Shown one piece after another: positions 1 to 64,000 of a stretch of DNA of 64,000 nucleotides. Source of the DNA: Wenzhouxiangella sp. XN201 (GTDB lineage: Bacteria; Pseudomonadota; Gammaproteobacteria; Xanthomonadales; Wenzhouxiangellaceae). Below the pieces are notes generated by a model. That model made no database searches, was not told where the DNA came from, and worked only from the letters and a program-made list of their open reading frames with translations. The stretch covers positions 310,001-374,000 of the forward strand of contig NZ_JAAIVI010000017.1 of assembly GCF_011008905.1 (NCBI RefSeq), written 5' to 3'. How positions within the stretch are numbered: position 1 is the stretch's first letter; each line of letters begins with the position of its first letter. Both the position numbers and the translations under genes were made by a program.

Positions 1-501
1 CTGCGCGAATTCGGCGTATTGCTGACCGCCATTCTTCTGGCCGGCCGCACGGCCAGTGCGTTTACCGCTCAGATCGGCACCATGAAGTCGCGCGAGGAAA
101 TCGACGCCATGCGGACGCTCGGCCTGGATCCGATCGTGGTGCTGGTGCTGCCGCGACTACTGGCCCTGATCGTCATGCTGCCCATCCTGGCGCTGCTGGC
201 CACGGCAGCGGGGTTTCTCGGTGGCCTGGCGGTTTGTGTGCTGGCCCTCGACATCGAGCCGAGCATGTTCCTCCACCGCATGCAGGAGATGGTTGAACTG
301 CGGCACTATCTGGTCGGACTGGCGAAGGCGCCGTTGTTTGCCGCCACGATCGCGCTGATCGGCTGCCTCGAGGGCTTCAAGGTTGCCGGTACAGCGCAGT
401 CGGTGGGTGAGCGCACCACATCAGCGGTCGTACAGAGCATCACCTGGGTGATCGTCATCGACGCCCTGGCGGCCGTGTTCTTTATGGAGTTGGGCTGGTG
501 A
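1..501 (+). CDS. mlaE: MlaE-family ABC transporter permease (5' end outside window)
   Basis: This is the C-terminal 166 residues of an MlaE/YrbE-type permease, the inner-membrane subunit of an MCE lipid transporter that moves phospholipids between the inner and outer membranes. The frame is open from base 1, so the start lies upstream. The family-typical stretch TMKSREEIDAMRTLGLDP is followed by several hydrophobic segments (LLALIVMLPILALLAT, the AAGFLGGLAVCVLAL region and a C-terminal SITWVIVIDALAAVFF). The stop overlaps the GTG start of the ATPase gene by 4 bp (GTGA), so the two are translationally coupled. The family call is secure. Whether this set is the main Mla system or a paralogue is less certain, because the gene order E-F-D followed by a PqiC-like lipoprotein differs from E. 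coli mlaFEDCB. Confidence 0.9.
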   Translation: MREFGVLLTAILLAGRTASAFTAQIGTMKSREEIDAMRTLGLDPIVVLVLPRLLALIVMLPILALLATAAGFLGGLAVCVLALDIEPSMFLHRMQEMVELRHYLVGLAKAPLFAATIALIGCLEGFKVAGTAQSVGERTTSAVVQSITWVIVIDALAAVFFMELGW

Positions 502-1325
502 GCGCGGTACATCGACAGGGTGAGCCGGTGATTGCCGTGCGCGGCCTGGTCAATCGCTTCGGCACGCATACGGTTCACCAGGGCCTGGACCTTGACGTCA
601 ACCGCGGAGAAATCCTCGGTGTGGTCGGCGGATCGGGCAGCGGCAAGTCGGTATTGATGCGTGCCATCCTGGGACTCCGTGCGGCGCAGGCCGGCACGAT
701 CGAGGTATTGGGCCAGCGCATCGATCCGGCACGTGAAACCCGGCGCCTGCTGCGGCGTCGTACCGGGGTGCTGTTCCAGGACGGTGCATTGTTCTCATCG
801 CTGACGGTGCGAGAGAACGTGGAGGTGCCGCTGAGTACGCATTTTCCGGAGCTGTCGGCCGAACTGCGCCTCGCGCTGGCCCGGCTGAAGATCCGACTGG
901 TCGGGCTGCCGCTATCGGCCTGTTCGAAGTTTCCCTCGGAGCTATCCGGCGGCATGCGCAAGCGTGCCGGCCTGGCCCGGGCGCTGGCACTCGATCCGGA
1001 GTTGCTTTTTCTCGACGAGCCCACCGCCGGCCTGGATCCGATCGGTGCGGCTGCTTTCGACGAGTTGCTGCGCACCCTGACCGATGCACTCGGCCTGACG
1101 GTATTCCTGATCACGCACGATCTTGATACGCTCTATGCCATCTGCGACCGCATCGCCGTGATTGGTGAGCAACGCATCCTGGTCAGTGGCACGCTGGCGG
1201 AGGTGGCCGCTTTCGACCATCCCTGGGTGCAGGACTATTTTCACGGACCGCGGGCGCGCCAGGCCGGTGCGGCACACACAAGCGAGAGACGCCAAAAATG
1301 GAACCACGGGCCAACCACGTCCTGA
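498..1325 (+). CDS. mlaF: MlaF-type ABC transporter ATP-binding protein
   Basis: This 275-residue cytoplasmic ATPase powers the MCE lipid transporter encoded around it. It has a Walker A GGSGSGKS at residues 44-51, a Q-loop FQDGALF near 93-99, the ABC signature LSGGMRKRAGLARAL from 149 and Walker B LLFLDEPTAGLDP from about 169. The signature form SGGMRKR is typical of the MlaF branch. A GTG start at 498 overlaps the permease stop by 4 bp. The 3' end runs 28 bp into the MCE gene, so all four genes look like one operon. The last ~20 residues are polar and lie in the overlap. Confidence 0.93.
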   Translation: MSAVHRQGEPVIAVRGLVNRFGTHTVHQGLDLDVNRGEILGVVGGSGSGKSVLMRAILGLRAAQAGTIEVLGQRIDPARETRRLLRRRTGVLFQDGALFSSLTVRENVEVPLSTHFPELSAELRLALARLKIRLVGLPLSACSKFPSELSGGMRKRAGLARALALDPELLFLDEPTAGLDPIGAAAFDELLRTLTDALGLTVFLITHDLDTLYAICDRIAVIGEQRILVSGTLAEVAAFDHPWVQDYFHGPRARQAGAAHTSERRQKWNHGPTTS

Positions 1326-2266
1326 TCGGGGCCTTCACGCTGCTCGGCGCGATCCTGCTCGTGTTCGGCGGCCTGTGGTCGGCCCGCTGGGCCAGCGACC
1401 AGGCCTGGCAGCAGATCGAGGTCCATTTCCTGCAGCCGGTCAGCGGGCTGAGTGACGGCTCGGTGGTGCAGTACAACGGCATCAACATGGGCAGCGTGCG
1501 TGACCTGAACCTGTCGCCCGATGATCCGGGCCGCGTCATCGCCGTGATCCGGATTCAGGCCGAAGCGCCGTTGCGTGAGGACACCACGGCTCGCCTTTCG
1601 GTTTCCGGCCTGACCGGTGTTTCGACCATTCAGCTTCGGGGTGGCAGCGCCGACAGTCCGCCACTGAAAGCCGAGGCGGGACAGGACGTGCCAATCATCA
1701 TCGCCGAGGAGTCGGGCCTGCAGCGTCTGATCGAGACTTCCGAGGATATTGCCAGCACGGCCAGCCAGGTGATGCTGCGCTTGCTGGAGTTCCTCAGCGA
1801 GGAAAACGCCGAGCGAGTCAGTACCACGCTCGACAACATCGATCGATTCACGCAGGTGCTGGGCGGCGAAGGCGAGCGCATCGGCGAGATCGTGGCCAAC
1901 CTGCACCGTGGCAGCCAGGACCTGGTGCCGCTCATGGCGGACCTGCGCCGGGTTGTGACCGACATCGCCGACGCGTTCGAGCAGCTCGAGCCGAGCCTGG
2001 TCGAAACCTTCCCCGAGGCCGGCGAGGAATTGCGGGATGCCATGGCGAAGCTGGCCGAGGCCTCCGAGCGCATCGATGGCATGGTCGCGCGCAACGAGGC
2101 CGCAGTGGCCGGCTTCGGCGACGAGGTGCTGACGCCGATGGGTCCGGCCGTGCAGGAGTTCCGCCGCCTGATCGACGAGCTTTCGGCGCTGACCGAGAAG
2201 ATCGAGCGTAATCCCGCCGGGTTCCTGCTCGGCGGCGAAAAAGCCGAGGAGTATCGACCGCAATGA
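1298..2266 (+). CDS. mlaD: MCE/MlaD-family substrate-binding protein
   Basis: This 322-residue protein has one N-terminal membrane anchor (HVLIGAFTLLGAILLVFGGL, about residues 7-26). A single MCE domain follows, visible as the run from VHFLQPVSGLSDGSVVQYNGI through GLTGVSTIQLRGG. The C-terminal half is long, charged and helical (about 150-310), more extended than the short tail of E. coli MlaD. MCE proteins form hexamers that bind lipid in the periplasm and connect the ABC core to the outer membrane. The start lies inside the 3' end of the ATPase gene, and the stop overlaps the lipoprotein gene by 4 bp (ATGA). Confidence 0.9.
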   Translation: MEPRANHVLIGAFTLLGAILLVFGGLWSARWASDQAWQQIEVHFLQPVSGLSDGSVVQYNGINMGSVRDLNLSPDDPGRVIAVIRIQAEAPLREDTTARLSVSGLTGVSTIQLRGGSADSPPLKAEAGQDVPIIIAEESGLQRLIETSEDIASTASQVMLRLLEFLSEENAERVSTTLDNIDRFTQVLGGEGERIGEIVANLHRGSQDLVPLMADLRRVVTDIADAFEQLEPSLVETFPEAGEELRDAMAKLAEASERIDGMVARNEAAVAGFGDEVLTPMGPAVQEFRRLIDELSALTEKIERNPAGFLLGGEKAEEYRPQ

Positions 2267-2883
2267 GGACGCTCACCAAAAGATGGATTTTCCTGCTGAC
2301 GGCCTCGTTGGTCCTGTCGGCCTGCACCATCGGTGGCGCGGAACGCAATTTCCGCGTGCTGGCGCCACAGCTTGACACAATCGGGCCGGGTGACCAAACG
2401 CCGCTCGAAGCCGTGCTGTCCGTGGCCCGACCACAGGCCGACCGCACCCGTGATTCGAGAAGCATCCTGGTGCGTCGCGGTCGCAGCCTGATGCCCTGGG
2501 CCGGCGTGGCCTGGAACGACCGCGCGCCCGACCTGGTGCAGGATTTGCTGGTCGATGCGCTCGACGGTCGCGTCGCCACCGTCGGTCGGCACGGCGCCCT
2601 GGTCGCCGATCACCGGCTGGACATGGAGCTCAGGCGTTTCGAGCTGGTCGAGGAAGGCGGCTCGCTCGAGGCGGAGCTTGAGTTGACCGTTCGTCTGCTC
2701 GATCGCTTCGGGGTGATCGTCGACACGATCAGGATCGGCGAGCGCGAAGCCACCGGCGGTGGTGATGTCGAGGCTGCGGTTGCGGCCATGGAGACCGCGC
2801 TGGAGCGGGGGTTCGGGACGCTGGCCGAGTGGCTGCGGGAGCGGCTCCCTGGCTCAGTCCAGCCTGTCCCAGGGACGGCGTGA
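2263..2883 (+). CDS. ABC-type transport auxiliary lipoprotein (PqiC/DUF330-like)
   Basis: This 206-residue protein has a lipoprotein signal peptide ending in the lipobox LSAC, with the cysteine at about residue 21. The mature part fits the ABC transport auxiliary lipoprotein family (PqiC-like): FRVLAPQ, a SILVRRG segment, and the conserved WNDRAPDLVQDLLVDAL block. Such lipoproteins sit in the outer membrane and partner MCE systems. It is the last gene of the Mla-type operon. Its 3' end overlaps the convergent regulator gene by 30 bp (2854-2883). The family assignment rests on reading motifs, not a search. Confidence 0.8.
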   Translation: MRTLTKRWIFLLTASLVLSACTIGGAERNFRVLAPQLDTIGPGDQTPLEAVLSVARPQADRTRDSRSILVRRGRSLMPWAGVAWNDRAPDLVQDLLVDALDGRVATVGRHGALVADHRLDMELRRFELVEEGGSLEAELELTVRLLDRFGVIVDTIRIGEREATGGGDVEAAVAAMETALERGFGTLAEWLRERLPGSVQPVPGTA

Positions 2884-3951
2884 TTCTCTCCGAAAGCCCT
2901 GGCGTTTTCCCGCCTCGATGGCTTCGATCAATGGGCGCAGCTGCTGCTCGAGCCTTGCCAGGAACGGCCGCAGCTGGTCCTGATCGCCGCGCTCGATCAT
3001 GCGCAACGCCTGTTCGAGGTCCGGCAGACTGGGCTCGTTCCTCGAGGGCTGCACCGGAACAGTTTCGCCGGCAAGACCTTCATCGATGATCTGGGCTGCG
3101 TCGCGACCGTTCGGTGGCGGCGGCACCTGGACGACGAACCCGGGTCGGACGGCGAGCGCCGCCTCGTCAGTGCCCAGGCCGAGTTCATCGAGATCGGGCA
3201 GGAAGCGCGACTTGAGTGTTTCGGCGCCCTCGGCGGTGGTCGCCGGCAGCAGGAAGGTGAAGCACTCTTCGCCGGAACGGAACACGGTATCCTCGCGCCG
3301 GATTCGCCGGCTCAGGGTCTCACCGATGCGACCCATGGCCCGCGCAGCGTGCGTTCTGCCCAGGTCTTCGAGCAATTCGGTCAGGCCGTCTAGCCTGAGG
3401 TGCATCATCGCCAGCGGCTGCTGGTGGCGGTGCGCAAAGCTCATTGCCTGGAGTAGCCGTTCCTCCAGGTAGCGCCGGTTGCCCACACCCGATTCGGTGT
3501 CGACATGGTGGTCCTGCTCGAGCAGGCGCAGGCGGCGACTCGACTCGCCGGTGCGGGCGTAGGCCCGCGCGCGGGCCATCAGTTCACTGGCCTGGAAGGG
3601 CTTGGAGATGAAGTCGGTTGCACCCAGTCCGAGCGCATCCCGACGGCGCTTCTCGCCGTCTTCTTCACCGGTAATGAGCACCATCGGCATGTCGGCCAGC
3701 TCGCGGCGCTCGGAGGTACGCATCTGCTTGAGCAAATCCAGTCCGCTCTTGCCAGTCATGAACAGGTCGGAAAAGACCGCCTGGATCTCACGGTCGGTCT
3801 GCAGCAACTCCCAGGCCTGCTCGGCGGATTCGGCCAGTGCCAGATCAAAGTCCTGGCCGAGAATGCGCACGGCACAGGCGCGCATCAGTCTGCTGTCGTC
3901 GACAAACAGGATGCGGGGGCGGACGGTTTGATGGTCGGTTGCGACGCTCAT
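2854..3951 (-). CDS. Response regulator with degenerate GGDEF domain
   Basis: This 365-residue protein has an N-terminal receiver domain with an acidic pair D18/D19, phospho-acceptor D62 in FSDLF, T94 and K117 in FISKPF. A diguanylate-cyclase-like domain follows and begins with the typical DTESGVGNRRYLEERL. The active-site loop reads SGEEC at residues 226-230 instead of GGDEF/GGEEF, so the first Gly and the Phe are changed. No RxxD inhibitory site is evident upstream of it. Cyclase activity is therefore doubtful, and it may act as a c-di-GMP/GTP sensor or a structural output. A C-terminal ~60-residue helical tail is unassigned. No kinase gene is adjacent. Confidence 0.85.
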   Translation of the reverse strand: MSVATDHQTVRPRILFVDDSRLMRACAVRILGQDFDLALAESAEQAWELLQTDREIQAVFSDLFMTGKSGLDLLKQMRTSERRELADMPMVLITGEEDGEKRRRDALGLGATDFISKPFQASELMARARAYARTGESSRRLRLLEQDHHVDTESGVGNRRYLEERLLQAMSFAHRHQQPLAMMHLRLDGLTELLEDLGRTHAARAMGRIGETLSRRIRREDTVFRSGEECFTFLLPATTAEGAETLKSRFLPDLDELGLGTDEAALAVRPGFVVQVPPPPNGRDAAQIIDEGLAGETVPVQPSRNEPSLPDLEQALRMIERGDQDQLRPFLARLEQQLRPLIEAIEAGKRQGFRRESRRPWDRLD

Positions 3952-4169
3952 GAGTACCTACATGCAAATACCGCGCCATCTTTCGGTTTTACTTGCGCGA
4001 GTTCAAATTGTAGACCGTATTGTCGAGGATTTTCCGGTTTCGGGGGGGTGGATCGGCCGCGCGCCCGCGGCGCCTTGGTGACAGCAACGGTCAGTTGACG
4101 GCATTCGGCGCCAAGCGCCGGCCATGGCCTGGCTTGACTTGCTGCAAGGGTGGTCGGAGACTGCATGGC

Positions 4170-4649
4170 ATGGGATGGGTCGGCCGCAAGTTCGACAATC
4201 TGGGCAGCGCTGTTTCCGGGGCCGGCGGCGGCATGGGTTTGTCGCAGGCACCCGCCTTTACCCAGGCTTACTTGCAGCGCCTTGGGGGGCATCTCGACGA
4301 GGCGCGGCGTACGCTCGATCTGGTCGAGCGCGGTGTGCTCGTCCCGGATTTGACCGCCGCCGAGCGGGCGCAGGCAGCCCATGGCTTTGCCGATCGGGTG
4401 ACCGAACTGGAAGCGACCTATTCGGCCATTGCCGAGGCTTCTCCCCTGATGCAGCCCGTGCTGATGCTGCGCCACGCCGACAGCGAGATCGCTCAGCGGG
4501 CCTGGGAGGTTTTCACGCCGGCAGTACCTGTGGATGCGCCTTCATTGATATGGACCGGCGTCGGTGTGCTGCTGGCGCTGCTGATCTACGAACTGGTCAA
4601 GTCACCGGGTGCGCTGGTGCGCCGCCGGAGAGGCCGGTCGGGCTACTGA
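4170..4649 (+). CDS. DUF2937 family membrane protein
   Basis: The protein is 159 residues from the chosen ATG. The region QAPAFTQAYLQRLGGHLDEAR matches the hallmark of DUF2937 proteins (weakly hydrophobic N-terminus, then QxYLQRLGGHxDEA). The C-terminal segment SLIWTGVGVLLALLIYELV is a clear membrane helix followed by a basic tail. The frame is open back to 4020, but the sequence there is low-hydrophobicity and Arg-rich. Starting at 4170 gives the usual family length, with a GGAGA about 10 nt upstream. Function is unknown. It lies just upstream of the aminopeptidase gene. Confidence 0.65.
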   Translation: MGWVGRKFDNLGSAVSGAGGGMGLSQAPAFTQAYLQRLGGHLDEARRTLDLVERGVLVPDLTAAERAQAAHGFADRVTELEATYSAIAEASPLMQPVLMLRHADSEIAQRAWEVFTPAVPVDAPSLIWTGVGVLLALLIYELVKSPGALVRRRRGRSGY

Positions 4650-4725
4650 GGCGGGGGATTTTCGGTGGAGTCCCGGACCGGATGCGCTATCCTGTCGGCC
4701 TGTTTCCCAGCCAGCGAAATCACCC

Positions 4726-6093
4726 ATGTTCATTGACTCGTCGAGCCGATCCATTCCCGTTTATTCCGTCGACAAGGCGGGCCTGGAAAGCTGGAAGCAA
4801 TCGGCCCCGCCGGCCTGGCGCGACTGGGTCGAGGCCAGCGGGTTCAAGGCCGGCGCCGGCAGTCACCTGCTGGTGCCGGGCGAGCACGGCGGCATCGGGG
4901 CCGTACTGGCCGGGCGGGAAAGCACCGACCGCCTGTGGGCCCTGGCGCACCTGCCGGCCGCCCTGCCCGAGGGCGATTATCACCTCGAGGTCGACTGGGC
5001 CGACGAGGAACGTGACCGCGCCGCAGTCGGCTGGGGCCTGGGCGGCTATCGCTTTGATCGCTACAAGCAGCTCGATCGCCCGCGCGCCCGCCTGGTGCTC
5101 GATGGTTCTGAGCCCGAACGCGTGCGAGCCTTCGTCGATGCATCCTGTTTCGTGCGTGACCTGGTCAATACGCCGGCCATCGACCTGGGTCCGGGCGAGC
5201 TGGCCGAGACGGCCGAAGGACTGGCGGATGAGCGCGCTGCCGATTTCCAGGTTTTTCAGGGTGAACGGCTTGAGCGCGAGTTCCCGGCCATCCACGTGGT
5301 CGGCCAGGCGGCCAGCCGCGCGCCACGCCTGATCCGCATGCAGTGGGGGCGCGAGGATGCGCCGGCCCTGGCGCTGGTTGGCAAGGGCGTGATCTTCGAC
5401 TCCGGCGGTCTCAACATCAAGCCCGGTTCCGGCATGGTGCTGATGAAGAAGGACATGGGGGGTGCCGCCCATGTGCTCGGCCTGGCCAAGCTGATCATGA
5501 CCCTGGGCCTGGACGTGAATCTGCGGGTCTATATCCCGGCCGTCGAGAATGCGATCGCCGGCAATGCTTACCGGCCGTCGGACATCATTCGCACCCGCAA
5601 GGGCACCAGCGTGGAGATCGGCAATACCGATGCCGAGGGCCGCGTGGTGCTTTCCGACGCGCTGACCCTGGCTTCGGAAGAGGGCGCCGAGCGCATCATC
5701 GATTTTGCCACCCTGACCGGCGCGGCCCGCGTCGCCCTGGGCGAGGACCTGCCGCCGATCTATGCCCGCGATATCGACTCGGCCCGGACAATCCAGGACC
5801 TCAGCTTCGCTGTCGAGGATCCGCTCTGGCAGATGCCCCTGTTCGAGCCTTATCGGCAGCAGATCCAGCCGGCCATCGCCGACATCTCCAACACCGGTAC
5901 CAGCAGTTTCGGCGGCAGCCTCACCGCGGCCCTGTTCCTCGATCACTTTGTCGAATCCGGCATCGACTGGTACCACCTCGATATCTACGCCTGGAACCTT
6001 TCTGACCGACCGGGCCGGCCGGCTGGCGGCGAAGCGCAGGGTTTGCGCTCAATCTGGCAATGGCTGGCCGATGTCTACGGCACGCCGGACTGA
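4726..6093 (+). CDS. M17 family leucyl aminopeptidase
   Basis: This 455-residue cytosolic di-metal exopeptidase removes N-terminal residues from peptides. The catalytic C-terminal half carries GKGVIFDSGGLNIKPG, MKKDMGGAA and the family signature NTDAEGR at residues 300-306 (metal ligands D302 and E304, catalytic-loop R306). ATLTGAARVALG follows. The N-terminal ~165 residues are the variable regulatory domain. The ATG at 4726 is preferred over an open upstream extension to 4609, which overlaps the DUF2937 gene and is compositionally odd. Length is close to shorter PepA/PepB-like members (about 450-500). The exact orthology (PepA versus PepB or a third M17 type) is not decided. Confidence 0.9.
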   Translation: MFIDSSSRSIPVYSVDKAGLESWKQSAPPAWRDWVEASGFKAGAGSHLLVPGEHGGIGAVLAGRESTDRLWALAHLPAALPEGDYHLEVDWADEERDRAAVGWGLGGYRFDRYKQLDRPRARLVLDGSEPERVRAFVDASCFVRDLVNTPAIDLGPGELAETAEGLADERAADFQVFQGERLEREFPAIHVVGQAASRAPRLIRMQWGREDAPALALVGKGVIFDSGGLNIKPGSGMVLMKKDMGGAAHVLGLAKLIMTLGLDVNLRVYIPAVENAIAGNAYRPSDIIRTRKGTSVEIGNTDAEGRVVLSDALTLASEEGAERIIDFATLTGAARVALGEDLPPIYARDIDSARTIQDLSFAVEDPLWQMPLFEPYRQQIQPAIADISNTGTSSFGGSLTAALFLDHFVESGIDWYHLDIYAWNLSDRPGRPAGGEAQGLRSIWQWLADVYGTPD

Positions 6094-6212
6094 TCCACGG
6101 TTTGCTGCGAAGGGGTTGCGATGCCTACGAAACGAGTGTCTCGCGTCGGGTTTGGCGTTAGGATAAGTGTTCCATTTGAAGGCGCGACAGGCGCATCTCG
6201 AGGAGTGAAGCT

Positions 6213-6698
6213 ATGCGTAATCTGTGGATTCTGATGTTGATTCTGGCGCTGGCGGCTTGCCAGTCCGAGGAAGAGGGCCAGATCGAGGAAGCCGGCGACG
6301 AGGCGGCCGAAGCGGTCGATGAGGCCGGGGAAGAGGCGGCAGAGGCCTGGGACGAGGCCGAAGATGCCGCCGATGAGGCGGCCAGTGAGTCCGAAGCGGC
6401 TGCCGAGCGGCTGTGGGAACGCGCTCGAGAATTGGCCGAGGACGCCCGCGACAAGACCAATGAAGCCCTGGCGGTTGCCGAGGAAGAGGGTGGTGAAGCC
6501 TGGGAAGAAGCCCGCGAGGCGGCCGAGCGCGCGCAGGAGCGTGCCGCAGAAGCCTGGGAAGAGGCTAGCCAGTATGCCGGCGACAGCTGGGAAGGCGCCA
6601 GCGCCCGGGCCCGCGATGCCTGGAACGAAGCCCAGGAGACCTGGAACGAGCTTTTGGAAAAGGCTGACGAATCCGTCGAGGACGACGGCGATCAGTAA
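6213..6698 (+). CDS. Acidic, alanine/tryptophan-rich lipoprotein with amphipathic repeats
   Basis: The signal peptide MRNLWILMLILALAAC ends in a lipobox (Cys16). The remaining 145 residues are almost entirely Ala, Glu, Asp and Arg with regularly placed Trp (residues 46, 68, 97, 115, 126, 137, 144). Three consecutive Trp are 11 residues apart (115/126/137), and 46 to 68 is 22, which suggests an 11-residue amphipathic helix repeat as in apolipoprotein- or LEA-like proteins. No enzymatic motif is visible. A shorter relative might be the YtxH/CsbD-type stress lipoproteins, but I cannot name a family. A strong intrinsic terminator follows 22 bp after the stop. Confidence 0.8.
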   Translation: MRNLWILMLILALAACQSEEEGQIEEAGDEAAEAVDEAGEEAAEAWDEAEDAADEAASESEAAAERLWERARELAEDARDKTNEALAVAEEEGGEAWEEAREAAERAQERAAEAWEEASQYAGDSWEGASARARDAWNEAQETWNELLEKADESVEDDGDQ

Positions 6699-6720
6699 TT
6701 CGGCTCCCCGCCGAACGAAT

Positions 6721-6752
6721 GCGCCGCCCCGCCACGGGGCGGCGCCTGTTTT
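6721..6752 (+). terminator. Intrinsic terminator
   Basis: A perfect 10-bp GC stem (GCGCCGCCCC / GGGGCGGCGC) with a 5-nt loop is followed by CTGTTTT. It separates the acidic lipoprotein gene from leuS and so marks a transcription-unit boundary. Confidence 0.85.
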
Positions 6753-6754
6753 GA

Positions 6755-9372
<2,618 letters not shown>

Positions 9373-9373
<1 letters not shown>

Positions 9374-9864
9374 TGCACCGCGTAGTCTTCACCGTGTTGC
9401 TCGTCTCGCTGCTGGCCGCCTGCGGATTCCAGCTCCGGGGCGAGGCTCGTTTGCCGGCCTTCATGGACCGCACTTTTGTGGCGGCAGCAGATGACAGCAC
9501 CCTGTTCGTGCGCGAACTCGGCCTGTTGCTGGAGGCCAACGGGGTCGAGCGCGTCAGCCATTCGGATGGGCAAGCGGCCACCTTGCGCATCGAATCGCAG
9601 AGCATGTCGCGGCAGCCGCTGTCGGTTTCGGGCCAGGCGCGAGTGCGTGAATACCTGCTGGTCTTCGAGGTGAATTGGCGGCTGGAAGACCCCTCTGGCG
9701 AAGTCGTGCTCGAGCGCGACCGGATGCGCATCACGCGTGACTACAGTTTCGATGAAAACGAGATTCTGGCGGCTCAGCGCGAGGAAGAGTTCCTGCGCGA
9801 CGATCTGAGCCGCTCCATGGCGTCACGTCTGGTCCGGCGCCTGGAAGCGTTGGCGGGCTCGTGA
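9373..9864 (+). CDS. lptE: LPS-assembly lipoprotein LptE
   Basis: This 163-residue protein has a signal peptide with lipobox LAAC followed by GFQLRG, the characteristic start of mature LptE. Later motifs typical of the family include QSMSRQPLSVSGQARVREY and RDYSFDENEILAAQREEE. LptE plugs the LptD barrel and takes part in delivering lipopolysaccharide to the outer leaflet. The position directly between leuS (1-bp overlap) and holA (4-bp overlap) is the canonical location. An open extension to 9106 exists but lies wholly inside leuS and is not used. Confidence 0.95.
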
Positions 9865-10880
9865 AACTGTTTCCCGAAAAACTGCCGCAGCGCCTGAAGC
9901 AGGGACTGGACCCGGTCTACCTGGTCGCCGGGCAGGAGCCCTTGCTGATCGAAGAAGCCTGCGATGCAATCCGAAGCGGGGCACGCGAGGCCGGCGTGGC
10001 AGAGCGGATTGTGCTTGAAGCCGATGCGCGCTTCGACTGGAGTCAGCTCGGTAGCGCTACCGAGACCAGTTCCCTGTTCGCCACCCAGCGCCTGGTGGAA
10101 GTGCGCCTGCCTTCGGGCAAGCCCGGTCGCGAAGGGGGCTCGGTGCTACGCGATTTCGTTGGCCGGGGCGGTGACGACATCCTGCTGGTCAAGTGCGATG
10201 AGTGGGAGATCAGGAGCGAGAGCACGGCCTGGGTCAAGGCGCTCGATGCCGCCGGCGTCTATGTGCCGTGCTGGAAGGTCAAGCCGAATCGGCTGCCGCA
10301 GTGGATTGCCGCGCGCATGCGAAGCCGCGGCCTGAATGCCGACGCCGCCGCCAGTCGCTTCCTGGCCGAGCGCCTCGAGGGCAACCTGCTGGCCGCCGCG
10401 CAGGAAATCGAGCGCCTGGCGTTGCTTTATCCGGGCGGGCAGGTCGGGCTCCAAGAAGTCCGTGCGGCAGTGGCCGACAGCGCGCGCTTCGATAGTTTCC
10501 GACTGGTCGAGCTGGTCTTTTCCGGTCAGCCGGGCGCTGCGCTGCGCTGCATCCGCGGCTTGCGCGAGGCCGACACGCCGATGCCGCTGATCGTCGGCGC
10601 GCTGGCGCGCGAGCTCCAGACCATCGGCAGTTTCCAGCTGCTCTCGCGCCAGCACTCCGCAGCGCAGGCTTTCACCGCCCTCAAGGTGTGGAAATCTCGG
10701 CAGCAGGCGATTGCCGATGCGGCACGTCGGCTTTCGCCCCGGGTCGTACGTGAGTCCTTGTCGCAGCTGTCCGAGCTGGACCAGCTTTCGAAATCGACCG
10801 GGCGTGATGCCTTCTGGCTGTGTCTGGAGCGACTGAGCGTGGCGCTGGCGACCAACCGGCCGGAGTATTGCGCGGCATGA
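9861..10880 (+). CDS. holA: DNA polymerase III subunit delta
   Basis: This 339-residue clamp-loader subunit opens the beta sliding clamp. The N-terminal motif PVYLVAGQEPLLIEEACDAIR is the family signature. EGNLLAAAQEIERLALL in the middle is also conserved. A GTG start overlaps the lptE stop (GTGA). The length is close to E. coli HolA (343). The stop overlaps the nadD start by 4 bp (ATGA), so translation of the block is coupled. Confidence 0.95.
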   Translation: MKLFPEKLPQRLKQGLDPVYLVAGQEPLLIEEACDAIRSGAREAGVAERIVLEADARFDWSQLGSATETSSLFATQRLVEVRLPSGKPGREGGSVLRDFVGRGGDDILLVKCDEWEIRSESTAWVKALDAAGVYVPCWKVKPNRLPQWIAARMRSRGLNADAAASRFLAERLEGNLLAAAQEIERLALLYPGGQVGLQEVRAAVADSARFDSFRLVELVFSGQPGAALRCIRGLREADTPMPLIVGALARELQTIGSFQLLSRQHSAAQAFTALKVWKSRQQAIADAARRLSPRVVRESLSQLSELDQLSKSTGRDAFWLCLERLSVALATNRPEYCAA

Positions 10881-11524
10881 TCCGGGCCACCGCCATCTTC
10901 GGCGGCACCTTCGATCCGGTCCATTACGGGCACCTGCGCGCGGCCGCCGAGGTTTGCGAGAAACTCGGGGTCGATGATTTTCGGCTGCTGCCGGCCGGCC
11001 AGCCACCGCACCGGGATCATACCGGGGCCGAGGCCTATCATCGCCTGGCCATGCTGGAACTGGCGCTGGCGCCTTATCCGGACCTGGCGGTGGACGAACG
11101 CGAAGTGCGCCGCGAAGGTCCGTCTTACATGGTCGATACCCTGGCCACGATCAGGGAGGAAGCCGGCCAGCGCCCGATCCTGTTCTGCCTGGGCCAGGAT
11201 GCGGCCAACCAGCTCAGCGGTTGGCACCGCTGGCGTGAACTGTTCGATCTCGCCCACCTGGTGGTGATGAAACGCCCGCGCAGCCGGCCGCGCTACAGCG
11301 GGGAGGTGGCCGAGGTGCTGCGCGATCGCCGGGTGCGCAGCGTAAGGAAGCTGTCGGAGGCCCCGGCCGGGCGGGTCTGTACCGTTGGCGTCACGCAACT
11401 GGCGATCTCCTCGACCGATATTCGCAACCAGTTGGCAGAAGGGCGCGATCCGCGTTTCCTGCTGCCGTCCACGGTGCTGGCCTATATCCGCAAGCACGGC
11501 CTGTACGGTTGCGGTGAAAGCTAG
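10877..11524 (+). CDS. nadD: Nicotinate-nucleotide adenylyltransferase
   Basis: The protein is 215 residues from ATG 10877. It transfers AMP from ATP to nicotinate mononucleotide in NAD synthesis. The nucleotidyltransferase motif is GGTFDPVHYGHLR near the N-terminus, and the C-terminal motif is ISSTDIRNQLAEG. The open frame extends back to 10820 inside holA, but the ATG at 10877 gives the usual family length and a 4-bp overlap with holA. Confidence 0.96.
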   Translation: MIRATAIFGGTFDPVHYGHLRAAAEVCEKLGVDDFRLLPAGQPPHRDHTGAEAYHRLAMLELALAPYPDLAVDEREVRREGPSYMVDTLATIREEAGQRPILFCLGQDAANQLSGWHRWRELFDLAHLVVMKRPRSRPRYSGEVAEVLRDRRVRSVRKLSEAPAGRVCTVGVTQLAISSTDIRNQLAEGRDPRFLLPSTVLAYIRKHGLYGCGES

Positions 11525-11559
11525 CCGGACAAGGCGTAAAATGGAGCCTGAATCCACCC

Positions 11560-11940
11560 ATGAGTGACTCCTTGAGCGACAAGCAAAGACTCGACCCGCA
11601 GGCTCTGCGGGATCTCGCGGTTTCCACCCTCGAAGACGCCAAGGCGCAGGACATCCAGGTCATCGACCTGGTCGAGCGCAGCAGCTTCGCCGATTACATG
11701 ATCATTGCTTCGGGCACCTCGTCGCGGCAGGTCAAGGCCATGGCCGATCGCCTGGTCCAGCGCGCCAAGTCTCGCGGTATCCAGCCGCTGGGCGTCGAGG
11801 GCGCCGACGAATCCCAATGGGTGTTGGTCGACCTGGCCGACGTGATCGTTCACGTCATGCAGCCGCAGACGCGCGCTTTTTACAACCTCGAGAAACTCTG
11901 GACGGCACCGCCGGCGACGCGAACCAGCGCCGGGGGCTGA
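11560..11940 (+). CDS. rsfS: Ribosome silencing factor RsfS
   Basis: This 126-residue protein is of the RsfS/Iojap family. It binds ribosomal protein uL14 and prevents subunit joining under starvation. Conserved stretches are DIQVIDLVERSSFADYMIIASGTS, SRQVKAMADRL, GVEGADESQWVLVDLADVIVHVM and FYNLEKLW. It lies 35 bp after nadD and is followed after one base by rlmH, the classical nadD-rsfS-rlmH order. Confidence 0.96.
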   Translation: MSDSLSDKQRLDPQALRDLAVSTLEDAKAQDIQVIDLVERSSFADYMIIASGTSSRQVKAMADRLVQRAKSRGIQPLGVEGADESQWVLVDLADVIVHVMQPQTRAFYNLEKLWTAPPATRTSAGG

Positions 11941-11941
11941 C

Positions 11942-12403
11942 ATGCGTCTGACGGTCGCCGCGGTGGGCACCCGCATGCCCGGCTGGGTGGCGGAAGGCTG
12001 GGAGGAATATGCCCGCCGGATGCCGGCCCATCTTGCTCTCGACTTGGTCGAGGTGGCGGTCGCAGGCAAGGCCGGGGCCGGACGCGAGCAGGGCGTGGAA
12101 GGCGAGCGCCTGCGCCAGAAGTTGCCCGAACGAGCCCGCATCGTCGCCCTGGAGATCACGGCTCGGCCCTGGTCGACCGAAAAGCTGGCCGAACGCCTGG
12201 AACAATGGCAACTCGAAGGCGACCCGGTCTGCTTCCTGATCGGTGGCGCCGACGGCCTTGATACGGATCTGCTGGCCGCGGCCCACGAACGCTGGTCCCT
12301 GGGCCCGGCCACCCTGCCGCATATGCTGGTTCGCGTGTTGGTGGCTGAGCAGCTGTATCGGGCTTCGATGATTCTTGCCGGGCATCCGTATCATCGCGCT
12401 TAA
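11942..12403 (+). CDS. rlmH: 23S rRNA pseudouridine-1915 N3-methyltransferase
   Basis: This 153-residue SPOUT-class enzyme methylates pseudouridine 1915 of helix 69 in 23S rRNA. Visible motifs are the SAM-binding FLIGGADGL and the C-terminal LPHMLVRVLVAEQLYRA with the final HPYHRA. Length matches E. coli RlmH (155). The start is one base after the rsfS stop, and the maf start follows 7 bp after its stop. Confidence 0.96.
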   Translation: MRLTVAAVGTRMPGWVAEGWEEYARRMPAHLALDLVEVAVAGKAGAGREQGVEGERLRQKLPERARIVALEITARPWSTEKLAERLEQWQLEGDPVCFLIGGADGLDTDLLAAAHERWSLGPATLPHMLVRVLVAEQLYRASMILAGHPYHRA

Positions 12404-12410
12404 CGATCCC

Positions 12411-12986
12411 ATGAACGATCGCAAACGCCTGATTCTCGCTTCCGCCTCCCCTCGCCGCCGCGAACTGTTGTCGCTGTTCGACATCGATTTTGATGTCCGG
12501 CCGGCGCATATCGATGAGTCGGTCGGCGAGGGTGAGGTGCCGACTGACTACGTGCGACGCATGGCGCGGGAAAAGGCGCTGGCCATGCAAGTGCGAGGTA
12601 ACGGATGTTTCGTGATCGGCTCGGATACTGCCGTCGTGCTCGATGGAGAAATTCTCGGCAAGCCGCTCGATGATGACGAGGCGAGCAACATGCTCGCGGC
12701 GCTCTCCGGTCGCGAGCATGAAGTGTTGTCGGCTGTCGCCCTGGTGGCACCGGACGGCCGGATCGATGAGCGCCTGAGCGTCACAGCGGTCGACTTAGCC
12801 GAGCTGCCCGCCGCCTGGATCGCGCGCTATGTCGCGTCCGGCGAGCCGCACGACAAGGCCGGGGCCTATGGCATCCAGGGCGCGGCCGGGGTCTGGGTGC
12901 GTCGCCTGACCGGCAGCTACAGCGGCGTCGTCGGCCTGCCCCTGTTCGAGACCGGCGAGCTGCTGCGTGAGGCCGGATTGGCCTGA
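12411..12986 (+). CDS. Maf/YhdE-type nucleoside triphosphate pyrophosphatase
   Basis: The protein is 191 residues from ATG 12411. Maf proteins hydrolyse dTTP/UTP (YhdE branch) or m7GTP (YceF branch). The N-terminus RLILASASPRRRELL and the central VIGSDTAVVLDGEILGKP are family signatures. The late YGIQGAAGVWVRRLTGSYSGVVGLP, together with the position directly before rng, favours the YhdE (dTTP/UTP) branch. The open frame back to 12375 overlaps rlmH and is not used. Confidence 0.93.
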   Translation: MNDRKRLILASASPRRRELLSLFDIDFDVRPAHIDESVGEGEVPTDYVRRMAREKALAMQVRGNGCFVIGSDTAVVLDGEILGKPLDDDEASNMLAALSGREHEVLSAVALVAPDGRIDERLSVTAVDLAELPAAWIARYVASGEPHDKAGAYGIQGAAGVWVRRLTGSYSGVVGLPLFETGELLREAGLA

Positions 12987-13035
12987 TCGGGTGCTATTCT
13001 TGCCTGCAGTGACCTGAAACGGCGGGAATGGCCCT

Positions 13036-14508
13036 GTGAGCGACGAAATCCTGATCAATGTCTCGCCCACCGAGCGACGGGTAGCGGTGGTCGAAAGCGG
13101 GCTGCTGCAGGAGCTCTACATCGAGCGTAGCGGCGAGTCCAGCTATGTCGGCAACATCTATCAGGGCCGGGTCGAGCGTGTGCTGCCGGGCATGCAGGCG
13201 GCTTTCGTTAATATTGGCCTGGAGCGCACGGCGTTTCTGCATGCGGCCGACATCGTTCCGCGTCAGCCCGAACTCGACGAAAACGGTGAAGCGCGTCCCA
13301 TTCCGCTGATCACCGAGTTGATCAGCCAGGGGCAGCAGTTGCTCGTCCAGGTCATCAAGGACCCGCTCGGCAGCAAGGGCGCGAGACTGACCACCCAGCT
13401 GAGCATTCCCTCGCGTTATCTGGTGCTGCTGCCCGGGGTCGACAGTCTGGGCGTATCGGTGCGTATCGAGGTCGAGGAGGAGCGCGACCGACTGCGCGGC
13501 CTCCTGCGTGAGTGCCTTGGCGAAGCGACGGGGCACGGCTTCATCATCCGCACCAATGCCGAAGGCGTGGAGCGCGAAGCGCTCGAACGCGACGTCGATT
13601 ACCTGCGCCGCCTCTGGCCGCGTATCGAAGTCGATGCCTCCGATGCAGTGGCCGGGCAGTGCGTTTACGAGGATCTTTCGCTGCCGTATCGGTCACTGAG
13701 GGATTTGATGCATGCCGGGATCGAGAAGGTGCGCATCGACGATCGCGAAACCTGGCGGCGGGCGGTGAAGTTCGCCGGTGAGTTTTTTCCCGAGTGGGTC
13801 GACCGGATAGAGTTTTACGACGGCGAGGGTCCGCTGTTTGACCTCTACGGGGTCGAAACTGAAATCGAGCGTGCGCTCAATCGCACCACGCCGCTGAAAT
13901 CCGGTGGTCACCTGACCATTGATCAGACCGAGGCGATGACCACCGTCGACGTCAATACCGGTTCCTACCTCGGTCACCGCAACCTCGAAGAAACCATCTA
14001 CAAGACGAATCTCGAAGCGGCGCAGGCAATCGCGCGCCAGCTCAGGTTGCGCAATCTCGGCGGCATCATCATCATCGATTTCATCGACATGACCGATGTT
14101 GATCACAAGCGCCAGGTCTTGCGTACCCTGCAGCGTGCCCTGGAGCGTGATCATGCCCGCACCACGGTGTCGGACATCACCGACCTGGGCCTGGTCGAGA
14201 TGACGCGCAAGCGCACGACCGAAAGCCTGGAGCATCGCCTGTGCGAGCCCTGTCCGGCCTGCGAGGGCCGCGGCCGGGTCAAGAGCGTGGATACGGTCTG
14301 TTCGGAAATTTTCCGGGAGATCCTGCGCGCGGTGCGCCAGTTCGAGACGGGTCAGATGCGCGTCATGACCAGCCCGCCGGTCGTCGATCGCATGCTCGAA
14401 GAGCATCATCGTTCGCTGGCAGAACTGACCGAGCAGCTCGGCACCAGCATCTGCTTCCAGCCCGAGGAGCAGTACGGGCAGGATCAGTTCGACGTGGTAC
14501 TGCTTTGA
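13036..14508 (+). CDS. rng: Ribonuclease G
   Basis: This 490-residue endoribonuclease of the RNase E/G family processes the 5' end of 16S rRNA and decays mRNA. It has the N-terminal S1 domain (VGNIYQGRVERVLPGMQAAFVNIG). The catalytic Mg-binding segments are MTTVDVNTG and GGIIIIDFIDM. The zinc-link cysteines are in CEPCPACEGRGR. The length fits RNase G, without the long C-terminal degradosome scaffold of RNase E. The start is GTG. It sits between maf and yhdP, as in enterobacteria. Confidence 0.96.
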   Translation: MSDEILINVSPTERRVAVVESGLLQELYIERSGESSYVGNIYQGRVERVLPGMQAAFVNIGLERTAFLHAADIVPRQPELDENGEARPIPLITELISQGQQLLVQVIKDPLGSKGARLTTQLSIPSRYLVLLPGVDSLGVSVRIEVEEERDRLRGLLRECLGEATGHGFIIRTNAEGVEREALERDVDYLRRLWPRIEVDASDAVAGQCVYEDLSLPYRSLRDLMHAGIEKVRIDDRETWRRAVKFAGEFFPEWVDRIEFYDGEGPLFDLYGVETEIERALNRTTPLKSGGHLTIDQTEAMTTVDVNTGSYLGHRNLEETIYKTNLEAAQAIARQLRLRNLGGIIIIDFIDMTDVDHKRQVLRTLQRALERDHARTTVSDITDLGLVEMTRKRTTESLEHRLCEPCPACEGRGRVKSVDTVCSEIFREILRAVRQFETGQMRVMTSPPVVDRMLEEHHRSLAELTEQLGTSICFQPEEQYGQDQFDVVLL

Positions 14509-17500
14509 GTTCGGAGGTAAAGACAGTTCGTCGAACGCGCCTCGGAACGGCGCTGCAGCTATTGAGCCAGTGGCTGGTGGCACTGGTCGCCGCCCTGATT
14601 ATCGTCACGGCGGTTCTGGTCGGTATCGGCCGCTTGCTGATTCCCTACGCCGATGAACTCAGGCCCTGGCTGGAAATCCGCCTGGCGGAGGGTCTCGGTG
14701 AAGAAGTCGAGATCGAGCACGTCGAGGTGCGCTGGCCGCGGCTGACACCGACCATCACCCTGGTGGGCGTGCGTGCCGGTAGTGAAGACGAACCGCTGGC
14801 ACATGTCGGTCGAGCGATCCTGGAGATGTACCTGCCCGACCTGCTGCGTGCGGACCGCTCGCCGTTCAGGCTGGTCGTGCTGGGCCTGGACCTGGCGGTG
14901 GTCGAGGACGATTCGGGGCGCTGGGGTCTGCGCCTGGAACGCGGCGGTGAACTCGGCGGTGGAGCCCAGGGAAGCCAGAGCCTCGGCGGCGAGCTGCTGA
15001 TCCGCGATGCGCGCGTTCGAGTGCTGCCCCGGGAGCGGCCGGCTCTCGAGATGGTCCTTTCGGAAGGCGTGATTCGCCGCAATACCGAGCGTATGGAGCT
15101 GCTGGCCGATTTGCATCTGGCCCTGGAGCCCGAGGCGAAGCTGTCGCTGGCCGCGCGGGCGGGTCATGCCGACGGAAGCGTCGACGAAGTGCTCGGTCGC
15201 GCCGGCATCGAGGGGCTGTCGCTGGACTCGACCGGGCTCGCGGCGCTGGTTCCCGGTGGCGTCGAGTTGCCGCCGGATCGACTCGAGGCTGACCTGCGTT
15301 TCGGCTGGCGTCGGGGGCAGGGGAGCTGGTCGGCACTCGACTTCGGCGTCACCGGCGACGACGATTTTTCTGTATCGGGGCAACTACGTGCCGAGCGCCG
15401 GGATCGACGTATCGATGCGCAATTGGTCAGGCTCGACAGCAGTGGGGAATCGGTTGCGCGGGATATCGTGATGGCCCACGACGCCGGGCTCTGGGCGGCC
15501 GACATTCCGGCGCTCGATCTGGCTGCTGTTCACGGAATGCTTGATCGCTGGCTGGGTGGCTGGCAGCACTGGCCGACGCAATTGTCCGGTCGTCTGGAAG
15601 CGGTCACCGGCCTGTATCGCCATCCCGGATCCCTGCATCGCCTGTCCGGCCGGGTCGAGAACTTTGCTTTCGATCTGCCGGATGATCGCGCCGCGGTCTC
15701 GGGTATCGACGCCGAGCTGGGTATCGTCGGTGACCGCGCCAGTTTCACGCTTTCGGGCAGTCCGGTTATCGACTGGCCAGCGAAGATGCGCCAGCCCATT
15801 CCAATTGAAGCGATTTCCGGCCGGGTCATCGTCTCTCCCGGGGCCGTACAGCTTGACGGCATCGCCGGGCGGCGTCCCGAGGCCGAGGCGCGCGCCGATG
15901 GCTGGGTCTGGCTCGGCGGCGGCCGTCCTTTCCTGGATTTCCTGGTCGAGGGCGACGTGATCGAACCGGTCGATCCGCGGCCCTGGTTACCGGCCGGGCA
16001 AATCCCGCCGCGGGCGCTCGAGTGGCTTGACCATGCGCTGCTGGGCGTGGCTGGCGCAAACGGCGGAATCAATTACCATTTTCGTCTGGGGCACAAGTTC
16101 AGAAACTGGTTCGCAGGTGATTTCCAGGCCTGGATCGATTTCGCCGGGGCCGACTTGGACTTCTGGCCCGGCTGGCCGCAGGCTCAGGCCATGAGCGGGC
16201 AGGTCGATTTCGTCGGGCGCAGTCTGTCGGGCCGCGTCGAGCGGGGCGAGCTCGGTCAGGTCGAGGTGACCGCCGAGCGTGTGTTGATACCTGACCTGAG
16301 CAGACCGGAGCTGACCCTGGATCTGGCCACCGTCGGTGCCCGCGCCGAGGCGCTACGCACATTGATCGCGAGCTTTCCGTTCGAGAACTGGTCGCAGTTC
16401 CTCGAGCCCTTGCGCGGCGAAGGGACGCTGAACCTGTCGACCGGCCTGGTGCTGCCGGTTCGCGACATGCCGTCCTGGCAGTTGCAAGGCCGTGCGGTTT
16501 TCGACGATACCGTGATCGCCCTGCCGCAGGCCGGACTGGCATTTTCCGGGGTGACCGGAGACGTCGCCTTCGACCGTGACGGCATTGCACCAGCCCGGCT
16601 GCAACTTGGAACGGGGGAGGATCAATGGCTGAGTCTCGAGGCGGCATTCGGAGCGGAGGCCTGGATGTCGCTCGACGGTCGACTGTCGCCGGCGAGGGTA
16701 CTGGCGCCGGATGCGCGCTGGCGGCCGCTGGCCGACAGGCTGTCCGGTGTGAGCGACTGGCGTGCCCGACTCCAGCGGCGGGAGAGCGCCGAGGGCTGGC
16801 GGCTGACGCTGGACTCGAATCTCCAAGGACTGGAAAGCGATTTGCCGGAACCGCTGATCAAGGCCGCCGATACCGCCATCGAGCTGTCCGTGGATCTGAC
16901 TTCCGGCCAGGATGGCCTCGCGCTGGACGCCAGCCTGGCCGAGCGTCTGGCGCTGTCGGCGCGGCAGCGTGCCGGTCAGTGGCAACTGACTGCCGGGCTG
17001 GGCCAGCCGGCGCCGGAATTGCCCGAGGGCGATGATTTCGCGGTCGCCGGGTCGCTGGACCGGCTCGATTTGTCGGCCTGGTCTGCTGAGTTGTCCCGGC
17101 TACCGGTAGCGCCGACCGGGTCGGCGCCCCGGGGTCGGGCAAGCCTCTCACTCGATAAGCTCGATTACGGCGGAGTGAGCCTGGAGGCCCTGGAGCTCGA
17201 TCTGCTGCGCGAATCAAACAACTGGAAGCTGACACTCCAGGGCGATTCGGTCAGCGGTGACGTGACCATTCCCGTTCCGCTCGACTCCGGGCGGGTGATG
17301 GCCATTGATCTTCAGCATCTGCACCTCGAGGAACTCATCGACGAGGAATCCACTGACCAACTCGAAGCCGCTCCCATGCCGGAGCAGACCGACACCCAGG
17401 TGCCCAGCGATGCGCCGCCCATGCACCTGCTGATCGAGGATCTGAGTTATCGCGGGCTGACGCTCGGCCGGGTGCGCATGGAAAGCCATTCCCGGCGCGA

Positions 17501-18263
17501 TGGCGTCGAGTTCGAGCGGATGGAGATCGATGGCCCGTACCTGGAGCTGAGCGGCTACGGACGCTGGATTACCAGCGATGACGGCCCGATCACCCAGTTC
17601 GAGGGGCGTCTGATCAGTCTCGACTTCGACCCCCTGCTGAAGTCCTTTGGTTACGAAACCGGCCTGAGTGTCGGTCGCTCACAGATCGAGTTGTCCGGAA
17701 GCTGGCCGGGCTCGCCGGCCGACTTTTCCCTGGCCCGTCTCGATGGCGTGCTCGATCTGGACATGTACGACGGCAATATCCCCGAAGCGCGTCCCGGCGC
17801 CGGCCGCTTGATCGGTCTGGTCAGTATCAGCACGATTCCGCGCCGTCTGGCGCTCGACTTTCGCGACGTATTCTCGCAGGGCCTGGCTTTCGACCGGATC
17901 GAGGGGCGTTTCGAGCTGGCCTCGGGCGTGGCCCGTACCGACGGGCTCAGCATCGATTCACCGGCAGCCGATATCGAGGTTTCCGGCGCGACTGACATGG
18001 GGGCGCGAACCTACGATCAGCTCATCGTGGTCGAACCGGGTGTGAGCAATACCCTGCCGATCATTGGCGTGTTGACCGGCGGCCCGGCAGGTGCCGCCGC
18101 CGGACTGATCTTGCGCAGTCTGCTCGAGCGTCCACTGCAGGGCATTGCCGAGGCCCGCTACCGGGTAACCGGTTCGTGGGAAGATCCGCAGGTGGAACTG
18201 GTCGAGACGCGAGCGGCCGATTTGCCGGACGCCGCCGACTCGGCTGAAGACACTCCGGATTGA
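14505..18263 (+). CDS. yhdP: YhdP-family AsmA-like inner-membrane protein
   Basis: This protein of about 1252 residues has one N-terminal membrane helix (WLVALVAALIIVTAVLVGIGRLL) and a very large periplasmic part. The C-terminal AsmA-like/DUF3971-type region includes GVLDLDMYDGNIPEARPGAG and LPIIGVLTGGPAGAAAGLI. YhdP is known to help move phospholipid to the outer membrane. The start is my choice: TTG 14505 overlaps the rng stop by 4 bp and keeps the basic residues before the helix. A strong GGAGG lies at 14513-14517, inside codons 3-5, with no usual start codon just after it. The frame stays open to 14241 inside rng. It is followed by tldD and pmbA, a conserved neighbourhood. Confidence 0.88.
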   Translation: MSSEVKTVRRTRLGTALQLLSQWLVALVAALIIVTAVLVGIGRLLIPYADELRPWLEIRLAEGLGEEVEIEHVEVRWPRLTPTITLVGVRAGSEDEPLAHVGRAILEMYLPDLLRADRSPFRLVVLGLDLAVVEDDSGRWGLRLERGGELGGGAQGSQSLGGELLIRDARVRVLPRERPALEMVLSEGVIRRNTERMELLADLHLALEPEAKLSLAARAGHADGSVDEVLGRAGIEGLSLDSTGLAALVPGGVELPPDRLEADLRFGWRRGQGSWSALDFGVTGDDDFSVSGQLRAERRDRRIDAQLVRLDSSGESVARDIVMAHDAGLWAADIPALDLAAVHGMLDRWLGGWQHWPTQLSGRLEAVTGLYRHPGSLHRLSGRVENFAFDLPDDRAAVSGIDAELGIVGDRASFTLSGSPVIDWPAKMRQPIPIEAISGRVIVSPGAVQLDGIAGRRPEAEARADGWVWLGGGRPFLDFLVEGDVIEPVDPRPWLPAGQIPPRALEWLDHALLGVAGANGGINYHFRLGHKFRNWFAGDFQAWIDFAGADLDFWPGWPQAQAMSGQVDFVGRSLSGRVERGELGQVEVTAERVLIPDLSRPELTLDLATVGARAEALRTLIASFPFENWSQFLEPLRGEGTLNLSTGLVLPVRDMPSWQLQGRAVFDDTVIALPQAGLAFSGVTGDVAFDRDGIAPARLQLGTGEDQWLSLEAAFGAEAWMSLDGRLSPARVLAPDARWRPLADRLSGVSDWRARLQRRESAEGWRLTLDSNLQGLESDLPEPLIKAADTAIELSVDLTSGQDGLALDASLAERLALSARQRAGQWQLTAGLGQPAPELPEGDDFAVAGSLDRLDLSAWSAELSRLPVAPTGSAPRGRASLSLDKLDYGGVSLEALELDLLRESNNWKLTLQGDSVSGDVTIPVPLDSGRVMAIDLQHLHLEELIDEESTDQLEAAPMPEQTDTQVPSDAPPMHLLIEDLSYRGLTLGRVRMESHSRRDGVEFERMEIDGPYLELSGYGRWITSDDGPITQFEGRLISLDFDPLLKSFGYETGLSVGRSQIELSGSWPGSPADFSLARLDGVLDLDMYDGNIPEARPGAGRLIGLVSISTIPRRLALDFRDVFSQGLAFDRIEGRFELASGVARTDGLSIDSPAADIEVSGATDMGARTYDQLIVVEPGVSNTLPIIGVLTGGPAGAAAGLILRSLLERPLQGIAEARYRVTGSWEDPQVELVETRAADLPDAADSAEDTPD

Positions 18264-18294
18264 AACAAGGACCTAACGACCGAATATCCAACCC

Positions 18295-19725
18295 ATGTAT
18301 CGACAAGTACTCGACAGCCTGCTGGTTCCGTCCGGCCTGGGCGAAACTGAACTGGAGCTGGCGCTAGGCCGGCTGGTCTCGTCACAGATCGATTTTGGCG
18401 AGCTGTATTTCCAGCACCGGCTGGCCGAAGGCTGGGCGCTGGAAGACGGCGCGGTCAAGAACGGCAGCTATGATTCCGACCAGGGCGTGGGCGTTCGCGC
18501 CGTCTCGGGTGCCGGAACGGGCTTCGCTTATGCTGATTCGATGGCCCTGCCGGCGCTGCTTGATGCCGCCGGCAGTGCGCGGGCGATTGCCCGCTCCGGA
18601 GGCAATGGCATGGTCCGGGTGGGCCGGCCGGTCGACGTGCCGGTACGCTACGGCGCCCATGACCCGGTCGGCGGCGGCAGTTCGGCCGAACGCGTGGAGT
18701 TACTGCGCACCATCGACGCCTACGTGCGTTCGCTCGACCAGCGCATCAGTCAGGTCAGCGTCAACCTGGCCGCCAGCCACGAGTCGATTCTGGTCGCGGC
18801 CACCGATGGTGTTCTGGCCGGTGATGTTCGGCCACTGGTGCGACTGGACGTACGGGTCCTGATGGAAGAGGATGGTCGCCGCGAGCAGGGCATGTCTGGC
18901 GGTGGCGGCCGCTGGTCGCTCGAGGCCGTGATGGAGCCGGAGTTCTGGCAGCAGCACGCGCACGAGGCGGTGCGCATCGCCGCGGTCAATCTCACCGCTG
19001 AATCCGCGCCGGCCGGGCACATGACTGTCGTGCTCGGCTCCGGCTGGCCGGGCGTGCTGCTGCACGAGGCGGTCGGGCACGGACTGGAAGGTGACTTCAA
19101 CCGCAAGGGTATTTCCGCCTTTGCCAACCGCATGGGCGACCGGGTTGCCACCGAGGAATGCACGGTGGTCGACGACGGCACCCTGGCCGACCGGCGCGGT
19201 TCGCTCAACATCGACGACGAGGGTACGCCCACCTCGTGTACGACGCTGATCGAGAAGGGGCGCCTGGTCGGTTACATGCAGGACCGGCTCAATGCCCGCC
19301 TGATGGGTATGCAGCCAACCGGCAACGGCCGGCGCGAATCCTTCGCCCACTTGCCGATGCCGCGCATGACCAATACCTACATGCTGCCCGGCAAGCACGA
19401 TCCGGGCGAGATCATCGCCTCGGTCGAGGACGGTATTTACGCGGTCGGCTTCAACGGCGGCCAGGTTGATATCACCTCGGGCAAGTTCGTGTTCGCCGCT
19501 TCCGAGGCTTACCGTGTGAAAAACGGCAAGGTCGGCGCCGCTATCAAGGGTGCGACCCTGATCGGCAACGGCCCGGACGTACTCACCCGTGTCGGCATGG
19601 TCGGCAACGACCTCGAGCTCGACAGCGGCATTGGTGTGTGCGGCAAGGAAGGCCAGGGCGTCCCGGTGGGTGTCGGCCAGCCCACGCTGAGAATCGACGG
19701 ACTGACCGTGGGCGGCACCGGTTGA
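18295..19725 (+). CDS. tldD: Metalloprotease TldD
   Basis: This 476-residue catalytic subunit of the TldD/TldE protease is involved in peptide processing and in degradation of unfolded or toxin peptides. The zinc motif HExxxH is seen as H257-E258-AVG-H262 in [15 protein letters not shown]. Other conserved parts are [38 protein letters not shown] and the C-terminal [18 protein letters not shown]. It lies 31 bp after yhdP and 46 bp before its partner pmbA, so both subunits are probably co-expressed. Confidence 0.97.
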
Positions 19726-19771
19726 CGTATTTGGACCGGCCAACCCTGAATCAACACATGGAATTCGCAGC

Positions 19772-21151
19772 ATGACATCCAGCCAGCTACAGGCTTCGGG
19801 CAGCGATTCGCTTGTCCATGACCCCGACCGGGAAACCGAACTGCTGGTCGGTATCGCCCAGCGCGTGCTCGAGCGGGCGAAGGCCGGCGGCGCGGACCAG
19901 GCCGAAGTCTCGGTGTCCTCGGGCCTGGCGCGCGAGGCCGGCGTGCGCATGGGTGAAATCGAAACCCTGGAGGAGGCGCGTGATCGTACGGTCCAGGTCA
20001 CGGTGTACTGCCGTCAGTGCAGCGGCCATGCCAGTACCGGCGACCTGCGGCCCGGGGCGATTGACGAGACCGTCGAGCGGGCACTGGCCATCGCTCGTTA
20101 CACGCAGCGTGACCGGGCCGCCGGCCTGGCCGAGGCGTCGTTGATGGCCACCGAATTTCCGGATCTGGACCTGTGGCATCCGCATTCGCTGACCCTGGAC
20201 GACCTCGTCGCCCGCGCCATGGAAATCGAGCAGGCAGGACGGGACGCCGACGCGCGTATCAGCAATTCCGAAGGTGCGAGCGTGAGCAGCGAATCCAGCA
20301 TTGGAATCTATGCCAACTCGCATGGATTTATCGGCCCCGTGCGCGGCACCCTGTTTTCGCAAAGCTGCGTGTTGATCGCCGGCGACGAATCGGGCATGCA
20401 GCGCGACTACGACTGGGACAGCGCGCGCGCCTGGCAGGCGCTGGCTGCACCGGAAGTCACCGGCCGCGGCGCGGCGCTGCGCACGGTTCGGCGCCTGGGC
20501 GCCGACCGCATGCCTGGCGGACGCATGCCGGTGCTGTTCGCCCCGGAAGTCGCACGCGGCCTGATCGGCCACCTGGTGGGCGCGGTCTCCGGCGGCAATC
20601 TCTACCGGCGCAGCAGCTACCTGCTCGACGCCGTCGGCGAGCCTGTCCTACCCGGCTGGGCGTCGCTGATCGAGCGTCCCCGGCTGAAGGGCGCGGCGAA
20701 ATCGGCCGCATTCGATGGTGAAGGCGTGGCCACACGCGAGTCGCCCCTGGTCGATGACGGTGTGCTGGCCCGTTACGTGTTGAGCAGTTATTCGGCGCGT
20801 CGGCTCGGGCTCGAAACGACGGCCAATGCCGGCGGGGTGCACAACCTCGAGTTCGACGGCGGCAGCCTGGACTTCAATGAGTTGCTGGCCGAGATGGGCA
20901 ACGGGCTGCTGGTGACCGAAGTGATGGGGCAGGGTGTCAACCTGGTCACCGGCGACTATTCGCGTGGCGCCGCCGGCTTCCGGGTCGAGAACGGCGAGAT
21001 CGCCCACGCGGTCGAGGAAATCACGATCGCCGGCCATCTGCGCGACATGCTGGGCAAGCTGGTGGCGGCGGGCACCGACATCGATACTCGCCGCAACATC
21101 CGCACCGGCTCGCTGCTGATCGAGGAGATGACCGTCGCCGGTGCCGAGTAG
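19772..21151 (+). CDS. pmbA: TldE/PmbA protease subunit
   Basis: This 459-residue partner of TldD lacks the HExxxH zinc site, as expected for TldE. Family features include KAGGADQAEVSVSSGLAREAG, the EGASVSSESS region, PVLFAPEVARGLIGHLVGAVSGGNLYR and GAAGFRVENGEIAHAVEEITIAGHL. In E. coli tldD and pmbA are far apart, but here they are adjacent. The gene ends the long codirectional block that began at leuS. A repeat element (21189-21277) follows before tpiA. Confidence 0.96.
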   Translation: MTSSQLQASGSDSLVHDPDRETELLVGIAQRVLERAKAGGADQAEVSVSSGLAREAGVRMGEIETLEEARDRTVQVTVYCRQCSGHASTGDLRPGAIDETVERALAIARYTQRDRAAGLAEASLMATEFPDLDLWHPHSLTLDDLVARAMEIEQAGRDADARISNSEGASVSSESSIGIYANSHGFIGPVRGTLFSQSCVLIAGDESGMQRDYDWDSARAWQALAAPEVTGRGAALRTVRRLGADRMPGGRMPVLFAPEVARGLIGHLVGAVSGGNLYRRSSYLLDAVGEPVLPGWASLIERPRLKGAAKSAAFDGEGVATRESPLVDDGVLARYVLSSYSARRLGLETTANAGGVHNLEFDGGSLDFNELLAEMGNGLLVTEVMGQGVNLVTGDYSRGAAGFRVENGEIAHAVEEITIAGHLRDMLGKLVAAGTDIDTRRNIRTGSLLIEEMTVAGAE

Positions 21152-21188
21152 ATAGCCGCTGGGGTCAGTAGAGTCGAAGAATCGAAGC

Positions 21189-21277
21189 AACCACGGAATA
21201 CACGGAAAGCACGGAAGGTCACTTTTTCCGATCGGATGTCATCCGTGTGTTCCGTGTGTTCCGTGTATTCCGTGGTT
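21189..21277. repeat. Inverted repeat with 9-bp tandem units (CACGGAA type)
   Basis: The left arm (21189-21217) and right arm (about 21241-21277) are complementary. Each is built from tandem 9-bp units: CACGGAATA, CACGGAAAG and CACGGAAGG on the left, and the same kind in complement on the right (four units). The loop is about 22 nt. It occupies the pmbA-tpiA junction and reads through as TEYTEHTEHT in a spurious minus-strand frame. It has the same architecture as the elements at 27530, 32503 and 62721 but a different unit sequence. It may form a hairpin in RNA. Confidence 0.85.
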
Positions 21278-21421
21278 TCAATTGATATTGAGTTGAACAG
21301 GTGATCGTCCACTACACGGATGTGAAGGTCTTGTGGTGGGGGAATTGGCCGCTGAGCGTCGACCCGTCGGTCCAAAAACAGTAGAATCTGCCTCCCTTCC
21401 GACGCCTGTGTGGTGAAGACC

Positions 21422-22171
21422 ATGCGCACCAAGCTGATTGCTGGCAACTGGAAAATGCACGGCAGCAAGCCCGAGATTCGCAGCCTGATTGGCGGCATTC
21501 TCGCCCGGCTCGATCCGAATCGATCGGCCGAAGTCATGGTGTTGCCGCCTTTCCCCTACCTGCCGCTGGTCGACTCCCTGACCGATGCCACCCCGGTGCT
21601 GCTCGGCGCGCAGGATCTGAGCGCCCACGCCAGCGGCGCCTATACCGGAGAAGTCTCCGGCGCGATGCTGTCCGACTGGAACTGCTCGCATGTCCTGGTT
21701 GGTCATTCCGAGCGGCGCAGCCGACATGGCGAGACCAGCGAACTGGTGGCACGCAAGTTCGTCGCCGCCCAGGACGCGGGTCTGCAGCCGATTCTGTGCG
21801 TTGGCGAATCCCTGGAAGCGCGCGAAGCCGGTCGCACCCGCGAAGTGGTTGGGGAGCAGATCGCTGCCGTCCTCGAAACGGCCGGTATCCAGGCCTTCGC
21901 GCGGGCGATCGTGGCCTACGAGCCGGTCTGGGCGATCGGTACTGGCAAGACCGCCAGCCCGGAGCAGGCACAGGAAGTTCACGCGGCGATCAGAGCGCAG
22001 CTGGCCGCTGAGGATGCTACAATAGCCGGCCGAGTCAGGATCCTTTACGGTGGCAGCGTCAAGCCCGACAATGCCGCTGATTTGTTTGCCCGAGATGACA
22101 TCGATGGTGGTCTGATCGGCGGCGCGTCGCTGCAGGCCGAGTCCTTCATGGGCATCTACCAGGCGGCCTGA
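21422..22171 (+). CDS. tpiA: Triose-phosphate isomerase
   Basis: This 249-residue glycolytic enzyme interconverts dihydroxyacetone phosphate and glyceraldehyde 3-phosphate. The N-terminal motif KLIAGNWKMHG carries the catalytic Lys. VLVGHSERRS carries the electrophilic His, and AYEPVWAIGTGKTAS carries the catalytic Glu and loop 6. The phosphate-binding YGGSVKPDNA is also present. ATG 21422 is preferred over a GTG four codons upstream. A -10-like TAGAAT is at 21382-21387 without a convincing -35. secG follows after 30 bp, the common tpiA-secG pairing. Confidence 0.97.
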   Translation: MRTKLIAGNWKMHGSKPEIRSLIGGILARLDPNRSAEVMVLPPFPYLPLVDSLTDATPVLLGAQDLSAHASGAYTGEVSGAMLSDWNCSHVLVGHSERRSRHGETSELVARKFVAAQDAGLQPILCVGESLEAREAGRTREVVGEQIAAVLETAGIQAFARAIVAYEPVWAIGTGKTASPEQAQEVHAAIRAQLAAEDATIAGRVRILYGGSVKPDNAADLFARDDIDGGLIGGASLQAESFMGIYQAA

Positions 22172-22201
22172 TCCCTAATTGTTTGAAACGAGATTGTTTG
22201 G

Positions 22202-22639
22202 ATGTATACGGTTCTGATCGTTTTTCAGGTGTTGGTTGCTGCCGCGTTGGTGGCCATCATACTGGTCCAGAGGGGACCGGGCGCGACCATGGGTGCCGCT
22301 TTCGGTTCCGGCGCTTCCGGCACGGTGTTCGGGTCGCGTGGTGCGACCGGGTTCCTGACCAAGCTCACCAGCTGGCTGGGCGTGGCGTTTTTCGGCATCA
22401 GTCTGACGATGGCCGTGATGGTGGCGCGCAGCGGCGATATTGGTCAGACCGTCGATGACCTTGGTGTGGCTGGCCAGATAGACGGGCCCGCGGCTGAGCA
22501 GGGTGAGGAAGCTGCTGCCGAGGATGCGCCCGAAACGCCCGAGACGGAAGCCGATGATGAATTTCTCGAGGTTCCGGTTGGCGAGGAGGAGGCAACGGAT
22601 GACCAGTCCGAACCCGAGGAGCCGCCGTCCGCCGGCTGA
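22202..22639 (+). CDS. secG: Preprotein translocase subunit SecG
   Basis: This 145-residue non-essential subunit of the SecYEG channel has two membrane helices: VLIVFQVLVAAALVAIILVQ and the WLGVAFFGISLTMAVMV region. Between them is the conserved cytoplasmic GPGATMGAAFGSGASGTVFGSRG. The C-terminal ~60 residues are a highly acidic Glu/Pro/Ala tail, longer than in E. coli SecG (110). tRNA-Leu follows 35 bp later, as in E. coli secG-leuU. Confidence 0.96.
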   Translation: MYTVLIVFQVLVAAALVAIILVQRGPGATMGAAFGSGASGTVFGSRGATGFLTKLTSWLGVAFFGISLTMAVMVARSGDIGQTVDDLGVAGQIDGPAAEQGEEAAAEDAPETPETEADDEFLEVPVGEEEATDDQSEPEEPPSAG

Positions 22640-22674
22640 CGACTGCTTTTGATGCTCGTCAAACCATGGACAAT

Positions 22675-22761
22675 GCCGAAGTGGTGGAATTGGTAGACAC
22701 GCTGTCTTGAGGGGGCAGTGGCCTTTTGGCCGTGCCGGTTCGAGTCCGGCCTTCGGCACCA
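22675..22761 (+). tRNA. leuU: tRNA-Leu (GAG)
   Basis: The full cloverleaf is visible. The acceptor stem is GCCGAAG / CTTCGGC, the D arm contains GGAATTGGTAGAC, and the anticodon stem is CTGTC / GGCAG with loop TTGAGGG (anticodon GAG). It has a long class II variable arm (TGGCCTTTTGGCCG), the T loop TTCGAGT, and an encoded CCA. It has no separate promoter that I can see and lies between secG and nuoA, so it is probably co-transcribed. Confidence 0.97.
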
Positions 22762-22825
22762 TTTGAACTAGCCGCCACGATGCCATCGCTCGTGCGGCAA
22801 CAACGATCGACTGGCAGGAATACGG

Positions 22826-23182
22826 ATGCTGGCTGACTACTTTTCGATTCTGCTGTTTCTTGCCATTGCCCTGGGCATGGGTGTGGGCCTGCTGCTGGTC
22901 GGCGGCATTCTCGGGCCGCGACGCCCCTCCGCTGAAAAGCTCTCGCCCTACGAATGCGGTTTCGAGGCGTTCGAGGACTCGCGCATGAAGTTTGACGTGC
23001 GCTTCTACCTGGTCGCCATTCTGTTCATTATTTTCGACCTGGAAATCGCCTTCCTCTTTCCCTGGGCGGTGGCGCTCGACGCCGTCGGCATGACGGGCCT
23101 GGTGGCGATGGGCGTGTTCCTGCTGATTCTGGTGATCGGCTTTATTTATGAATGGAAGAAGGGAGCGCTGGAATGGGAATAA
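22826..23182 (+). CDS. nuoA: NADH-quinone oxidoreductase subunit A
   Basis: This 118-residue membrane subunit of respiratory complex I has three helices and the conserved loop [40 protein letters not shown]. It is the first gene of the nuo operon, starting 64 bp after tRNA-Leu. The last 10 bp overlap nuoB. Confidence 0.97.
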
Positions 23183-23718
23183 GCGAGATCATGCACAACC
23201 CGGTTCCCGAGGGCCAGGTTGACGACATTCTGCGCCCCGGCGGCGACAACCCACTGCTCGAGAAGGGGTTCGTGACCACCAGTGCCGATGCGCTGATCAA
23301 CTGGGCGCGTACCGGATCGATGTGGCCGGTGACCTTCGGCCTGGCTTGCTGCGCCGTGGAAATGATGCATGCGGCCGCTTCGCGCTACGACCTCGACCGC
23401 TTCGGCATGATCTTCCGACCCACCCCGCGGCAGTCGGACGTGATGATCGTGGCCGGGACCCTGGTCAACAAGATGGCCCCGGCGCTCAGGAAGGTTTATG
23501 ACCAGATGCCCGATCCCAAGTGGGTCATTTCCATGGGCTCGTGCTCCAACGGCGGTGGTTACTACCATTATTCCTACGCGGTCACCCGCGGTTGCGACCG
23601 CATCGTGCCGGTTGACATCTACGTGCCCGGTTGCCCGCCGACGGCCGAAGCGCTGGTCTACGGCATCCTGCAGCTCTACAAGAAGATCCGCCGCACCCAC
23701 ACCATCGCCCGATCATGA
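23173..23718 (+). CDS. nuoB: NADH-quinone oxidoreductase subunit B
   Basis: The protein is 181 residues from ATG 23173, with GGGAG about 8 nt upstream. It carries cluster N2, the last Fe-S cluster before quinone. The ligands are the tandem cysteines in [13 protein letters not shown] and the later [10 protein letters not shown] and [11 protein letters not shown]. The frame opens earlier at 23152, but that start overlaps nuoA more deeply and lacks a ribosome site. The stop overlaps nuoC by 4 bp. Confidence 0.97.
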
Positions 23719-24440
23719 CCCAGTTTTCCTCCCGCAACCAGGCGCTGGCCCAGTCGCTGACAGACATTCTCGGCGAGCGCATTGCTTCGATGACCGAATA
23801 TCGGGGGCAGCTCACGATCGAGGTTGCACGCGATCACTGGCTTGATGCGGCCTTTCTGCTGCGCGACGAACCTGAGCTGGCCTTCGAGCAACTGATCGAC
23901 TTGTGCGGCATCGACTACCTCGGCTACGGCGATGACGAGTGGGAAACGGCCGAGGCCACCAGCGAGGGATATTCGCGCGCGGCCGATGCGCTCGGGCCGG
24001 GTCGGTTTTCCTGGGAAGAGCGCCCGGAAGCCGGTGAAATTCAGAACCGTTTTGCCGCGGTCGTGCAGCTCTTGTCGATCAGGCACAACCGAAGACTGCG
24101 TCTGCGCTGCTTTGCGCCGGACAATGAACTGCCGGTGCTGCCCTCGCTGATCGAAGTCTGGAATTCGGTCAACTGGTACGAGCGCGAGGCCTTCGACCTG
24201 TTCGGCATCGTCTTCGAGGGGCATCCGGATCTTCGCCGAATCATGACCGATTACGGCTTCATCGGCCATCCGTTCCGCAAGGATTTCCCGCTGATCGGCA
24301 ACGTCACCGTTCGCTACGACGAGGACAAGGGCCGAGTGGTCTACGAGCCCGTCGAAATCGAGCCGCGCGTGACCGTGGCCCGCGTGGTGCGGCGCGACAG
24401 CCGCTACATTGATCAGAAGCTTGAAGGCACAGGATCGTGA
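23715..24440 (+). CDS. nuoC: NADH-quinone oxidoreductase subunit C
   Basis: This 241-residue peripheral-arm subunit ends in the signature [40 protein letters not shown]. It starts at ATG 23715, overlapping the nuoB stop. It is a separate polypeptide here, unlike the fused NuoCD of E. coli. The insert around residues 75-105 ([22 protein letters not shown]) is polar and somewhat longer than in many homologues. Confidence 0.96.
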
Positions 24441-25690
24441 GCGAGATTCGCAACTTCACCATCAACTTCGGGCCGCAGCATCCGGCTGCCCACGGCGTGC
24501 TGCGACTCATTCTCGAGCTCGACGGCGAAACGGTGGTCCGAGCCGATCCGCATGTCGGCCTGCTTCACCGAGCGACCGAGAAGTTGGCGGAATCCAAGCC
24601 CTACAATCACTCGATCGGATACATGGACCGGCTCGATTACGTCTCGATGATGTGTAACGAGCACGCCTATGTCATGGCCATCGAGAAGCTGCTCGACGTC
24701 GAGGCACCGGAGCGGGCCCTTTGGATCCGCACCATGTTCGACGAGATCACGCGCATCCTCAATCACCTGATGTGGATCGGCTCGAACGCGCTCGACCTAG
24801 GCGCCATGGCGGTCTTTCTCTACGCCTTCCGCGAGCGTGAGCACCTGTTGGATGTCTACGAGGCGGTTTCGGGTACGCGCATGCATGCCACCTACTACCG
24901 GCCCGGCGGCGTCTACCGCGACCTGCCCGAGGAAATGCCCAAGGTGGCCGAATCGCGCTGGCGCAAGGGCAAGGATCTCGAGCGGATGAACCAGTGGCGC
25001 CAGGGCAGCCTGCTCGATTTCATCGAGGCCTTTACCGACGACTTTTTCGACCGCGTCGACGACTACGAAACCCTGCTGACCGACAACCGTATCTGGAAGC
25101 AGCGTACCGTCGGTATCGGAGCAGTCAGCCCCGAACGTGCGCTGCAACTTGGCTTTACCGGCCCGATGCTCAGGAGCAGCGGCGTCGAATGGGATTTGCG
25201 CAAGAAGCAGCCCTACGCCAAGTACCGCGAGGTCGATTTCGATATCCCGGTCGGCACCAACGGCGACTGCTACGACCGCTACCTGGTGCGTGTCGAGGAG
25301 ATGCGCCAGTCGGCGAAGATCATCAAGCAGTGCGTCGCCTGGTTGCGCGACAACCCCGGTCCGGTCATCGTGCGAGATTTCAAGGTAGCCCCGCCGACAC
25401 GCGAAGAGATGAAGGACGACATGGAAGCACTCATTCATCACTTCAAGCTATTCACCGAGGGCTACTGTGTACCCGAGGGCGAGACCTACGCTTCGGTCGA
25501 AGCACCCAAGGGCGAGTTCGGTTGCTACCTGGTATCCGACGGCGCCAACAAGCCTTTCCGCGTGCATTTGCGTGCGCCAGGTTATGCGCATCTCGCGGCA
25601 ATGCATGAAATGGCCCAGGGTCATATGTTGGCCGACATTGCGGCACTCATCGCCACGCAGGACATTGTGTTCGGAGAAATCGACCGATGA
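24437..25690 (+). CDS. nuoD: NADH-quinone oxidoreductase subunit D
   Basis: This 417-residue 49-kDa-type subunit forms the quinone pocket with NuoB. Conserved blocks are [44 protein letters not shown] and the C-terminal FGEIDR. A GTG start overlaps the nuoC stop by 4 bp, and the stop overlaps nuoE by 4 bp. It is full length for an unfused NuoD. Confidence 0.97.
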
Positions 25691-26214
25691 CGGATAACGC
25701 GACTGTCAGCCCGGTTGCCGGCAAGGCTGAGCTACTCGACGAGGAGACTCGCCGTGAAATCGATCACTGGCGGGCCAAGTTCCCGGAGGGTATCGAGGGC
25801 CGGCGCTCGGCCATTATTCAGGCCCTGGTGGCCGCCCAGCACCAAAACGGTGGCTGGATCAGTGCTGAATTGATGGATGCCGTGGCGGAATACCTGGAAG
25901 TGCCTCCGGTTTGGACCTACGAGGTCGCGACTTTCTATTCGATGATCGAGACCGAGCCGGTCGGCCGTCACTCGATCTCGATCTGCACCAACATCTCGTG
26001 CTCGCTCTGCGGCTCGGACAAGATCGTCGAGCACGTCGAGAAGAAGCTCGGCACGCGTATCGGCGAGACCACGCCGGACGGCCGCATCTTTCTCAAGCGC
26101 GAGGAAGAGTGCCTGGCCGCCTGCGTCGGCGCCCCGATGATGATCGTCGACGGCCACTACCACGAGAATCTCACGCCCGAGAAAGTCGATGAGATTCTGG
26201 ATGGGTTGGAGTGA
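25687..26214 (+). CDS. nuoE: NADH-quinone oxidoreductase subunit E
   Basis: This 175-residue thioredoxin-fold subunit carries the [2Fe-2S] cluster N1a. The cluster cysteines are in [11 protein letters not shown] and [17 protein letters not shown]. The N-terminal block [20 protein letters not shown] is characteristic. It overlaps nuoD by 4 bp and lies 6 bp before nuoF. Confidence 0.96.
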
Positions 26215-26220
26215 TGGACC

Positions 26221-27516
26221 ATGGCTGAACACAACGTCTGTTTCACACATCTCGACGAAGAGAACTGCTGGACGCTCGAGGCTTATCGCAAGCACGGCGG
26301 CTGGCAGGCCTGGGAGAAGATCCTCAAGGACAAGACCCCCCAGGAAGAGATCATCGAGACAGTCAAGAAATCGGCCCTGCGCGGCCGCGGCGGCGCCGGT
26401 TTCCCCACTGGCCTGAAGTGGTCGTTCATGCCGCGCTCGGCACCCGGGCAGAAGTACCTGGTGTGCAATTCCGACGAATCCGAACCGGGCACCTGCCACG
26501 ACCGCGACATTCTGCGCTACAACCCGCACGCGCTGCTCGAGGGCATGGCCATTGCCGCCTACTCGATGGGCGCCACCGTGGCTTTCAATTACCTGCGCGG
26601 GGAATTTCATCACGAGCCGTTCGAGCGCGTCGAGGCCGCCCTCAAGGAAGCCTACGAGGCGGGCTACCTCGGCCGGGATATCCAGGGTTCCGGTATCGAT
26701 ATGGATATCCACAACCTGCTCGGTGCCGGCGCCTACATCTGCGGCGAGGAAACCGCGCTGATGGAGTCGCTCGAGGGCAAGAAGGGCCAGCCGCGCTTCA
26801 AGCCGCCGTTTCCGGCCAACTTCGGTGTTTACGGGCGTCCGACCACCATCAACAATACCGAGACCCTGGCCTCGGTCCCCGCGATCTTGCGCAACGGCGG
26901 TGACTGGTTCCTGGAACTGGGCAAGCCCAACAACGGTGGCCCGAAGATCTTCTCGGTCTCCGGCCACGTGGCCAAACCGGGCAATTTCGAAGTGCCGCTG
27001 GGCACGCCGTTTGCCGAGCTGCTGGAAATGGCCGGCGGGATGCGTGACGGCAACAAGCTCAAGGGCGTGATCCCGGGCGGTTCTTCGATGCCGGTGCTGC
27101 CGGCCGATGTCATGATGGACCTGACGATGGACTACGACGCCATCCAGAAAGCCGGCTCCGGCCTGGGTTCGGGCGCGGTGATCGTCATGGACGAGACCAC
27201 CGACATGGTCGCGGCCTGCACCCGTATCGCGCGTTTCTACTACGCCGAATCCTGCGGCCAGTGCACGCCCTGTCGCGAAGGCACGGGCTGGATGTATCGC
27301 ATGCTCAAGCGAATCATGGCCGGGCAGGGAAAGATGGAAGACCTGGATACGCTGGCATCGGTCACGACGCAGATCGAAGGCCACACCATCTGCGCCTTCG
27401 GTGAAGCCGCCGCCTGGCCGGTGCAGGGTTTCCTCAAGCATTTCCGCGAAGAATTTGAGTACTACATTGAACACGGCCGCTCGATGGTGACCGATAGCGT
27501 TGGCGAAGCGGCTTAG
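26221..27516 (+). CDS. nuoF: NADH-quinone oxidoreductase subunit F
   Basis: This 431-residue flavoprotein oxidises NADH. The FMN/NADH glycine-rich loop is [13 protein letters not shown]. The segment [17 protein letters not shown] and the C-terminal [4Fe-4S] N3 ligands in [15 protein letters not shown] are all present. It is followed by a 13-bp gap and then a long inverted-repeat element before nuoG. In most nuo operons this junction is only a few bases. Confidence 0.97.
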
Positions 27517-27529
27517 GACTTTAATTTGG

Positions 27530-27666
27530 AACCGCAGATGAACGCAGATGAACACAGATTGAAAAGCAATAGCTTGATCGTTTGCGCGCGCATTGCTCGG
27601 CCACAAGCTCGCGCCGGCTTGGTTTCAATGAACTTTATCCGCGTTCATCCGCGTTCATCTGCGGTT
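27530..27666. repeat. Inverted repeat with 10-bp tandem units between nuoF and nuoG
   Basis: The left arm 27530-27560 begins AACCGCAGATGAACGCAGAT and has three 10-bp units of the CGCAGATGAA type. The right arm 27637-27666 is its near complement, ending ATCTGCGGTT. The 76-nt loop holds two 6-bp complementary pairs in interleaved order: AGCAAT 27565-27570 with ATTGCT 27592-27597, and AGCTTG 27571-27576 with CAAGCT 27604-27609. It sits within the transcribed nuo operon. Confidence 0.88.
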
Positions 27667-27695
27667 TGCACAAATATTCAAACTTCGGACTGACG

Positions 27696-30059
27696 ATGGC
27701 TACTGCCGAAAACAAACAGGACGATATCGTCACCATCGAGGTCGACGGGCGAGCGCTCGAGGCGAAGAAGGGCGAGATGATCATCCAGGTGACCGACCGT
27801 GCCGGGATCGACATTCCGCGTTTCTGTTATCACCACAAGCTGTCGATCGCGGCCAATTGCCGCATGTGCCTGGTCGACGTCGAAAAGGCGCCCAAGCCGC
27901 TGCCAGCTTGCGCCACGCCGGTGGCCGACGGTATGAAGGTATTCACCGAGTCGCGCCGTACCGTCGATGCCCAGCGTGGGGTGATGGAATTCCTGCTGAT
28001 CAACCATCCGCTCGATTGCCCGATCTGCGATCAGGGCGGCGAGTGCGAGCTGCAGGACCTGGCCATGGGCTACGGCCGCTCGGTGTCGCGCTTTACCGAG
28101 CGCAAGCGGGTGGTGCGCGACAAAAACGTCGGTCCCCTGATCGAAACCGACATGACCCGCTGCATCCATTGCACGCGCTGTGTGCGCTTCCTCGAGGAAA
28201 TCGCCGGCACCTGCGAGCTTGGCGGCATGAGCCGCGGTGAACACCTGGAAATCGGCACCTTCGTCGAGCGCAATATCAACTCCGAGCTGTCGGGTAACGT
28301 CATCGACCTGTGTCCGGTCGGCGCGCTGACCAACAAGCCGTTCCGGCACACCGCGCGGCCGTGGGAAATGCGTGCGCGCAAGTCCATCGGCACGCATGAC
28401 TGCCTGGGTTCGCACTTGTTCTATCACACGCGTGGGTCGAAGATCATGCGCGCCGTGCCGCGCGACAACGAAGCGGTCAACGAGTGCTGGCTGGCCGACC
28501 GCGACCGCTACAGCCACTTCGGCCTGCAGTCGGCCGATCGCCTGACCACGCCGCAGCTCAAGGTCGACGGGCAATGGCGCGAAGCGAGCTGGGACGAGGC
28601 GCTCAATGCCGCCGCCCGCGCACTCAAGGGCGCCGTCGAGACGCATGGCGGCTCGGAGCTGGGCGTGCTGGTCTCCCCGCGGGCCACTGTGGAAGAGCAC
28701 TTCCTTGCGGCCAGCATGGCGCGCGCCATGGGCAGCGAGAATATCGATCACCGTCTGCGCCTGCTCGACTTCTCACATCCGCAAGCCGGCCGTGGCCATC
28801 TCGATGTGCCGAAGGCAAAGATCGCCGAAGCCGATGCCATCGTTCTGGTCGGCAGCAATATCCGTCACGAACAGCCGATCCTCGGCCATCGTGTGCGTAC
28901 GGCCTGGCGCCTCAACGGCGCGAAGATCGCCGATCTCAACAGCGTGGCCTGGGACTTTCATTTTGACCTGGCCGAGCGCCTGATCGTGCCGCCGCAGGCG
29001 ATGGTCGACACCTTCGCCCGGCTGGCCAAGGCCGCCGCCGACCTGACCGGTGCGAAGGAGCCCGAGGGCAAGCTGGGCGAGTTCATCGCCGCGCGCCATC
29101 CCGAGCCGGAAGTCCAGCAGGTCGCGAGCATGCTCAAGGACGCCGACTCCGGCGTGCTGCTGCTCGGCGACCAGGCGCTCAATCACCCCGAGGCCGGCTG
29201 GCTGCGACAGATTGCCGAGTGGCTGGCCCAAGCGCTGGAAGTCGCCCTGGTGGTGCTGCCCGGCCCGGCCAACAGCATGGGCGCCTGGGCTGCCGGCAGC
29301 GTGCCGGGGTCCGGTGGGCTCAATGCCCGCGCCATGATCGAGAAGGGCCGGCAGGCCTACCTGCTGTGGGATCTCGAGCCTGATTTCGACCTGGCCGATC
29401 CGGCTGCATCGAAGCGGGCGCTCGAAGGCGCGGCCTCGGTGGTTGCGGTCACGACTTTTGACAACAGCGTATTGCGCGAAACGGCCAATGTGCTGTTGCC
29501 GCTGGCGCCGCTGCCCGAGACCGCCGGCAGCTGGATCAATGCCGACGGTCATCGCGAATGGCTCGAAGCGGTCGGAAAACCCCCTGGCGAAGCCCGTCCA
29601 GGCTGGAAAATCCTGCGCCGACTGGGTGAGCTGGCCGGTGCCGATGGCTTCGATTTTGACACGCTCGAGTCCGTGACCGAGCGGGCGCTGGCGGCCGAAG
29701 CAATCGATCCCGCGCATGACAAACTCATCGACCCGTTCGAGGCCGAGGGTGAAACGCTGTGGCGAACGGGTGAAGTGCCGCTCTATGCCGGCGACAGCCT
29801 GCAGCGCCGAGCGCCGGCGTTGCAGCAAACCAATCAGGCAGGCCCGACCGCGGTACGTGTCCATCCGGCCACGGCGCGACGCCACGGCCTGGAAGGCGCC
29901 GAGCGGGTACGCGTTGTCCAGGGCAAAGCCAGCACCGAAATGGCGCTGGTCATCGACGCCCGTGTTGCTCCCGGCGCGGTCGGCTTGCCGGTGGCCGTCT
30001 GTCCGGTCAGCGAACTGGGCGCCGGTGGTGGCGAGATCAGCCTGGAGGTGTCGGCATGA
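27696..30059 (+). CDS. nuoG: NADH-quinone oxidoreductase subunit G
   Basis: The protein is 787 residues from ATG 27696. It is the Fe-S relay subunit with an N-terminal [2Fe-2S] ferredoxin domain ([20 protein letters not shown]). The HxxxCxxC-type and [4Fe-4S] clusters follow in [18 protein letters not shown] and [15 protein letters not shown] molybdopterin-oxidoreductase-like domain with no cofactor role makes up the rest. The open frame extends upstream to 27582, but that part is a translation of the repeat element and is rejected. The stop overlaps nuoH by 4 bp. Confidence 0.96.
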
Positions 30060-31075
30060 CCGAGCAGTTGACCACCCTGCTGTGGACCGTAACGAAGATC
30101 ATGCTGATCATCTTCCCGGTCACCATCGCCGTGGCCTACTACACCTATTTCGAACGCAAGGTGCTCGGCTACATGCATGCCCGCCGCGGCCCGAACCGCA
30201 TCGGTCCGTTGGGGCTGCTGCAGCCCTTTGCCGACGTGGTGAAGATGCTGTTCAAGGAACTGATTGTTCCGGCCAACTCCAGCAAGTTCCTGTTCGTGCT
30301 TGCCCCGCTGCTGTCGCTGGCACCGGCCCTGACCGCCTGGGCCGTTGTGCCGTTCGATGACTGGCTGGTGTTGGCCGACATCGATGCCGGGCTCCTGCTG
30401 GTGCTGGCGCTGACCTCGATGGGTGTCTATGGCATCCTGCTCGGCGGTTGGGCGTCGAACTCCAAGTACGCGCTCATGGGGGGGCTGCGCGCGGCCGCTC
30501 AGACGGTTTCCTACGAAATTGCAATGGGCTTTGCCCTGGTCGGCGTGATCGTGCTGGCCGGCACGCTCAATCTGACTGCGATCGTCGAAGCCCAGTCCGG
30601 CAACATCTTCACCTGGTACTGGCTGCCGCTACTGCCACTGTTCGTGATCTACTTCGTTTCCGGCGTGGCCGAGACCAACCGTGCGCCCTTTGACGTGGCC
30701 GAGGGTGAATCGGAGATCGTGGCCGGATTTCACGTCGAATACTCCGGTGCCGGCTTTGCCGTGTTCTTCCTGGCCGAGTACGCCAACATGATCCTGATCT
30801 CGGCGCTGGCGGCGCTGCTGTTCATGGGTGGCTGGCTGTCGCCGTTCGCCGGCCTCCCGGTCGTGGGCGACACGCTCCTCGGCGAGGGCGGCGTGCACTG
30901 GTTCCTGGCCAAAACGGCTTTCTTCTGCTTCCTGTTCCTGTGGTTCCGGGCAACCTTCCCGCGCTATCGCTATGACCAGATCATGCGCCTGGGCTGGAAG
31001 GTCTTCATTCCGATTACCATCGTGTGGATCATGGTCGCCGGCGTGTTTCGCGTGATGGGCTGGTTCGGAGGCTGA
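30056..31075 (+). CDS. nuoH: NADH-quinone oxidoreductase subunit H
   Basis: This 339-residue membrane subunit lies at the junction of the two arms and lines the quinone chamber. Signature segments are [37 protein letters not shown] and the [20 protein letters not shown] loop. It has eight predicted helices. It overlaps nuoG by 4 bp and is followed 11 bp later by nuoI. Confidence 0.97.
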
Positions 31076-31086
31076 TCGAGGTTCTT

Positions 31087-31575
31087 ATGCAAGCGATTAC
31101 CCGATATCTTCGTTCGCTGATGCTGCTCGAGCTGTTTCGCGGCATGGCGGTGACCTGGCGCTTCGGCGTGGCGCCCAGGGATACACTCAACTATCCGGAA
31201 GAAAAGACACCCAAGTCACCGCGCTATCGCGGTCTGCATGCGTTGCGACGCTATCCGAACGGTGAAGAGCGTTGCATTGCCTGCAAGCTCTGCGAGGCGG
31301 TCTGCCCGGCCCTGGCGATCACGATCGAGTCACACAATCGTGACGATAACACCCGGCGTACGACCCGGTATGACATCGACCTGTTCAAGTGCATCTACTG
31401 CGGTTTCTGCGAGGAGTCCTGCCCGGTCGACTCGATCGTGCTCACGGACATCGGTGAGTACCACATGGAGCACAAGTCGGAAAAGGTGGTCGACAAGCAG
31501 CAACTGCTGGCCATCGGCGATCGCTTCGAGGAAAGCATCGCTGCCAACCGCGCGCAAGACGCTCCTTTCCGTTAA
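31087..31575 (+). CDS. nuoI: NADH-quinone oxidoreductase subunit I
   Basis: This 162-residue ferredoxin-like subunit has two [4Fe-4S] motifs, [12 protein letters not shown] and [12 protein letters not shown], binding clusters N6a and N6b. The start at 31087 matches family length, while the frame is open back to 31024 inside nuoH. nuoJ follows after 13 bp. Confidence 0.97.
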
Positions 31576-31588
31576 GGGTCTGACTGGT

Positions 31589-32191
31589 ATGCCAATCATC
31601 GAAATCGTCTTTTACCTGTTCAGTACCGTCCTGGTCCTCTCGGCGCTCAGTGTCATCACGGTGGGCAACCCGATTCATGCGGTACTGTTTCTTATACTCA
31701 GTTTCTTCTCGGCAGCCTGCATCTGGGTGCTGCTGCAGGCCGAGTTCCTGGCCATCACGCTGGTGCTCGTCTACGTCGGTGCGGTCATGGTGCTGTTCCT
31801 TTTCGTCGTGATGATGCTCGACGTCAATGTCACGCCGGTCAAGGAAGGCTTTACCCGCTACCTGCCTGCTGGAGTGCTGGTGGCGCTGGCCATGGCCGTC
31901 CAGTTGTTCCTGGTGGTCTGGACGCGCGGCATGGAGGCCGTTCCGCTACCCGCGGCCGAGGGTGACGACTACAGTCACACCAGCGCGATCGGTGAGCTGC
32001 TCTATACCGAATATCTCTACGCCTTCGAAATTGCAGCCGTACTGCTGCTGGTTGCCATCATTGCAGCTATTGCACTGACCCATCGCCGGCGTCCGGAGAG
32101 TAGACGCCAGGATCCGAGTCGCCAGGTGCGTGTCAAGCGCGACGAGCGCCTGCGCGTGGTCAAGATGAAAAGCGAAGGGGAGGATGCCTGA
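31589..32191 (+). CDS. nuoJ: NADH-quinone oxidoreductase subunit J
   Basis: This 200-residue membrane subunit has five predicted helices. The conserved third-helix region [28 protein letters not shown] contains the pi-bulge helix linked to quinone-coupled proton pumping. The C-terminal tail is charged ([21 protein letters not shown]). The longer open frame from 31238 is only overlap with nuoI. The last base is shared with the nuoK start. Confidence 0.95.
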
Positions 32192-32496
32192 TGCTGACAC
32201 TGGCGCATTTCATCACCCTTGGTGCGGTCCTTTTCTGCATTGCCGTGGCCGGTATTTTTCTCAATCGAAAGAACGTGCTCATTTTGCTGATGTGCATCGA
32301 GTTGATGCTGTTGGCGGTGAACATGAATTTCATTGCTTTTTCCCGCTTCCTCGATGTGCTCGACGGCCAGGTGTTCGTGTTCTTCATCCTGACCGTGGCC
32401 GCGGCCGAGGCCGCCATCGGCCTGGCGCTGCTGGTGGTGCTGTTCAGAAACCGCCGCTCGATCAGCGTCGAGGATATCGCCGACCTTAAGGGTTAA
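32191..32496 (+). CDS. nuoK: NADH-quinone oxidoreductase subunit K
   Basis: This 101-residue subunit has three helices and the membrane glutamates used in proton transfer ([13 protein letters not shown] and the [14 protein letters not shown] segment). It has standard length. It is followed within 6 bp by an inverted-repeat element that separates it from nuoL. Confidence 0.97.
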
Positions 32497-32502
32497 TTTT
32501 GT

Positions 32503-32653
32503 AACCGCAGATTTCGCAGATTAGCGCAGATTTATATAAAGAAAAATCATGAAGATGAGTTCGGAGAAAACACTTATGCGATCACCGATTTGGCAAACAG
32601 TCATGGCAAATCGGTCTTTCGCTAATCAGCGTACATCTGCGAAATCTGCGGTT
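32503..32653. repeat. Inverted repeat with 10-bp tandem units between nuoK and nuoL
   Basis: Arms 32503-32521 and 32635-32653 are a perfect 19-bp inverted match (AACCGCAGATTTCGCAGAT and its complement), with weaker pairing further in. The left arm continues as CGCAGATT-type 10-bp units to about 32534. The loop of about 110 nt is AT-richer than its surroundings. It contains a perfect 9-bp hairpin, ACCGATTTG at 32584-32592 and CAAATCGGT at 32605-32613. No reading frame in it is convincing. Confidence 0.9.
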
Positions 32654-32682
32654 TCAGGAACTCGTGCATGCGGGGAGATCTT

Positions 32683-34650
32683 GTGAGTATTGAGACCGTA
32701 CTGCTGTTGATACCGTTGCTGCCGCTGGTCGGCAGTGCCGTGGCTGGTTTGTTGCGTCACCAGGTCGGTCGTGCGGGCGCGCACTGGATCACCATCCTTG
32801 CGGTGGCCGGTTCGGCTGCGCTGTCGGCGTACGTGGCCTGGCAGGTCTTCTTCAACGGCCTGCCGGTGATGGACTACACCGTCTACACCTGGGCGGTGAC
32901 CGACGGTATCCGCTTCGAGGTCGGATTTTTGGTCGACAGCCTGACCGCCCTGATGATGACGGTGGTGACCTTCGTGTCACTGATGGTGCACATCTACACC
33001 ATCGGCTATATGCACGACGATCCCGGCTACCAGCGCTTCTTCGCCTATATCAACCTGTTCACTTTCGCCATGCTGATGCTGGTGATGGCCAATAACTTCC
33101 TGCAGCTGTTTTTCGGCTGGGAAGCCGTTGGCCTGGTGTCCTACCTGCTCATCGGCTTCTGGTTCAAGAAGGACACGGCCGTGAAGGCCAACCTCAAGGC
33201 CTTCCTGGTCAACCGCGTCGGCGACTTCGGCTTTCTGCTCGGCATCGCTGCCATTGTGGTCTACATGGGCTCGCTGCATTACGGCGAAGTGTTCGCCCGG
33301 GTGCCTGAAGTCGATGGCACCACCATCAGCCTGTTCGGAAGCAGCGAATGGTCACTGATGACGGTCATATGCATCTGCCTGTTCATCGGCGCCATGGGTA
33401 AATCCGCGCAGGTGCCGCTGCACGTGTGGCTGCCCGACTCGATGGAAGGCCCGACGCCGATTTCGGCCCTGATTCACGCCGCCACCATGGTCACTGCCGG
33501 CATCTTCATGGTCGCGCGCCTGTCGCCGATCTTCGAGACCTCGGAGGTGGCCCTGAGCTTCATCCTGGTCATCGGCGCCATCACCGCCCTGTTCATGGGC
33601 CTGGTCGGTATCGTCCAGAACGACATCAAGCGCGTGGTCGCCTATTCGACCCTGTCCCAGCTCGGCTACATGACCGTGGCCCTCGGGGCTTCGGCCTACT
33701 CGGTGGCGATCTTCCACCTGATGACCCACGCCTTTTTCAAGGCGTTGCTGTTCCTGGCCGCCGGCTCGGTCATCATTGCACTTCACCACAAGCAGGACAT
33801 GCGCGAGATGGGCGGCCTGGGCAAATACATGCCAATCACCGCCGCCACGGCCTGGATCGGTTCGCTCGCCCTGATCGGCTTTCCATTTTTCTCCGGCTTC
33901 TTCTCGAAGGACCTGATCATCGAGGCGGTCCACTATGCTGATCGCCCCGGCGCCGGATTCGCCTACTTCGCGGTCATGGCAGGCGTGGTGATCACCGCGC
34001 TGTATACCTTCCGCATGCTGTATCTGACTTTCCACGGGCCGACGCGCATGGACGAGGAAACCCGTTCGCATGCGCACGAAACGCCCGCGGTGGTGACCGT
34101 CCCGCTGATCCTGCTGGCCATCCCGTCGCTGGCGATCGGCTACTTTACGGTCGAGCCGCTGCTTTTCGGCGGCGCCATGGCGGACTCGATATTCGTGCGC
34201 GAGGCCAATGATGTCGTAGCCAATAATCTCGCCGGCAAGTTCGATCACGGCGTTCTGGCCTTTGCCCTGCACGGTTTCCTGACGCCGGTGTTCTGGCTGG
34301 CCATGCTGGGCGTGGGCATATCGACCTACGTTTACCTGTTCAATCCAGGCCTGGCCGATTCGGTCAAGCAGCGCTTCCATGCCGTGTGGAAGCTGCTCGA
34401 CAACAAGTACGGTTTCGACGACCTGTACCAGAAGATTCTGGCCGGCGCCGGGCTGAGCATTGCTTCCGGACTGTCGCGCGGCGGTGACCGCACCGTCATC
34501 GACGGCTGGATGGTCAACGGTTCGGCCCGGATGGTCGGCCGCATGTCGGCCGCGCTGCGCCAGCTACAGTCCGGCTTCCTGTTCCACTACGCTTTCGTCA
34601 TGGTGGTCGCGCTGGTCGCGCTCGTGGCGTCGTTCGTTCTGCTCCGCTGA
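32683..34650 (+). CDS. nuoL: NADH-quinone oxidoreductase subunit L
   Basis: The protein is 655 residues from GTG 32683. It is an antiporter-like proton-pumping subunit with 14 or more helices and a long lateral helix. Key parts are WEAVGLVSYLLIGFWFKK (helix with the essential Glu), GKSAQVPLHVWLPDSMEGPTPISALIHAATMVTAG (Lys and His of the proton path) and KDLIIEA. GTG 32683 is chosen because GGGGAGA sits 6-7 nt upstream. An ATG at 32668 in the same frame is possible. A 183-bp inverted repeat follows before nuoM. Confidence 0.95.
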   Translation: MSIETVLLLIPLLPLVGSAVAGLLRHQVGRAGAHWITILAVAGSAALSAYVAWQVFFNGLPVMDYTVYTWAVTDGIRFEVGFLVDSLTALMMTVVTFVSLMVHIYTIGYMHDDPGYQRFFAYINLFTFAMLMLVMANNFLQLFFGWEAVGLVSYLLIGFWFKKDTAVKANLKAFLVNRVGDFGFLLGIAAIVVYMGSLHYGEVFARVPEVDGTTISLFGSSEWSLMTVICICLFIGAMGKSAQVPLHVWLPDSMEGPTPISALIHAATMVTAGIFMVARLSPIFETSEVALSFILVIGAITALFMGLVGIVQNDIKRVVAYSTLSQLGYMTVALGASAYSVAIFHLMTHAFFKALLFLAAGSVIIALHHKQDMREMGGLGKYMPITAATAWIGSLALIGFPFFSGFFSKDLIIEAVHYADRPGAGFAYFAVMAGVVITALYTFRMLYLTFHGPTRMDEETRSHAHETPAVVTVPLILLAIPSLAIGYFTVEPLLFGGAMADSIFVREANDVVANNLAGKFDHGVLAFALHGFLTPVFWLAMLGVGISTYVYLFNPGLADSVKQRFHAVWKLLDNKYGFDDLYQKILAGAGLSIASGLSRGGDRTVIDGWMVNGSARMVGRMSAALRQLQSGFLFHYAFVMVVALVALVASFVLLR

Positions 34651-34655
34651 GGTTG

Positions 34656-34838
34656 AGCTCACCATGTACATGACTGCTTCTACTACGACGTACCCAGGCC
34701 CTGCATCTGCGGCACTTCACTCGGTCGCGAATCCTCAACGTACCTGTCAGTACGCCTGCGGTTCGCTTGGTCGCGAATTGCCGCATCTACAGGGCCTGGA
34801 TCCGTCTCGCGACGAATCAGTCATGCACATGGCGAGCT
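34656..34838. repeat. Long imperfect inverted repeat between nuoL and nuoM
   Basis: Outer arms 34656-34675 and 34819-34838 pair at 18 of 20 positions. A second pair of arms carries CCAGGCCCTG at about 34694-34703 and its complement at 34790-34799, followed by GCGGCA / TGCCGC. The centre holds CGTAC-CTGTCA-GTACG (34739-34754), flanked by two direct copies of GGTCGCGAAT. The whole could fold into one long cruciform or RNA hairpin. Its sequence is unrelated to the CGCAGATT elements. It may be a MITE-like insertion or an intergenic palindromic element, with no target duplication recognised. Confidence 0.82.
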
Positions 34839-34851
34839 AAAGGACTAACTG

Positions 34852-36363
34852 ATGTTGGATTGGCCACTGCTGAGTCTGCTGACCTGGATTCCGATTGCCG
34901 GCGCGGTTGTTGTCGCGGCGCTGGGTGAGCGCACACCCGAGTTGGTGCGTCCGCTGGCGCTGATGATCGCGCTGGTCACTTTCGGCCTGTCGCTGTTGCT
35001 GTATGTTGGATTCGATGCAACGAGTGCCCAGATGCAGTTCGTTGAAAAGACGAGCTGGATCGAGGCGTTCAACATTCACTATCATCTCGGTATCGACGGA
35101 CTGTCGCTGCCGCTGATCCTGCTCAACACCCTGATCTGCGTGCTGGTTATCGTCGGTGGCTGGCGCATCACTGACCGTCCGCATCAGTACATGGCTGCAT
35201 TCCTGATGTTGCATGCGCTGATGACCGGCATGTTCGCCGCGCTCGATGCCATCCTGTTCTACGTCTTCTTCGAAGCCATCCTGGTGCCGATGTTCCTGAT
35301 CATCGGCATCTGGGGCGGGCCCAACCGGATCTACGCCACCATCAAGTTCTTCCTGTTCACCTTCTTCGGCTCGGTGTTCATGTTGATCGCGTTGCTGTGG
35401 CTGTACCTGGATTCGGGCAGCTTTGCCGTCGCCGACCTGCAGCAGCACCCGTTTTCCCTGACCGCGCAGATCTGGGTCTTCCTCGCCTTCCTGATCGCTT
35501 TTGCGGTCAAGGTGCCGATGTGGCCAGTACATACCTGGTTGCCGGACGCGCACGTTGAGGCGCCCACCGGTGGTTCGGTAGTGCTGGCCGCCGTGATGCT
35601 CAAGATCGGCGGCTATGGTCTGCTGCGCTTTGCGTTGCCGATCGCGCCCGATGCGGCCGCTTACCTGGATTGGCTGGTCATCGCCCTGTCCCTGATCGCC
35701 ATTGTCTATATCGGCTTCGTCGCCCTGGCCCAGAGCGACATGAAGAAGCTGATCGCCTACAGTTCGATCTCGCACATGGGCTTCGTCACGCTCGGCATGT
35801 TCCTGGCGTTCGCCATCTCCCGCAACACCGGTGAAGTGACCGGCGCCGGACTGGGTATGTCGGGCGCCATGGTGCAGATGATCTCGCACGGCTTCATCTC
35901 GGGTGCGATGTTCCTGGCCGTCGGTGTGCTCTACGACCGGGTCCACAGCCGCGAGATTTCGGCCTACGGTGGCGTGGCCAACACCATGCCGTGGTTCGCC
36001 ATGTTCGCGGTGCTGTTCTTCATGGCCAATTCCGGCCTGCCGGGCACGTCCGGATTTGTCGGCGAATTCATGGTGATCCTGGCCGCCTTCCACGCCAGTT
36101 TCTGGTTTGCCTTTGCCGCGGCCATGACCCTGATCCTGGGCGCGGCCTACAGTCTGTGGCTGGTCAAGCGTGTGTTTTACGGTGAGGTGGCCAATGACAA
36201 CGTAGCCACGCTCAAGGATCTGGACGGCCGCGAGTGGTTCATGCTGACGGTCCTGGCGGTCTTCACGCTGGGCCTGGGTCTGTGGCCATTCCCCCTAATC
36301 GAACTCATGGAGCCCTCGATCCAGAACCTGGTCGAGCACATCATGCAGAGCAAGACTGGATAA
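34852..36363 (+). CDS. nuoM: NADH-quinone oxidoreductase subunit M
   Basis: This 503-residue antiporter-like proton pump has the conserved FFEAILVPMFLIIGIWGG, the AFAVKVPMWPVHTWLPDAHVEAPTGGSVVLAAVMLKIGGYGLLRF block and YSSISHMGFVTLG. It is complete. The start follows 13 bp after the inverted repeat, and nuoN begins 6 bp after its stop. Confidence 0.97.
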   Translation: MLDWPLLSLLTWIPIAGAVVVAALGERTPELVRPLALMIALVTFGLSLLLYVGFDATSAQMQFVEKTSWIEAFNIHYHLGIDGLSLPLILLNTLICVLVIVGGWRITDRPHQYMAAFLMLHALMTGMFAALDAILFYVFFEAILVPMFLIIGIWGGPNRIYATIKFFLFTFFGSVFMLIALLWLYLDSGSFAVADLQQHPFSLTAQIWVFLAFLIAFAVKVPMWPVHTWLPDAHVEAPTGGSVVLAAVMLKIGGYGLLRFALPIAPDAAAYLDWLVIALSLIAIVYIGFVALAQSDMKKLIAYSSISHMGFVTLGMFLAFAISRNTGEVTGAGLGMSGAMVQMISHGFISGAMFLAVGVLYDRVHSREISAYGGVANTMPWFAMFAVLFFMANSGLPGTSGFVGEFMVILAAFHASFWFAFAAAMTLILGAAYSLWLVKRVFYGEVANDNVATLKDLDGREWFMLTVLAVFTLGLGLWPFPLIELMEPSIQNLVEHIMQSKTG

Positions 36364-36369
36364 CTCGAC

Positions 36370-37806
36370 ATGACGATCGCTGAACTGCAACTGGCGCTAC
36401 CCGAGATTTTCGTGCTCAGCATGGCCTGCGTGATCCTGCTGGCCGACCTGTTCATTTCCGACGAACGGCGTGGGCTGACGCATACCCTGGCGGTGGTGAC
36501 GCTGATTTTCGCCACCATCCTCAGCCTGCGGCTGATGATGCCTTCCGGTGAAACGGTCTACGCCTTCAGTGAGAGCTTCGTGCGCGATCGGTTTGGCGAC
36601 GTCCTCAAGGTCTTCAGTTACCTGATCTTTATCGGGGTATTTGTCTACGCCAAGCACTACCTGCGTTCGTTCGGTCTGTTCAAGGGTGAGTTCTACACAC
36701 TCAGCCTGTTCGCATTGCTGGGCACCATGGTGCTGATCTCCGCCGGCTCCCTGCTGACCATCTACCTGGGCCTGGAACTGCTGACCTTGTCGAGTTACGC
36801 GCTGGTCGCACTCGATCGCAATTCCATGCAGGGCTCGGAGGCGGCGATGAAATACTTCGTGCTCGGCTCGTTGGCCTCGGGGCTGATGCTGTTCGGCATG
36901 AGCTTCATATTCGGGGCGACCGGCAGCCTGGCCCTGGGTGAGCTCTCCACGGCACTGAGCGCAGGTGTGGGCGAGGACATGCTGCTTTCCTTCGGCCTGG
37001 TCTTCATCGTTCTCGGGATTGCCTTCAAGCTCGGGGCGGTGCCGCTGCACATGTGGATCCCCGACGTCTACCACGGAGCGCCGTTACCGATCACGCTGTT
37101 CTTGAGTTCCGTGCCCAAGTTGGCGGCCGTGGCGCTGGCGATTCGCCTGCTCGACAATGGCATGATCGCGTTGCACAGCGAATGGCAGGGCATGCTGGTG
37201 GTGCTGGCCGCGCTGTCGATGATTCTCGGTAACGTGGTCGCCATTGCCCAGTCCAATATCAAGCGCATGCTGGCCTACTCGACCATCGCCCACGTCGGTT
37301 TCATCCTGCTGGGCCTGCTGCCGGCCACGCCCGAGGGCTATGCCGCCGCCATGTTCTACGCCATCGCCTACGCCATCATGTCCGCCGGCGCCTTCGCCGT
37401 GCTGATCCTGCTGTCGAACAACGGCGTCGAGGCCGAGAACCTCGACGACGTCAAGGGCCTGGCCCGGCGCAACCCCTGGCACGCGCTGATGATGCTGATG
37501 ATCATGTTCTCGCTGGCCGGCATTCCGGTTTTCGTCGGATTCTTCGCCAAGTGGCAGGTGATCGCCGCGGCCCTTTCAGCCGGTTATACCGGACTCTCGA
37601 TCATCGCCGTCGTCACGGCTGTGATTGGTGCCTTCTACTACCTGCGCGTAGTCAAGCTGATGTACTTCGACGAGCCGGACAACCCCGAGCCGGTCACCGC
37701 CCCGGTCGACTTCCGCGCGGTGCTCACCATCAACGGCGTGGCCATGCTCGCCCTGGGGATCTTCTCCGGCGGGTTGATCAGCCTGTGCGTGAGTTCGTTC
37801 GTTTAA
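36370..37806 (+). CDS. nuoN: NADH-quinone oxidoreductase subunit N
   Basis: This 478-residue third antiporter-like subunit has GLELLTLSSYALVALDRNSMQGSEAAMKYFVLGSLASGLMLFG, FKLGAVPLHMWIPDVYHGAPLP and MLAYSTIAHVGFILLGL. It is the last gene of the nuo operon. In many relatives rimP-nusA-infB would follow. Here the convergent DUF456 gene overlaps the stop by 4 bp. Confidence 0.97.
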   Translation: MTIAELQLALPEIFVLSMACVILLADLFISDERRGLTHTLAVVTLIFATILSLRLMMPSGETVYAFSESFVRDRFGDVLKVFSYLIFIGVFVYAKHYLRSFGLFKGEFYTLSLFALLGTMVLISAGSLLTIYLGLELLTLSSYALVALDRNSMQGSEAAMKYFVLGSLASGLMLFGMSFIFGATGSLALGELSTALSAGVGEDMLLSFGLVFIVLGIAFKLGAVPLHMWIPDVYHGAPLPITLFLSSVPKLAAVALAIRLLDNGMIALHSEWQGMLVVLAALSMILGNVVAIAQSNIKRMLAYSTIAHVGFILLGLLPATPEGYAAAMFYAIAYAIMSAGAFAVLILLSNNGVEAENLDDVKGLARRNPWHALMMLMIMFSLAGIPVFVGFFAKWQVIAAALSAGYTGLSIIAVVTAVIGAFYYLRVVKLMYFDEPDNPEPVTAPVDFRAVLTINGVAMLALGIFSGGLISLCVSSFV

Positions 37807-38306
37807 AGCCACCAGGCCAGCGCGAACCAGACCACCATGATCGCCCCGATGGCCGCACCGGCCACGGTTCCGACCACGACACCGATGCTGGCGCCAAAGC
37901 CGGCGCGAAGCGAATCATCCAGGTTGGCTTTCCCGGCCATGTGGCCGAGCACGGCGCCCACGAACGGGCCGAGCAGAATCCCGATGATGCCGAAGAACAG
38001 ACCGACCAGCAGTCCAAGGGTGGCGCCGAGGATTGCGTAGCGGCCGGCGCCGAATCGTCGGGCACCCTCGGCGGTGGCGATGAAGTCGATCAGCACCGAC
38101 AGAACGGTCAGGAAGGCGAGCCACAGGAGCGTACCCCAGCCGACGTGCACGAAGCCGTCCAGCCAGGCCATCAGCACCAGTCCCAGCAGCACGATCGGCA
38201 CACCGGGCAGTATGGGGAGAATGGTCCCGGCCAGGCCGATGATCACCAGCAGGACCGCCAGCACCCAGCCTGGCCAGATCAACAGTTCCCAGCTCAACCA
38301 TTCCAT
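37803..38306 (-). CDS. DUF456 family membrane protein
   Basis: The protein is 167 residues from ATG 38306. It has an N-terminal pair of helices (VLAVLLVIIGLAGTILPILPGVPIVLLGLVLMAW) with the GxxLPxLPGxP pattern typical of DUF456. Glycine-zipper-like helices follow (GATLGLLVGLFFGIIGILLGPFVGAVLGHM). Its function is unknown. The frame is open to 38453, but the extension is not hydrophobic and crosses the probable promoter region shared with the divergent kinase gene. It is convergent with nuoN. Confidence 0.85.
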   Translation of the reverse strand: MEWLSWELLIWPGWVLAVLLVIIGLAGTILPILPGVPIVLLGLVLMAWLDGFVHVGWGTLLWLAFLTVLSVLIDFIATAEGARRFGAGRYAILGATLGLLVGLFFGIIGILLGPFVGAVLGHMAGKANLDDSLRAGFGASIGVVVGTVAGAAIGAIMVVWFALAWWL

Positions 38307-38404
38307 GGACAGCGCGTCCTTTCTGTTCTCGGGGATCCAATACAGACGCATCATCGCATGATCCGCATTTGCCCGGCCTGTCCCATCGGTCATATCATCG
38401 GAAT

Positions 38405-39748
38405 ATGAGCTTTCGTGCAATTTCCAACTGGCTGGGTTTGTTACCGGACGCAAGCAGTACCGTCCCGGAGGAGCGTGTCGGTCGTCATCCCGGGCGTCCT
38501 TGGCGCGCCGACGAGATGGTGGCCATGATCCACGAGGTGACCGCGCCCCTGACCGGCGGCGACTATTTCCGGGCCCTGGTCACGCGTCTGGCCCAGAGCC
38601 TGGACGTTCACGCTGCCCTGGCAACGGAATGCCTGGAGTATCCCGAAAACCATGTCCGCACGCTCGCCTTCTGGGAAGGTGAGGGTGTGGCCGAGAACAT
38701 CGAGTTCGATCTGGTTGGAACGCCGTGCGAGGAAGTGATCCACGGCGGCGCCTTCTGCTTCTATCCCGACGATCTTTCCAGGCGCTTTCCGGAGTGGGCG
38801 GCTGAGGAAGGGAGTCCCGAGAGTTTCATCGGTATTCCGGTGCTGGCGCCGAGCGATGGACGGACCCTCGGCCATATCGCGGTCTACGGTCGCAAGCCGA
38901 TGTCCGAGGATGCCGTGGTCGAATCGATGTTTCGCATCATTGCCGCGCGCGCTGGCGCCGAGATCGAGCGCTTGCAGGCCGAGCGAGCCCTGCGCGACAG
39001 CGAGGCTCGGGCACGGCAACACCTGGCTGAGTTGGCGCATGTTTCCCGGCTGGGTTCGATGGGCGAATTGGCCTCGGCACTGGCCCACGAAGTCAACCAG
39101 CCACTGACCGCGATCATCACCTACAGCCAGACCCTGCAGAAAATGCTCGATCAGGGCCGGCTTGCTGAAGACGACCTGCGCCAGGGCCTCGATCGGTCTC
39201 TGAAAAGTGCGCAGCACGCGCGGCAGGTCGTAAGCAAGCTGCGCACGTTCATCAAGCGTGGTGAGATGAAGCCGCGGCCGGTTCCCGCAGCCCATCTCGT
39301 CAGGGAATGCCGGGTGTTGCTGGAAACCGAGGCGCGCCACCATCACGTTCGGTTGGAAATTTCCGCGCCGGAGGAATTGCCGACCGTGCGCGTCGACGCG
39401 GTGCTGATCCAGCAGGTCATCTTCAACCTGGTCAGAAACGGCATCGATGCGATCAACGACAGTGACAATCCGCGCCGCGAACTTTGCGTTGATGCCCGCA
39501 CCGAGGACGAGCAGGTCGTCATCTGCGTCCGCGACACCGGCAAGGGTGTGGATGCAAGTCTGGGCGAGCGCCTGTTCGACCCGTTCGTGAGCACACGCAA
39601 GCAGGGCCTGGGGATCGGTCTGTCGCTGTGCCGCTCGGTGGTCGATCGTCACCGCGGCCGGATTTGGGTCGAGAATACCGAAGGTCCGGGGGCGACCTTC
39701 TGTTTCAGCCTGCCGATCCATCGTGCCATGGCCGCTGTCGAGGACTGA
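38405..39748 (+). CDS. GAF-domain sensor histidine kinase, FixL-like transmitter
   Basis: This protein is about 447 residues and appears soluble. Residues ~35-200 look like a GAF sensor domain (FRALVTRLAQSLDVHAALATECL through SFIGIPVLAPSDGRTLGHIAVYG). A short coiled region (EIERLQAERALRDSEARARQHLAEL) links it to the transmitter. The transmitter has the phospho-accepting His in ELASALAHEVNQPLTAI, N box NLVRNGIDAI, G1 DTGKG and G2 KQGLGIGLSLC. The ALAHEVNQPL form is that of FixL-type kinases that pair with FixJ-type regulators. Such a regulator is encoded convergently at 40824-41483, beyond the IS insertion. Sensed signal is unknown. Confidence 0.88.
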   Translation: MSFRAISNWLGLLPDASSTVPEERVGRHPGRPWRADEMVAMIHEVTAPLTGGDYFRALVTRLAQSLDVHAALATECLEYPENHVRTLAFWEGEGVAENIEFDLVGTPCEEVIHGGAFCFYPDDLSRRFPEWAAEEGSPESFIGIPVLAPSDGRTLGHIAVYGRKPMSEDAVVESMFRIIAARAGAEIERLQAERALRDSEARARQHLAELAHVSRLGSMGELASALAHEVNQPLTAIITYSQTLQKMLDQGRLAEDDLRQGLDRSLKSAQHARQVVSKLRTFIKRGEMKPRPVPAAHLVRECRVLLETEARHHHVRLEISAPEELPTVRVDAVLIQQVIFNLVRNGIDAINDSDNPRRELCVDARTEDEQVVICVRDTGKGVDASLGERLFDPFVSTRKQGLGIGLSLCRSVVDRHRGRIWVENTEGPGATFCFSLPIHRAMAAVED

Positions 39749-39782
39749 TCCCGGGCAGCTTTCGAGCCTGTCTTCGAAGCTC

Positions 39783-39788
39783 CTTAAA
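39783..39788. repeat. Target-site duplication, left copy
   Basis: The sequence CTTAAA directly precedes the left TIR and is repeated at 40823-40828 after the right TIR. On the minus strand it contains TAA, used as the transposase stop codon. Confidence 0.85.
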
Positions 39789-40737
39789 TGTGCAGTCTCA
39801 GCAGGTTGTCCCCGGACAGCCCTAAGCGGCTGATGGGGGTTCGTCCACCGATGCCGCCGTGGCGTCGGTGCCAGTTATAGCGATGTACCCAACGTGGCAG
39901 CTCTGCTGCCCGGATCTCGCTCGTATTGTAGCTGTGACCGTAAGCCCACTCTCGGATTGCGGTCTGGATGAAGCGCTCGGCCTTGCCGTTGGTCTGTGGC
40001 GAGTAAGGCTTGGTGCGCCTGTGTTTGATGCCCAGGCGTCGGCAGCAGCGGGCGAACTGGTAGCTCCGGTAGCAACTCCCGTTGTCGGTCAAGATCCGCT
40101 CGATACGCACGCCCAGTGACCGGAAGTAGCGCACCGTGGCGATCAGCGCCCGCCACGCAGTGGCCGAGGTCTCATCAGGCCACATCTGGATTTGACCGAC
40201 GCGACTGTGATCATCGATGGCGACGTGCGCATGCTCCCAGCCGATGCCCTTGGAGTCTTTGCGGGGCATCCCGGTCACCCGGTGACCGGGCACGCGGAAG
40301 CGCGCCAGTTTCTTGATGTCGAGGTGCACCAGGGCGCCGGGATGTGGATGCTCGTAGCGTTGGACAGGCGGCTTGGGATCTAACTCCGAGAGCAGATTGA
40401 GGCCGTGGGCTGCCAGAATCCGAGCAACCGTTGCCCGGCTGACCTTCTCGCGACGGCCGATCTCGGCCATCGTCAGCCGGTCCTTGCGGCGCAGGCGACA
40501 GATTCGCCTGATCACGGCTCTAGGCGTGCGATGAGGGCAGTTGCGAGGACGGCTCGAGCGATCTTCCAGGCCGCACGGGCCCTCGGCCTTGTAGCGAGCC
40601 ACCCAGCGGGAAACCGTCTTGGGATCGACGTGATAGGCGGCGGCCGCTTGCCGCTGGCTCCAACCTGAATCGATCACCAATTTGACCAGCCCCTCTCGAC
40701 CTCGCGGCGTTAACTTGGCATTCTTGTGTATGTCCAC
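39784..40737 (-). CDS. IS481-family transposase
   Basis: This 317-residue protein has an N-terminal helix-turn-helix region (GWSQRQAAAAYHVDPKTVSRWVARY) and a second basic HTH. The rve-type catalytic domain follows with D140 (LVHLDIKKL), D218 (RILTDNGS) and E254 (TNGKAERFIQT), 35 residues between the last two. The start is GTG with AAGGAGG 5 nt upstream. The last codon and the TAA stop are completed by the left target duplication, outside the IS itself. The gene looks functional. Confidence 0.95.
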   Translation of the reverse strand: MDIHKNAKLTPRGREGLVKLVIDSGWSQRQAAAAYHVDPKTVSRWVARYKAEGPCGLEDRSSRPRNCPHRTPRAVIRRICRLRRKDRLTMAEIGRREKVSRATVARILAAHGLNLLSELDPKPPVQRYEHPHPGALVHLDIKKLARFRVPGHRVTGMPRKDSKGIGWEHAHVAIDDHSRVGQIQMWPDETSATAWRALIATVRYFRSLGVRIERILTDNGSCYRSYQFARCCRRLGIKHRRTKPYSPQTNGKAERFIQTAIREWAYGHSYNTSEIRAAELPRWVHRYNWHRRHGGIGGRTPISRLGLSGDNLLRLHI

Positions 40738-40822
40738 TCGGACCTCCTTGACTGAATGATGAGCTCGACACCCATCAGTCTGTCTTGGACGGTCCGTGTG
40801 GACAACCTACTGAGAGATCACA
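39789..40822 (-). mobile_element. IS481-family insertion sequence, intact, 1034 bp
   Basis: It is bounded by 23-bp imperfect terminal inverted repeats (39789-39811 and 40800-40822, 19 of 23 identical). Both begin TGTG and share TCTCAG and AGGTTGTCC. The flanks are a 6-bp duplication CTTAAA. One transposase gene fills it. The element sits exactly at the 3' end of a FixJ-like response regulator gene, between that gene and the kinase. The intact frame, clean ends and duplication point to a fairly recent insertion. Confidence 0.92.
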
Positions 40823-40828
40823 CTTAAA
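40823..40828. repeat. Target-site duplication, right copy
   Basis: The sequence CTTAAA directly follows the right TIR. On the minus strand it provides the TAA stop of the response regulator gene (40824-40826), which shows that the insertion target was this stop codon. Confidence 0.85.
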
Positions 40829-41483
40829 GCAGCCAGTCGCGGTAGCTGTGACTCGACAGCACCATCCGGATCATTTCCGAACTGTTGCGCGCGCCGAGTT
40901 TGTCGAGCGCGTTGGCGCGGTGGATCTCGACGGTGCGCACGCTGATGTCGAGATCATCGGCGATGATCTTGTTGAGCTTGCAGTCCAGGATCCCTTCGAC
41001 CACCTGGCGTTCGCGCGGTGTCAATGCAGCGATGCGCTGCTCGATGTCGTCGCGTTCGTGTTCGTTCTCCCAGTCGGACTGGTCCAGATCGAGGGCGTTG
41101 CGGACCTTTTCGAGCAGTAGTTCGTCGTCGAATGGCTTTTCCAGAAAATCCAGCGCGCCGGCCTGCACCGCGCGCACGGCCGTGCTGATGTCGGCATGAC
41201 CAGAGATGAAAATTACCGGCAGTCGAATGCCTCGTTCGTTGAGCGCCTGCTGGGCCTGCAGACCGTCGAGGCCGGGCATGCGCACGTCGAGCAGAATGCA
41301 GCCGCGGTGCTGAGGTGAGACCATCTCGAGCAGCTCGTCGGCGGTCGCACAGAGCAGGTGATCGAGCTGCTCCGACTGGAGCAGGAAGCCGATCGCATCC
41401 CGTACTGATGCATCATCGTCGGTAACGAAGACGCAGGGTGCGTAAGTGCGTTCGGGCTGGCTGCTGGTCGGCACGTTGTTCAC
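40824..41483 (-). CDS. FixJ/NarL-type response regulator
   Basis: This 219-residue protein has an N-terminal receiver domain (acidic VTDDDAS, phospho-Asp in CILLDVRMPGLDGL, Thr/Ser switch FISGHAD, Lys in FLEKPFDDELLLEKV). A C-terminal LuxR-type HTH follows (LTPRERQVVEGILDCKLNKIIADDLDISVRTVEIHRANALDKLGA). This is the FixJ/TodT layout and it should activate promoters when phosphorylated, probably by the kinase at 38405-39748. It overlaps the DoxX gene by 4 bp. The coding sequence remains complete because the IS duplicated its stop codon. Confidence 0.93.
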   Translation of the reverse strand: MNNVPTSSQPERTYAPCVFVTDDDASVRDAIGFLLQSEQLDHLLCATADELLEMVSPQHRGCILLDVRMPGLDGLQAQQALNERGIRLPVIFISGHADISTAVRAVQAGALDFLEKPFDDELLLEKVRNALDLDQSDWENEHERDDIEQRIAALTPRERQVVEGILDCKLNKIIADDLDISVRTVEIHRANALDKLGARNSSEMIRMVLSSHSYRDWLL

Positions 41484-42166
41484 GGATCGGCATGGCGGGG
41501 TGGCCGGCTCGTCATTCTGCCACGGACCAGCAGTGCGACGGCCAGAGCGAACAGGACCAGGCCCCAGGACGGAATCAGCCAGATTGTCATGATCGCGCCC
41601 ACCAGGGCGGCGATGGCGAAAGCCGTGGCATCGACCATCGGCTGGTCGGAATCCAGGTTGTCGGTCAGGCGCAGGATCAGGCGATCCAGGCTCAGTCTGC
41701 CACCACCTGCAAACAGCAACGGCAGCAGCATGGCCAGAAACAGCAGGGGAATGCGGAAGTTGCCGCGGAACTCATCGTCGTCCATGACGCGGGAGACCGA
41801 GTAGCCTTCCCACAACTGCGACAGGCTGCTCCAGCTTTCCGGCCAGTGCACCGCGGCAATGGCGACGGTGGTGATGACGACAAGCGTGAAAGCGGCGAAG
41901 CGCGTGAACAGTCCAAGCAGGAGCAGCACGGCGGCCAGGATTTCGCCCCAGGTGACCAGGAGCCAGTTCAGATTGGCCGGCAGCAGCCCGAAGGGTACGG
42001 GAAAGTCCTGCCCGGCGAACCAGCCCGGTGCTTCGCTGCCAGCGCCGAGCTTGTTCGTGCCGGCGTTGAAAAACTCGTAGAAAAGAAGCAGCCTCAGGCC
42101 CAGTGGCGCCAGCCACAGACCGGCGCCGTCGAGGCGCAGCCGAATTGCATTGATCAGACGGGTCAC
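41480..42166 (-). CDS. DoxX family membrane protein
   Basis: The protein is 228 residues from GTG 42166, with a good GGAGGA 6 nt upstream. It has DoxX-type helices: LGLRLLLFYEFFNAGTNKL, WLLVTWGEILAAVLLLLGLFTRFAAFTLVVITTVAIAAVHWP and two more near the C-terminus. DoxX proteins are poorly defined and have been linked to thiosulfate oxidation and redox or thiol stress. The open frame to 42238 is not used. It is cotranscribed with the response regulator on the minus strand. Whether it is part of the sensed pathway is unknown. Confidence 0.85.
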   Translation of the reverse strand: MTRLINAIRLRLDGAGLWLAPLGLRLLLFYEFFNAGTNKLGAGSEAPGWFAGQDFPVPFGLLPANLNWLLVTWGEILAAVLLLLGLFTRFAAFTLVVITTVAIAAVHWPESWSSLSQLWEGYSVSRVMDDDEFRGNFRIPLLFLAMLLPLLFAGGGRLSLDRLILRLTDNLDSDQPMVDATAFAIAALVGAIMTIWLIPSWGLVLFALAVALLVRGRMTSRPPRHADP

Positions 42167-42463
42167 GAATCGTCCTCCGCTTGGGTGTCGTCGATGACGG
42201 CATCCTATGCGGCGGCGACCTGGAGCGTCACTACGCAATTGTCCCTAAGGGATTGGATGGTTAAAAAAGGAAACGGGGCCGGAAAGCCGACCCTGCAATA
42301 ATGCCACCAGGTAAGTAGACGAATGGCCGCGACATCCACTTCTCGGGGCGAATGATCAGGAAGTCCCGCGTGGCGCTTTGCCCGACGTTCGAGCGGTAGC
42401 CTGATTTGATATTTCGCACATTTTCAGGCATAAGTGTGATAGGCATCACATTTCGGCTGGGGT
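42167..42463. other. Intergenic region between DoxX operon and metzincin gene
   Basis: This region of about 297 bp holds no convincing gene. It contains the ribosome site of the DoxX gene at its left end and a perfect CRP-type palindrome near its right end. On the minus strand a -10-like TATCAA (complement of 42406-42411) would place a start site about 42 bp from the centre of the palindrome, the spacing of a class II CRP promoter. Confidence 0.5.
42435..42450. promoter_or_regulatory. CRP/Clp-type binding site
   Basis: The sequence TGTGATAGGCATCACA matches the CRP consensus TGTGA-N6-TCACA at every defined position and is itself a near-perfect palindrome. It could serve the DoxX-response regulator operon (class II spacing to a minus-strand -10 at 42406-42411). 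It could also serve the large secreted protein gene to the right, if that gene starts downstream of 42464. In Xanthomonadales the CRP homologue Clp controls extracellular proteases. Target assignment is inference. Confidence 0.7.
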
Positions 42464-45400
42464 ATGGCGGCCACCCAAGGGAGACAATTCGGTCAAGCGC
42501 TGGCTGCGCTCTTTGGCGCGGCGATGGGGGTGCGGGAGTGGCCGAGGGCCTTGGAACAGCTGGCCGGGCTGACCCGAACACGCTGCATTAAGCTCGATAC
42601 CGTTCGCCCGCAGATGGGCGAGACAGGCAGGCACGGGCGGCAGCGGGGATGGGGCCCCCAAGCCCCTTCCGAAAACCGGGGAGGGTGGATTTCCCTGGAC
42701 AAACTCTCTTGTTTCTTGCTGATCGGGGTGCTCTTCGTCGCCGCTGCATCTCCCGCTGAAGCCGCACCGACTCGACGACCAGTGGACAACCCGGCTCCGG
42801 GCCCTGAGGACGCTGCCGCCATCTTTCTCGGGGACGGAACCAGCCAGCGGATCTTCGCCGTCGATGGCGCGGGGGACGTCAATGGTGACGGCATTGCCGA
42901 TGTGGTGGTGGGGGCTCGGGAAAGTCTCTCGGGGTCCGGCGAGATCTGGGTGATCTTCGGACCCGTCACCGGCGATGTCGCGCTGGCCACTGTGGCGCAG
43001 CCGGACGGCATTCCCGGAATCCGGATCATCGGGGGCGCCGATGACGGGGAGGTGGTGACGGCAGCAGGGGACATGAACAACGACGGCTACGATGACGTCT
43101 TGATACTGGGGGCCCACGAGCCCGACGGCTACGTTGTCTTTGGAGGGACCGAAAGCCGGACCGTCGACCTGGGGGACATTGCTCTTGCAGGTGGCAACGC
43201 CGACGGCTTTCTCATCACCAATGGTGGCACCGCCATCGCCAGCGGCGGTCAGCGGGAAGTTGACGCTATTGGGGACTTCGACGGCGACGGCTACGACGAC
43301 ATCGCCGTGTTGGGCGGTTCCTATGACCTCTTTGTCGTCTACGGCGCCGCCGAGTCGCGAGCCATCGACCTCACGGGAGCCGTGTCGGGAGACGAGAGTC
43401 GAGCCACGCGCCTGATCGTCGCCGAGACCTCCGGCTCAGAGTTCTTCAGCGCCGTCGCCGGGGCCGGGGACACCGACGGCGACGACTTCGATGACCTGTT
43501 CGTGGGTCTTCCCTCGATGGAGTCGGGCCGCGGCGCTGCTTTCCTCGTTTACGGTCAAGCCGATCGCACCTCCCGTAACATCGCAGATGGCGAGGCCCTG
43601 CGGATTCAGGGTGACCTCTACACCTCGCTGGGTAAGGACGTGGCAGGGATCGGCGACCGGACCGGCGACGGCGTCGGCGAGCTGGCGGTGGTCTGGGGTC
43701 GGATCCCTTGGGACGGGCAGTATGCGGAGGACCTGAAGAACCGGGTGACAATCCACGACGGCACCAATCTTGCCACCCTGGCCACGTTCGAGGGTGTCAT
43801 CGGAACACCGATCCTATGGATCGACGATGCCGGGGATCTTGACGGCGACGAGCGCGGGGATTTGGTGATCGTGCTGCAGCACACCGCCGACGGTAACTAC
43901 TTTCAGTCGGCCCATGCCATCCTTGATCCCCTTCACGGTGGCATCGTGCCCGATCTCGACGCCACGAAGCGCTGGCACGTGACCAGCCAGACCAAAGCCT
44001 ACACTGGTGGCCTCGGCGATGTCACCGGCGACGGGCTGGCCGACCTCGGTCTCGGCGATTGGAAGGCATCTCCCGACGGCGTCTCCGACGGCGCCGCCTT
44101 CGTCTATGCTGGACAGATTCGCCCCTACGGCCTGGAGCCACCGGAGCTTGACTTGACGCCGTCGCCCGCCGGCACGCTCGAGGTCGTCCGCGTGCTGGTC
44201 CACGCCGATGACACCGGATCTGGGGACACGGTGATCACCGGGACCGAAGTCCAGGTTGACTCTGGCGAGTGGCTACCTCTTGAGGCCCAGGACGGCGCCT
44301 ACGACGAGGTAATCGAAACCGGGGAGGGCACACTCTCGTTCAACACCGTGGGTACTCGACGCATCTGTGCCCGGGCCTTCGACACCGAGGGTGATGAGAG
44401 CGGCCACTCCTGTCAGGATCTGGAGGTGGTGTCCAGCGACGGTCCCGTCCTTCGGGCGATCGAGGTCAACCAGACCATCCAGACCTGGAGGAACACCATC
44501 CCGCTTTACGAAGGCAAGGATACCGTGGTGCGGGTCTTCTTTGAAACCGGCGGACCGACCAGCCCCACCGAGATGACCGGACTGCTCCATGGTACTGCCA
44601 GCGGTGAGGCCCTCTCCGGAAGCCCGCTCGAGCCGGTGAACGGTCCTGTTGCCGTCGTCGAGGACGCCTCGGTGCTTGACGACCCGGACACGGACAAGAA
44701 CGAATCCGTGCGAGCAGATCCGGACGGCAGCCTCAATTTCATTTTGCCCCGCTCGTGGACGAAGCCCTCAAACCAAGTCCTGGAGCTTTCCTTCGAACCC
44801 TCCATCACCTCTGGCCTTACCTGCGCCGAGCCCGACGGCAAGCCGGATTGTGTCGACGTTGTTGTCTTTGAGGCGCCGGACCGCCCCATCGCCGAGTTCG
44901 TTTCGATACCTTACGACTCGAACGAGGTCCGGGCGCTTCGCCGCAGCGACGATGCCGCCGGGACCTTCAAGCTGGTCAGCGACGGGGATTTCAGCGATGC
45001 CCTCGACGTCGAGGCGACCGCCGAAGAGGTTGAGGGTGCCGTTGAAGCGGTGCTGGGCGCCCGGGACGGACGGGTGATCGTTGATGGGCGCAACGAGGGA
45101 TACGACATAATCACATTGCGAGGAAAGCACGAAGACCTGACCCTGAATACATCCGGATTGACGGGCGGGGCGATAACACTGGAGATCACCCAGCTCGGTG
45201 GGGAGTTCACCGCACCGGGGGAGCGGGAGTTGCGGGAGCAGCGGCTGCGGGTCACCGACGCCTTCCCGACGGATGTGGTGGACTACCGCTACCGCGACGT
45301 CGGCAGTTTCAATCGAGCTCCGACCCTGCTCAAGGCAAATCGCCGCCTGGCCAATATGCGCTGGATGGACCGCAGCCTGAACCCGGTCCGCTACCCGCCC

Positions 45401-46921
45401 AATCTGCGCAGTTGGGGCTTCCTGCGCCACCGCTGGCCGACCTCTACAAAATCTGGCATGGCTTTGCTGAAGACCGCAGCGACCTACCTGAACGGTTTCG
45501 GTCTGCCCGGTGACGGAGGCCGCCCCCGCAACATCGGCGTGCACGAGGCTGCCCACAACTACGGGCGGGCCCACGCGGTGGTTGAGCACCAGGGCGCGAA
45601 CTCGGTCGGGATCTGCGGCTCGAAGTATAGTCGTTTGGCCTCGAACCTCCATCCCTGGGTCGAGGAGATTCCGGGCGTGGAGAACGAATCGGCCACCGAG
45701 GATAAGTGGGAGTTCACCTGGCCGACCATCGGTCCTCTCGGCGCCGGCGTGGACGAGGAGGTCTGGGGCTTCTCGCCCCGAGCCTATGAGAGCGGTTTTG
45801 AGCACCTGGCTGTCGTGGATCCCCGCCAAAGCACCGCGCTGATGTCTTATTGCAACGCGCCGGATGCTGGCCAGGATCGCTGGCCGTCGACGTACACCTA
45901 TCAGCGGCTGCGGGAGGTCCTGGCTAACGCCGGCGAGCCTGCGGGCGCCACGGAAACGGAATCCACGCTTTCCCGCGGAGAGCTCGAAGAGTTCATCCTC
46001 GTCTCCGGAAGCGTCGATGCTATCGACGGAACCCTTGTCATCGAGCCCGCCGTCCGTTTGCTCGGCATGGACCAACCTTACGAGGCCGGAGACGTCAGTG
46101 TCGCTCTCGTTGACGGCTCCGGGGCCGAGATCGCCTCGCGGAGCGTCGCTCTTCTGCTGGATGGGGATCATGAGAACCTGCAGTTCGGGCTCGGGCCAGA
46201 GGACGGTTTTTTCTTCGCCGCCGTCCCCGTTCCCGCGGCCACGGAGCCGGCGGGTCTCGTCGTCACTGATACGACAACTGGCGAGTCTGCTTCTCTTGGC
46301 GCCTCGCCCAATCCCCCGACCGTTTCGATCACCTCGCCGGCGCCCGCCTCGACGGCGAGCGGTGCCATCGCGATCGAATGGGACGCGGAAGACGCGGATG
46401 GTGACCCCCTAGAAATCACAGTGCTCCTGAGCTACGACGACGGGGCGACCTGGGAAACCCTGGCCATGGGCCTGGAAGGAGGTGCCTCCTTCGACGCCCC
46501 GACGCGTTTCCTTGCCGCCAGTCAGACTGCCAGGGTGAGAGTCCTGGTCAGCGACGGCTTCCACACTGCCGAGGCCACCTCCGGGGCCTTCGAGATAGAC
46601 GCAGGGGCCCCTCATCCGGGGATCACCATGCCCGCCAATGGCGCCACCGTGGTGGCAGGTGCCCCCATGATCCTTCGGGGCGACGCCTGGGATCCCGAGG
46701 AAGGTCGCCTCGCCGGCACGGCCCTGGAGTGGAGCTCCGACCGGGACGGCATCCTTGGCACCGGAGAAACGGTTGCACTGGACAACGGCCTCTCCCTCGG
46801 TTCCCACCAGATCACCCTCACGGCGACCGACTCCGATGGTCGTACCGGATCGACGACGTCGAGCGTCGTTGCCGGCACCGGATTGGACCTCATCTTTGCC
46901 GACGATTTCGAGGTGCACTGA
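42464..46921 (+). CDS. Secreted metzincin-type metalloprotease with FG-GAP beta-propeller and Ig-like domains
   Basis: The frame encodes 1485 residues. Seven FG-GAP-like units (for example GAGDVNGDGIADVVVGA, AIGDFDGDGYDDIAVLGG, GLGDVTGDGLADLGLGD) lie at about residues 135-550, enough for one seven-blade propeller. A beta domain with VNQTIQTWRNTIPLYEGKDTVVRVFF follows. A catalytic region carries HEAAHNYGRAH at 1027-1037, an exact HExxHxxGxxH metzincin site, with a possible Met-turn ALMSYC (M1127). Two Ig-like domains and the terminal LIFADDFEVH complete it. It resembles M66-type or other secreted metalloproteases but I cannot name the family. The start is uncertain. The signal peptide KLSCFLLIGVLFVAAASPAEA begins near 42700, and CTG 42695 has GGGGAGGG 9 nt upstream. 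The first ~77 codons may not be translated. Confidence 0.85.
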   Translation: MAATQGRQFGQALAALFGAAMGVREWPRALEQLAGLTRTRCIKLDTVRPQMGETGRHGRQRGWGPQAPSENRGGWISLDKLSCFLLIGVLFVAAASPAEAAPTRRPVDNPAPGPEDAAAIFLGDGTSQRIFAVDGAGDVNGDGIADVVVGARESLSGSGEIWVIFGPVTGDVALATVAQPDGIPGIRIIGGADDGEVVTAAGDMNNDGYDDVLILGAHEPDGYVVFGGTESRTVDLGDIALAGGNADGFLITNGGTAIASGGQREVDAIGDFDGDGYDDIAVLGGSYDLFVVYGAAESRAIDLTGAVSGDESRATRLIVAETSGSEFFSAVAGAGDTDGDDFDDLFVGLPSMESGRGAAFLVYGQADRTSRNIADGEALRIQGDLYTSLGKDVAGIGDRTGDGVGELAVVWGRIPWDGQYAEDLKNRVTIHDGTNLATLATFEGVIGTPILWIDDAGDLDGDERGDLVIVLQHTADGNYFQSAHAILDPLHGGIVPDLDATKRWHVTSQTKAYTGGLGDVTGDGLADLGLGDWKASPDGVSDGAAFVYAGQIRPYGLEPPELDLTPSPAGTLEVVRVLVHADDTGSGDTVITGTEVQVDSGEWLPLEAQDGAYDEVIETGEGTLSFNTVGTRRICARAFDTEGDESGHSCQDLEVVSSDGPVLRAIEVNQTIQTWRNTIPLYEGKDTVVRVFFETGGPTSPTEMTGLLHGTASGEALSGSPLEPVNGPVAVVEDASVLDDPDTDKNESVRADPDGSLNFILPRSWTKPSNQVLELSFEPSITSGLTCAEPDGKPDCVDVVVFEAPDRPIAEFVSIPYDSNEVRALRRSDDAAGTFKLVSDGDFSDALDVEATAEEVEGAVEAVLGARDGRVIVDGRNEGYDIITLRGKHEDLTLNTSGLTGGAITLEITQLGGEFTAPGERELREQRLRVTDAFPTDVVDYRYRDVGSFNRAPTLLKANRRLANMRWMDRSLNPVRYPPNLRSWGFLRHRWPTSTKSGMALLKTAATYLNGFGLPGDGGRPRNIGVHEAAHNYGRAHAVVEHQGANSVGICGSKYSRLASNLHPWVEEIPGVENESATEDKWEFTWPTIGPLGAGVDEEVWGFSPRAYESGFEHLAVVDPRQSTALMSYCNAPDAGQDRWPSTYTYQRLREVLANAGEPAGATETESTLSRGELEEFILVSGSVDAIDGTLVIEPAVRLLGMDQPYEAGDVSVALVDGSGAEIASRSVALLLDGDHENLQFGLGPEDGFFFAAVPVPAATEPAGLVVTDTTTGESASLGASPNPPTVSITSPAPASTASGAIAIEWDAEDADGDPLEITVLLSYDDGATWETLAMGLEGGASFDAPTRFLAASQTARVRVLVSDGFHTAEATSGAFEIDAGAPHPGITMPANGATVVAGAPMILRGDAWDPEEGRLAGTALEWSSDRDGILGTGETVALDNGLSLGSHQITLTATDSDGRTGSTTSSVVAGTGLDLIFADDFEVH

Positions 46922-46973
46922 AAAGGTCTGCCTTCCGATCGTATCCCTCGATCCGGGCCACGCCTGCTGACAC

Positions 46974-47002
46974 AAAAAAGCCCATGAAGATCATGGGCTT
47001 TT
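46974..47002. terminator. Bidirectional intrinsic terminator
   Basis: Stem AAGCCCATGA / TCATGGGCTT (46978-46987 and 46991-47000) with a 3-nt loop. T-rich tracts lie on both sides: AAAAAA at left for the minus strand, CTTTT at right for the plus strand. It serves the metalloprotease gene on the plus strand and tRNA-Val on the minus strand. Confidence 0.88.
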
Positions 47003-47026
47003 CACGGCCTTTCGGCCTGGGTTCGG

Positions 47027-47101
47027 TGGTGGGCGATGCTGGGTTCGAACCAGCGACCCCTGCCGTGTGAAGACAGTGCTCTCCCGCTGAGCTAATCGCC
47101 C
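47027..47101 (-). tRNA. tRNA-Val (CAC)
   Basis: This is a 75-nt cloverleaf on the minus strand. The acceptor stem is GGGCGAT / ATCGCCC, the D arm GCTCAGCGGGAGAGC, and the anticodon stem CTGTC / GGCAG with loop TTCACAC (anticodon CAC). The T arm is GCTGG-TTCGAAC-CCAGC and CCA is encoded. The terminator at 46974-47002 lies downstream. Confidence 0.96.
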
Positions 47102-47515
47102 CAAGACCGCGTATTCTAGGCCGCATTGGCGCCGACGGCAACCGCAGTGGCTCGGATGCTGACTGGTGTCGAAGATTGCCAGGCCTCGCTCTTGCCGAGC
47201 CGCACAAAGGTCTGGACCCGCTGGGCCGAGATCCCGATTTCGCCCACAGGTTAGCGACAGGTAGCACCTAGGTCAATTGAATCTGGGCCTCAGGGGTGTG
47301 ACTATTAGGGTTGTGGCTTTCTGTAGCGTATTGGATGCAGTTCCTCCGCACTTCTTTTATTCACTGCAGGTAGAAATCGACTTCAGGATTGAAACTTCGG
47401 CCGTATTTAGCGACCGGTGGCCGACACATCGCCCGTTTTGAAATTTACGCGATTGACACCAATCAGCTATTTGAGCAGAATCGGATCACTTGGGAATTTG
47501 GGGAGAATCTAGAAG
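47102..47515. other. Gene-free stretch upstream of the low-GC lipoprotein gene
   Basis: About 410 bp lie between tRNA-Val and the lipoprotein gene. The first half resembles the GC-rich background and should hold the tRNA promoter on the minus strand. From about 47270 the composition becomes clearly more AT-rich and stays so through the lipoprotein gene. A 67-codon frame at 47389-47592 overlaps that gene and has no ribosome site. I do not regard it as real. Confidence 0.6.
47453..47481 (+). promoter_or_regulatory. Sigma70-type promoter
   Basis: TTGACA (47453-47458, perfect -35), a 17-bp spacer and CAGAAT (47476-47481, 4 of 6 to the -10 consensus). A start site near 47488 would leave a short leader of about 28 nt before the lipoprotein ATG. 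Confidence 0.55.
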
Positions 47516-48307
47516 ATGAAACCAAGCCGTTCAGTGATGTTGGCTGGCATGGTCGCAGCAACAGTTCTTATTTGCGTCAGCTGCGCCAGTGACATTGGCA
47601 GCATGCGTGGATTGTCACCCGTTGACCCCGATTTCGTTCCGGGGCAATTGCATGAGCCAGATCCGCTAACTCGATCTCGGGCAGAAGTTGGCGATGTCAT
47701 GCTTGAAGCAGGAGAGTTTGATTATCGTCCTCCTTCAAATAAGTACCCGGCAATAACCATTGATCCACAGCCGGAGCTCGAAGTTGAACACAAGCGACAT
47801 GTTTTTCGATTTCCCCTTAAAGCTGGTCCGTATAAGTTGGTCGCTGAATCAAGCCAGGGAAAGTACTATCGGTACTTAACGCCGTTCGGATCGCGTAAGG
47901 CATACGGCGGTCTATTTGTTCCAACGGGACAGGATGTTGCAACTGACTTCTTTTGGTGGTGGTACGCCCGCGACCGCGATGAGGATTTAGTTCCTGCCAA
48001 TGTCTATTCAGTTCCTCTCCCCAACCCAGTTGAGGTGACCCATACGGAACATCTAGAGCCGCGTGACGGTTCTCGCGGGCGGAGCTCGGGCCCCACAGCA
48101 ACTCTTACATATGCCGGCGTTGCAGCTGGCGAGATTAGGTTTGTGTACAAGGAATTCACTGAACGAGGCATGGCACGTCCGGCATTTACTCAGGAGGTGA
48201 TCTTGGACTATAACCCAGGTGAAACGTACGCCTACAAGAGTGCAAGATTCGTTGTTCACGAGGCGGGCACTACTCACATTCTGTATACCTTGCTTGAAGG
48301 CTTATAG
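47516..48307 (+). CDS. Hypothetical lipoprotein of distinct base composition
   Basis: This 263-residue protein has signal peptide MKPSRSVMLAGMVAATVLICVSC with the lipobox cysteine at residue 23. The mature part is beta-rich and polar: a SNKYPAITIDPQPELEVEHKRHVFRFPLKAGPYKLVAES block, an aromatic patch TDFFWWWYARDRDED, and a C-terminal YAYKSARFVVHEAGTTHILYTLLEGL. I recognise no family. Codon use and composition are visibly more AT-rich than all neighbours, which suggests acquisition by transfer. GGGAG lies 10 nt upstream of the ATG, and a good -35/-10 pair precedes it. It stands alone between tRNA-Val and the convergent RND gene. Confidence 0.8.
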   Translation: MKPSRSVMLAGMVAATVLICVSCASDIGSMRGLSPVDPDFVPGQLHEPDPLTRSRAEVGDVMLEAGEFDYRPPSNKYPAITIDPQPELEVEHKRHVFRFPLKAGPYKLVAESSQGKYYRYLTPFGSRKAYGGLFVPTGQDVATDFFWWWYARDRDEDLVPANVYSVPLPNPVEVTHTEHLEPRDGSRGRSSGPTATLTYAGVAAGEIRFVYKEFTERGMARPAFTQEVILDYNPGETYAYKSARFVVHEAGTTHILYTLLEGL

Positions 48308-48378
48308 CTCATTACGACATATGTGGTTACCACTGCTCTTTTAGCCTGAGCTACGTGGAGTAGTTTCCTTTCGGCCGT

Positions 48379-51300
48379 CTATCGCTGATCGGATTCGATC
48401 AGCCGGTAGGCGGCCGGAATCACCACCAGGGTCAGCAAGGTCGCCGCAAGCAGGCCCGAAATGATGGCCCAGGCCATGGGCGGCCACAGCGTCGACTGCG
48501 TGAAGGTCAGCGGCAGCAACCCGACGATGGTTGTGGCGGTGGTCAGCAGGATCGGCCGGATGCGTCGGCCCACGGCGCCTGAGACGGCTTGCTCGACGGT
48601 CAGCCCGTCCCTTCGGTTGGTCTGGATCACGTCGATGAGCACGATGGCATTGTTGACCACGATCCCGATCAGCGCCACCACGCCCAAGGTGGCGGTAAAG
48701 CTGAAGGGCTGGCCGGCCAGGATCAGACCCGGCACCACACCGATGGCCGCCAGCGGCACGGTCAGCAGCACCAGTCCGACCAGACGGAACGAATTGAACT
48801 GCCACAGCAGAAAGCCGATCAGCAGCGCCACGCCGATGGGCAGCGAGCTGAATAGTGCACTGTTTGCGGTGCTGGCCTCCGCGGCTGAACCGCCCTGTTC
48901 CATTCGGATGCCGGCCGGGAGGTCCAGCGCCTCGAGGCGAGGTTGCAGTTCGCTCACCACCTGGTTGTAGGTCACTTCATCGGTCGTCTCGGCCAGCACC
49001 GAAGTGACGCGCTGGAGGTCGCGATGATGGATGACGGCCGGTTCGAGCCCGAGTTCGATCCGCACGAACTGGTCCAGGGGCACCGGGCCAGTGGCGGTGG
49101 AAACCTGTAATCCGGCCAGCGCGCGCTCGGGCAGGCTCTCGCCCTCGGGGCTTCGCAGGCGGATGGGCACCGGTTCTCGGCCTGCGCGCCAAGTCGAAAT
49201 CTGATCACCGAAACTGGCCTGGGTGAGCACATTAGCGAGATCGGAGCGATTGATGCCGTGGCGTATCGCCTCTGCATCGTCGATGGTGAAAGTCAACGTC
49301 GGCATGCCGTCGCCGAGCTTGTGGCGCACATCGCGTGCACCGGACGTGGCGCGCATCGCGGCCATGACTTGCCGGCTGGCACGCGCCAGTTCGGCGGCAT
49401 CTTCGCCGTAGAGCAGCACTTCCACCGGTGCATCCACTGGCGGCCCCTGTCCGAGCCGATGGGCGACGACCTGGGCGTCGGGAATGCGGTTGGGCACGAA
49501 CCGGTCGACCCAGTTCATGACTTCGGGAAGCTGGGAATCGTCTTCGGTGACGACGACCAGCCGGGCCAGGTGGGGCGAGCGCGGAATTTCAATCAGGTTG
49601 TAGTAGAAGCGTGGCCCGCTGAAGCCGGCGAAATGATGAACAGCCCGGACCTGGGGCAGGTTTTCCATGGAAGCGGCCAGATCGCTGGCCTTCAGCGCAG
49701 TGTGCTCCAGCCGCGTGCCTTCGGCGAAATACAGGTCGACAATGAGTTGGTTGCGGTCGGTACTGGGAAAGAAGTCGCGTTGCATGAAGCTGCTTATGCT
49801 CAGCGCCGCGACGATCAGTAGCGCGGTTGCGCCCATGACCGGCCACGGACGTTGGACCGCCATACGGCCAAGATTCTGACCGACATGTTCAAGCCTTGCG
49901 GAGGCTTCGCCGTCACCCGGTCTGAGCAGCACGGCGGCTACGGCGGGTGTGACGATCACGGCGTAGAGATAGCTCACCACCAGTATCAGCATCACCATGG
50001 TCGGAATGGCGCGCGTGAAGTCGGCTGTATCGCCGGTTGACAGGAGCAGTGGGGTGAACGCCGCAATCGTGGTACCCGTCGCGGCCGCCAGCGGGCCAGC
50101 CAGTTCGGATACTGCGCTCACCGCTGCGCGGCTCCGACGCATGCCACGGTCGAGATGCCACTGCAGGTTTTCGACCATCACGATGGCGTTGTCCACGAGC
50201 ATGCCGAGGGCAATTACCATGCCGGCGATCGCCATCTGGTGGAGTACGCCACCGCCCAGGGCGTAAATCGCCAAGCCGCTGAGTGTCACAACCGGCAGCA
50301 GCGTGGCAACGACCAGGCCCAGCCGCGGGCCCATGGCCAGCAGGAGTACGAGAGCCACGCTGCCGACGCCGATCAGCAGCGACCGGCCCAGTTCCGCCAG
50401 GCGCTTTTCCACCCAACGCGGCTGGTAGAACACTTCCCGGATTTCCAGCGGTGCGTATTCTTCGCGTAGCTCGTCGATCACCGCTCGTGCGTTGCGACCG
50501 AAGCGCACGGCATTGAGCCGGTTCTCGGGAATGACAATGCCGAGTCCGATCGCGGGCTCGCCGTTGACCCACATGCGTTCGACGGCCGGCTCCTCCGGCC
50601 CCAGATCAATGCTGGCGATCTCGCTCAGCTCTACGACTTGCCCGCTGGCGGTACGAATCGGGGTTCTGGCCAGTTCGTCGATGTCCTCGAAATCCGTCAG
50701 CGGGCGTACGACCAGGTTGCGGCCGCCGCTGGCCAGCGAGCCGCCGGGTACGACCCGATTGCGCTCGGCGATCTGCCCGGCCAGCGATTCCAGATTGACA
50801 CCGCTGGCCATCACACTGGCATCGTCCAGTCGAATCACGAGCCGCTCCCCGGGGTCGGCCAGCAGGTCGATGCGTCCGACATCGGGTATGCGGAAAAGGT
50901 CGCGGCGTAGTTCGCGGGCAGCGTCGAGCAGTTCGAGCAAATCGTTCGAGCCGGTCACGGCCAGCACAATGCCGTGAGTTTCCATCGAGCGGTCCTCGAT
51001 GACGGCCGGGCCTGCGCCTTCGGGAAAGCGACGCTCGGCCTGTTCGACAGCCACGCGAATGCGGTCCCAGACAGCGTCGGTGTCGTAAACATGCTGATGC
51101 ATGCCGACGATCACGTGGGCAAAGCCCAGCCGCGCGGTCCCGCGTATGTCGTTGACGTCCTCGATGCCGGCGATCTCTTCTTCCAGCGGGTCGAGGACCA
51201 GTCTCTCGATTTCCGCCGGTTCGGCGCCGGGCCAGGCGACCTGGATGTTGCCGTAGCGGTGAGGAAAGAACGGGTCTTCCTGCCGGTCCATGCTGAACCA

Positions 51301-51384
51301 GGCAGCCAGGCCGATCAGCGACAGCATCACCACGCCGGCCAGGATCAGGCGCCGGCGGTGCAGGGCGGCTTGCATCAGTTTCAT
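48379..51384 (-). CDS. RND efflux transporter permease
   Basis: This 1001-residue inner-membrane proton-driven pump has the typical order: TM1 (LILAGVVMLSLIGLAAWF), a large periplasmic domain (RLVLDPLEEEIAGIEDVNDI), TM2-6 (ALGMLVDNAIVMVENLQWHLDRG), a second periplasmic domain and a mirrored TM7-12 block (VVALIGIVVNNAIVLIDVIQTNRRDGLTVEQAV). The sequence form is that of the AcrB/MexF-like superfamily with short loops, as seen in VexF-, MexW- or MdtB-like proteins. The substrate cannot be told. It overlaps the adaptor gene by 4 bp. No outer-membrane channel gene lies nearby. Confidence 0.93.
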   Translation of the reverse strand: MKLMQAALHRRRLILAGVVMLSLIGLAAWFSMDRQEDPFFPHRYGNIQVAWPGAEPAEIERLVLDPLEEEIAGIEDVNDIRGTARLGFAHVIVGMHQHVYDTDAVWDRIRVAVEQAERRFPEGAGPAVIEDRSMETHGIVLAVTGSNDLLELLDAARELRRDLFRIPDVGRIDLLADPGERLVIRLDDASVMASGVNLESLAGQIAERNRVVPGGSLASGGRNLVVRPLTDFEDIDELARTPIRTASGQVVELSEIASIDLGPEEPAVERMWVNGEPAIGLGIVIPENRLNAVRFGRNARAVIDELREEYAPLEIREVFYQPRWVEKRLAELGRSLLIGVGSVALVLLLAMGPRLGLVVATLLPVVTLSGLAIYALGGGVLHQMAIAGMVIALGMLVDNAIVMVENLQWHLDRGMRRSRAAVSAVSELAGPLAAATGTTIAAFTPLLLSTGDTADFTRAIPTMVMLILVVSYLYAVIVTPAVAAVLLRPGDGEASARLEHVGQNLGRMAVQRPWPVMGATALLIVAALSISSFMQRDFFPSTDRNQLIVDLYFAEGTRLEHTALKASDLAASMENLPQVRAVHHFAGFSGPRFYYNLIEIPRSPHLARLVVVTEDDSQLPEVMNWVDRFVPNRIPDAQVVAHRLGQGPPVDAPVEVLLYGEDAAELARASRQVMAAMRATSGARDVRHKLGDGMPTLTFTIDDAEAIRHGINRSDLANVLTQASFGDQISTWRAGREPVPIRLRSPEGESLPERALAGLQVSTATGPVPLDQFVRIELGLEPAVIHHRDLQRVTSVLAETTDEVTYNQVVSELQPRLEALDLPAGIRMEQGGSAAEASTANSALFSSLPIGVALLIGFLLWQFNSFRLVGLVLLTVPLAAIGVVPGLILAGQPFSFTATLGVVALIGIVVNNAIVLIDVIQTNRRDGLTVEQAVSGAVGRRIRPILLTTATTIVGLLPLTFTQSTLWPPMAWAIISGLLAATLLTLVVIPAAYRLIESDQR

Positions 51385-52514
51385 CGCAGTACCCGCACCC
51401 GTTCACCGTCCAGCAGCTGGCCGTGCCCGGCGATGACCACCTCGTCGCCGGGTTCAATTTCGCCGGCGACCTGCACTTGGGCGCCGTCGAGTTCGCCGGG
51501 AACAACGCTGACCAGCTCAGCCAGCTGGCCGCGGACCCGGAATACGTGGGGCAGGCCGTCGCCGGTATCGATGAGAGCATCGAGGGGTACGGTCAGTTGT
51601 TCGCCGTTGGTCCAGGCCAGTTCGACGTGCACAGCCTGGCCGGGTGACCACTCGGGCCAGTCGGTTTCGGGCAGTTCGATCACGGCGGTGGCCGGCTGCC
51701 CGGGTGCGGGCAGGCCGATTTCCCGGATTGTTCCGGTCAGCTGCGGCCCGCCGTTGAGTCTGCGCACCAGTGCGGACTGACCCGCGATCAACGATTGCGC
51801 CTGGCGGGCCGACAGGTCGACGGCAACCTCGAGACGCTCGGGCGAGCTGATCGATACGATCGTCTGGCCGGGACTGACGAAGTGTCCCGGTTCAACGGGC
51901 AGGGCCGCGACGCGGCCCGGGAAGGGTGCCCGGATGGTAGCCTCGGCAAGCTGCTCGCGCGCTTCTTCGAGGCGGGCCTGCGCCTGGCTGCGCGCCTGGC
52001 GGGCGGCATTGCGCTGCGCGCGCACCCGATCGAGTTCATCGGTGGAGACCAGATCGCGCTCGTGCAGGTTGGTCAGGCGCTGCGTTTCTCGCTCGAGTTG
52101 CTGCAGTTGTTCGTCGAGTTCTCGCACGCGGGCTTCGGCGCCCGATACGCCCGGCATCAGGGACGGGTTGTGCAGGATGGCCAGCGCCTGCCCGGCGCTG
52201 ACCTTCTCACCGCGTCGGACCAGGCGTTCGGCCAGCTGCCCGCTGTGCAGGAAGGCCAGGTCGGCCCGTTGTACTGCCCGGGTCACACCCGGCAGGCGTA
52301 GCCGCACCGGCGGCTTGCCGTCGCTCACGGCAGCTACGCGCACCGGTTGCCCCGACTCGGGCGCCTGCCCCTGGGCGTCCGTTTCGCCGGTGCAAGCGAC
52401 CATAGCCCCGGCCAATCCGAGGAAAATGATAAGGACCCCGATGTGTCGGGCCTTGCGCAGTAAACTGGCCGGCCGGTCAGTTATTGGCGCGTGAAAAAGG
52501 TTGCTGAAACTCAT
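51381..52514 (-). CDS. RND efflux periplasmic adaptor (membrane fusion protein)
   Basis: This 377-residue adaptor has a lipoprotein-type N-terminus (VLIIFLGLAGAMVACTG). It has the standard adaptor layout: lipoyl half-motif (LAFLHSGQLAERLVRRGEKVSAGQALA), a coiled-coil hairpin (about residues 115-195), second lipoyl half (IRAPFPGRVAALPVEPGHFVSPGQTIVSI) and beta-barrel. It links the RND pump to an outer-membrane channel. The ATG lies 12 bp after the TetR gene stop, and the 3' end overlaps the pump gene. A TetR-operator-like palindrome lies within codons about 11-18. Confidence 0.92.
   Translation of the reverse strand: MSFSNLFHAPITDRPASLLRKARHIGVLIIFLGLAGAMVACTGETDAQGQAPESGQPVRVAAVSDGKPPVRLRLPGVTRAVQRADLAFLHSGQLAERLVRRGEKVSAGQALAILHNPSLMPGVSGAEARVRELDEQLQQLERETQRLTNLHERDLVSTDELDRVRAQRNAARQARSQAQARLEEAREQLAEATIRAPFPGRVAALPVEPGHFVSPGQTIVSISSPERLEVAVDLSARQAQSLIAGQSALVRRLNGGPQLTGTIREIGLPAPGQPATAVIELPETDWPEWSPGQAVHVELAWTNGEQLTVPLDALIDTGDGLPHVFRVRGQLAELVSVVPGELDGAQVQVAGEIEPGDEVVIAGHGQLLDGERVRVLR
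52463..52482. promoter_or_regulatory. Candidate TetR operator inside the adaptor coding region
   Basis: The 20-bp palindrome AACTGGCCGGCCGGTCAGTT (18 of 20 self-complementary) shares 17 of 20 bases with the palindrome upstream of the tetR gene (53171-53190). It lies 32-51 bp inside the adaptor gene, so it would act as a roadblock or as a second site for a dimer pair. Confidence 0.5.
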
Positions 52515-52526
52515 AATCCATTCGCC

Positions 52527-53153
52527 TTAGTTGCTGTCGGTTTCCGGTCCGGTGGTTCGAGGTGCCAGGCCGTCCATGAAGATCTTGAGGAAATCCTCGA
52601 GATACTCGTCGTCGCTGCCGATCCCCTCCCAGTTCTTGTGCTGGGGGCGCACCTCGAACCATTGCGAACAGGCGTGGATGAAGACAGTGACGACGTGGGT
52701 GGGGTTGACATCGGCGCGGAGCAGCCCGGCCTCCTGCGCTTCGCGTACGCGCCGGGCGCCAAGCCGGACCAGCTCGGCATCCATCTCGTTGCAGGTGGTA
52801 TCGCCTTCCAGGTGCATCCAGGTAAAGAGCCGCACGACCTGGGGGTTTTCCTGGAGGAATCGGAAATAGCGGATGACCCCATTCTTGAGGAGTTCCGAGT
52901 CGGGAGAATCCGTGCCTTCGAGTTCGGCCTTCTGGCCTTCGTAGTAGCGTGAGAAGGCCGCTTCCTTGACTGCATCCCAGAGCGCTTCCTTGGTGCCGAA
53001 ATGGTGGTGGATCAGGCTCTTGGTGACGCCCGAGCGCTCGGCGAGTTCACGCATGCTCACGGCCGCGAAGCCCTTGTCCACGAACAGTTCGAAAGCGGCC
53101 TTGAGCATGCGGGCGCGAGTGAGGTCCGGATCACGGGTGGCGGAATCGTTCAT
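52527..53153 (-). CDS. TetR/AcrR-family transcriptional regulator
   Basis: This 208-residue protein has an N-terminal HTH, seen as RARMLKAAFELFVDKGFAAVSMRELAERSGVTKSLIHHHFGTKEALWDAV, which fits the TetR signature. The C-terminal ligand domain is helical and not assignable to a substrate. It is first in the operon with the efflux adaptor and pump, so it is the probable local repressor. A palindrome sits 14 bp before the start codon. Confidence 0.93.
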   Translation of the reverse strand: MNDSATRDPDLTRARMLKAAFELFVDKGFAAVSMRELAERSGVTKSLIHHHFGTKEALWDAVKEAAFSRYYEGQKAELEGTDSPDSELLKNGVIRYFRFLQENPQVVRLFTWMHLEGDTTCNEMDAELVRLGARRVREAQEAGLLRADVNPTHVVTVFIHACSQWFEVRPQHKNWEGIGSDDEYLEDFLKIFMDGLAPRTTGPETDSN

Positions 53154-53166
53154 GCCCGAAGTTTAC

Positions 53167-53190
53167 AATTAACTGGTCGACCGGTCAATT
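53167..53190. promoter_or_regulatory. Candidate TetR operator upstream of tetR gene
   Basis: The 24-bp palindrome is centred on GTCGAC, with 10 of 12 arm positions complementary. Its core AACTGGTCGACCGGTCAATT (53171-53190) is nearly repeated at 52463-52482. The position just before the regulator start is typical for TetR autoregulation. Confidence 0.65.
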
Positions 53191-53299
53191 AATTTCGCCT
53201 GATCCACTGGGCTCCGTGCCTGTGGCAATTGCGGGATGGACAAATCGAATCCCGGACCGGGTGATTCCCGGGCCCCGGGGCTGCGACCGGCCCCGCCTG

Positions 53300-54169
53300 T
53301 CAGTCGGCCCGGTCGGCCGTGACCAGCCAGGAACCCGACGGCATGACGACCTTGCCGTCATCCAGGTAGTCGGACAGAGCGGCCGACAAGGCCTGCTCGA
53401 CTTCCTCGCGCCGTTGCTCGGCGATTTCGCCGGCTTCGCGGAAGACCTCCCCGGCCGGGCCGATGGCCAACTGGAATTCGATGGCATTGGCAATCGAGTC
53501 GCCGACCGTGACCGGGCCGTCGACCGGCTCGAACGCGATGTTTTCGAAACCGGCGATCTCCAGTTGCTTCTCGACCATCTCCGAGTTGGCCATCGAGAAC
53601 GGACCCGGCCCGCAGGTGCGGGCATCGTCGCCGGGTTCGGGAAGATACTGCAGCACGACTTCCTTGGGCACGCGCGCCCAGGGATTCTCCTCGATCCGTC
53701 GCCAGACGATGAACATCAGCCGGCCTTTGGGCTTGAGGGCCGTGCGGACGTTGCGCATCGCCGCTACCGGATTGCTGAAAAACATCATGCCAAAGCGCGA
53801 AAAGACGAAATCGAAGTCGCTCCGGAACGGATAGGACTCGACATCGCCGGCGATGAATTCGATGTTGTCCAGTCCGGCACTCGCCGCGTCCTGTCGACCC
53901 TTTTCGAGAAACTGATCGACGCAGTCCATCCCCAGGACATAGCCGTCCGGACCGGTCATTCGGGCAAGCTCAATAGCGGTATCGCCCCAGCCGCAACCGA
54001 CATCGAGAACCCGGCTGCCCGCAGGCAGGTCCAGTTCTCCGAGTGGCTTGGTGCTGTGGTAGCTCAGCCCGTTCATCAGGATTTCGCGGAAGCGCTCGAA
54101 CTTGACGGCCAGGGTGTCGTTCCAGAACTCCACGAATTCATTGGCTTCGGTCTGTGCGGCTTGACTCAT
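53300..54169 (-). CDS. Class I SAM-dependent methyltransferase
   Basis: This 289-residue protein has motif I VLDVGCGWGDTAIELAR, an acidic residue at LGMDCVDQF, FIAGDVESYPF (motif II region) and LKPKGRLMFIVWR (post II). It is a small-molecule or UbiE/ArsM-like methyltransferase, with no substrate clue in the sequence. It stands alone on the minus strand between the tetR promoter region and the dioxygenase gene. Confidence 0.88.
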   Translation of the reverse strand: MSQAAQTEANEFVEFWNDTLAVKFERFREILMNGLSYHSTKPLGELDLPAGSRVLDVGCGWGDTAIELARMTGPDGYVLGMDCVDQFLEKGRQDAASAGLDNIEFIAGDVESYPFRSDFDFVFSRFGMMFFSNPVAAMRNVRTALKPKGRLMFIVWRRIEENPWARVPKEVVLQYLPEPGDDARTCGPGPFSMANSEMVEKQLEIAGFENIAFEPVDGPVTVGDSIANAIEFQLAIGPAGEVFREAGEIAEQRREEVEQALSAALSDYLDDGKVVMPSGSWLVTADRAD

Positions 54170-54269
54170 GCCTCTACGGTCCGTTATGTGTGGTCCTACC
54201 CGGTGTAACGAAACCGGCCGCTCTCGCCCGCCACCCGTTTATCCCAGTCGGGCGGGGCGCGTCCGCAGC

Positions 54270-54914
54270 TCACCTCGGCGGATCGATCTGCCCGCCGATC
54301 GAGCTGTTCAGCCGGAACCAGCCGGCGATGCTGGTGCGGTCGGTGTGCGACGGCAGGACTTCGTGCGGGATTTCCTCGCTCATGAACAGCACGAAGGTGC
54401 CGGCGCGCGGTTCGACCGTCGCCAGAATCTCGTCGTTGTTCTCGGCATAGATCACCAGCTCCCCGCCGTCGCCGGGTTGCCAGTTGTCGGTCAGGTAGGC
54501 GACGGTCGAAACGATCCGGTTGGCCGCACCGCGGAAGCTGTCGTAGTGCGTCTTGTAGTGCCCGCCGGGCGGGTAGTGGGCATAGTGGGCCTCGAACTCG
54601 AACAGGCCCAGGAACAGCTCGCGATTGAGTGCCAGGCGCAGCGCCTCCATGCGCTCCAGGAACTCGTGCTGCACAGGTCGTCGGCGGGTCAGCCAGAAAA
54701 CGCGGTCGCTGCGGATGGCGCGGTCGACGTGGTAGTCACGTTCGCGGCCGATGCCCGCGCGATGCAGGCGGTCTTCGACGATCAGCGTTTCGAGATCGGA
54801 ACGCAGGCGTTCGACCAGTTGCGCATCGAGGGCGTTTTCGCCGACCCACCAGCCGTCTTCGAGCAGGCCTTGCGCTGCTCGGGCAAATCGGTCGGTATCG
54901 ACCGGCAGGGCCAT
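54270..54914 (-). CDS. 2OG-Fe(II) dioxygenase, prolyl 4-hydroxylase-like
   Basis: This 214-residue protein carries the P4H-type double-stranded beta-helix. The metal ligands HxD are in GGHYKTHYDSF, the distal His in EEIPHEVLPS and the 2-oxoglutarate-binding Arg in RTSIAGWFR. VSTVAYLTDNWQPGDGGELVIY is a typical core strand pair. The start lies 1 bp after the stop of the SrkA-like gene, so the two are in one operon. The substrate is unknown. Confidence 0.9.
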   Translation of the reverse strand: MALPVDTDRFARAAQGLLEDGWWVGENALDAQLVERLRSDLETLIVEDRLHRAGIGRERDYHVDRAIRSDRVFWLTRRRPVQHEFLERMEALRLALNRELFLGLFEFEAHYAHYPPGGHYKTHYDSFRGAANRIVSTVAYLTDNWQPGDGGELVIYAENNDEILATVEPRAGTFVLFMSEEIPHEVLPSHTDRTSIAGWFRLNSSIGGQIDPPR

Positions 54915-54915
54915 G

Positions 54916-55917
54916 TCAGACCGGGTCGATCTGGAGCGGCGCTTCGCTCAGTTCACCGAGCTGTTCGCGCAGCTGGCCGATGATGTTCTCCCAATGCCGA
55001 TCTTCGCCGAACCAGGGAAAGGCGGCCGGAAAGGCGGGATCGTCCCAGCGCCGGGCCAGCCAGGTCTGGAAGTAGAGCATGCGCAGGGTGCGCAGGGCCT
55101 CGATCAGGTGCAGTTCGCGCGGGTCGAAATCGTGGAACTGGCGATAGCCCTCAAGCAGCCATCCGAACTGCCGTTCGCGCTCCTCGCGACTGCCGGAGAT
55201 CAGCATCCACAGATCCTGCACGGCCGGGCCGGTCAGACAGTCGTCGAGGTCGACAAAATGTGCTTGGTCGTCGCGCCAGAGGATATTGCCCGGGTGGCAG
55301 TCGCCGTGCAGACGGATCGTGCGGTACTTTCCGGCGCGGTCGAAGGCGGCCTCGACCGCTTCGAGCAGGTGTTCGGCCAGGCTGGCAAATGGCGATTCCA
55401 GGTGCGCGGGCAGCCACTGATGCTCGACCAGCCATCGCACCGGCTCGCGTCCACGGTTTTCGACGGTCAGCTCCGGGCGGTGCTCAAAGGTCTTCGATGC
55501 GCCCACGGCATGCATTCGTCCCAGGGTCGTGCCCAGGCGCCGCAGCGTCGGCTCGTGGGCCGGTTCGGGGGCGCGCCCGCCGCGCCTCGGGAAGACGGCG
55601 AAGCGATAGCCGGCGTGCTCGTGCAGCGTGCGCTCGTCGATGACCATCGGCGCCACCACCGACAGGCCGGCCGCGGCCAGCTCGAGCGTGAATGCGTGTT
55701 CCTCGATGATGGCGTCGTCGGACCAGCGCGCGGGCCGATAGAACTTCACCACCACCGGTTCGTCGCCTTCCCGGCCGACTTGCCAGACCCGATTCTCGAA
55801 GCTGTTGAGCGCGAGCAGCCGGCCGTCGGTGACCGTCCCGAGCGCTTCCAGGGCGTCGAGTACGCAATCCGGCGACAGATCGGCGTAGGGACGCGAGTCA
55901 GAGGCGTTCGAGGTCAT
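54916..55917 (-). CDS. srkA: SrkA/YihE-type stress response kinase
   Basis: The protein is 333 residues from ATG 55917. It has an aminoglycoside-phosphotransferase-like fold. Motifs are NSFENRVWQVGREGDEPVVVKFYRP (ATP-binding Lys), catalytic RLHGDCHPGNILW and metal-binding FVDLDDCLTGP. The C-terminal LRMLYFQTWLARRWDDPAFPAAFPWF is characteristic of SrkA, which protects against envelope- and oxidative-stress-induced death in E. coli. A TTG six codons upstream is possible but has no ribosome site. Confidence 0.93.
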   Translation of the reverse strand: MTSNASDSRPYADLSPDCVLDALEALGTVTDGRLLALNSFENRVWQVGREGDEPVVVKFYRPARWSDDAIIEEHAFTLELAAAGLSVVAPMVIDERTLHEHAGYRFAVFPRRGGRAPEPAHEPTLRRLGTTLGRMHAVGASKTFEHRPELTVENRGREPVRWLVEHQWLPAHLESPFASLAEHLLEAVEAAFDRAGKYRTIRLHGDCHPGNILWRDDQAHFVDLDDCLTGPAVQDLWMLISGSREERERQFGWLLEGYRQFHDFDPRELHLIEALRTLRMLYFQTWLARRWDDPAFPAAFPWFGEDRHWENIIGQLREQLGELSEAPLQIDPV

Positions 55918-56032
55918 GACCGGCAGGCCTTGCAAGTTGAATGGGCGGGGCCGGATTCTTGACGTATCATGATTCCCGGGGTCCTGGATCGCCTGGAGGA
56001 TGGGTACGGTTCATGTCGTTGGGAATTGTGTC

Positions 56033-57220
56033 ATGAAAGCGCACGGGATCGCGCTGCTGGTGGCGATTTGCACGGTCATCCCGGTATTGGCCGCCGAGGA
56101 GCCGGCAGCGCAGGATGAGTCAGACGAACGTGAAGCGCGCCAGGAGCGCCTGATGGAGATCTCCTGCCGCGACGAAGCGGGCCGGCCGGAAGGCTGGCTC
56201 GACCTGACCCATTCCTATCTCAGCCAGCGCCTGTGCGAACCGGCCGCCTGGTTTGACGGCTTCTTCGGCGATCCGCGCACACTCGAGGAGAACCCGGTCG
56301 GCAGCTTCATTCGCCTTCGCAATGCTGCCCACTGGGATCAGTCGGAAGGCTGGAAGTACCGCGCCGGCGTTCGTGCCAACCTGATTCTGCCGCGCCTGTC
56401 CGAGCGGGTGCGCCTGCTCATCGCCCGCGACGAAGAACTGGAGGGCGACTATCCCGACACCGGCGCCTTCGATGACCCGGAAAACCGGACTCGCCTGGGC
56501 TTGCGCTTTATTGCCAGTGAGCGCGCTCGCAGCCGTTTCGACCTCGACGGCACCGTGCGCGTCAGCAGCGGTTCGCTCAATCCCCGCGTCCGCGGACGCT
56601 ATCGCCACATCCGCGGCCTGACTGATCGCACCCTGGGCCGCTTCACCCAGTCAGCTTTCTGGGAGCGCGATGAAGGCCTGGGCCTGACGACGCGACTGGA
56701 CTGGGAGTGGCTCCCTGATCGCGATCGGCTGCTGCGCTGGAGCGCTCGCGGCACCTGGTCGCAGAAATCCGACGGCATCGATTGGCGCACCGGTCTGGTG
56801 TCCTTCCGACAGCTCGACATCAAGAGTGCCGTGCGGGCTGAAGTCGGTGCCTGGGGGCATACCGAGCCCGATTTCGAGACCGAGGAGTATTTCGTGGCCC
56901 TGCGCTACCGGCGCCAGTTCCTGCGCCACTGGTTGTTCTACGAAATCCAGCCCGAACACGCCTGGCCCCTGGATTTGGACACCGGTGAGCGGCGTAGTGA
57001 CTGGCGCCTGACTTTCACCCTCGAGATCCAGTTTGAAAACCAGCGCCATCGACGACACCGACTTCAGCAATACCTTGACGACGAGGCCGTTCCGGAGGAC
57101 TGGAAAGGCGAACCGATTCCCATCGATGCCCCCGGAGACCGTGCCGAGGATCCCGTGCTGAAGGACGAGGAAGACGAAGGCGATGAACCGGAAGATGACG
57201 GCGGCCCCTACGGTCCCTAG
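56033..57220 (+). CDS. Putative outer-membrane beta-barrel protein
   Basis: The protein is 395 residues from ATG 56033. It has signal peptide KAHGIALLVAICTVIPVLAAEE, an acidic/charged linker, then a long run of alternating polar and aromatic segments (YRAGVRANLILPRLSERVRLLI, GLTTRLDWEWLPDRDRLLRWSARGTWSQ, EEYFVALRYRRQFLRHWLFYEIQPEHAWPLD). The spacing fits amphipathic beta strands. The C-terminal ~60 residues are very acidic, unusual for a barrel, which would normally end in an aromatic residue. No family is recognised. An in-frame ATG at 56000 is possible. It is convergent with the radical SAM gene (19-bp gap). Confidence 0.75.
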   Translation: MKAHGIALLVAICTVIPVLAAEEPAAQDESDEREARQERLMEISCRDEAGRPEGWLDLTHSYLSQRLCEPAAWFDGFFGDPRTLEENPVGSFIRLRNAAHWDQSEGWKYRAGVRANLILPRLSERVRLLIARDEELEGDYPDTGAFDDPENRTRLGLRFIASERARSRFDLDGTVRVSSGSLNPRVRGRYRHIRGLTDRTLGRFTQSAFWERDEGLGLTTRLDWEWLPDRDRLLRWSARGTWSQKSDGIDWRTGLVSFRQLDIKSAVRAEVGAWGHTEPDFETEEYFVALRYRRQFLRHWLFYEIQPEHAWPLDLDTGERRSDWRLTFTLEIQFENQRHRRHRLQQYLDDEAVPEDWKGEPIPIDAPGDRAEDPVLKDEEDEGDEPEDDGGPYGP

Positions 57221-57239
57221 TCGGGCATGGAAAGGCAAC

Positions 57240-58523
57240 TCAGGCGGCTGATCCGATCTGTTCCCGGTTGTCTGACAGGGCCCTGTTTCGATAGGGCGCG
57301 ATATTGCCCAGAATGACGCCGGGCCGCGACAGTCCCGGGTCACGCAGGACCTCCATGAACTGGTCGAATTCGGGATGGTCTTCCCGCCAGATGCACTGCA
57401 ATTCGAACATCGACCGCGACCAGGTGCCCCAATCGAGAATCTTCGAAAAACTGGCCGCGTCCGCGCCCAGGGACTCGGCCAGTTCGACGAAGGCCGGCAT
57501 CTCGCGGTAGTTGGCCTGCTGAACCACGAAATCCAGGCGCAAATGACCCAGTTCGCCGCGCCGGCGAAACTCGCCGAGTGCCCGCACATTGTCGATCAGC
57601 GTGGCCCAGTGGCCACCCCGGCGCGTGACGGCGTAGGTTTCGGGGCAGGCGGCGTCGAACGACACCAGCACGGTCTCGATGTTGCGATGGATGCGTTCCA
57701 TGCGCCGCCAGTTCTTGGGCGTGAGCAGGACGCCGTTGGTCTGGAGGTTGATCTTCAGGTTCGGAAAATCCCTGCCGTCGAGCCCGAACAGGAACTCGCG
57801 GAAGATGCGCGAGGCGAACGGGTCGCCGGAGCCGGTGACGTTGATGTGGAAATGCCGCTCGCTTGGATGGGCAAACAGGGTCTCCTCGATTTGTGCCTGC
57901 ACACGCCGGAGTTTCGTCAGCGTGTCCCCGTCGGTGTGGTTGATGCGATGCGTCCGGCAGCTGGGACACCAGAGATTGCAGGACGCGTCGTTGCACAGAT
58001 TGATGAACCACGGCAGGCTCTCCAGCCGGGTCAGCCGATCGTCGATGATGCGTTGCAGTTCCGGATCCTCGCGCGCCTGTTCGACGGTCGGCAGGGTATC
58101 GTCCTGGATCGCCGGACAGACGGCGTGGTTGCAGTAACGGAAGCTGCCGTCATGGATGCTGGCGCGGATGGCCTGGGCGGTCTTCGAGTTCCAGGCCTGT
58201 TCGACCGACTGCCGGTTGAGGTCACCTGCGGCCGTCGGCAGCCAGGATGAACAGCACAGGTGCACCGGCCCGCCTTCGTATACATCGAACTGGCGAAACG
58301 GCGCGGCACAAAAGCGGCCCTCGAGGTTGACCTTTTTATCCGCTTGCTGATGAGCCCGCGCGCCGACGGCCGATTGCCGTCCCAGAACCAGCGGACCCAA
58401 TCTCCGCCAGACGGACTTTCCCACGCCCCGGGTGCGCTGCCAGCCGTGACGGTCGAGGAAGTCGTCGACGTCACGCAAGCATCGCCACAGCGAGCCGCGA
58501 AGTCGGGTGCCTGTATTGTTCAT
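57240..58523 (-). CDS. Radical SAM protein with N-terminal SPASM-like cluster region
   Basis: The protein is 427 residues from ATG 58523. The radical SAM motif is CNLWCPSC (CxxxCxxC) in ASCNLWCPSCRTHRIN. It is followed by the GSGDPFAS glycine motif, LKINLQTNGVLLT and VLVSFDAACPETY. Before the core lies a SPASM-like block (CAAPFRQFDVYEGGPVHLCC, then WNSKTAQAIRASIHDGSFRYCNHAVCP), so an auxiliary Fe-S cluster is probable and placed N-terminally. Such proteins modify peptides or sugars. No precursor peptide or other tailoring gene is evident nearby. The frame is open to 58595. Confidence 0.85.
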   Translation of the reverse strand: MNNTGTRLRGSLWRCLRDVDDFLDRHGWQRTRGVGKSVWRRLGPLVLGRQSAVGARAHQQADKKVNLEGRFCAAPFRQFDVYEGGPVHLCCSSWLPTAAGDLNRQSVEQAWNSKTAQAIRASIHDGSFRYCNHAVCPAIQDDTLPTVEQAREDPELQRIIDDRLTRLESLPWFINLCNDASCNLWCPSCRTHRINHTDGDTLTKLRRVQAQIEETLFAHPSERHFHINVTGSGDPFASRIFREFLFGLDGRDFPNLKINLQTNGVLLTPKNWRRMERIHRNIETVLVSFDAACPETYAVTRRGGHWATLIDNVRALGEFRRRGELGHLRLDFVVQQANYREMPAFVELAESLGADAASFSKILDWGTWSRSMFELQCIWREDHPEFDQFMEVLRDPGLSRPGVILGNIAPYRNRALSDNREQIGSAA

Positions 58524-58682
58524 GTCGAGGCTCGGGACAATCCGGGAGGATGGGGAACGGGATTCGAGGCTAACACCGGCCCCGCGGAGCGACAAGCGGC
58601 GGGCCGGTCGGGATTGGCTTCAATGCATAATGGGGCCTCGTGACAAGAGGGAAATCGGCCCGACGGGCCGGACCAGCCCGCC

Positions 58683-61244
58683 ATGAATAACGATCGATCC
58701 GACGACTCATCGCGCGATGACGCCACGCAGGTGCTCTCGGGCGCGGAGAATTCCGCTCCGGAGCAGGATGCCGAACTGAACCTGCCGGGTTACCAGATCA
58801 TCCGCCCGCTGGGCAGCGGCGGGATGGGGCAGGTCTTCCTGGCGCGACAGACCGAGCCGGTTGACCGCGAAGTGGCGATCAAGCTGATTCGCAAGCAGAT
58901 CCGCAACCCGATCACCGAGGTCCGCTTCCTGGTCGAGCGCCAGGCCCTGGCGCAGATGCACCACCCGGCCATTGCCCAGATCTACGATGCCGGCACCAAC
59001 CCCGACGGCTTTCCGTATTTCGTCATGGAGTACGTTCGCGGGCAGCCGCTCGATAGCTTCTGCAAGGAACACCGCCTGAGCCTGCGCGAGCGGCTCGAAC
59101 TGTTCATCCGCATCTGCCAGGGCATTTCCCACGCGCACCAGAAGGGCATGATCCATCGCGATCTCAAGCCGGCCAATGTGCTGGTTTCGATGATTGATGG
59201 GGTGCCCGCCCCGAAAATCATCGATTTCGGGATTGCCACTACGGCCGCTTCGCCCAGTGAGCATCAGGCGGAAAGCTCGGCGGGAACGCCGTTCTACATG
59301 AGCCCGGAGCTGTTCGAGGAAGGTGCGCCGATCGATACCCGCAGCGACGTGTATTCGCTCGGCGTGATGCTCTACGAACTGCTCGTCGACCGCGGACCGC
59401 ACGATCCCGACCTGTTTCGGGATACCGAGTCCTCGATGCTGCGTCAGCGCCTGACCGAAAGGCACCCGCCCCGGCCCAGCGACCTTCTGAAAACCGAAAC
59501 GGCCGATTCGGTCGACCTCGCCGGTCACCGGCGCATGGGCTTGCCGCGTCTGCGCCGGCGACTGCAGGGTGACCTCGACGCCATCGCCACCCGCGCCGTG
59601 CACCCCGATCGCGAGGCACGCTATGCCGGCGCGGTGGAACTGGCCGAGGACATTCGTGCCTGGCTCGATGGCCGTCCGGTCCGCGCCATGGGAGACTCGC
59701 GCGGCTACCGCCTGCGTCGCTTCCTGACCCGCCACGCGTGGTCGGTATCCGCGGCCGCGATCGTTGCAATCTCGCTGGTGGTCGGCTTGACGCTCGCGGT
59801 TATCGGAATGACTGAGGCTCGCCAGCAGCAACGGCTGGCCGAGGAACGCACCCAGGAGCTCGAACGCATGACCGGCTTTCAGCGCTCGATGCTCGGTGAC
59901 ATCGATCCCCGACTGCTGGGCGAGGGTTTTGTCGAGCGTCTTCGCAGTCAGTTCGAGCAGTCGTTCGACCCGCGTGCCGACGCGGACACCGTGCAGGCCG
60001 GCCGGGAAGCCTTCGAACTGGCCGTGGGACGCATCAACCCGACTGATATGGCCCAGGACCTGATCGACGAGTTCGTGCTCGAGCGGGCGGTCGAGAGCAT
60101 CGAACGTGATTTCTCGGACGACCCACACCTGCAGGCTGCGCTGTTCGAGACGGTCCGCGACGTCTACAACAGCGCGGGCATGATCGAGTTGAGCCTGCCG
60201 CTGGCAGGTCGCATCGTCGACCTGAGGCTCGAGGCCCTGGGGCCCGATCACACCCGGACCCTGGAGGCCCGGCAGGAACTCTACCGCCTGCTTTCGAGAA
60301 GCGGCCAGTACGAAGCGGCCAGCGCGCAACTCGATGAGATCGAGGCGCGCATGGACCCCGACGATCCGGGCCAGCTCGACCTGCGCCACGACACCTGGGA
60401 CAGCCGGGCCAATCTGCTGATCGATACCGGTCACCCGGAAGCGGCGCTGGAAACCGCCCGGGCCAATCTCGAGCGGGCCGAGGCCGAACTCGGTCCGCAC
60501 CACGAATACACGGTGCGGGCGCTCAACACCCTGGGCTATGTGCAGGCCCTGTCGGGCAACCTGGAGGCCGCGCTGGACTGGTTCCAGCAAAGCCTGGAGC
60601 GCGCCCGCGGGCACTTCGACGAGACCGAAAACGCCTACTACAGCGCCATGCTCAATGTCGGTGCGGCTCTGAGCGGCCTGGGTCGCCACGAGGAGGCGTT
60701 GGCGGTGGAAACTGAAGTCTACGAGATTCTGAGTACCCACTTCGGCCGGCGCAATCCATCCTCGATCCGGGCAATGAACAATATCGCGGCGACCCTGTTG
60801 GATCTCGAACGCTTTGATGAGGCCATCGCCCAGTTCTCCGAGATTTACCGACTGGGACGGGAAACCTACGGCCGGCACAACCCGACGACGCTGAGGCTGC
60901 AAATGAACCTGGGTAATGCGCTGCTGAGGTCCAACCGGCCGGACGAAGCGCTGAGGCATTTCGAGGAAGTGGCGCGTTGGCAGGAGCAACTTCAGTCCGT
61001 TGATCATCCCGACCGGCTCTGGGCGCTGGAAATGGCCGCTCGCGCGCAGCTCGAACTGGGCCGGCACGAGCAGGCGCTGGAGAATGCCCTGTTCGTGCAT
61101 GAACGGCGGCAGGCGGAGTCTGAAGGTGGCAACGACCTGCAGGAAACCCGCGAATTGATCGCCGAGATTCACGCCGGGGCCGGCCGAACAGAGGAGGCTG
61201 AACGCTGGCGGGCCGCGCCGGAAGCGGCCACGCCAGGGACCTGA
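58683..61244 (+). CDS. Membrane serine/threonine protein kinase with TPR repeats
   Basis: This 853-residue protein has a eukaryotic-like kinase domain: glycine loop GSGGMGQVF (44-52), Lys67 in EVAIKLI, HRD at 158-160 in IHRDLKPANVLV, DFG at 181-183, and GTPFYMSPE. A membrane helix (about 354-376, VSAAAIVAISLVVGLTLAVIG) leads to an extracytoplasmic region with at least six tetratricopeptide units (for example NTLGYVQALSGNLEAALDWFQQSLE and NLGNALLRSNRPDEALRHFEEVA). It is of the PknB-TPR type common in Xanthomonadales and Planctomycetes. It is divergent from the radical SAM gene (159 bp) and ends 4 bp before the gltD stop. Confidence 0.93.
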   Translation: MNNDRSDDSSRDDATQVLSGAENSAPEQDAELNLPGYQIIRPLGSGGMGQVFLARQTEPVDREVAIKLIRKQIRNPITEVRFLVERQALAQMHHPAIAQIYDAGTNPDGFPYFVMEYVRGQPLDSFCKEHRLSLRERLELFIRICQGISHAHQKGMIHRDLKPANVLVSMIDGVPAPKIIDFGIATTAASPSEHQAESSAGTPFYMSPELFEEGAPIDTRSDVYSLGVMLYELLVDRGPHDPDLFRDTESSMLRQRLTERHPPRPSDLLKTETADSVDLAGHRRMGLPRLRRRLQGDLDAIATRAVHPDREARYAGAVELAEDIRAWLDGRPVRAMGDSRGYRLRRFLTRHAWSVSAAAIVAISLVVGLTLAVIGMTEARQQQRLAEERTQELERMTGFQRSMLGDIDPRLLGEGFVERLRSQFEQSFDPRADADTVQAGREAFELAVGRINPTDMAQDLIDEFVLERAVESIERDFSDDPHLQAALFETVRDVYNSAGMIELSLPLAGRIVDLRLEALGPDHTRTLEARQELYRLLSRSGQYEAASAQLDEIEARMDPDDPGQLDLRHDTWDSRANLLIDTGHPEAALETARANLERAEAELGPHHEYTVRALNTLGYVQALSGNLEAALDWFQQSLERARGHFDETENAYYSAMLNVGAALSGLGRHEEALAVETEVYEILSTHFGRRNPSSIRAMNNIAATLLDLERFDEAIAQFSEIYRLGRETYGRHNPTTLRLQMNLGNALLRSNRPDEALRHFEEVARWQEQLQSVDHPDRLWALEMAARAQLELGRHEQALENALFVHERRQAESEGGNDLQETRELIAEIHAGAGRTEEAERWRAAPEAATPGT

Positions 61245-61248
61245 GCGC

Positions 61249-64000
<2,752 letters not shown>

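What the first reader, a model, noticed from the sequence alone, without database searches (positions are those of the whole stretch)
42464..46921. Giant secreted metzincin fused to a seven-unit FG-GAP propeller
The protein joins an N-terminal integrin-like propeller, an exact HExxHxxGxxH site (HEAAHNYGRAH) and two Ig-like domains. The order propeller-then-protease is not one I can match to a named peptidase family. The zinc motif context HNYG recalls M66-type mucin proteases, which would imply a glycoprotein target.
Basis: partly seen in the sequence, partly recalled or inferred. Interest (0 to 1): 0.6.

Follow-up and report, generated by a model that had tools for sequence, protein, structure and literature searches.

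The report
Propeller-armed secreted zinc protease
A bacterium, probably of the Lysobacterales, encodes a very large and probably secreted zinc protease joined to an integrin-like propeller; it belongs to a scattered protease family, related to known mucin-cutting enzymes, that the family libraries searched here do not yet model.

Summary
ORF 42464-46921 (+) carries seven FG-GAP calcium loops, an intact HEAAHNYGRAH zinc site (1027-1037), a Met-turn at exactly M1127 and Ig-like C-terminal domains. Pfam and NCBIfam do not name the protease part. Eighteen relatives from Pseudomonadota, Planctomycetota and Verrucomicrobiota show a recurrent core: beta-sandwich, metzincin, often a further beta-rich domain and Ig-like domains. 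Over 19 proteins the Glu and second His of HExxH and the Met never vary. Family profiles hit metzincins in PDB. L026, which Pfam calls M66, aligns over N-domain, protease and C-domain (hhalign 99.1; one M12B-like control 4.4); StcE is the only one of 50 listed rows with over 110 residues aligned to a low-confidence model. Best reading: a diverged M66-related metzincin. A glycoprotein substrate is plausible, not shown; HNYG is no evidence, as it varies in the family. None of the 18 relatives shows FG-GAP. AlphaFold models were too weak to prove the fold (pLDDT 42 and 48).

The parts
42464..46921 (+). ORF of the propeller-metzincin protein (1485 aa from the ATG; the frame stays open upstream, 1492 aa)
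42680..42697 (+). GGAGG and in-frame CTG at 42695, the likelier start than the ATG at 42464
   Evidence: read; inference
42698..42763 (+). signal-peptide-like hydrophobic segment, residues 79-100
   Evidence: read; no signal-peptide predictor was run
42815..44122 (+). seven-repeat FG-GAP / integrin-alpha-like propeller, residues about 118-553, one calcium-type loop per repeat
44129..44428 (+). probable Ig-like linker domain, residues about 556-655, two Cys (635, 650)
   Evidence: sequence reading; no library match
44444..44872 (+). N-domain before the protease, predicted beta-sandwich, residues about 661-803, motif ExVxQxxQxxxNxxxLxxxKxTxxR
   Evidence: alignments; strands in the low-confidence model of the relative L018
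44930..45205 (+). insertion of about 92 residues (823-914) early in the catalytic module; in A4 five of the six other rows have at most 3 residues there and L022 about 30, loosely aligned; resembles a segment of an 11,649-aa open frame in G014
   Evidence: (40% identity, E 1.1e-6)
44873..45958 (+). metzincin catalytic module, residues about 804-1165 (includes the insertion)
45542..45574 (+). zinc site HEAAHNYGRAH, residues 1027-1037
45614..45616 (+). Cys1051, possible disulfide partner of Cys1130
   Evidence: in part against
45842..45853 (+). Met-turn MSYC, residues 1127-1130
45881..45901 (+). conserved W-x-S-x-Y-T-Y motif after the Met-turn, residues 1140-1146
   Evidence: W in 17 of 19 aligned proteins
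45986..46312 (+). C-terminal beta-rich domain shared with most of the nearer relatives, residues about 1175-1283
46313..46603 (+). Ig-like domain 1 (Big_7), residues about 1284-1380
46604..46879 (+). Ig-like domain 2, residues about 1381-1472
   Evidence: alignment with L011
46889..46918 (+). C-terminal tail LIFADDFEVH, similar to the tails of three relatives from one Lysobacterales genome

Best explanation
It is a secreted, very probably active zinc endopeptidase of the metzincin clan, from a family related to M66 (StcE) that Pfam and NCBIfam do not model. Sec export, then probably the type II secretion system, releases it. The N-terminal seven-bladed, calcium-stabilised propeller works as a binding arm that brings the enzyme to an extracellular protein or glycan. 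The beta-sandwich before the protease packs against the catalytic domain, as the Ig-like domain of StcE does (recalled). His1027, His1031 and His1037 hold zinc, Glu1028 activates water, and Met1127 closes the base of the site. The C-terminal beta-rich and Ig-like domains form a stalk, and the short tail may be a sorting signal. Shown here: the motifs, their family-wide conservation, the profile match to metzincins, the domain order. Inferred: activity, export route, role of the propeller, substrate.
For: Zinc site and Met-turn intact. In 19 aligned proteins Glu1028, His1031 and Met1127 are invariant, and His1027 and Tyr1129 are kept in 18. Family profiles against PDB sequences hit serralysins, adamalysins/ADAMs, fragilysin and TACE; with A6 the 60 rows shown (of 61) are metzincins as I read their molecule names, and serralysin 1akl aligns at the zinc helix (20.9 bits) and in a second, weak segment at MSY (4.5 bits, not significant alone). 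A4 against L026, which Pfam calls M66 (42.4 bits, cut-off 20.6): hhalign probability 99.1, E 4.7e-19, 389 columns; against L029 99.7 (334 columns) and L027 96.7 (97 columns around zinc site and Met-turn only); the one control, M12B-like L043, 4.4. StcE (3ujz, rank 12) aligns over 218 residues of the L018 model (Z 6.1, rmsd 5.8, model 2-312); the other 49 listed rows align 110 residues or fewer, though some of their ranges also reach into the catalytic part. GspD is encoded in the genome (449 bits, and 535 bits for a second locus counted with its neighbouring segment; cut-off 351). Seven calcium-type loops.
Against: The window protein alone matches no peptidase model and no metzincin chain in PDB by phmmer. 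Both AlphaFold models are of low confidence (mean pLDDT 42.4 and 47.9), lowest in the catalytic part; Foldseek gave nothing at E 0.001 or better and StcE is not among its 50 rows shown; Z 6.1 lies in the range the tool calls middling, and eleven rows that match mainly the beta-sandwich rank higher. The single-sequence PDB search with L026 gave CpaA, not StcE. In the tree the window branch is long (1.76) and its placement weak (65/82). Start codon and signal peptide rest on reading only. No substrate evidence.
Confidence: 0.72

Rival explanations
1. It is a glycoprotein-selective protease (mucinase-like, as StcE and CpaA are): the protease cuts O-glycosylated stalks and the propeller binds their glycans.
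For: Relation to M66 through L026 and the StcE row. L026 by itself finds the glycoprotease CpaA in PDB (E 0.0072); CpaA and StcE are type II secreted metzincin glycoproteases (PMC7542363, passages). A relative, L066, carries DUF346 repeats (six stretches) after its protease-like domain, which a lectin survey reads as a PLL-like lectin (PMC7778903, one passage).
Against: No substrate data. HNYG is variable in the family. L066 has Gln in place of the first zinc His, so it is probably not an active protease. The propeller of integrin alpha binds mostly protein ligands (recalled).
Confidence: 0.3
2. It is a general nutrient-scavenging or matrix-degrading protease of an environmental bacterium, cutting broad protein substrates; the propeller and Ig domains are generic adhesion modules swapped among relatives.
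For: N-terminal modules differ in relatives: NxxGxxAF repeats (L011), PKD (L018), LamG, Calx-beta, DUF11 and CarboxypepD_reg (L019), InlB-type repeats plus LRR (L026), nothing named in several others. Three genomes hold 3, 4 and 5 contigs with matches to the family.
Against: The N-domain next to the protease is recognisable in most relatives, so part of the accessory architecture is constrained.
Confidence: 0.4
3. It is a processing protease that acts on the producer's own surface or exported proteins (maturation, shedding, biofilm release) and not on foreign substrate.
For: The short C-terminal tail shared with three proteins of one Lysobacterales genome could be a cell-surface sorting signal.
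Against: Of 43 genomes searched in its family only its own has a match, which suggests an accessory and not a housekeeping role. Neighbour genes of the relatives were not compared, so conserved partners are neither shown nor excluded.
Confidence: 0.12
4. The protein is a catalytically dead adhesin that keeps the metzincin fold.
For: Dead-looking relatives exist: L066 has QEVSH, and L060, L063 and L065 lack the third His at the usual place.
Against: All zinc ligands, the Glu and the Met-turn are intact in the window protein; reading frame without stops.
Confidence: 0.06

Closest known systems
Peptidase M66 / StcE-TagA family (PF10462)
   Same: Extended HExxHxxGxxH site, Met-turn, a beta-sandwich before the catalytic domain (StcE row), type II secretin in the genome, alignable relative L026 that passes the Pfam cut-off.
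   Different: The window protein does not match PF10462 (none at E up to 1; none in G000 at E 1e-4). Arg follows the motif Gly position in 12 of 19 family rows, the window included; StcE has Leu there (recalled). N-terminal FG-GAP propeller and C-terminal Big_7 domains are not StcE features (recalled).
CpaA (M72 glycoprotease of Acinetobacter)
   Same: Secreted metzincin with Ig-like beta domains in front of the protease (PMC7542363, passages); found by L026 (E 0.0072) and weakly by A4 (E 0.31).
   Different: Four tandem Ig-like repeats in CpaA (same passages) and no propeller; no direct match with the window protein.
Serralysins (M10B)
   Same: Zinc helix, and weakly the Met-turn, align with the family profile.
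   Different: No RTX-type Pfam match in the window protein; different flanking domains.
Integrin-alpha / bacterial FG-GAP propellers
   Same: Seven repeats with DxDxD-type loops, Pfam FG-GAP over cut-off, weak match to integrin alpha-V.
   Different: Joined to a metzincin, an order seen in none of the 18 relatives (some of which are incomplete at the N terminus).
Mep72 of Pseudomonas aeruginosa
   Same: Secreted metzincin with C-terminal binding domains (PMC4334185, passages).
   Different: Metzincin at residues 46-175 with CBM-like domains after it; the FG-GAP mention in that paper is about another protein, PA5033.

Membership tests
Metzincin clan | HExxHxxGxxH/D zinc site | tested here: met
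   HEAAHNYGRAH at 1027-1037; 18 of 19 aligned proteins keep His1027, 19 of 19 Glu1028 and His1031, 15 of 19 His1037
Metzincin clan | Met-turn downstream of the zinc site | tested here: met
   M1127, invariant in 19 of 19; colinear with MSY of serralysin in the profile alignment as a weak second segment of 4.5 bits
Metzincin clan | Catalytic-domain fold | tested here: inconclusive
   AlphaFold2 pLDDT 42.4 (window core) and 47.9 (L018 core); Foldseek none at E 0.001 or better; StcE row Z 6.1
Peptidase M66 (PF10462) | Match to the Pfam model over its cut-off | tested here: not met
   No match at E up to 1; no match in G000 at E 1e-4 in the genome search
Peptidase M66 (PF10462) | Homology over N-domain plus catalytic domain with a PF10462 member | tested here: met
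   A4 (7 rows, the window protein among them, L026 not) against L026: probability 99.1, 389 columns; one control 4.4. Caution: the M12B-like L043 also passes the PF10462 cut-off at 26.4 bits, so the cut-off alone is a loose criterion
Peptidase M66 (PF10462) | Mucin-type glycoprotein substrate | not testable with these tools
   needs purified enzyme
M72 (CpaA) | Sequence match to CpaA | tested here: inconclusive
   L026 alone E 0.0072, A4 E 0.31, window protein alone none
M10B serralysin | RTX calcium repeats at the C terminus | tested here: not met
   no such Pfam match at E up to 1
M12B reprolysin-like | Pfam reprolysin models; similarity to an M12B-like protein | tested here: not met
   no match for the window protein at E up to 1; hhalign probability 4.4 with L043. 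Three relatives (L022, L026, L027) have sub-threshold reprolysin matches
FG-GAP / integrin-alpha propeller | Seven repeats with calcium-type loops | tested here: met
   FG-GAP 40.1 bits; loops at 138, 203, 271, 336, 398, 458, 519
Type II secreted protein | Signal peptide and a T2SS in the genome | tested here: inconclusive
   GspD present; signal-like segment by eye only; dependence on T2SS not testable here

The most novel reading that the evidence does not exclude
The 19 proteins represent a peptidase family not modelled in Pfam or NCBIfam, spread over at least three phyla, with a core of beta-sandwich and metzincin that contains or borders M66, and with exchangeable aiming modules. In the window protein an integrin-like propeller has become the aiming module and a domain of giant-adhesin type has been inserted into the catalytic module, giving a protease whose specificity is set by two added binding domains.
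Probability: 0.35. Interest if true: 0.55.

Novelty: new variant of a known kind. Interest (0 to 1): 0.42.

Why it matters
Glycoprotein-cutting metzincins such as StcE and CpaA are known mainly from host-associated bacteria and serve as tools (partly recalled). The core described here occurs in MAGs of Planctomycetota and Verrucomicrobiota and in several gammaproteobacterial families, with different binding modules and, in some, altered zinc ligands. That gives a natural series for asking how accessory domains set specificity. Of the 19 proteins only one (L026) has a peptidase match over its Pfam cut-off, so such proteins can escape annotation as proteases; the one annotated record seen here calls its copy a hypothetical protein.

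Tried and rejected
Structure prediction of the window core (A5, 5 rows) and of L018 (A7, 5 rows): pLDDT 42.4 and 47.9; not used as proof of the fold. Absence of other metzincins from the VIA list is not evidence, since only Foldseek's top chains are aligned.

Searches without relatives: plasmids and phages with the window protein, viral contigs with the window protein and with L029. A viral-contig pattern scan for HExGHxxGRxH gave 10 loci; the ORFs over the matches were read by eye: none shows the N-domain, five (L031, L032, L035, L036, L037) are small proteins with an HExGHxxGRxH-type site, the other five matches lie in unrelated frames.

The order search had five further hits at E 0.0027-0.0091 beside the own genome and G442: two were opened (L012, L013) and by eye show no such protease; three were not opened. 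In the 200-genome order search with PF10462 two genomes rang: L043 is reprolysin-like by eye, L044 gave no ORF of 300 aa at the match.

Counts of absence are lower bounds: in the searches of about 300-400 genomes often only three candidates per genome were scored.

HNYG as a marker of M66: rejected, the motif varies inside the family. tRNA-Val attachment-site duplication: only one 14-base repeat elsewhere in the window (27159), judged chance. Disulfide Cys1051-Cys1130: in A6 7 of 10 proteins have a Cys within 22 residues after the third His and Cys at Met+3; of the 3 without Cys at Met+3 two have no Cys in that stretch and one (L021) has a Cys elsewhere. Against it, in A8 two rows (L058, L061) have the first Cys without the second. 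Left as a possibility.

Papers: listings for FG-GAP with metzincin, propeller and metalloprotease terms, M66/StcE terms and a genus guess with metalloprotease (not used further) describe no such fusion in what was shown. Only open-licence PMC papers were searched. Of four papers I saw passages only (PMC4334185, PMC7542363, PMC7778903, PMC10847046); the last is not used. None was read whole.

Full report
What is in the sequence. The ORF at 42464-46921 (+) encodes 1485 residues from an ATG. Numbering below is from that ATG. A hydrophobic signal-like segment lies at 79-100, and a GGAGG stands 10 nt before an in-frame CTG at 42695 (read). I take that as the likelier start; it is an inference. The propeller (about 118-553) has seven D-x-[DNTR]-x-D loops; Pfam FG-GAP is over its cut-off and integrin alpha-V chains are found at E about 0.001. 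HEAAHNYGRAH is at 1027-1037, the only such motif in six frames of the window, and MSYC starts at 1127. One C-terminal Ig-like domain passes Pfam; the second aligns with a relative.

No library names the protease. Pfam and NCBIfam list no peptidase family at E up to 1 for this protein, and phmmer against PDB finds only integrins at E up to 1.

Relatives. Searching with the core of the protein found one clear relative in 299 genomes of the order (G442, whose contig has the same length as JASJDM010000061.1, a Lysobacterales MAG that one search found with the same match), none in the other 42 genomes of its family, two further ones in 369 genomes of the class and two further ones in 398 of the phylum. 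The Lysobacterales placement of the window genome rests on G442 being of the same order. A scan of genome contigs gave four loci: the Lysobacterales one, one of Sedimentisphaerales, two of Verrucomicrobia. A plasmid of Mycetohabitans holds a compact version. Searching eight of the genomes behind these loci showed matches on several contigs in three of them; nine more ORFs were read. In all there are 18 relatives: L017 (=L011), L018, L019, L020, L021, L022, L026, L027, L029 and L058-L066. Several of the last nine were brought in by partial matches, and L020 and L061 look incomplete at the N terminus.

The shared core. Alignment A4 (7 rows) shows a module with ExVxQxxQ...N...L.....T..R, then the zinc site, then MxY and W-x-S-x-Y-T-Y, then another beta-rich domain. 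In the wide alignment A8 (19 rows) Glu1028, His1031 and Met1127 are invariant; His1027 and Tyr1129 are kept in 18; Trp1140 in 17; His1037 in 15; Arg1035 in 12. Four rows depart at the third ligand: L060 (Ala), L063 (Asp), L065 (Asp), L066 (Trp; it also has Gln for the first His). Conservation peaks on the expected catalytic residues.

It is a metzincin by profile. hmmsearch of PDB with A4 gave 47 distinct sequences at E up to 10, all metzincins as I read their names, best E 0.0076. With A6 (10 rows) the best E was 0.00029, and serralysin aligned at the zinc helix (20.9 bits) and again, weakly, at MSY (4.5 bits). With A8 the best was 1.8e-5; 154 distinct sequences at E up to 1, of which 60 were shown: 59 of these bear names of metzincins known to me and one is called NPCBM/NEW2 domain-containing protein. 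Most of these matches are short stretches around the zinc helix. The alignments were made by me from hits, so they are not independent of the motif; the match of zinc site and Met-turn in order is what counts.

Kinship with M66. L026 matches Pfam M66 at 42.4 bits (cut-off 20.6). A4, which does not contain L026, aligns with it at probability 99.1, E 4.7e-19, over 389 columns that include most of the N-domain and the C-terminal domain. L029 gives 99.7 over 334 columns and L027 96.7 over 97 columns around the zinc site and Met-turn. The control, an M12B-like protease L043, gives 4.4; it is a single control. L043 itself passes the M66 cut-off at 26.4 bits, so the cut-off alone is loose. L026 finds CpaA, not StcE, in PDB (E 0.0072). 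In the model of L018 (pLDDT 47.9, pTM 0.50) the structural neighbours align mainly to the first beta-sandwich; StcE, rank 12, aligns over 218 residues, model 2-312 (Z 6.1, rmsd 5.8), the other 49 rows over 110 or fewer. This is weak by itself and agrees with the sequence bridge. The tree of 18 rows (L061 left out as truncated) is not resolved around the window protein (65/82).

What sets the window protein apart. None of the 18 relatives has an FG-GAP match (threshold E 1 in the first three and 0.01 in the last two). Their N-terminal parts carry NxxGxxAF repeats, PKD, LamG/Calx-beta/DUF11/CarboxypepD_reg, InlB-type repeats with LRRs, or nothing named. L066 carries DUF346 repeats behind its protease-like domain, which LectomeXplore reads as PLL-like lectin (PMC7778903, passage). 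The window protein also has an insertion of about 92 residues (823-914), probably between the first strand and the first helix of the catalytic domain, judged from the alignment and a low-confidence model; it resembles a stretch of an 11,649-residue open frame in G014 (40% identity, E 1.1e-6).

Surroundings. Upstream on the minus strand lie a DoxX protein, a response regulator and an IS481-type transposase; downstream a tRNA-Val, an orphan gene and an RND permease. GC3 of the gene (0.769) is like five neighbours (0.754-0.786), the orphan gene being the exception (0.481). So there is no compositional sign of recent arrival, although no other genome of its family that was searched has it. Two GspD loci over the NCBIfam cut-off are in the genome.

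Mechanism. Shown: the domain order, intact catalytic residues, family conservation. Inferred from the families involved: zinc-dependent hydrolysis with Glu1028 as base, packing of the N-domain on the protease, Sec plus type II export, propeller as calcium-dependent binding arm. Not shown: substrate. A glycoprotein target is one of three substrate readings that the evidence leaves open.

Verdict. A real and, by its residues, intact protease of a known clan, from a family related to M66 and without a model of its own in Pfam or NCBIfam, with a domain order not seen in its relatives: a new variant of a known kind, of moderate interest.

Noticed in passing
window 46889-46918; L011 ORF 3502-7599; L063 ORF 1327-5619; L064 ORF 1711-4668: The window protein and three family members of one Lysobacterales genome end in a short tail with [DN][GD]FE (FADDFEVH, YSDGFEQ, LRDGFE plus 11 residues, FANGFEG). 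In the verrucomicrobial L058 a similar YANGFEG opens a longer C-terminal part. Possible sorting signal or relic of a domain; no other frame of 80 aa or more in the window ends so.
   Followed up: partly
window 44930-45205; L028 1043-1318 (G014): The stretch inserted in the protease resembles a segment of a giant 11,649-aa open frame of another bacterium; Pfam does not name it.
   Followed up: partly
window 47516-48307: Orphan gene with GC 0.518 and GC3 0.481 against about 0.61-0.65 and 0.75-0.79 in its neighbours; no Pfam match, no match in the other 29 genomes of the genus. Likely foreign; lies beside tRNA-Val 47027-47101.
   Followed up: partly
window 38369-41483: An IS481-type transposase gene (39787-40737, minus) sits between a histidine kinase gene and a LuxR-type response regulator gene, which may be an interrupted two-component locus.
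   Followed up: no
L066 1651-4089: Family member with QEVSH in place of HExxH and DUF346 (PLL-like lectin) repeats at the C terminus: looks like a protease turned binding protein.
   Followed up: partly
L060, L063, L065: Family members with altered third zinc ligand (HEMNHNLDRSA, HELNHNLDGAD, HEIGHTQGFGD), the first two with a His some residues later.
   Followed up: no
L029 2884-4125 (Mycetohabitans endofungorum plasmid NZ_CP132745.1): The compact N-domain plus metzincin core, annotated hypothetical, lies near genes annotated as Dyp-type peroxidase, LodA/GoxA family CTQ-dependent oxidase and tryptophan 7-halogenase.
   Followed up: no
G1038, G1039, G1036: Matches to the family on 5, 4 and 3 contigs, so the family is expanded in two verrucomicrobial MAGs and a Lysobacterales MAG.
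   Followed up: partly
L031 965-1402, L032 5214-5720, L035 2153-2620, L036 7750-8823, L037 248-823: Viral contigs encode small proteins with HExGHxxGRxH-type sites that do not look like members of this family.
   Followed up: no
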